Positions 1 through 22,358 of a stretch of 22,358 nucleotides of DNA are shown here, piece by piece. Position 1 is the stretch's first letter; every line of letters begins with the position of its first letter. The stretch spans positions 1 to 22,358 of IMG/VR virus record IMGVR_UViG_3300002231_000534. The stretch is one strand, 5' to 3'. The position numbers were made by a program, and so were the translations under genes. The notes below the pieces were generated by a model. That model saw only the letters and a program-made list of their open reading frames with translations. It was not told the DNA's origin and ran no database searches. The DNA comes from a virus.

Positions 1-42
1 GTTTTTATTCCGCCGCCCGACACTCGCACTAAAAGCAGGGTG

Positions 43-60
43 TTAACCGCTATTAACCGC
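43..60. repeat. Tandem TTAACCGC repeat upstream of the terminase operon
   Basis: The octamer TTAACCGC occurs at 43-50 and again at 53-60, a 10-base period that would place both copies on the same face of the helix. It lies about 30-50 bases ahead of the first terminase gene, where a late-operon activator or terminase-binding site could sit. Two copies of an octamer can arise by chance. No clear sigma-70 promoter is visible in 1-90. Confidence 0.3.
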
Positions 61-90
61 CCGTCTCTAGGCGTTGAACAAATGTAAAGG

Positions 91-756
91 GTGGTTATAC
101 TCCTGCGCATGCAAGAGCTCATATCAAGAACTGAGCTGGCTCAACGGGCGAGGGTATCCAAGGCAGCTATCACCAAAGCGTGTAATAAAAATTTGGCTGA
201 TGCTGTAGTTGGTAAACGCGTTGACGCTAGCCACCCCCTAGTTGTAGAGTACCTACAAAATCGGGAAGAACCACTGACAGTGAAGATAGATGGGCGCAGC
301 AACCCTATACATCTTGCAGGGCACGGTAGTGCAAAACAGCGTAAAAAGGATCTATCCAGGGTGGGGGAAGATACGCCATTTATCCCTGAAAATATCCGCG
401 CCTTTGTGGATATGCCTCTACGCAAGATTATAAACGAGTACGGTACAGATATTGCCTTTGTGGACTGGCTCAAGGCCGTGAAAGAGATTGAAATAATCTA
501 CGAGCGTCAATTGAAGAATGCAACTACAGCTAGTAACCTGGTAGCGCGGGAACTTGTGGAAGTTTCCATAATTGGTCCTATGAATACCGCTCACACACAG
601 ATGTTGACCGATGGCGCAAAAACTATTGCGCGTAGAGCTGTGGCCATGACCAAAGCGGGTGACCCTGTAGAAGATATTGAGCTCCTGGTGAGTGAACAGA
701 TTGGCAGCTTCATAAAGCCTCTCAAGAAAAAAATGAAAGCATGCCTGAAAAAATAG
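91..756 (+). CDS. Terminase small subunit (Nu1-like)
   Basis: This is the likely small terminase, which recognises packaging-site DNA and recruits the large subunit. The N-terminal residues (about 8-35) look like a winged or classical helix-turn-helix with RTELAQRARVSKAAITKA, as in lambda Nu1 and relatives. A basic linker follows, then a helical region, and the protein ends in a lysine-rich tail (PLKKKMKACLKK). It lies directly upstream of the large terminase and overlaps it by 16 nt. The start is uncertain: GTG 91 gives 221 residues but its AAAGG is adjacent to the start codon, whereas ATG 109 gives 215 residues and leaves the purine-rich stretch at 86-94 about 14 nt upstream. I favour ATG 109 slightly. 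Function is inferred from the DNA-binding motif and position. Confidence 0.7.
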   Translation: MVILLRMQELISRTELAQRARVSKAAITKACNKNLADAVVGKRVDASHPLVVEYLQNREEPLTVKIDGRSNPIHLAGHGSAKQRKKDLSRVGEDTPFIPENIRAFVDMPLRKIINEYGTDIAFVDWLKAVKEIEIIYERQLKNATTASNLVARELVEVSIIGPMNTAHTQMLTDGAKTIARRAVAMTKAGDPVEDIELLVSEQIGSFIKPLKKKMKACLKK

Positions 757-2744
757 ACACTCTGGGTACAGGGTGGCTCTCTGATAAAATCGAGAACATG
801 ACCGATGAAATAGTCCATGTCACGCCTATAGATTTTAACGAGACACACAGGTATTTACCAGAAAGTGTAACCTCTATGCCTGGTTACATCCGGTTTGACG
901 TCAACCCCTACATGCGGGAGATTATAGAATGTTGCGATGTGAACTCCCCTGTACGTGAGGTGAATCTGAAAAAGGGTGTACAGATTACCTACACCACCCT
1001 GTTAGAATCAGTTTCTTTGTATTACATGTTTCACGTCAAAACAGTCCCCATGATGTTTGTCACCGCTGATAAAGAACTGGCAAAGGGGCGTATTGAGAAT
1101 AGTTTTCTACCCATGATCAACCACAGTGGGTTTGCTGACCAAATCCGCTCGAGCGATATAGGGAACTCCAGGAAAACAGGAAAGACAGCAAATCACCTCC
1201 AGTGGGAGGGAGGCGGGTACCTCATACCGGGCGGAGCGAATAACGCAAACAAAATGAGAATGTGGTCGATTATGGTAATGCTCAAGGATGAGATTGACGC
1301 TTGGCCTGATACCGTGGGTAAAGATGGTGACCCGGATAAACTCACCGATGACAGGTGTTCAGGGTATTGGGAGAGGCGTAAAATTTTCAGGGGTAGTACA
1401 CCACTGATCACGGGGGCCTCAAAAATAGACTTCCAATACAACCGGGGTGATAAACGAAAGTACATGGTGTTGTGTAAAAAATGCTCATTCCCCCAGGAGT
1501 TGAGGTGGAGCGGTAAAAATGAAGAGACCCAACAGGAGTACGGCTTTAAATGGGATTTTGACGATAACGGTACTTTGAATAACGAGAGTGTGAGGTACCT
1601 GTGTCAAAATTGTGCACACCCCCACCATGAACATGATAAAACTCATTTATTCGCTGAGTCACACGGGGCACACTGGAAACCCACAGCCACACCCACAGAG
1701 AAAGACATTAGGTCCTATCACCTCCCCGCCTTGTACTCCCCCGTAGGTATGCAGCCATGGTATAAATCGGTTGCACTGTGGTTGCAAGCTTATGACCCCC
1801 TGGAGAAGAAAACCAAAAATATAGACTTGATGCAAATTTTTTACAATAACGTTTTGGGTAATTCTTACACCATCCAGGGTGGCCGGGTGCGTTTTGAGAG
1901 TGTTTCTCTCCACCGCCGTAACTGTTACACCAGCGGTCAAATACCTACTGACTTTGCAGTACAATACGCTGAGGGAATCATCCTCATGGTGACCATGCAG
2001 GTTGACGTACATGACGATGCTCTACATGTCGCCGTGATGGGGTGGACCAAAAACGCTCATTGCTTCGTTATCGAGTATATTTCCCTGGATGCCAAAAAGA
2101 AAACCAATGATGTGGGGGACCACTGCTGGCAGCAATTGAGAGAAATGATTGACGAAAAAGTGTACAGTGATGGCGTGAGGGAGTACCGTATAGCCGCCAC
2201 CCTTATTGATGCCGGTCACCAACAGGACACAGTGAGTGCTTTTTGTGGTGAGTACGCTGCTTGGGTTTACCCTATAATCGGTAGGGATCGACCAGCCAAG
2301 ACACAGAAAGTTAAAGAGTTCTCTCCATGGAAAACACAAACCGGGGTTGAGGGGTACACCGTGGTGGTGGATCATTACAAAGACAGAATAGCGCCCGTGT
2401 TGCGCCGTGAGTGGAGTGAAGCTGCAGGAACCCAAAAACCGTACCACTTTAATGCACCCATGGATATTACAGACTCACAGCTAAAGCAGCTGACAAAGGA
2501 GATCAGGCGCAAAAAGACAGATGATAAGGGTTACGTATCATATTACTGGTACCGCCCCAGTGGTGCAGCAAATGAACTGTGGGATTTGCTGGTGTACGGT
2601 CATGCAGCGGTTGAGGTGCTCGCTTGGCAAGTGTGCGTTGTGGGTTTTGAGCTGGAGAATGTTGACTGGGAGCGCTTCTGGCCGTACATAGAGGAGAATC
2701 AATCATTCTTCACCCTTGTGGACAAAACCGGAAAAAGCACATAA
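741..2744 (+). CDS. Terminase large subunit, GpA family
   Basis: This 667-residue protein is the ATPase-nuclease motor that cuts and packages phage DNA. The N-terminal ATPase domain has a GpA-type Walker A region near residues 77-87 (KKGVQITYTTL) and a Walker B near 176-185 (IMVMLKDEID). Two cysteine pairs, C245/C248 and C288/C291, form the zinc-finger-like insert seen in many GpA proteins. The C-terminal nuclease is marked by MQVDVHDDALHV (D422 and D424), LIDAGHQQD (D490) and NELWDLLVYGHAA (D614/D615 region), all in family order. Length matches lambda gpA-type terminases (about 640 residues). The start ATG 741 lies inside the end of the small terminase gene, indicating translational coupling. 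The Walker A glycine seen in relatives appears to be a threonine here. Confidence 0.95.
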   Translation: MPEKIDTLGTGWLSDKIENMTDEIVHVTPIDFNETHRYLPESVTSMPGYIRFDVNPYMREIIECCDVNSPVREVNLKKGVQITYTTLLESVSLYYMFHVKTVPMMFVTADKELAKGRIENSFLPMINHSGFADQIRSSDIGNSRKTGKTANHLQWEGGGYLIPGGANNANKMRMWSIMVMLKDEIDAWPDTVGKDGDPDKLTDDRCSGYWERRKIFRGSTPLITGASKIDFQYNRGDKRKYMVLCKKCSFPQELRWSGKNEETQQEYGFKWDFDDNGTLNNESVRYLCQNCAHPHHEHDKTHLFAESHGAHWKPTATPTEKDIRSYHLPALYSPVGMQPWYKSVALWLQAYDPLEKKTKNIDLMQIFYNNVLGNSYTIQGGRVRFESVSLHRRNCYTSGQIPTDFAVQYAEGIILMVTMQVDVHDDALHVAVMGWTKNAHCFVIEYISLDAKKKTNDVGDHCWQQLREMIDEKVYSDGVREYRIAATLIDAGHQQDTVSAFCGEYAAWVYPIIGRDRPAKTQKVKEFSPWKTQTGVEGYTVVVDHYKDRIAPVLRREWSEAAGTQKPYHFNAPMDITDSQLKQLTKEIRRKKTDDKGYVSYYWYRPSGAANELWDLLVYGHAAVEVLAWQVCVVGFELENVDWERFWPYIEENQSFFTLVDKTGKST

Positions 2745-2751
2745 TTAAAGA

Positions 2752-3006
2752 ATGGATGCAACATTTATACAAGCCCGGATTGACGCCACAAAAGCGTTAA
2801 TTGTAGCCTATGAGGACGCCCTTTTGGCTATTTCATCAGGTGCGGTTGAGAGTTATACTCTTGACACCGGGCAATCTCGTCAAACTGTGACTAAAACAAA
2901 TTTAGGTACATTACAGTCCAGCCTTGACGGGTTGTACAATCGTTGCGCTACGCTTGAGGCGCGTTTGAACGGATCAGGGACCACAACGAGTATACCATGC
3001 TGGTAA
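2752..3006 (+). CDS. Small head-tail connector protein, gpW/DUF6148-like by position
   Basis: This 84-residue protein lies between large terminase and portal, where lambda carries gpW. It appears mostly helical: an N-terminal helix (about residues 4-28), a short beta-like segment containing SYTLDTGQSRQTVTKTNL, then a second helix (about 50-72) ending in a short polar tail. The helix, beta hairpin, helix layout and the size agree with gpW-type or DUF6148 connector proteins that close the portal after packaging. The sequence alone does not prove membership. The gene follows the terminase stop after 7 nt and overlaps the portal start by 10 nt. Confidence 0.55.
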   Translation: MDATFIQARIDATKALIVAYEDALLAISSGAVESYTLDTGQSRQTVTKTNLGTLQSSLDGLYNRCATLEARLNGSGTTTSIPCW

Positions 3007-4643
3007 TCGATAAAATAAAATCCCTTTTCAGTAAGGGTACCCCCACCATCAGCGTGGATCAATTACCCGTAGCGGGTGGACCTTTGTCACCCAACCGCGC
3101 TCAGTATTTTGACGGGGATAAATTCCCCGGCGGGTTTGGTGAGACCAAACTGTTTACCGCTGATTATTGGACACTACGCGCAAGATCGGCGCAACTTTTC
3201 AAAGAAAACTTGTACGCCCGTGGTGTACTACGGCGACTTATCACAAATGAGATAAACACAGGGCTCACCCTGGAGGCTGCCCCCGAGAGTGGAATACTAG
3301 GGATTGATGAGGACACCCTGGAGGATTGGGCCAACGATGTGGAGGACCGTCACAACATATGGGCAATGAATGCTCAGATGGTAGACTACAAAGAGAAACA
3401 TAATTTTTACCAGCTCCAGGCCATAGCCAAAAATGAGGCGCGGGTGGAGGGTGACTTGTTGGTGATCCTACATCAGGACCGGGTAACCGCGCTACCCAAA
3501 ATTGAACTTGTCTCAGGTGGTCTTGTACAGACACCAATCGGCGGGGGGAACGCTAAAAAGGGTAATAAAATTCTACACGGTGTAGAAATTGATGCACGCG
3601 GGAGGCACGTTGCTTTCCACATCCTCCAGGAGGATGGAACATATAAACGCGTTGTTGCGTATGGTGAAAGGAGTAAAAGGCGCATTGCATGGTTGTACTA
3701 CGGTAGCGATAAACGAAAAGATGACGTACGCGGTGAACCATTTCTTGCCCTTTTTCTCCAGTCACTTAAAGAGATAGACCGGTATCGGGACAGCGTACAG
3801 CGTAAAGCAGTGATTAACTCAATGCTCGCCATGTACATCAAGAAAACTCAAGACAAAATGGGTACCCTACCTGTAACGGGTAGCGCAGTTAAAAAAATAG
3901 ATGGAGCTGTCACCGATACCGACGGCACCAACCGTACATACAATCTCAATGGTAATATTCCGGGTGTTGTTTATGAGGAACTGCAGCAAGGTGAGGAACC
4001 TGTGGGCTTTATGTCCCATGGAACGGATGAGAAATTTTCCGAGTTTGAAAATGCCATTGTTTCTACATTTGCATGGGCGTGCGAGATCCCTCCCAACATA
4101 GTAAAACTGGCCTTTAGTCATAATTATTCAGCATCACAGGGTGAGATAAATGAGTTTAGGATGTATCTAAACCGGGATAGCTCTATTTTTGGGGCTGACT
4201 TCAACCAACCTATTTACCAAGAATGGTTACTTAGTGAGGTGTTACAAAGGCGCATTGATGCCCCTGGACTACTCCAGGCGTGGAGAAATCCTCTTGAATA
4301 TGCCACTTTTGGCGCTTGGTTGGTCTCGGATTGGAGCGGTCAAGTAAAACCATCCACCGACACCAAGAAACAAGCCCAGGGTTATGAGTTGATGACTGAC
4401 AAAGGGTGGATCACCCATGGGCGTACCTCTAAAGAGATATCTGGTACAAAATTTACCAAAAACGTCAAGAAACTGAAGAAAGAAAACGAACAGCTTGTAG
4501 AGGCGTTGCGCCCTCTTGCTGAGTTTAAAGCTGAGTTTAATGAGTCACAGGATGACGGTGCCGGTGATGGTGATTTAGAGGAAACCGTAAACAACATTTT
4601 AGATACCCGATTGGAGGAAACCAACAATGTGGTGGCTACTTGA
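2997..4643 (+). CDS. Portal protein, lambda gpB family
   Basis: This 548-residue protein forms the dodecameric ring at the special vertex through which DNA enters and to which the tail attaches. Family features appear in order: a helical start with RSAQLFKENLYARGVLRRLI (about residues 60-80), NEINTGLTLEA, EARVEGDLLVILHQD, and the C-terminal block ASQGEINEFRMYLNRDSS followed by QPIYQEWLLSEVL and WRNPLEYATF. The last 80 residues include a lysine/glutamate-rich coiled-coil-like segment (about 480-520) and an acidic tail (DDGAGDGDLEE). The length fits lambda gpB (533). The gene overlaps both neighbours, so it is likely coupled to them. Confidence 0.95.
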   Translation: MLVIDKIKSLFSKGTPTISVDQLPVAGGPLSPNRAQYFDGDKFPGGFGETKLFTADYWTLRARSAQLFKENLYARGVLRRLITNEINTGLTLEAAPESGILGIDEDTLEDWANDVEDRHNIWAMNAQMVDYKEKHNFYQLQAIAKNEARVEGDLLVILHQDRVTALPKIELVSGGLVQTPIGGGNAKKGNKILHGVEIDARGRHVAFHILQEDGTYKRVVAYGERSKRRIAWLYYGSDKRKDDVRGEPFLALFLQSLKEIDRYRDSVQRKAVINSMLAMYIKKTQDKMGTLPVTGSAVKKIDGAVTDTDGTNRTYNLNGNIPGVVYEELQQGEEPVGFMSHGTDEKFSEFENAIVSTFAWACEIPPNIVKLAFSHNYSASQGEINEFRMYLNRDSSIFGADFNQPIYQEWLLSEVLQRRIDAPGLLQAWRNPLEYATFGAWLVSDWSGQVKPSTDTKKQAQGYELMTDKGWITHGRTSKEISGTKFTKNVKKLKKENEQLVEALRPLAEFKAEFNESQDDGAGDGDLEETVNNILDTRLEETNNVVAT

Positions 4644-5760
4644 AAAAGCACACGCTGAACTATTCCGTAAATTTATAGAGGCTAACGCTTCTATATCTGC
4701 TGAAAAAATTAAAGAGTTTGAGAAAAGCGCGCCTGTTGTTGCTGAACTTGTCTCAGTTGGCTCTACAGCACAGATAAAGATAGAAGGAATACTCACAAAA
4801 AATGTGGATTACTATGCAAAGTACTTCGGTGGGGGGAATACTACATATAGGTCTATCATAGAGCAAGTAGCTATTGCTGAGAATGATCCAAACATTACAG
4901 CTATAGATTTTATGATTGACTCTCCGGGTGGTGAGGTTAATGGTATAGAAGAAGCAGCCACAGCAATTCGCAACGCAACCAAACCAACACGCGCCGTGGT
5001 TGTTGGAATGGCTGCTAGTGGTGGTTACTGGCTGGCGTCACAAGCCGGTACTATTATTGCATTAAACAAGTTGAGTGCTGTTGGTTCCATCGGTGTGGCT
5101 ATATCGTTTTTTGTTAGTGATTTTATAGTAGATATCACCTCCACTAATGCACCCAACAAGCGTCCCGACGTATCCACCGAGGAAGGAAAAGCACAGGTTC
5201 AGGAATGGCTTGATATGATCCACGAAATTTTTGCCGGTGCTGTTGCTGACGGTCGCGGTGTGTCTGTAAAGAAGGTAAACACCGACTTTGGGCGCGGTGG
5301 AATGCTTTTGGCTGGACAAGCTCAAGAAGTCGGTATGATTGATTCTATTAGTGGCTCAAGCAATGGTGCAGGGGTTGAGAATGATCAAAACTTATTGGAG
5401 GTTGTCGATATGACGCTATCTGAGTTAAAAGCTCAACATCCTGAGCTTGTATCCGCTATTCAAGCGGAATCTGTCGCCGCAGAGCGGGACAGGGTTAATG
5501 CCCATATAATTATGGGTGAAGGTAATGGGGCTCTTGACGTTGCTTGTAAAGCAATTAAAGACGGCGTAGGCATGACCGAAACACTGAAAGCCACATATAT
5601 GATGGCTGGTGTCAACAAACAAGATGTTGATAATCGCAGTGATGACGAAGGTGACGCCGATGCCGGGGACGCTGGAACTACTGAAACCAAAAACAAAGAC
5701 GACCTCGAAACCGAGGTACATAATGGTGTAGCCAAACTGTTTGGCGGGGAGGTTGAGTAA
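4627..5760 (+). CDS. Head maturation protease, S49 family (lambda gpC-like)
   Basis: This 377-residue protein is an SppA/S49-type serine protease expected to process the prohead, like lambda gpC. Residues 35-240 hold the protease fold: IKIEGIL, FMIDSPGGEV (oxyanion region, about 95-104), VVVGMAASGGYWLAS with the nucleophile Ser131, and NKLSAVGSIGV. The catalytic lysine is probably Lys178 (APNKRPDVS), 47 residues after the serine, similar to the lambda spacing. Residues 262-377 form a separate helical, charged segment that resembles a scaffold domain and has its own internal start (separate entry). The start ATG 4627 lies within the portal C-terminus. The stop overlaps the decoration gene in TAATG. 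Confidence 0.92.
   Translation: MWWLLEKAHAELFRKFIEANASISAEKIKEFEKSAPVVAELVSVGSTAQIKIEGILTKNVDYYAKYFGGGNTTYRSIIEQVAIAENDPNITAIDFMIDSPGGEVNGIEEAATAIRNATKPTRAVVVGMAASGGYWLASQAGTIIALNKLSAVGSIGVAISFFVSDFIVDITSTNAPNKRPDVSTEEGKAQVQEWLDMIHEIFAGAVADGRGVSVKKVNTDFGRGGMLLAGQAQEVGMIDSISGSSNGAGVENDQNLLEVVDMTLSELKAQHPELVSAIQAESVAAERDRVNAHIIMGEGNGALDVACKAIKDGVGMTETLKATYMMAGVNKQDVDNRSDDEGDADAGDAGTTETKNKDDLETEVHNGVAKLFGGEVE
5410..5760 (+). CDS. Probable nested scaffold protein (Nu3-like), in frame within the protease gene
   Basis: An in-frame ATG at 5410 is preceded by GGAGG at 5397-5401 with an 8-nt spacer, which is as good a ribosome site as any in the window. It would give a 116-residue protein identical to the C-terminus of the protease: helical MTLSELKAQHPELVSAIQAE, a charged middle, and an acidic low-complexity stretch (about residues 77-98 of this product, DDEGDADAGDAG). 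In lambda, scaffold Nu3 is made the same way from inside gene C. The strong SD is directly visible; the scaffold function is inferred from this precedent and from the helical, acidic composition. Confidence 0.65.
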   Translation: MTLSELKAQHPELVSAIQAESVAAERDRVNAHIIMGEGNGALDVACKAIKDGVGMTETLKATYMMAGVNKQDVDNRSDDEGDADAGDAGTTETKNKDDLETEVHNGVAKLFGGEVE

Positions 5761-6464
5761 TGAGTAATATCACTATTACAAACAATGATTTAGGTAGTGT
5801 TATCCTTAAAAATGCAACTCACATAGATGAGCTGCTGGTTTTCGCTGGTGCCGCGACTGTTGTAGAAGGTACTCTTCTAGCTCGTCAAGCTATTGACGCC
5901 GCTGTTGTGGTTGCTGCCGATGTTGGAAATACTGGAGACGGCACTGTCACCGCGAGTGTTGTTGGCGTAAGTGAACTACCTGTTGCAGGTATTTACGAGC
6001 TGGAATGTACCTTTGCTGTTGCTGAGGGTGGAGTATTCAAACTGACTGACCCCGCTGGAAATATCGTAAAAGACAACCTCACATTGCGTGTTGGTTCTGG
6101 TCTCGTTACCACTTTCAACGAAGTAGGACTACAAATTGTTGTGACTGATGGCGCAACTGACTTCGCTGCCGGTGACAAGTTTACCGCCACAGTTGTTGCA
6201 AACGGTAAAATGGTACCATTCGCTATCGGTGGTGTTGCCGGTGCTGGAATACCAAAAGCAATTCTCACTTATGATGTGACCGCCACAGGTGCAGGAAACG
6301 AAGCAATTCGCTCCATGATATCCGGTTGGGTGCGTCAAGAAAGACTTATCATTGACGCTGATGGTGACGGATCAAACATCACCTCGGAGATCCTTGACCA
6401 GTTGCGAGACTTCACCATTGTTAGTGAACCCGTGACAGAACTCAACATTCTGGACAATCAATAG
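5760..6464 (+). CDS. Head decoration protein D with an inserted beta domain
   Basis: This 234-residue protein resembles lambda gpD-type decoration proteins that bind capsid three-fold sites and stabilise the head. The D-like parts are at the N-terminus (about 24-47, LLVFAGAATVVEGTLLAR) and C-terminus (about 151-200, PKAILTYDVTATG and SGWVRQERLIID). Between them, about residues 55-147, lies an extra beta-rich module beginning GNTGDGT and ending DFAAGDKFTATV, which roughly doubles the usual D length of about 110. GGGGAGG at 5746-5752 with a 7-nt spacer supports ATG 5760 and high expression, as needed for a protein present in hundreds of copies. Confidence 0.85.
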   Translation: MSNITITNNDLGSVILKNATHIDELLVFAGAATVVEGTLLARQAIDAAVVVAADVGNTGDGTVTASVVGVSELPVAGIYELECTFAVAEGGVFKLTDPAGNIVKDNLTLRVGSGLVTTFNEVGLQIVVTDGATDFAAGDKFTATVVANGKMVPFAIGGVAGAGIPKAILTYDVTATGAGNEAIRSMISGWVRQERLIIDADGDGSNITSEILDQLRDFTIVSEPVTELNILDNQ

Positions 6465-6476
6465 GAGCCATAGAAA

Positions 6477-7556
6477 ATGTCTACTGAATCAACAAAACAC
6501 ATGATATCTGCTTACGAGCAGACTATCTCTCCAACTATGTTCCTTTCTGGACTGTTTCGCAGTCCTGCCGAAAACTTCTACGCATCAGAATCGGTTGAAA
6601 TCGATATCGAGAGAGATGACGAAGACGTTTCAATTGTCATTCAGGACTTGAGCGCTGGTGGCCGTAATAACGCCGCTGATCTTTACACCAATAAAGAGTT
6701 CAAACCCCCTATTCACGACGAAAAAGGCCCCATCAATGCATGGGACTTGATCAAAAGAAACCCAGGGGACAACCCTTTTCAGGCTCCCGATTTTCAGCGT
6801 AATGCAACCGCACGCGCCATGAAATTGAACGCCAAAATGTTGAAAAAGATTCAACGCGCCATCGAGTTACAGGCTTCCCAGCTTCTAACCACCGGCAAAC
6901 TTGAATTGGGTGACGGTACAAACGTCCTTTATGAGCTGGATTACAAACCAAAGACCGCTCACTTCCCCACTGCTTCCGTTGCATGGGATGACGCATCCAA
7001 TGACATGACAAATGACCTTCTAAGCCTTGCCAATGTTATCCGTAACAATGGTAAACAGGACCCTGATCAGATTATCATGGGTGAAGGATCGTTTGAAGCT
7101 ATGGTACGTGACCCTGAAATGCGGAAACGTTACGAAACCCGTCGTATTGATCTTGGAACCATCGCCCCCATGCAAATGCGTGGACAGGGTGGTAACTATC
7201 GCGGTACCCTGGAAATTGGTAATTATCGTTATGATATATGGACATACGGTGGTCGCTACAAAGCCCCCGGCTCTGGAACCATTACCAACTACCTGCCCGA
7301 TGACAAGGTCGTCATGCGCTCATCTACTGGACGCCTGGATGCCACCTTTGGCGCAATCCCCATGATTGTACAGCCTGAAAACCGCGTTCTTCCATTCCTG
7401 CCTTCTCGCGTGTCTCTTACCGGTCGTGGTACTGACATGTTCATGGACGCTTGGGTTGGTGAAGGTAACAAGCAGGTGTTCACTTCTGTGGCTGCTCGCC
7501 CATTGCTGATACCTACAGCAATTGACACCTATGGCTGTTTGGATACTGCTATCTAA
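6477..7556 (+). CDS. Major capsid protein, lambda gpE family
   Basis: This 359-residue protein is the major head subunit. It follows the gpE family pattern: an N-terminal region with FRSPAENFYASESVEIDIERDD, a central acidic and helical block with RNATARAMKLNAKMLKKI, the PDQIIMGEGSFEAMVRDPE stretch, and a C-terminal segment with NRVLPFLPSRVSLTGRGTD. Length matches lambda gpE (341). AGGAG at 6463-6467 with a 9-nt spacer gives a clear start. It follows protease, scaffold and decoration genes in the standard lambda order C, Nu3, D, E. No cleavage site can be assigned by eye. Confidence 0.95.
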   Translation: MSTESTKHMISAYEQTISPTMFLSGLFRSPAENFYASESVEIDIERDDEDVSIVIQDLSAGGRNNAADLYTNKEFKPPIHDEKGPINAWDLIKRNPGDNPFQAPDFQRNATARAMKLNAKMLKKIQRAIELQASQLLTTGKLELGDGTNVLYELDYKPKTAHFPTASVAWDDASNDMTNDLLSLANVIRNNGKQDPDQIIMGEGSFEAMVRDPEMRKRYETRRIDLGTIAPMQMRGQGGNYRGTLEIGNYRYDIWTYGGRYKAPGSGTITNYLPDDKVVMRSSTGRLDATFGAIPMIVQPENRVLPFLPSRVSLTGRGTDMFMDAWVGEGNKQVFTSVAARPLLIPTAIDTYGCLDTAI

Positions 7557-7558
7557 TC

Positions 7559-7831
7559 ATGGCTAAACGTAAAGCGAAAACTGAAAAGGTCTCGGAGGAA
7601 GTAAAAGCCCCCGAGACCAAAAAACCAGTTGAAACAGTGGTTGAAAAAGAGGTTGTAAAACCCACCCCCGAGGTAAAAAAAGCCCCAGTCTTCAAGGTTG
7701 CAATCGGTAAAAGCCTCACTTCGTTGAAAGGTGTTCGTGATGCTGGTACTGTGGTAAATCCCTCTATGTTTCCAGGTGGAAAAGAAACTTTCGATAATCT
7801 CCTTGAAAAAGGGTGCATCGTTAAAGAGTAA
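7559..7831 (+). CDS. Small protein with Lys/Glu/Pro-rich tail, lambda FI position
   Basis: I do not recognise the family of this 90-residue protein. The first 43 residues are low-complexity and rich in lysine, glutamate, proline and valine (KVSEEVKAPETKKPVETVV), probably disordered. The remaining half (GKSLTSLKGVRDAGTVVNPSMFPGG and onward) looks like a small folded domain. It starts 2 nt after the capsid stop without an obvious SD, which suggests reinitiation by ribosomes finishing the capsid gene. Position between capsid and head-tail joining genes matches lambda FI, a packaging accessory, but sequence evidence for FI is lacking. Confidence 0.7.
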   Translation: MAKRKAKTEKVSEEVKAPETKKPVETVVEKEVVKPTPEVKKAPVFKVAIGKSLTSLKGVRDAGTVVNPSMFPGGKETFDNLLEKGCIVKE

Positions 7832-8220
7832 TGAATCTGCGTGAACTTGCAGAGCAAGACCTTGCATTCACGCTAGAGGATAATGTCGGCGGGTTCGGGT
7901 GGCCTCTAACCATCAAAGATCCCGCCGGTAATTACACCACTGATTTATATGGGCAATCCGATGATATTGCCCAAATTATTGACCCTGATACTGGTGAAAT
8001 TGTATCCGGTCGCCGCGCCTCAGTTGTAGTGCGCATATCATCACTCACCGCACAAGGTTTTGGTTTTCCTGAAAGTGTTCCGGAAATAAACCGTAAACCA
8101 TGGCTTGTCACATTTGACGATATCAACGGGAATGAGCACACTTTTAAGATTATTCAATCACATCCTGATCGTGCTTTAGGTGTGATATCTATGTTGCTTG
8201 AGGGTTATAAAAAGGCATGA
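7831..8220 (+). CDS. Head-tail joining protein, FII/stopper-like
   Basis: This 129-residue protein is probably a head completion or stopper protein that binds beneath the connector and forms the tail attachment site. The visible pattern is of the FII/stopper type: a helical N-terminus (MNLRELAEQDL), TDLYGQSDDIAQIIDPDTGEIVSG, a strand with RASVVVRISSL, then WLVTFDDINGNEHTFKIIQSHPDRALGVISMLLEG, where a bound-variable strand ends in a DR-LG-LL motif. Start and stop overlap both neighbours by 1 and 4 nt. Assignment rests on length, beta content and location. Confidence 0.65.
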   Translation: MNLRELAEQDLAFTLEDNVGGFGWPLTIKDPAGNYTTDLYGQSDDIAQIIDPDTGEIVSGRRASVVVRISSLTAQGFGFPESVPEINRKPWLVTFDDINGNEHTFKIIQSHPDRALGVISMLLEGYKKA

Positions 8221-8912
8221 GTTACGTACCCATTCAAAGCCTTGTTGATAAACAGGATACTTTTGAAATTGTCCGGGATCAAATTGCCGCCATAATCTCA
8301 GCTGAGTCAATCAGTCAACAAGCCTTAGCAGTTGTCGCCGGGGAAGACCCCAACTTGTGGAAGCTGAACGTCTACAAAGAGCGCTCCATACCATGGGAAA
8401 GGTTTCTCAATCTTGACCCGGAAACGGCCACCGCCGAGGAAGCAACACCAATAGTAAACGTGCGTTACGGTATCGATACCGTTGACGAACATGCCTCAGA
8501 TGTTGTTGAAAAACAGAAGAGTGTAGGGCTTTTTTACATTGACTGTTATGGTTACGGGTTTGCTCAAGATGATGGGGGTACCGGCCACATACCAGGGGAC
8601 CTCACTGCAGCTCTCGAAAGTCAAAGGGCTCTCAGGTTGGTGAGAAATTTCCTCATGTCGAGCACTAACACCTATTTACAGTTGACACGCGGTGTCGTGT
8701 GGAAGCGCATGCCCAGGGAAAGGCAAACTTTCCAACCTGAAAAAGATGACGATAATGAAGCGCGTATAGTCGCATCACGACTTGAGCTTGAGGTGTGGTT
8801 TAAAGAATTGTCACCTCAATATGAAGGTCAACCGCTTGAAGAGCTCATTGTAGACTATAAATATGATGCCGATGGCGCAGTGATCGCGAGCGTTGAATTT
8901 GACTATAGCTAA
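8217..8912 (+). CDS. Probable tail terminator / tail completion protein
   Basis: This 231-residue protein has no motif I can name with certainty. Its place, after the joining protein and before the sheath, is where Mu-type phages encode the tail terminator or tail completion factor (Mu gp37 region) that caps the tail tube and joins it to the head. It begins with a helical stretch (SLVDKQDTFEIVRDQIAAII), has a beta region with IVNVRYGIDTV and SVGLFYIDCYGYGF, a long helix near 130-150 (LESQRALRLVRNFLMSS), then a final strand with RLELEVWFKE. This alpha/beta alternation is compatible with a terminator fold. Function is inferred mainly from context. Confidence 0.55.
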   Translation: MSYVPIQSLVDKQDTFEIVRDQIAAIISAESISQQALAVVAGEDPNLWKLNVYKERSIPWERFLNLDPETATAEEATPIVNVRYGIDTVDEHASDVVEKQKSVGLFYIDCYGYGFAQDDGGTGHIPGDLTAALESQRALRLVRNFLMSSTNTYLQLTRGVVWKRMPRERQTFQPEKDDDNEARIVASRLELEVWFKELSPQYEGQPLEELIVDYKYDADGAVIASVEFDYS

Positions 8913-8925
8913 AACACAATATACT
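8899..8925 (+). promoter_or_regulatory. Possible sigma-70-like promoter ahead of the sheath gene
   Basis: TTGACT (8899-8904) and TATACT (8920-8925) are separated by 15 nt, shorter than the usual 16-18. The site lies at the end of the preceding gene and in one of the few real gaps (8913-8959), just upstream of sheath and tube, which need very high expression. A second candidate -10 is TACAAT at 8932-8937. The AT-rich gap itself could produce such matches by chance. Confidence 0.3.
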
Positions 8926-8941
8926 ATTTTCTACAATATAC
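8916..8941 (+). repeat. Direct repeat ACAATATAC upstream of the sheath gene
   Basis: The nonamer ACAATATAC is present at 8916-8924 and 8933-8941, a period of 17 nt, within the AT-rich gap before the sheath. The first copy overlaps the candidate TATACT -10 box. Paired sites like this can be binding sites for a late regulator, but low-complexity AT DNA makes chance repeats more likely than elsewhere in the window. Confidence 0.4.
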
Positions 8942-8959
8942 ATAAAAAAGGTGTGAATT

Positions 8960-10459
8960 ATGGCTGTATCTGATGCTGTTGACATAAGCGCTGTAGCGCG
9001 GGTTGTTGGTATAAAAACACAATTCCGTGATTTACGCGGTGGAAATATACTTTTCCTTCCTCAGCGGGTGGCTATAGTTGGGCAGGGATCAACCGCCGCG
9101 ACTTACGCAACCACTAAAAAACAGGTGTTCTCAGCTTCCGAGGTTGGGTCACTTTATGGTTTTGGTTCACCCCTCCACCTGGCAGCACAACAGATACTAC
9201 CCGTTAACGGTGATGGTGTTGGAACTATCCCTGTAACTGTCTACCCTCTTGAAGATGCCGGTACCGGTGTTGCTTCTGCCGGTGATATCACCCCAAGTGG
9301 TTCTCAAACCGAGGCGGCAAGCTACATTGTACGCATCAACAATATTGACTCTGAGTCATTTGTAATCAGCGTTGGTGATAGTGTGGCCGATATCGTCACA
9401 GCCATGACCACAGCTATCAATGCCAACGTCAATATGCCCGTCATTGCAACTGATAGCACCACAACTTGTGACATTGCGTCGAAATGGAAAGGCACAAGCG
9501 CAAATGATATTGAAGTTGAAGTAGTTGAGAGTGCTTCTGCTGGTACCACTTTTGCTATTACTCAACCTGTTGGTGGGTTGGTCAATCCTGACGTACAAGA
9601 CGCCCTGGATCAAGTTGGTGACGTGTGGGAAACCATGATGTTGAATTGCATGGACATTGCAGATACCACCAGCCTTGACGCGTATTCCACCTTTGGTGAG
9701 GGTCGCTGGGGTAGCCTGACACATAAACCTTTGGTTGTGTTCACTGGTAACAACATTGCAGACGTTACCGCCGCCTCAGCTGTGGCTGATGGTCGCAAGA
9801 CTGACCGCACCAACGCTCAATTGGTTGCACCTGGTTCAGCAAACCTACCTTGTGTTATTGCCGCCCGTCAATTGGCTCGTATAGCCTCCCTGGCCAACAA
9901 CAACCCACCCCATGATTATGGTTCCCAGGACATCTCCAGTATCACACCCGGTACTGATGCTGAACAGTGGAACTACACCCAACGTGACGCCGCTGTAAAA
10001 CGCGGTAGTTCAACCGTTGAGGTAAAAGACGGTGTTCTCAATATCAGTGATGTTGTGACCTTCTATCACCCCACTGACGAGGCTGTACCGGCTTACCGTT
10101 ACGTTGTGGATATTGTCAAACTGCAAAACATCATCTTCAACACGTCGTTGATCTTCAATGACAGTAGTTGGGCGGGTGCTCCTTTGATCCCTGATGATCA
10201 GGCAACCGTAAACCCTGATGCAAAGCAACCAAAAATGGCTAAGGCTGAGATGGCTGCATTACTTGACTCTCTCGGGTTGAATGCAATAATCAGCGATCCA
10301 AAAATAGCAAAAACAACCATTATCGCTGAGATATCTGATCAAAATCCAAAACGCCTTGATATAGCTGTAACTATCCAGGTTTCTGGAAACACCAACATAA
10401 TCAGCATTGACCTAAACTGGGGTTTCTTCTTCGGTACTCCTTCAATCGTAAACGCATAA
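8960..10459 (+). CDS. Contractile tail sheath protein (Mu gpL family)
   Basis: This 499-residue protein polymerises around the tail tube and contracts during injection. The order of segments follows Mu-type sheath: an N-terminal linker and domain with GGNILFLPQRVAIVGQGS, SEVGSLYGFGSPLHLAAQQI, an internal beta-rich domain of about residues 105-205 (starting GDITPSGSQTEAASY), then the conserved core with MMLNCMDIADTTSL, GRKTDRTNAQLVAPGSANLP, DAAVKRGSSTVEVKDGVLNI, VVTFYHPTDE and a C-terminal strand with NTNIISIDLNWGFFFG. AAGGTG at 8948-8953 gives a good SD, with a 6-nt spacer. It marks the phage as a myovirus. Confidence 0.93.
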   Translation: MAVSDAVDISAVARVVGIKTQFRDLRGGNILFLPQRVAIVGQGSTAATYATTKKQVFSASEVGSLYGFGSPLHLAAQQILPVNGDGVGTIPVTVYPLEDAGTGVASAGDITPSGSQTEAASYIVRINNIDSESFVISVGDSVADIVTAMTTAINANVNMPVIATDSTTTCDIASKWKGTSANDIEVEVVESASAGTTFAITQPVGGLVNPDVQDALDQVGDVWETMMLNCMDIADTTSLDAYSTFGEGRWGSLTHKPLVVFTGNNIADVTAASAVADGRKTDRTNAQLVAPGSANLPCVIAARQLARIASLANNNPPHDYGSQDISSITPGTDAEQWNYTQRDAAVKRGSSTVEVKDGVLNISDVVTFYHPTDEAVPAYRYVVDIVKLQNIIFNTSLIFNDSSWAGAPLIPDDQATVNPDAKQPKMAKAEMAALLDSLGLNAIISDPKIAKTTIIAEISDQNPKRLDIAVTIQVSGNTNIISIDLNWGFFFGTPSIVNA

Positions 10460-10471
10460 TAGAGGTATATC

Positions 10472-10849
10472 ATGACTGGTGGATCTATAGAATCAATTTC
10501 TCTGAGTGGTCGTCTCTTCGCCGTTGCTGCTGATGCCGACGGTGAGAGAAACCTTGGCGGGTTTCAAAATGAGGTGCAGATGAATGGTGACGGGAATGCC
10601 CGTCTCATTAAAACTCGCATCCCTGCAAGGCTATCGGGTATAAGTATCTCAATTGATGACACTCGCGGTGATCAAGAGTACGTACAAAACCTGGCAAATG
10701 GTAAAACATTTTTCCCTGTTTCAATTACTTTCGCTTCCGGCGAAGTGTATCAGGGCACGTTGCAATTGACTGATGAAAGCAACACCAGTACTCAAAGTAC
10801 CACCATGGCAATATCTCTCATGGGACCTGGTGAACTGACCAAACAATAA
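10472..10849 (+). CDS. Tail tube protein (Mu gpM family)
   Basis: This 125-residue protein forms the inner tube through which DNA passes. It matches the short Mu gpM-type tube family, with an N-terminal SIESISLSGRLFAVAADADG, then FQNEVQMNGDGNARLI and a beta-rich C-terminal half containing TFASGEVYQGTLQLTDE and a closing MAISLMGPGEL strand. It follows the sheath by 12 nt with AGAGG as SD, the usual sheath-tube pairing. Both should be highly expressed; the attenuator-like leader right after this gene may lower translation of the genes that follow. Confidence 0.9.
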   Translation: MTGGSIESISLSGRLFAVAADADGERNLGGFQNEVQMNGDGNARLIKTRIPARLSGISISIDDTRGDQEYVQNLANGKTFFPVSITFASGEVYQGTLQLTDESNTSTQSTTMAISLMGPGELTKQ

Positions 10850-10935
10850 AAAACAGAGGGTTAATCATGTCATGGGGGGTGTACCCTCGCCCGTTGCCTT
10901 GCGGCCCATGACACCACATTTTAGAGGGTAACAAT
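10850..10935 (+). promoter_or_regulatory. Attenuator-like leader between tube and chaperone genes
   Basis: This 86-nt gap, the longest between genes here, holds several overlapping base-pairing options. A perfect 9-bp inverted repeat (TGTCATGGG at 10868-10876, CCCATGACA at 10905-10913) encloses TACCCTC at 10882-10888, which is exactly complementary to GAGGGTA at 10924-10930, the SD of the chaperone gene. ACCCTC can also pair with the SD of the mini-ORF at 10856-10861. GGTGT (10878-10882) could pair with ACACC (10911-10915). There is no U-run, so it is not a standard terminator. Regulation by translation of the mini-ORF is an inference. Confidence 0.5.
10867..10911 (+). CDS. Possible 14-residue leader peptide
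   Basis: ATG 10867 is preceded by GAGGG (10856-10860) with a 6-nt spacer and opens a 14-codon frame, MSWGVYPRPLPCGP, ending in TGA at 10909-10911. It covers the whole inverted repeat and the anti-SD element TACCCTC. The peptide has four prolines and ends Gly-Pro before the stop, a context linked to slow termination in known arrest peptides (for example the terminal Pro of TnaC). A ribosome on this frame would disrupt pairing to the chaperone SD. It could also be a chance frame. Confidence 0.4.
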   Translation: MSWGVYPRPLPCGP

Positions 10936-11352
10936 ATGGCAAAGCATGAAATACGGGTGGCTACTGAAGTCGCTGAACAGGAGTTTGAGAGGTTTCTGGA
11001 GTCGATGGATATTCTTATCGATCCAACAAAGCTTGACGCTGAGGACCTTACAGCATTCAACAAGCAAAAACAGAAGATAGTGTGGTCGATTGAGCGCGGT
11101 TATCTGATCATAAATGAGGAAGGTGAACCCGTATACACACCATGGAAAACCGAGAATATTGATGCAATCACATTTCATGAACGTACAGGCGCCTCACTTA
11201 TGGCCATTGATGGGAAGAAAAAGGGTCACGACGTGGCGAAGACTTATGCAATGATGGCTGATCTTACCGGTACTCACCCTTCAGTTTTCGCAAAGTTGCG
11301 GGGGATGGATATCAAGGTGTGTGAAAGTCTGTTCAACCTTTTAATGGACTAG
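10936..11352 (+). CDS. Tail assembly chaperone, upstream (G-like) frame
   Basis: This 138-residue protein is the shorter product of the two-frame chaperone gene found before tape measure genes in most long-tailed phages; it coats the tape measure while the tube assembles. It is mainly helical and charged: EVAEQEFERFLESMDILIDP, LTAFNKQKQKIVWSIERG, and a C-terminal part with HDVAKTYAMMADLTGTHPSVFAKLRGMD, which fits the Mu gp41-type chaperone family. SD GAGGG at 10924-10928 lies 7 nt before the start. It ends at TAG 11350-11352, where a -1 shift would extend it to about 213 residues. Confidence 0.85.
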   Translation: MAKHEIRVATEVAEQEFERFLESMDILIDPTKLDAEDLTAFNKQKQKIVWSIERGYLIINEEGEPVYTPWKTENIDAITFHERTGASLMAIDGKKKGHDVAKTYAMMADLTGTHPSVFAKLRGMDIKVCESLFNLLMD

Positions 11353-11375
11353 TCCGGGCGTCTCTTGTGAGGCGC
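11337..11375 (+). promoter_or_regulatory. Candidate programmed -1 frameshift signal
   Basis: The downstream frame is -1 to the chaperone and has a stop at 11322-11324, so a shift must occur between 11325 and 11352. The best site is C CTT TTA (11337-11343), an imperfect slippery heptamer. Downstream lies the palindrome GGACTAGTCC (11346-11355), containing the zero-frame stop, followed by a 7-bp hairpin (11358-11364 with 11369-11375, one G-U pair, TTGT loop) that could pause ribosomes. The position is standard for this gene pair; the heptamer is not canonical, so the exact slip site is uncertain. Confidence 0.55.
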
Positions 11376-11576
11376 GGTGTAGATGAACATTTACCGGGTG
11401 ATAACAATACTTTTTTAAATGTGTATGGTGAGATGTTCATTCAAATTTGTAGAGAATACAACACTTTGCCTGACCCCCAGGACTATAAAAGCGCGAGAGA
11501 TCCTATTTTTTTACAATGGGATCAGGAAAGAACTACAGATCACCAGCGGCAAGAGTTGAAATGTTGGGTTTTATAG
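11343..11576 (+). CDS. Tail assembly chaperone, downstream (T-like) extension reached by -1 frameshift
   Basis: This frame continues the chaperone as NGLVRASLVRRGVDEHLPG and ends CWVL at TAG 11574-11576, giving a 77-residue extension and a fusion of about 213 residues. In lambda the equivalent GT product carries the domain that recruits tube subunits to the tape measure. The only independent start codon, GTG 11367, has no SD and lies in the loop of a hairpin, so frameshifting is the better explanation. The gene ends 12 nt before the tape measure start. Confidence 0.75.
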   Translation, partial: NGLVRASLVRRGVDEHLPGDNNTFLNVYGEMFIQICREYNTLPDPQDYKSARDPIFLQWDQERTTDHQRQELKCWVL

Positions 11577-11588
11577 TACACTCATGTA

Positions 11589-11834
11589 ATGGCTGGTAGA
11601 TTTAGTGTAGAGGCGGTGTTTAAGGCGGTTGATCGTATCACCGCCCCTGTATCTCGCATGCAATCCCGTATGGGTAAATTTACCCGCGCTACGCAATCAG
11701 GTTTGCGTAACATGGACCGCTCAGTCACCCGATTGAACAGTGGTCTACAAAAGTATGGCAATGACTGGTGTTGCTCTAGGTACCGCTTTTGGCGCAGGTT
11801 TGGCAAATGTTGTCTCAACAGGTGCTACTTTTGA
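11589..11834 (+). CDS. Tape measure protein, N-terminal piece (frame broken)
   Basis: This frame encodes the start of the tape measure protein: MAGRFSVEAVFKAVDRITAP followed by a basic helical segment with RMGKFTRATQSGLRNMDR, typical of Mu-type tape measures. After about residue 54 (Gln codon at 11748-11750) it turns into a cysteine- and tryptophan-rich tail (YGNDWCCSRYRFWRR) unlike any protein domain and ends at 11834. The proper continuation is one base over, in the frame of the next entry. Removing one A from AAAA at 11749-11752 joins them into a protein of about 631 residues. There is no clear SD; ATG 11589 overlaps a two-codon ATG-TAA and may rely on coupling. Confidence 0.75.
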   Translation: MAGRFSVEAVFKAVDRITAPVSRMQSRMGKFTRATQSGLRNMDRSVTRLNSGLQKYGNDWCCSRYRFWRRFGKCCLNRCYF

Positions 11835-13485
11835 ACAAACTATGGTTAACGCTGCTGCAAAATTTGACATTGTAAGTCAAAGTCAAAAAGAGTTTATAGC
11901 ACTTAGTAAAGCCGCTCAAGAACAGGGTGCGCGTACTGAGTTTACAGCAACACAAGCCGCTGAGGCTCTACAATTTCTAGGTCTCGCGGGGTTTGAGGTT
12001 AATGAGGCTATCGCCGCTTTACCTGGTGTGATTGATCTTGCCACAGTGGCACAGACTGAACTTGCACAGGCAACCGATATCGCAACGGATACCATGGGTA
12101 TCTTTGGGTTAAATGTTGGCACAGCGGAAGAGAAAGCAAAAAACCTCGTTAAAGTTAGTGATTTACTAGCCAAAACCAGTACCTCAGCAAATACCAGCAT
12201 GGAACAAATGTTTGAGGCACTCAAGCAAGGTGGGCCAGTTGCCAAGGCTGCCGGGGTGTCAATGCTCGATACAAGTGTGATACTTGGTGTTTTGGCTAAT
12301 GCTGGAATCAAAGGTAGTGACGCCGGCACCGGATTAAAACGTGTGATTTTAGGTCTCGCAGCACCCACACCAAAGGCCACAGCCGCTCTTAAAAAGCTTG
12401 GTGTTACAACCACGGAAGTTACCAAAACATCCAAGGCGTTGACTGGGGCACTGGAAGAGGCTGGAATACGTACAACCATGATGGAAAAAGGCGTCAAAAA
12501 ATTGCGCGGACCACTCGCAATCATGGAGGATTTACAGACCGCAGTGAGCAAACTCCAACCCGCTGACAGACCAAAATTCCTTGACGCTATTTTCGGGAAA
12601 ATTGGTATAGCCTCATCTGTAAACCTGATTGATAATGCAGGTAAAAGCATAGATGAACTTAAGGGTAAAATAGCGGACTACGCTGGTACTGTTTCTAAGT
12701 TGGCAGATTTTCAACGTAAGACACTGATAGGTAATTGGAATGCCTTGAACTCAATCATTGAGAGTGTAAAAATAAGAGCTACTGAATTAAGTAAGGGCGG
12801 TATATCAGTACTCATAAATAAAATACGACAATGGATCAAAGTCAATGATGAATGGTTGGCACAGGGGGTTGGTGATACACTCGTTTTCATTACCAAGAAC
12901 ATCAGAACTATAATTTCAGTTATCGCCGGTACCGGTGGACTCATAGTTGCTCTCACAACGCTGAGTTTTGCATTAAAAGCGGTTGGATTTGTGGTCACAC
13001 TTTTAAATGCTCTAATGGCGGCCAACCCCGTGGTGTTGATGACTATGGCGTTTCTGGCTCTTGCTTCTGCAGCTGTATGGGTTGCTTTTAACATGGATAA
13101 AGTTGAAGCATCATTACGCCCATTGTTGGAGCTTATTACCGATATTGTTGAAAAATTTAAAGAGTTAATGACCCTACAGTCATTTACAAAACCTGTAAGT
13201 CAAGGTGCTGCATCCTATCAGGCTGCACTGACTGGTTTTGGTGGTGGAATGCCTCGCGCAACACAACCCGCCGGGGTAAATGCTCTTGGAACTGGTACAT
13301 TAAATAGCGTTTTTGGTGCAGGTGGTACGAATAGCACACCGTCACCAAGCTCAATCAGTCAAGGGCGTGCCGATAACACCGCAAACATCAGCGGTAAAAT
13401 TGAGGTTGAAGCGAAACCAGGCACAAGCGCAGAAATCACCGGTCAAAATCCTTCTCTCATAATGAGCCCATCAGGAGATTTTTAA
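11740..13485 (+). CDS. Tape measure protein, main piece
   Basis: This long frame carries the tape measure core, which sets tail length and occupies the tube lumen before injection. It reads from about 11752 as SMAMTGVALGTAFGAGLANV and continues with GATFEQTMVNAAAKFDIVS, EFTATQAAEALQFLGLAGFEV, ALPGVIDLATVAQTE and ANTSMEQMFEALKQGGPVAKAAG, the hallmark of the phage-minor-tail core family. Two or three hydrophobic segments lie between about residues 385 and 450. The C-terminus is glycine/serine-rich. By the known rule of about 0.15 nm per residue, the joined 631-residue protein would give a tail near 95 nm. No SD precedes GTG 11740 or ATG 11755, so this is not a natural start. Confidence 0.88.
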   Translation: MVYKSMAMTGVALGTAFGAGLANVVSTGATFEQTMVNAAAKFDIVSQSQKEFIALSKAAQEQGARTEFTATQAAEALQFLGLAGFEVNEAIAALPGVIDLATVAQTELAQATDIATDTMGIFGLNVGTAEEKAKNLVKVSDLLAKTSTSANTSMEQMFEALKQGGPVAKAAGVSMLDTSVILGVLANAGIKGSDAGTGLKRVILGLAAPTPKATAALKKLGVTTTEVTKTSKALTGALEEAGIRTTMMEKGVKKLRGPLAIMEDLQTAVSKLQPADRPKFLDAIFGKIGIASSVNLIDNAGKSIDELKGKIADYAGTVSKLADFQRKTLIGNWNALNSIIESVKIRATELSKGGISVLINKIRQWIKVNDEWLAQGVGDTLVFITKNIRTIISVIAGTGGLIVALTTLSFALKAVGFVVTLLNALMAANPVVLMTMAFLALASAAVWVAFNMDKVEASLRPLLELITDIVEKFKELMTLQSFTKPVSQGAASYQAALTGFGGGMPRATQPAGVNALGTGTLNSVFGAGGTNSTPSPSSISQGRADNTANISGKIEVEAKPGTSAEITGQNPSLIMSPSGDF

Positions 13486-13486
13486 C

Positions 13487-14638
13487 ATGCCGTGGGATGA
13501 GAGACTAGAACAGCGTGAAGCGTCGTATACCGGCCCCAATGGGCAGCGGTTTACTTTTACATATGAGAATGTTTCCGAGAGTTTCACCAAGAAAACCTCA
13601 GCTTTTGATTTTCCTGATGCTGACGGCACCTATGTCCAGGACTTAGGGCACACCGGGCGCCGTTATCCGCTCCGGGTAATCTTCTGGGGTTCTGATTATG
13701 ACATTGCCGCCGCCGCATTTATGGACGTTTTAGCTCTCCAGGGTGAGGGGCAGCTGGAACACCCTATGTATGGGGCGGTGACCGTTGTACCTTTTGGGGA
13801 AGTCACCAGGCGTGATGACCTAAAGACAGCATCCAATCAGGCAATTATGCAAGTGACGTTTTGGGAAACCACGGGCGTTGTCTACCCACTTACACAAGAT
13901 GACCCTGTGAGCGCCATATCTGAGGCTGTGACCGCTTTCAATGAGGGTATAGCGGGGGAGTTTACAGAAGAGTTCAACCGGGAGAGTGTTACTGGTCGTT
14001 TTAGTCTTCGGGACCGTTACAAAAAATTCCTTGATGGTGTCAAAACTGGAATGCAGCCGATAGCCGACACACAGGAGAATGTAAGGCGACAATTTAACGA
14101 TATTTACGACTCAATAAACAACTCTATAGACGTTTTTATTGAACAGCCTTTGTCCCTTGCTTTCCAAGCTCAACTCATGATACAAGCTCCAGGGAGGGCG
14201 CTCACCGCCATCAAGGCGCGTTTGAATGCTTATCGTAATTTAGCCGATGATATCATTTTTGACACTGAGGGTAACAGCTCCACCGCGCCCGATTATGGTA
14301 CATTCCGTACTGATGATCTTTACGCTTCCGGGTTGGTGATGGGCTCGGTGGTGAGTGGGGTGAACAACCTTTTTACCGATGACACCAATTTGACCACACG
14401 GTCTCAAGCTATTGATGCCGCTGAGGATATCCTTGACCAGTTTGAACAGGTGGCTACCTGGAGGGATGACAATTTCCAAAACCTTTCCGGTGGTGGTCCT
14501 GTTGAATCAGAAATTGACACCGGTGAATCATACCAGAAATTGCAAGAGGCTGTGGCCTTGGTTGCTGGATACCTGGTACAAGTTTCGTTACCCTGGCGCA
14601 AGAGCAACGCGTTGTACTGGATCGCCCCCGCGCCTTGA
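13487..14638 (+). CDS. DNA circulation / baseplate protein (Mu gpN family), main piece
   Basis: This frame encodes a protein of the DNA_circ_N family, known as Mu gpN (gp43), a baseplate component. The N-terminal domain is clear: RLEQREASYTGPNGQRFTF, SFTKKTSAFDFPDADGTYVQ, DLGHTGRRYPLRVIFWG, then HPMYGAVTVVPFGEV. The middle is a helical region. AGGAGA at 13473-13478 gives a good SD. The last dozen residues of this frame (LPWRKSNALYWIAPAP) do not fit the family, whose true C-terminus lies in the -1 frame from about 14584 (next entry). Joined, the protein has about 426 residues. Confidence 0.85.
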   Translation: MPWDERLEQREASYTGPNGQRFTFTYENVSESFTKKTSAFDFPDADGTYVQDLGHTGRRYPLRVIFWGSDYDIAAAAFMDVLALQGEGQLEHPMYGAVTVVPFGEVTRRDDLKTASNQAIMQVTFWETTGVVYPLTQDDPVSAISEAVTAFNEGIAGEFTEEFNRESVTGRFSLRDRYKKFLDGVKTGMQPIADTQENVRRQFNDIYDSINNSIDVFIEQPLSLAFQAQLMIQAPGRALTAIKARLNAYRNLADDIIFDTEGNSSTAPDYGTFRTDDLYASGLVMGSVVSGVNNLFTDDTNLTTRSQAIDAAEDILDQFEQVATWRDDNFQNLSGGGPVESEIDTGESYQKLQEAVALVAGYLVQVSLPWRKSNALYWIAPAP

Positions 14639-14766
14639 TTGACCTTGTGGCTGAATTATACGGGGAAATTGATACAAAATTAGATTTTTTCATCAACACA
14701 AACAATCTCAGCGGATCAGAGATACTGGAACTTCCCCGAGGGCGGGAGGTAGTTTACTTTGTCTAA
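14584..14766 (+). CDS. gpN family protein, C-terminal piece in the -1 frame
   Basis: From 14584 the -1 frame reads FVTLAQEQRVVLDRPRALID, then LVAELYGEIDTKLDFFINTN and NLSGSEILELPRGREVVYFV, ending at TAA 14764-14766. The RPRALIDL, ELYG and EILELPRGRE motifs are the normal conserved end of this family. One base (for example a T in GTTTCG at 14582-14587) appears to be missing. The stretch 14639-14758 looks intergenic if the break is not recognised. The end overlaps the TTG start of the hub gene by 8 nt, which is the normal packing for this operon and argues that this coding sequence is real. Confidence 0.82.
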   Translation, partial: FVTLAQEQRVVLDRPRALIDLVAELYGEIDTKLDFFINTNNLSGSEILELPRGREVVYFV

Positions 14767-15985
14767 TTATGAAGTTCAAGACGGGGACACACTTGAATCA
14801 ATAGCCCGTAAACAGTACGGTATTGACGATAAACAGGCATTAATCCAGAACGCAAACCCAGGTTTACCAGAAACTCTTACCCCTGGAACAAACCTTACAA
14901 CCCCCACTGACCCGGATGCACCCACCGACGTTGTACAAAATGTTGGTACTGAGCCCGATACCGTATCAATCCTGGTAAATGGTCAACGCTTCCGGTTCTG
15001 GGAATCGGTAACGCTGAGAAGATCCCTTGACGCCTTTGACACTGTGGGTTTTTCCGCAATCATGGACGCCACCGCCCCAGGATTTAAAGAGACTTTTCGC
15101 CCCTTCTCCTTTCAAACTGTTGAGATATTCATAGGGAGTACCCGATTTTTCACCGGTACGATGATTGGTGTATCTCCTGACCTGCAGCCATCCACTAAAA
15201 GAGTATCGGTGAGTTGTTATGCAAAACCGGGGGTACTGGTAGACTGTAATATGCCAGCCTCAGCCTACCCGTTGCAATTTTTTGATCAGGGTTTGCAAGA
15301 GATATCGGCCACACTTGCCGCCCCCTTTGGTATTGGGGTAGAGTTCTCAGCCAACCAGGGGGACACCTTTGAAGATGTGACTTGTGATATATCGCGTAAA
15401 GTGCACGATTTTCTCTCTGACCTTGCAAGGCAAAGAAACCTTGTAATAAGTAACACCGCTGATGGCAAAATGGTTTTTCAGTCCTCCATTGCCAGCGGCC
15501 AACCTGTGGTCACCATCGACCAGGGAAAAGCGCCACTAGTGGAGGTGGTCCCTAATTTCAACCCTCAGAATTATTACAGTGACGTTACAGGCATTGAACC
15601 CACCATTTTGGGGCTTGAGGGTGCACAATTCACGGTAAAAAATGACAAGTTAAAAGGGGTGATTAGACCACACACATTTGTAACCCAAGATACTCAAGAG
15701 GGTGCTGTACCCGCCGCCGTAAATGCCAAAATGGGGCGTATGTTTGGAAATATGGCAAGTTACAGCGTGCGCGTACCAACATGGAGAGATCCCCAGGACA
15801 ACCTGTGGGAGCCTAACACCATTGTTAAACTTACGGCCCCCGATGCAATGATTTACAATGCCTATGATTTTGTGATACGCTCTGTGGAGTTCACCAGGAC
15901 ACCCACCTCATTTGATGCAATTCTAAACCTGGTTATGCCTGGAAGTTTCAGCGGTGAGATACCGGAGGTTTTACCATGGGATTAA
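14759..15985 (+). CDS. Baseplate hub protein (Mu gp44/gpP-like) with N-terminal LysM-like domain
   Basis: This 408-residue protein is the baseplate hub, equivalent to T4 gp27 and Mu gp44. The hub part starts near residue 68 (VSILVNGQRFRFWESVTLRR) and includes DAFDTVGFSA, FRPFSFQTVEIFIGSTRFFT, SVSCYAKPGVLVDC, HDFLSDLARQRNLVISNTAD and the terminal WEPNTIVKLTAPDAM. Residues 3-50 (YEVQDGDTLESIARKQYG, then ALIQNANPGLPETLTPGTNL) form a LysM / tail protein X-like domain, in P2 a separate protein (gpX). The start is TTG 14759 with GGGAGG at 14744-14749 and a 9-nt spacer. Confidence 0.88.
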   Translation: MSNYEVQDGDTLESIARKQYGIDDKQALIQNANPGLPETLTPGTNLTTPTDPDAPTDVVQNVGTEPDTVSILVNGQRFRFWESVTLRRSLDAFDTVGFSAIMDATAPGFKETFRPFSFQTVEIFIGSTRFFTGTMIGVSPDLQPSTKRVSVSCYAKPGVLVDCNMPASAYPLQFFDQGLQEISATLAAPFGIGVEFSANQGDTFEDVTCDISRKVHDFLSDLARQRNLVISNTADGKMVFQSSIASGQPVVTIDQGKAPLVEVVPNFNPQNYYSDVTGIEPTILGLEGAQFTVKNDKLKGVIRPHTFVTQDTQEGAVPAAVNAKMGRMFGNMASYSVRVPTWRDPQDNLWEPNTIVKLTAPDAMIYNAYDFVIRSVEFTRTPTSFDAILNLVMPGSFSGEIPEVLPWD

Positions 15986-16242
15986 TTGCGGGTAGAATAG
16001 CCAAACTGTTGAGCTTTGTTCGTGGTGAGCGTAACTCAGCCAAACTCTCAGATGTTACGGTTGACCCTGGTGGTAAAGCAAATGTACGCGGTCAACATTT
16101 TGCCTCACCTGGTGACGATGCTTTCCCACTTGAGACCGACTATGCTGTAATTGTATCAATTCCCAGGAGTAGGGGTGGTGATGGTGCGGTGGTTGGTTAT
16201 GCTGATATTCTTACCGACAAAAAAACCACAGCGGGAGAGTAA
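15976..16242 (+). CDS. Baseplate spike protein (Mu gp45-like), N-terminal piece (frame broken)
   Basis: This 88-residue frame is the N-terminal part of the baseplate assembly/spike protein that sits beneath the hub. It includes an OB-fold-like region: RGQHFASPGDDAFPLETDYA, VIVSIPRSRGGDGAVVGYAD and ILTDKKTTAGE, after which families of this type continue with a KRIYAR-like block. That block is present, but in the +1 frame after TAA 16240-16242. Removing the T at 16240 yields GAG AAA CGC, reading AGEKRIYARN, and joins the two parts into about 221 residues. GGAGG just upstream gives a clear SD for ATG 15976. Confidence 0.8.
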   Translation: MGLIAGRIAKLLSFVRGERNSAKLSDVTVDPGGKANVRGQHFASPGDDAFPLETDYAVIVSIPRSRGGDGAVVGYADILTDKKTTAGE

Positions 16243-16642
16243 ACGCATTTACGCCCGGAACTCCTCCAGTGGTGCCGATGTCGTTGAGTTGTGGTTAAAA
16301 AATACCGCACAGGCTGTACTCTCCAATGCAAACGGTTCAGTGGTGCTCAACCCTAATGGTTCAGTGGTTGTGTCCAGTCCAGCTGGTACCGTAACGGTTG
16401 CCGCTGATGGTTCTATTACCCTGGTAAATGGGAGTGGAAGTATTGCTCTTGCTGCTTCGGGTATTGTCACAATCAACGGATTGACTATCGATACATCAGG
16501 TAATTTACAAACATCGGGGTCAATTCAAGGTGGTGCTGTATCTGGTGCGAGTGTTGTCGAGACCAGCGGTAGTATCAACTTGAAGGATCATGTACACAGT
16601 GGTGTGCAATCTGGTGGAAGTAACACGGGACCGGCACAGTGA
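16241..16642 (+). CDS. Baseplate spike protein (Mu gp45-like), C-terminal piece
   Basis: The +1 frame from 16241 reads KRIYARNSSSGADVVELWLK, followed by a repetitive beta-helix-like spike: SNANGSVVLNPNGSVVV, GTVTVAADGSITLVNGSGSI and GLTIDTSGNLQTSGSI. It ends DHVHSGVQSGGSNTGPAQ, where the HxH pair matches the iron-binding apex described for P2 gpV and related spike proteins. An earlier ATG in this frame (16151) exists but reads antisense-like sequence inside the N-terminal piece, and no SD precedes it, so this part is a continuation, not an independent gene. Confidence 0.8.
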   Translation, partial: KRIYARNSSSGADVVELWLKNTAQAVLSNANGSVVLNPNGSVVVSSPAGTVTVAADGSITLVNGSGSIALAASGIVTINGLTIDTSGNLQTSGSIQGGAVSGASVVETSGSINLKDHVHSGVQSGGSNTGPAQ

Positions 16643-16669
16643 TTGATTATCAGATAATACGGGTATACT
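16643..16669 (+). promoter_or_regulatory. Weak promoter-like sequence before GP46
   Basis: TTGATT (16643-16648) and TATACT (16664-16669) are spaced by 15 nt, the same -10 box and spacing as the candidate before the sheath gene. It falls in the 33-nt gap between the gp45-like and GP46 genes, where no clear SD is seen. This is a weak match and may be coincidence. Confidence 0.2.
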
Positions 16670-16675
16670 GGTCAA

Positions 16676-17137
16676 ATGGCTGATAATCAACAAGGCGACG
16701 TATACCTCTTTCAAATCAACGATGATGGTGAGATCAACGTTGAGGGTGGTATTGTTGAAATGCGCGGTAGTCTTGAGACTTCTGCTTATCTTTCCTTGTG
16801 GGGTGGTAATGAGGATGACACTGGTGGTCAAGAATCAACCCGTACATGGTGGGGAAACATCATTGAAAATGAGCCATCACGTAAATATGTGAGTCGCACT
16901 CAAAACCTGTTACAGTCTCTACCGCTTGTCACCGGCAACCTTGGCCGTGTGGAGGATGCCGCAAAACGAGACCTTCAATGGTTACTTGATGACAATGTGG
17001 CCACAGCTCTCACCGTTACGGCGACTATTCCAGCGTTGAACACCCTTCAAATTACCATCGACATTGAGGCGCAGGGTGACGTAAAAACAATTACATTCCT
17101 TGCTAACTGGCAAAGAGATATTGAGGCAAATACATGA
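16676..17137 (+). CDS. Baseplate protein, Mu GP46 family
   Basis: This 153-residue protein belongs to the GP46 family of baseplate wedge proteins, functionally like T4 gp25 / P2 gpW (Mu gp46). The sequence begins GDVYLFQINDDGEINVEGGI, followed by LETSAYLSLWGG and the family's WWGN motif (RTWWGNIIENEPSRKYVSR), then a long helical stretch with EDAAKRDLQWLLDD and a final beta part with LQITIDIEAQGDVKTITF. It shares ATGA with the following J gene, consistent with wedge partners being made together. Confidence 0.88.
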   Translation: MADNQQGDVYLFQINDDGEINVEGGIVEMRGSLETSAYLSLWGGNEDDTGGQESTRTWWGNIIENEPSRKYVSRTQNLLQSLPLVTGNLGRVEDAAKRDLQWLLDDNVATALTVTATIPALNTLQITIDIEAQGDVKTITFLANWQRDIEANT

Positions 17138-18339
17138 GTTTAACCACTCCCACCACTGCAGAGATTGACGCTAACATCATATCTCAACTTGAGGCGTCTC
17201 TGAGTCAAACTATACCGCTTTTACCCAAAGCCTTTCTACGTGTTTTGGCCCGTGTACTTGCCGGTGTTTTCATCATTTTATACAAGTATGGCGGGTTCAT
17301 ATTCCTGCAAATGTTTGTTGCTTCCGCTTCAAATAGCCCCACAGAAGTCAACGGGGAGATTATTACACCATTGCAATTATGGGGTGACTTGATAGGTATT
17401 GGTTTACCTACCCCAGCCACCCAGGCAGAGCTTGTCATTGATATAACTGTGACCAACCAGGTGGGGACACTTCCCACAAACTCCCAACTTGTAGGCGCTA
17501 AAAATGGTGTAACTTATATTACACTCGGGGCTGTGACCCTGGACGCTGCAGTCAAACAAGCCACAGTGAGGGCTGTTTCTGATCAATCAGGTGGTGGAGG
17601 TGCTGGAGTCATTGGCAACCTTGACCCAGGTGACGAAATGAGCTTTGCAAACCCCCTAGCAAATGTGGCGCGTACCGCTGTGGTCGATTCTCAGACTGTC
17701 ACTGGTGCTGATGGTGAGAGTACAGATGCCTACAGGCAAAGGGTTATTGATCGTTTTCAGAAATTGCCCCAGGGTGGTGCATATGCTGATTATGAGTTGT
17801 GGGCTGAGGAAGTAGCGGGAATTATCAACGCTTATCCTTATACCTCCAGCAATCCCGGTGAAGTAGACGTTTATAGTGAGGCTACGGTAGCGAGTTCAGG
17901 GGACCCTGACGGTATCCCAACTGCCGCACAGCTTCAGGCGGTGCTTGACTCTATTGAACTCGATGAGAATGGATTACCCACCAGGCGTCCAGCTAACGCC
18001 TATGTTAATTCTCTACCCATCACCCGTACCGGTTTTAACTCTGATGTATCAGGTATCTCAGGTGTTTCAGACCTTGCCACTGTTCAAGCTGATATCACCA
18101 CGGCTATTGAGGATTACTTCCTCAACGCTGAACCTTTCATCACCGGGTTGACCATTCTTCCCAGGCGTGACAGGTTGACCCAATCCGCGGTAATCGGTAT
18201 TGTGGAAGACATTGTAACAGCTGCCAACGGTACTTTCACCACTGTGGTATTTAGTGAGGATGGTGTTGGAACACCGCTCACCCTGTACTCACTTGGTGAG
18301 GGTGAAAAATCCAAATCGGTCACGGTGAGCTTTAGTTAA
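17134..18339 (+). CDS. Baseplate J family protein (Mu gp47)
   Basis: This 401-residue protein is the baseplate wedge protein J/gp47, related to T4 gp6. It shows an N-terminal helical region (ANIISQLEASLSQTIPLLPK), a hydrophobic stretch with FIILYKYGGFIFLQMFVASA, LWGDLIGIGLPTPATQAE, then the J core with GTLPTNSQLVGAKNGVTYIT and GESTDAYRQRVIDRFQKLPQGGAYADYE, the last being the family signature. The C-terminal part carries DRLTQSAVIGIVEDIV. The start overlaps GP46 by 4 nt, and the stop shares one base with the following ATG. Confidence 0.93.
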   Translation: MSLTTPTTAEIDANIISQLEASLSQTIPLLPKAFLRVLARVLAGVFIILYKYGGFIFLQMFVASASNSPTEVNGEIITPLQLWGDLIGIGLPTPATQAELVIDITVTNQVGTLPTNSQLVGAKNGVTYITLGAVTLDAAVKQATVRAVSDQSGGGGAGVIGNLDPGDEMSFANPLANVARTAVVDSQTVTGADGESTDAYRQRVIDRFQKLPQGGAYADYELWAEEVAGIINAYPYTSSNPGEVDVYSEATVASSGDPDGIPTAAQLQAVLDSIELDENGLPTRRPANAYVNSLPITRTGFNSDVSGISGVSDLATVQADITTAIEDYFLNAEPFITGLTILPRRDRLTQSAVIGIVEDIVTAANGTFTTVVFSEDGVGTPLTLYSLGEGEKSKSVTVSFS

Positions 18340-19064
18340 TGTTGTTTTTACGGATATTTCAACACCTTCTACCCAATGCAAGGGCCTGGAGGATCACTGT
18401 TGATAAGAAGTTGCGGCAATTCTTTGAGGGACTTGCCCCGCTTGGTTCAGATATCCGGGATTTTTTTGACGGTATTTTTGGTGATATATTCCCAGCCACC
18501 ACCAGGGAGTTGGATTATTGGGAGGACCAATTTGGCCTACCACGTACCCTCACGGTCGAGCAAGAACGACGGGACCGGTTAGACGGGGCGTGGAAAGCCC
18601 TTGGCGGTCAATCCCCCCGTTACATCCAAGACACCCTACAGAACGCCGGTTTTGACGTATATGTGCATGAGTGGTGGCAATTACCGGAGCAACCCACACC
18701 AGACCCCCAGGTTCCCAGGATACCGAAACTCATCCTTGAGGATGGCGCGGGACCTATCTCAGGTATGCAGACCGGGGCAATCACCGCTCAAACTGGATCA
18801 CAACAGGCGCAAACCGGTGGTATCCTTGTACGTGAGGGTTACCCCCTGGTAAACAATGATGATGTGGTAACTGTCCCAAATGACGCCTCAAAATGGCCTT
18901 ATTTCCTGTATATTGCTGGTGAGAATTTTGTTGACACTCCATCCGGTTTACCAATCGTAGATGTTGCTACAATACCAGCAACCAGGAGATCAGAATTTGA
19001 AGCGCTATGTCTTAAAATATGCCCGTGCCAACAGTGGCTCGGTCTCATCGTGGAGTATGTATAG
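18339..19064 (+). CDS. Baseplate protein Mu gp48-like (DUF2313)
   Basis: This 241-residue protein fits the DUF2313/Mu gp48 family that follows gp47 and belongs to the baseplate periphery, comparable to P2 gpI. Typical features are an N-terminal LLPNARAWRI, helical FFEGLAPLGSDIRDFFDGIF, the motif ATTRELDYWEDQFGL, ERRDRLDGAWKALGGQSP, YIQDTLQNAGFDVYVHEWW, and the C-terminal RRSEFEALCLKICPCQQWLG. Start is ATG 18339 sharing a base with the J stop; no strong SD, so coupling is likely. It ends one base before the fibre gene begins. Confidence 0.9.
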   Translation: MLFLRIFQHLLPNARAWRITVDKKLRQFFEGLAPLGSDIRDFFDGIFGDIFPATTRELDYWEDQFGLPRTLTVEQERRDRLDGAWKALGGQSPRYIQDTLQNAGFDVYVHEWWQLPEQPTPDPQVPRIPKLILEDGAGPISGMQTGAITAQTGSQQAQTGGILVREGYPLVNNDDVVTVPNDASKWPYFLYIAGENFVDTPSGLPIVDVATIPATRRSEFEALCLKICPCQQWLGLIVEYV

Positions 19065-20108
19065 ATGGCTCTAGATCCAAGTACTGAAGCTGCTTTTGTA
19101 GGTCGTTTTACCGCCGCTGATGCAAGTTACCCGTATGGGAGCACCAAAGAGGAAACCTCAGCGGGTGCCAATGATGGTACACCCTTTACAAAACGTCGTG
19201 ATGATGATGTGTGGGGTTTTCATCAAGCTCTATTAGTTGCCGGTAGTGTTACCCCTAGCGGTAATCCTGATACTGTTCTTGCTTCCGATTATCTAACCGC
19301 TATCAACAATCTTATTGGTGGAGCTGTGGTCACTGACCATGGAGGGTTGACCGGTTTGGGTGATGATGACCACACCCAATATATTCTTGCAAGTGGTTCA
19401 AGGGCGTTCAGTGGTGTTGTGAGTGGTGTTACTCCAACGATTGCCGCCCACCTTGCAACAAAGGGTTATGTTGACACCACTGTGGTCACTGACCATGGAG
19501 GGTTGACCGGTTTGGGTGATGATGACCACACTCAATATACAAAGGCTGACGGTACAAGGGCTTTCACTGGTACTGTAAGTGGTGTGACTCCTACAGCAAA
19601 CGCCCACCTTGCAACAAAACAATATGTTGATGACAATGCTGGGGTAAGTGTTAGTGTGTTGAGCAATGATGACACTGATTCAGGTTCCTCAACTGCCCCC
19701 GTCCTGAGTGTTTCAACAGGTATCGCAACTGCTAATTGGGACGCTTCAAGTTTCAACCTTGGTATAAATCTCTACGCTGTGAGTAACACTGCAAATAATG
19801 AATTATTTATAGGTAGTGGTACATGGAGTAAAGAAGCGGGTACAGATGATAGTGAGTTTGCATTTACTGGAATGTATCCTGACAGCGGTGATACTGGTAA
19901 CGGTACAGGCGCAACTACTAGGTACACATTTACATCTGAGGAAGACAACACCGGTAATATAGTTGAGTCAAATGGCGCTACACACTATACAGCATTGACA
20001 TGCTATGTCACTGTAAACCTTGGTTTTATTGATTTCCGTACTGTTCTCACATCTGTTTTTGGTCAAGATTTTACACGTTTATCCATATCGGGGATACAAT
20101 TCTCATGA
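19065..20108 (+). CDS. Tail fibre protein with HGGLTGLGDDDHTQY repeats
   Basis: This 347-residue protein is a probable tail fibre, on the basis of its position after gp48 and its motifs. Residues about 88-191 consist of two 52-residue repeats, each starting VVTDHGGLTGLGDDDHTQY and ending in an HLATKxYVD motif, both common in phage fibres and fibre tethers. The N-terminal 85 residues may attach to gp48. The C-terminal 150 residues are beta-rich (LTCYVTVNLGFIDFRTVL) and could include a receptor-binding or trimerising head. It overlaps the next small gene in ATGA. Confidence 0.8.
   Translation: MALDPSTEAAFVGRFTAADASYPYGSTKEETSAGANDGTPFTKRRDDDVWGFHQALLVAGSVTPSGNPDTVLASDYLTAINNLIGGAVVTDHGGLTGLGDDDHTQYILASGSRAFSGVVSGVTPTIAAHLATKGYVDTTVVTDHGGLTGLGDDDHTQYTKADGTRAFTGTVSGVTPTANAHLATKQYVDDNAGVSVSVLSNDDTDSGSSTAPVLSVSTGIATANWDASSFNLGINLYAVSNTANNELFIGSGTWSKEAGTDDSEFAFTGMYPDSGDTGNGTGATTRYTFTSEEDNTGNIVESNGATHYTALTCYVTVNLGFIDFRTVLTSVFGQDFTRLSISGIQFS
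19324..19539 (+). repeat. 52-bp perfect duplication at 156-nt spacing in the fibre gene
   Basis: Positions 19324-19375 and 19480-19531 are identical over 52 bases, and identity continues with one C/T change for another 7 or so bases. The 156-nt offset equals 52 codons, so frame is kept. Identity at DNA level over this block, higher than in the rest of the repeat, suggests a recent duplication or gene conversion, which could change fibre length. Confidence 0.85.
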
Positions 20109-20344
20109 AACTAATACGCGACACATCGTACGTCACTAAAAGTGGTAAAATCGCCCGTGTGACTTTTGACAAAGAGATCCCTGTACAAGGTAAAGATAAA
20201 GCCTTTTACAAGGTGTTCCAGGGTTATACAAATGACGCTGTGGATCTCAAGTGGGCTGAGGATGGCAAAGAGATCGGCGGTACCGATCACATAATTGAAC
20301 TTTATATATCTGAACCTGAGAAAGAGGAGACTACCGATGCCTGA
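20105..20344 (+). CDS. Hypothetical small protein between fibre genes
   Basis: I do not recognise this 79-residue protein. It is charged and beta-like (MKLIRDTSYVTKSGKIARVTFDKEI), with an aromatic middle (KAFYKVFQGYT) and an acidic end (EPEKEETTDA). No signal peptide or membrane segment is visible. It overlaps the preceding fibre by 4 nt and the next gene by 8 nt, so it is part of the same operon. A role in fibre assembly or as a small structural protein is possible, but only from location. Confidence 0.65.
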   Translation: MKLIRDTSYVTKSGKIARVTFDKEIPVQGKDKAFYKVFQGYTNDAVDLKWAEDGKEIGGTDHIIELYISEPEKEETTDA

Positions 20345-20669
20345 TCAATGTCCTGACCAACCACCATACAAGGTAGTACTTGAACACAAGGGTACTTTCA
20401 ACAGTGATGGGAAGATCACCACACCTGGTGCAAATACTGAGTATGTATTTGTAAAAGATGACGGCGCCGGTGGTACTGAACCCGCAGATACAGCCAACGC
20501 TCTCACCGTTAAAGCCATATCAGATGACATGAACATCAAGGTTAACGGTGACCCCCGTAAGATATTTATAGCTGCAGGTGATGCCATCAAGTTTAAAGGC
20601 GTCAACATCACTGATATGATTGTGGTCGAGAGTGGTGTAGAGCTCGCCTTTGTTGGGGGTTATTTCTAA
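20337..20669 (+). CDS. Hypothetical small beta-rich protein, likely virion or fibre accessory
   Basis: This protein of 110 residues starts at ATG 20337, where GAGGAG (20324-20329) lies 7 nt upstream; an earlier ATG at 20295 has no SD. It begins MPDQCPDQPPYKVVLEHKGT, has a glycine/aspartate-rich middle and ends with strand-rich AISDDMNIKVNGDPRKIFIA and AGDAIKFKGVNITDMIVVES. The family is unknown to me, although such beta-rich endings occur in phage surface proteins. It shares TAATG with the next fibre gene. Confidence 0.65.
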   Translation: MPDQCPDQPPYKVVLEHKGTFNSDGKITTPGANTEYVFVKDDGAGGTEPADTANALTVKAISDDMNIKVNGDPRKIFIAAGDAIKFKGVNITDMIVVESGVELAFVGGYF

Positions 20670-20887
20670 TGATTGAATATATCACTGGTGGTACTGGTGG
20701 CGGTGGTGGCGGAGGTGGCCTCACCGGTACGTATGATGCTGGGACCAATACACCCGACCTGACAACCACCCCACCCACTGAGGATGCAAAATACCTCGTT
20801 ATTTGCTCCTGGTATTCTAGGATTTTGGTATTTTATGGTGGTGTCTTGGATCTTAAAGCCACTGACTTTCTTGATTTTCTCCATTGA
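20669..20887 (+). CDS. Fibre/appendage protein, N-terminal piece (frame broken)
   Basis: The frame opens MIEYITGGTGGGGGGGGLTG with a polyglycine linker, then TYDAGTNTPDLTTTPP, a motif that recurs in phage fibre subunits, and DAKYLV. From there the sequence drifts: it continues VICSWYSRILVF and GGVLDLKATDF before ending at TGA 20885-20887. The conserved continuation (FLIFSIDLLTWYKQDN) is in the +1 frame. At least one extra base lies between about 20800 and 20880, for example in CTTTC at 20866-20870. Further compensating indels near 20807-20812 and 20831-20840 are possible. Confidence 0.7.
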   Translation: MIEYITGGTGGGGGGGGLTGTYDAGTNTPDLTTTPPTEDAKYLVICSWYSRILVFYGGVLDLKATDFLDFLH

Positions 20888-21806
20888 TTTACTCACATGG
20901 TACAAACAAGATAATACTCTTGTTGCTTCGGACATTGTCAACGATAGCGCCCGTAATGGTGCAACTGTCAAAGATGCTCTTGAAGATCCTGTACCAACTG
21001 AGTACATTGCTGATCTAGCAATCACACCTATAAAATTAGATTCAAGTGTGGTTGACGATGTTACTATAGAGAAAGGTGACACCGTATCGTATTGGAATGG
21101 TTCTGACACCACCATGAACCAAATTTTGTTGACAAACTACGGTTTTACAGTTGGTAACACAGGATCACTTTTCACCAACTGGAGTGTGGTCAATGGTGAG
21201 TTGGTTTATAGTACAACGGGATCTTCAAGCCCTTGGACTACCCCTCCCACTACTCCTTTTGGTGGTCATTCCTCAGATGTAGTGATATGGGTATATTCCA
21301 CCGGTGACATTGTTGGTGGTAATTGGCAACTGTCCACAGGTTCAGTACCGATGACGGCGGTTGCAACTGATATTTTTGTCACAAATGACAGATTATATAC
21401 AGTCACAATCCCTGTAGGTGATACATTTTATGGTGTCACACGAAGTTCATCAGGACCTTTCTCATGGCGGTGGTACACTGAAGATCCACGCGGGGGAGCG
21501 TTACAAGTCAAAGACGATGGGATAACTGAACCAAAGCTTGACCTGAGCTACCTTGAGTTGAATGAGACCACAGCTCCCACACCTGTGAGTAACACGGTAC
21601 AAATGTACCCAACTACTGATAAGCTGATGAACATCCAGGATGACGCGGGAAACCAAATCAAACTTGGTGTTGAGCAAAAAGTATCAACCCCTGCAACATT
21701 CCCCGTTGCAACCGGGCTCCCATCACAATGGGCGTACGATGGTGTATACGTGTGGTTGTGTGTATCAATAGACACATGGGTGAAATTTGCTGTAATCACT
21801 AGCTAA
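20784..21806 (+). CDS. Fibre/appendage protein, main piece
   Basis: The real coding part of this frame starts around 20811 to 20868, in GILGFWYF or FLIFSIDLLTWYKQDN, and continues as VASDIVNDSARNGATVKDAL, a helical link, then TIEKGDTVSYWNGSDTTMNQ and a large beta-rich region with WSVVNGELVYSTTGSSSPWT and VVIWVYSTGDIVGGNW. The C-terminus has the NTVQMYPTTDKLMNIQDDAG pattern of fibre proteins and ends AYDGVYVWLCVSIDTWVKFA. Joined to the N-terminal piece it gives about 378 residues. The ATG at 20784 has no SD and overlaps the N-terminal piece, so it is not a natural start. Confidence 0.75.
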   Translation: MQNTSLFAPGILGFWYFMVVSWILKPLTFLIFSIDLLTWYKQDNTLVASDIVNDSARNGATVKDALEDPVPTEYIADLAITPIKLDSSVVDDVTIEKGDTVSYWNGSDTTMNQILLTNYGFTVGNTGSLFTNWSVVNGELVYSTTGSSSPWTTPPTTPFGGHSSDVVIWVYSTGDIVGGNWQLSTGSVPMTAVATDIFVTNDRLYTVTIPVGDTFYGVTRSSSGPFSWRWYTEDPRGGALQVKDDGITEPKLDLSYLELNETTAPTPVSNTVQMYPTTDKLMNIQDDAGNQIKLGVEQKVSTPATFPVATGLPSQWAYDGVYVWLCVSIDTWVKFAVITS

Positions 21807-22358
21807 TGTCTGAGCTGAACATATATCAGAATGATGAGAATATATTCCAAAATGATGGGAATATATTCTCAAATGATCCTTTAGCTGACCCCGTATCGGA
21901 TTACCTGTTTAAGTACAAATTTGACGGTACTGACTCTAGCCTAACCAGAATTGGCACTGATGATTATCGTTTAGGCCCATCAGCTCCAGAAGCACTGTGT
22001 AATTGGCAAGATGGGGCAACGCAGTATTGGAACTCTGCAGATGCAGCGTTGGTGCAGGTAGGTACAGGAGCGTATTCATTTTCATTTTGGTTTAACGTGA
22101 ATAGCGCTACAAATCAGTGTATTATAAATACTGGTGCTGGCGGCGGTACTAACAATTTTCGTATACGTATTGATGGGGCAAACGGACTGCTGAGAAATCG
22201 AACGAGTGGGGTTATTGTGGGGGGCTCAACAAACGTTGTGGATGGGAAATGGCACCACGCAGTTTTCACCTCAGCGGGTTCAGAAGGCACATATACGTGG
22301 TATCTTGACGGAGTAGCGGATGGAACGGGATCGATGCCAGTATATAACTACAATACAG
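21806..22358 (+). CDS. LamG/concanavalin-like lectin fibre protein (partial, runs off the end)
   Basis: A frame open to the window edge starts at ATG 21806, sharing TAATG with the preceding stop, and codes for 184 residues so far. The first 25 residues hold three heptad-like repeats (NIYQNDE, NIFQNDG, NIFSNDP). From about residue 35 to the end it resembles a LamG-like jelly-roll: YLFKYKFDGTDSSLTRI, YSFSFWFNVNSATNQCIINT, FRIRIDGANGLLRN, VVDGKWHHAVFTSAG and TYTWYLDGVADG. WHH (149-151) and the Y-x-DG motif (166-169) are typical. Such domains bind sugars, so this is a strong candidate receptor-binding protein. The C-terminus is missing. Confidence 0.82.
   Translation, partial: MSELNIYQNDENIFQNDGNIFSNDPLADPVSDYLFKYKFDGTDSSLTRIGTDDYRLGPSAPEALCNWQDGATQYWNSADAALVQVGTGAYSFSFWFNVNSATNQCIINTGAGGGTNNFRIRIDGANGLLRNRTSGVIVGGSTNVVDGKWHHAVFTSAGSEGTYTWYLDGVADGTGSMPVYNYNT
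21818..21880 (+). repeat. Three 21-bp tandem repeats at the lectin gene start
   Basis: Positions 21818-21838, 21839-21859 and 21860-21880 are degenerate 21-base units that encode N-I-(Y/F)-(Q/S)-N-D-(E/G/P). They retain reading frame. This region may be a flexible tether or a docking motif for the upstream fibre protein, and copy number could vary between isolates. Confidence 0.8.

Follow-up and report, generated by a model that had tools for sequence, protein, structure and literature searches.

The question raised by this locus is what the short gap between a phage tail tube gene and the following tail assembly chaperone gene does, and whether it controls translation of the chaperone. The window, that is the whole stretch of DNA that was analysed, is a virus record of 22.4 kb. 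Its late operon is of the contractile-tail type, and genes for terminase gpA, portal, protease, capsid, sheath, tube, chaperone, tape measure and baseplate were recognized in it. The chaperone belongs to the P2 E / Mu gp41 type; PF10109 (Phage_TAC_7) was matched in 11 of 20 family members, with the window's own protein staying under the cut-off (18.9 bits vs 25). An earlier note on this DNA had proposed an attenuator in the gap, in which translation of a mini-ORF, or stalling at its Gly-Pro end, would open a chaperone Shine-Dalgarno sequence (SD) hidden by the complementary TACCCTC. The coordinates that it gave for the mini-ORF, TACCCTC, GAGGGTA, the inverted repeat and the SD of the mini-ORF were all correct. 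Based on comparison with relatives, however, we read the gap as holding a conserved RNA fold, with a stem (P1), a hairpin (P3), usually a second hairpin (P2) and a predicted pseudoknot to the SD (Table 1), and not a leader peptide.

Table 1. Position of the leader elements and adjoining genes in the window, with the basis of each assignment.
Feature	Coordinates	Strand	Basis or remark
Sheath gene	8960-10459		phrog_165
Tail tube gene, adjoins the leader on its 5' side	10472-10849	+	phrog_4699 tail tube, E 5e-34
a, SD-like copy GAGGGT upstream of P1	10856-10861	+	Complementary to P3 loop 10883-10888 (ACCCTC, 6 bp); core GGG 91-98% conserved
Mini-ORF MSWGVYPRPLPCGP	10867-10911	+	Not conserved; judged a by-product of the RNA structure
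P1 stem, 5' strand TGTCATGGG	10868-10876	+	Covariation with 3' strand
P3 hairpin stem, 5' strand GGG	10877-10879	+	GGG/CCC covariation; register ambiguous by one (six-G run)
a', anti-SD TACCCTC, apical loop of P3	10882-10888	+	Complement of c; covariation with c
P3 hairpin stem, 3' strand CCC	10890-10892	+	Covariation with 5' strand
P2 hairpin position	10894-10904	+	Pairing in relatives; placed by eye in the window
P1 stem, 3' strand CCCATGACA	10905-10913	+	Pairs with TGTCATGGG
Linker from P1 to SD	10914-10923	+	7-18 nt among relatives
c, chaperone SD GAGGGTA, predicted to be sequestered by a'	10924-10930	+	Covariation with a'
Tail assembly chaperone gene, the putative regulated gene	10936-11352	+	phrog_4648, E 3e-28; phrog_166 tail protein

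The perfect 9-bp inverted repeat and the anti-SD are together not due to chance. Among 20,000 leaders obtained by dinucleotide shuffling, with the SD left in place, 252 had a 9-bp inverted repeat and 66 a 7-base complement of the SD, and none had the two jointly. An ATG preceded by an SD-like 4-mer occurred in 26% of the shuffles, so that the mini-ORF alone is unremarkable. Folding of the window leader with RNAfold, which had been put forward as a check, gave no signal, as the minimum free energy of -23.9 kcal/mol was no better than that of shuffles (z +0.91); ordinary RNAfold would mislead here because the key interaction is a pseudoknot. A DNA similarity search of the region and of the leader in phages gave no useful match.

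Relatives were collected by scans with the chaperone and tube proteins, which yielded 185 loci having both genes and 112 distinct gaps. The loci came from isolated phages (Shewanella, Vibrio, Aeromonas, Acinetobacter, Oceanospirillum and Pseudoalteromonas) and from IMG/VR contigs, and the element was found in about 80 distinct leaders, in phages of these genera and in many environmental contigs. Most distinct gaps of about 76-130 nt followed one layout, which from 5' to 3' consists of the SD-like copy a, the 5' strand of P1, the anti-SD a' inside P1, usually P2, the 3' strand of P1, a linker, and c, the chaperone SD, located 4-10 nt ahead of the chaperone ATG in relatives. The triplets of a, a' and c were GAGGGT / TACCCTC / GAGGGTA in the window, ATAGGGC / GCCCTAT / ATAGGGC in L013, AAGGGCC / GGCCCTT / AAGGGCC in L069 and CAGG / GTCCTG / CAGGAC in L016. 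P2 was well formed in most relatives and weak in the window, with two G-C and two G-U pairs. Element a was weak or absent in several lineages, and the Vibrio 1.x phages were without it. Several Vibrio phage records place the chaperone start too far downstream, as seen around position 4035 of L211, where the recorded start is at 4068 and an SD and an ATG lie behind the element at 4024-4037.

The fold was assessed mainly in a MAFFT alignment (A3) of 58 distinct leaders that was fitted to no structure. P1 was paired in 97.8% of cells, with two-sided compensatory changes in all seven pairs, and the inverted repeat around TACCCTC, as described in the earlier note, is thus a real and strongly covarying stem. 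The claim that TACCCTC can act as an anti-SD hiding the chaperone SD was likewise supported, since a' coevolves with c: the a':c pseudoknot was paired in 94.5% of cells, two-sided changes were seen in six of its seven pairs, and 29 cells were two-sided compared to 4.1 in shuffles. Pairing of TACCCTC with its proposed second partner, the SD of the mini-ORF (here a), was also conserved in most relatives (86.3% of cells; 15 two-sided cells vs 4.6 in shuffles). P3 was paired in 93.1% of cells and P2 in 84%, or 95% on the model-fitted alignment. The GGG/CCC of P3 swaps to GGC/GCC, GGA/UCC, GGU/ACC and GUG/CAC among relatives, and P3 reaches 6 bp in VP16-type phages, the sequences of which were read by eye. 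Taken alone, however, P3 carries less weight, since three G-rich pairs often pair in slid controls too.

No shuffle scored as high in covariation, and when the partners were displaced by 1-3 columns, whole-structure pairing fell to about 35-55% and the signal was lost. Among 25 disjoint nearest pairs of leaders, 50 of the 51 differences in P1 left the pair intact and one broke it, and a:a' was broken more often than a':c between these close relatives. The model-fitted alignment of 78 leaders agreed with 97.1% pairing for P1, but an alignment made in this way is biased towards the structure. Independently, P1 was also proposed by the RNAalifold consensus. G-U pairs were present in 39 of the 397 P1 cells, which argues for an RNA structure and against a DNA palindrome. 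The a' and c of each phage matched each other better than in any of 2000 permutations. Unpaired columns were at most 82% conserved. According to duplex estimates, a' pairs with c at a mean of -12.1 kcal/mol and with a at a mean of -10.2 kcal/mol, a':c being stronger in 48 of the 58 leaders. As the Vibrio group keeps the element without a, the comparison indicates that a':c is the core pairing and a an addition.

To place the window independently, a hold-out covariance model (R3) was built from 34 core leaders with the window left out. R3 matched the window at 10843-10938 with 32.6 bits (E 4.3e-5), and it also matched many divergent leaders outside the training set at the same genomic place. 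No second clear copy was found in the five phage records searched, four of them complete (SppYZU01, AeroV_348, PD0307 and Scuro) and one partial (VP16T, which was below the model threshold and the element of which was read directly from the sequence). Additionally, a protein-independent pattern scan of 2.9 million viral contigs returned 33 stretches, of which 31 lay directly before the chaperone and the other two were without the rest of the element. In 398 genomes from the phylum of the Shimia MAG, only that MAG's own copy and one borderline match (E 0.009) were detected.

Judged by its position in relatives, the element is bound to the chaperone and not to the tube. It stays with the chaperone where an inserted gene separates the two genes (L015, L031) and where a terminator with promoter-like sequence intervenes (L017, L150, L179). 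In the Vibrio loci L187, L189 and L211-L214, more than 1 kb of opposite-strand genes and the promoter-like TGGTTATACT intervene, and the element, with a missing, is found beside the chaperone. In L028 it precedes an ORF inserted between tube and chaperone. Extra genes, terminators and promoters have been inserted repeatedly at the tube-chaperone junction (L015, L031, L150, L187, L189, L211-L214).

About a quarter of the distinct relatives were without the element, and it is thus not essential. The earlier note had named relatives that lack both the mini-ORF and the complementarity while keeping normal gene order as evidence against its proposal. Such relatives do exist and make up this quarter, but they represent repeated losses of the whole element, which make it optional and do not argue that it is absent from the window. 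On the chaperone tree at least nine gains or losses are needed (17 in the best tree), in a count that scored L037 as element-less although it actually carries the element. The sister phages L141/L135 and L112/L030 are near-identical and differ by removal of the whole element, with the SD left. The chaperone SD was stronger in element-less relatives (-8.05 vs -5.06 kcal/mol with the 16S tail, p 7e-6, by a statistic that ignores kinship). In phage Mu the gap is short, with a direct ribosome-binding site (SD), and the element is missing. In L006, which is also without the element, a tRNA-Met gene lies in the tube-chaperone gap (2889-2963), and in the element-less gap of L099 (about 1413-1488) an unrelated 14-bp hairpin, AGCGAGCGAGAGGG / CCCTCTCGCTCGCT, immediately precedes the chaperone ATG and may limit initiation by a different route.

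From this pattern of coevolution, the fold is quite probably a cis-acting pseudoknot RNA that limits initiation of chaperone translation by hiding the SD. P1 would close a junction containing P3 and usually P2, and the anti-SD in the P3 loop would pair with c, so that the pseudoknot forms and the ribosome-binding site is hidden, which is expected to lower initiation. In members carrying a, the same loop could bind either a, with the SD free, or c, with the SD hidden, but never both; the two pairings share a' and both coevolve with it. The a:a' pairing may form first during transcription, and a':c, about 2 kcal/mol stronger on average by the duplex estimate, would then give a resting state with the SD hidden. 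Taken together, these points suggest that the leader rests closed while an open state competes, and the exchange between a and c would be a switch. Opening may occur by 30S/S1 competition or by refolding, and the purpose would be a low, balanced level of chaperone relative to tube and tape measure. As no unpaired base is highly conserved, a mechanical throttle is favoured over a ligand pocket, and a protein reading the shape of the RNA is possible. The weakness or absence of a in several lineages indicates that the putative two-state switch is not universal among members. A more far-reaching reading, possible but less likely than not, is that the leaders form a new family of RNAs that act without a protein as a two-state translational switch of phage tail operons, in which the anti-SD loop chooses between the SD of the gene and its upstream copy, thereby setting the chaperone dose for tail-length assembly.

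Several other explanations were weighed against this pseudoknot throttle. An erm/tna-type attenuator, in which translation of or stalling on the mini-ORF opens the SD, fits the SD-like sequence that the window mini-ORF has (codons ATG TCA TGG GGG GTG TAC CCT CGC CCG TTG CCT TGC GGC CCA TGA), and it was the logic of the earlier note. However, the mini-ORF was rejected as a coding sequence, as neither start, length nor end was conserved: the ATG is present in 21 of the 58 aligned relatives, about 20 lack any start codon, and where the ATG is present the frames are random in length and end, running from 11 to 165 codons, with stops that range from 50 nt ahead of the chaperone ATG to 420 nt behind it. 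The outermost P1 pair includes the T of the mini-ORF ATG, and in nine relatives T-A has become C-G, which keeps the pair and destroys the start codon, so that selection acts on the pair and not on the codon. Control by such a peptide, with its Gly-Pro stalling, is therefore extremely unlikely. A small-molecule riboswitch is no more credible; SD-hiding pseudoknots are a common expression platform of riboswitches, but here highly conserved unpaired nucleotides and an Rfam match are lacking, and the controlled gene encodes an assembly protein and not a metabolic one. That the fold is an operator, with a phage or host protein (the chaperone, the tube or a ribosomal protein such as S15 or S4) stabilising the SD-hidden state in the way of T4 gp32 or E. 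coli rpsO, is possible, if rather unlikely. Pseudoknot operators have precedents (PMC3014915, PMC10931766), and the element precedes, and stays with, one gene of a stoichiometry-sensitive pathway. On the other hand, no highly conserved unpaired bases mark a binding site, the sequence of P1 is freely swapped by compensation, and the domain matches of the chaperone show no RNA-binding domain.

The position of a, 3-13 nt behind the tube stop in most relatives, would suit a coupling to tube translation, by which a ribosome terminating at the tube stop covers a, frees the loop to close the chaperone SD, and heavy translation of the tube thus lowers the chaperone. We consider this improbable, as the element is kept with 288 nt (L031) or 400 nt (L015) between the tube stop and a, behind the new terminators and promoters of L017, L150 and L179, and even without a in the Vibrio phages in which the chaperone lies more than 1 kb from the tube. 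If a and c bordered a mobile or recombination sequence with no regulatory role, this would account for their being near-identical direct repeats and for near-identical sister phages with and without the whole element. Nevertheless, there is a single site per genome in the records searched, the loop complement tracks the SD of the respective phage, a match that target duplication leaves unexplained, G-U pairs are tolerated, and deletions always leave the SD, all of which makes this explanation very unlikely.

Hiding an SD in a leader RNA is a known kind of control. In riboswitches of the preQ1-I/II and SAM-II type the SD is the 3' strand of a pseudoknot, as predicted for the present element, which differs in that Rfam gives no match, the junction is three-way, a hairpin loop carries the anti-SD and there is no highly conserved unpaired pocket. 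In erm and tna leader-peptide attenuators mutually exclusive pairings hide or free the SD; the element shares such pairings, but not a conserved leader peptide. In E. coli, the alpha mRNA/S4 and rpsO/S15 operators are similar in that the pseudoknot includes the ribosome-binding site and two states control initiation, whereas the secondary structure is another and the gene is unrelated (PMC10931766). The T4 gene 32 leader, perhaps the only viral pseudoknot in translational autoregulation according to a 2010 review (PMC3014915), is also a phage mRNA leader pseudoknot that controls initiation of the next gene and is patchy among relatives. However, the T4 pseudoknot lies 67 nt upstream, nucleates gp32 binding and has no SD pairing, whereas in the present element the loop itself would pair with the SD and has a second, competing copy a. 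The leader described here would thus be a second phage pseudoknot, unrelated to that of T4 gene 32.

For the tail chaperone itself, the control described before is frameshifting only. Chaperone dosage matters for tail assembly; in lambda, assembly depends critically on the molar ratio between the two chaperone products (PMC5009743). Frameshift control of lambda G/GT, P2 E and Mu gp41 concerns the same gene and the same need for balanced expression (PMC5009743), but it sets the ratio of two products at the end of the gene, whereas the element acts before the gene. The benefit of the element is likely to be the chaperone dose, with tube being needed in large excess. In the open-access papers searched, no description of a tail-chaperone leader RNA or pseudoknot was found, and what appears to be new is the family, its place before the chaperone and its design with a duplicated SD. 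The near-identical natural phages with and without the element allow a direct test of its loss.

Known RNA classes and other signals were also searched for. Rfam 15 at gathering thresholds gave no matches for 17 sources, and the window alone had none even at E up to 10. Two canonical members gave chance-level matches only in a permissive search, e.g. Pistol with 12.8 bits vs 34.5 required, and this match shares neither the P1 nor the conserved core of Pistol. A tRNA-like reading (P1 of 7 bp, P2 of 5 bp, then ACCA) was dismissed, as neither the window nor L013 nor L189 has a tRNA according to ARAGORN, and the ACCA is not kept among relatives. An intrinsic terminator or transcription attenuator was rejected as well: the + strand of the window leader was free of terminator-like sites, and several relatives (L016, L019, L168) lack the T run that follows P1.

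Some further observations concern the neighbouring genes. At 11283-11577 of the window the -1 frame is open beyond the chaperone stop and corresponds to the extension frame of relatives, in most of which the shift site is TTTTTTTG; we read it as the frameshift product that is usual for tail chaperones. The start of the tape-measure gene is at 11589 (MAGRFSVEAVFKAVD, like that of relatives), and in the window the gene is found as two stretches, 11589-11834 and 11740-13485. Its reading changes frame at about 11740-11760, an apparent frameshift of the record, by mutation or sequencing error. In OL658619.1 the gene before the sheath (10221-10916) is annotated as 'rubisco long chain, form III-C', and its position suggests a misannotated tail terminator.
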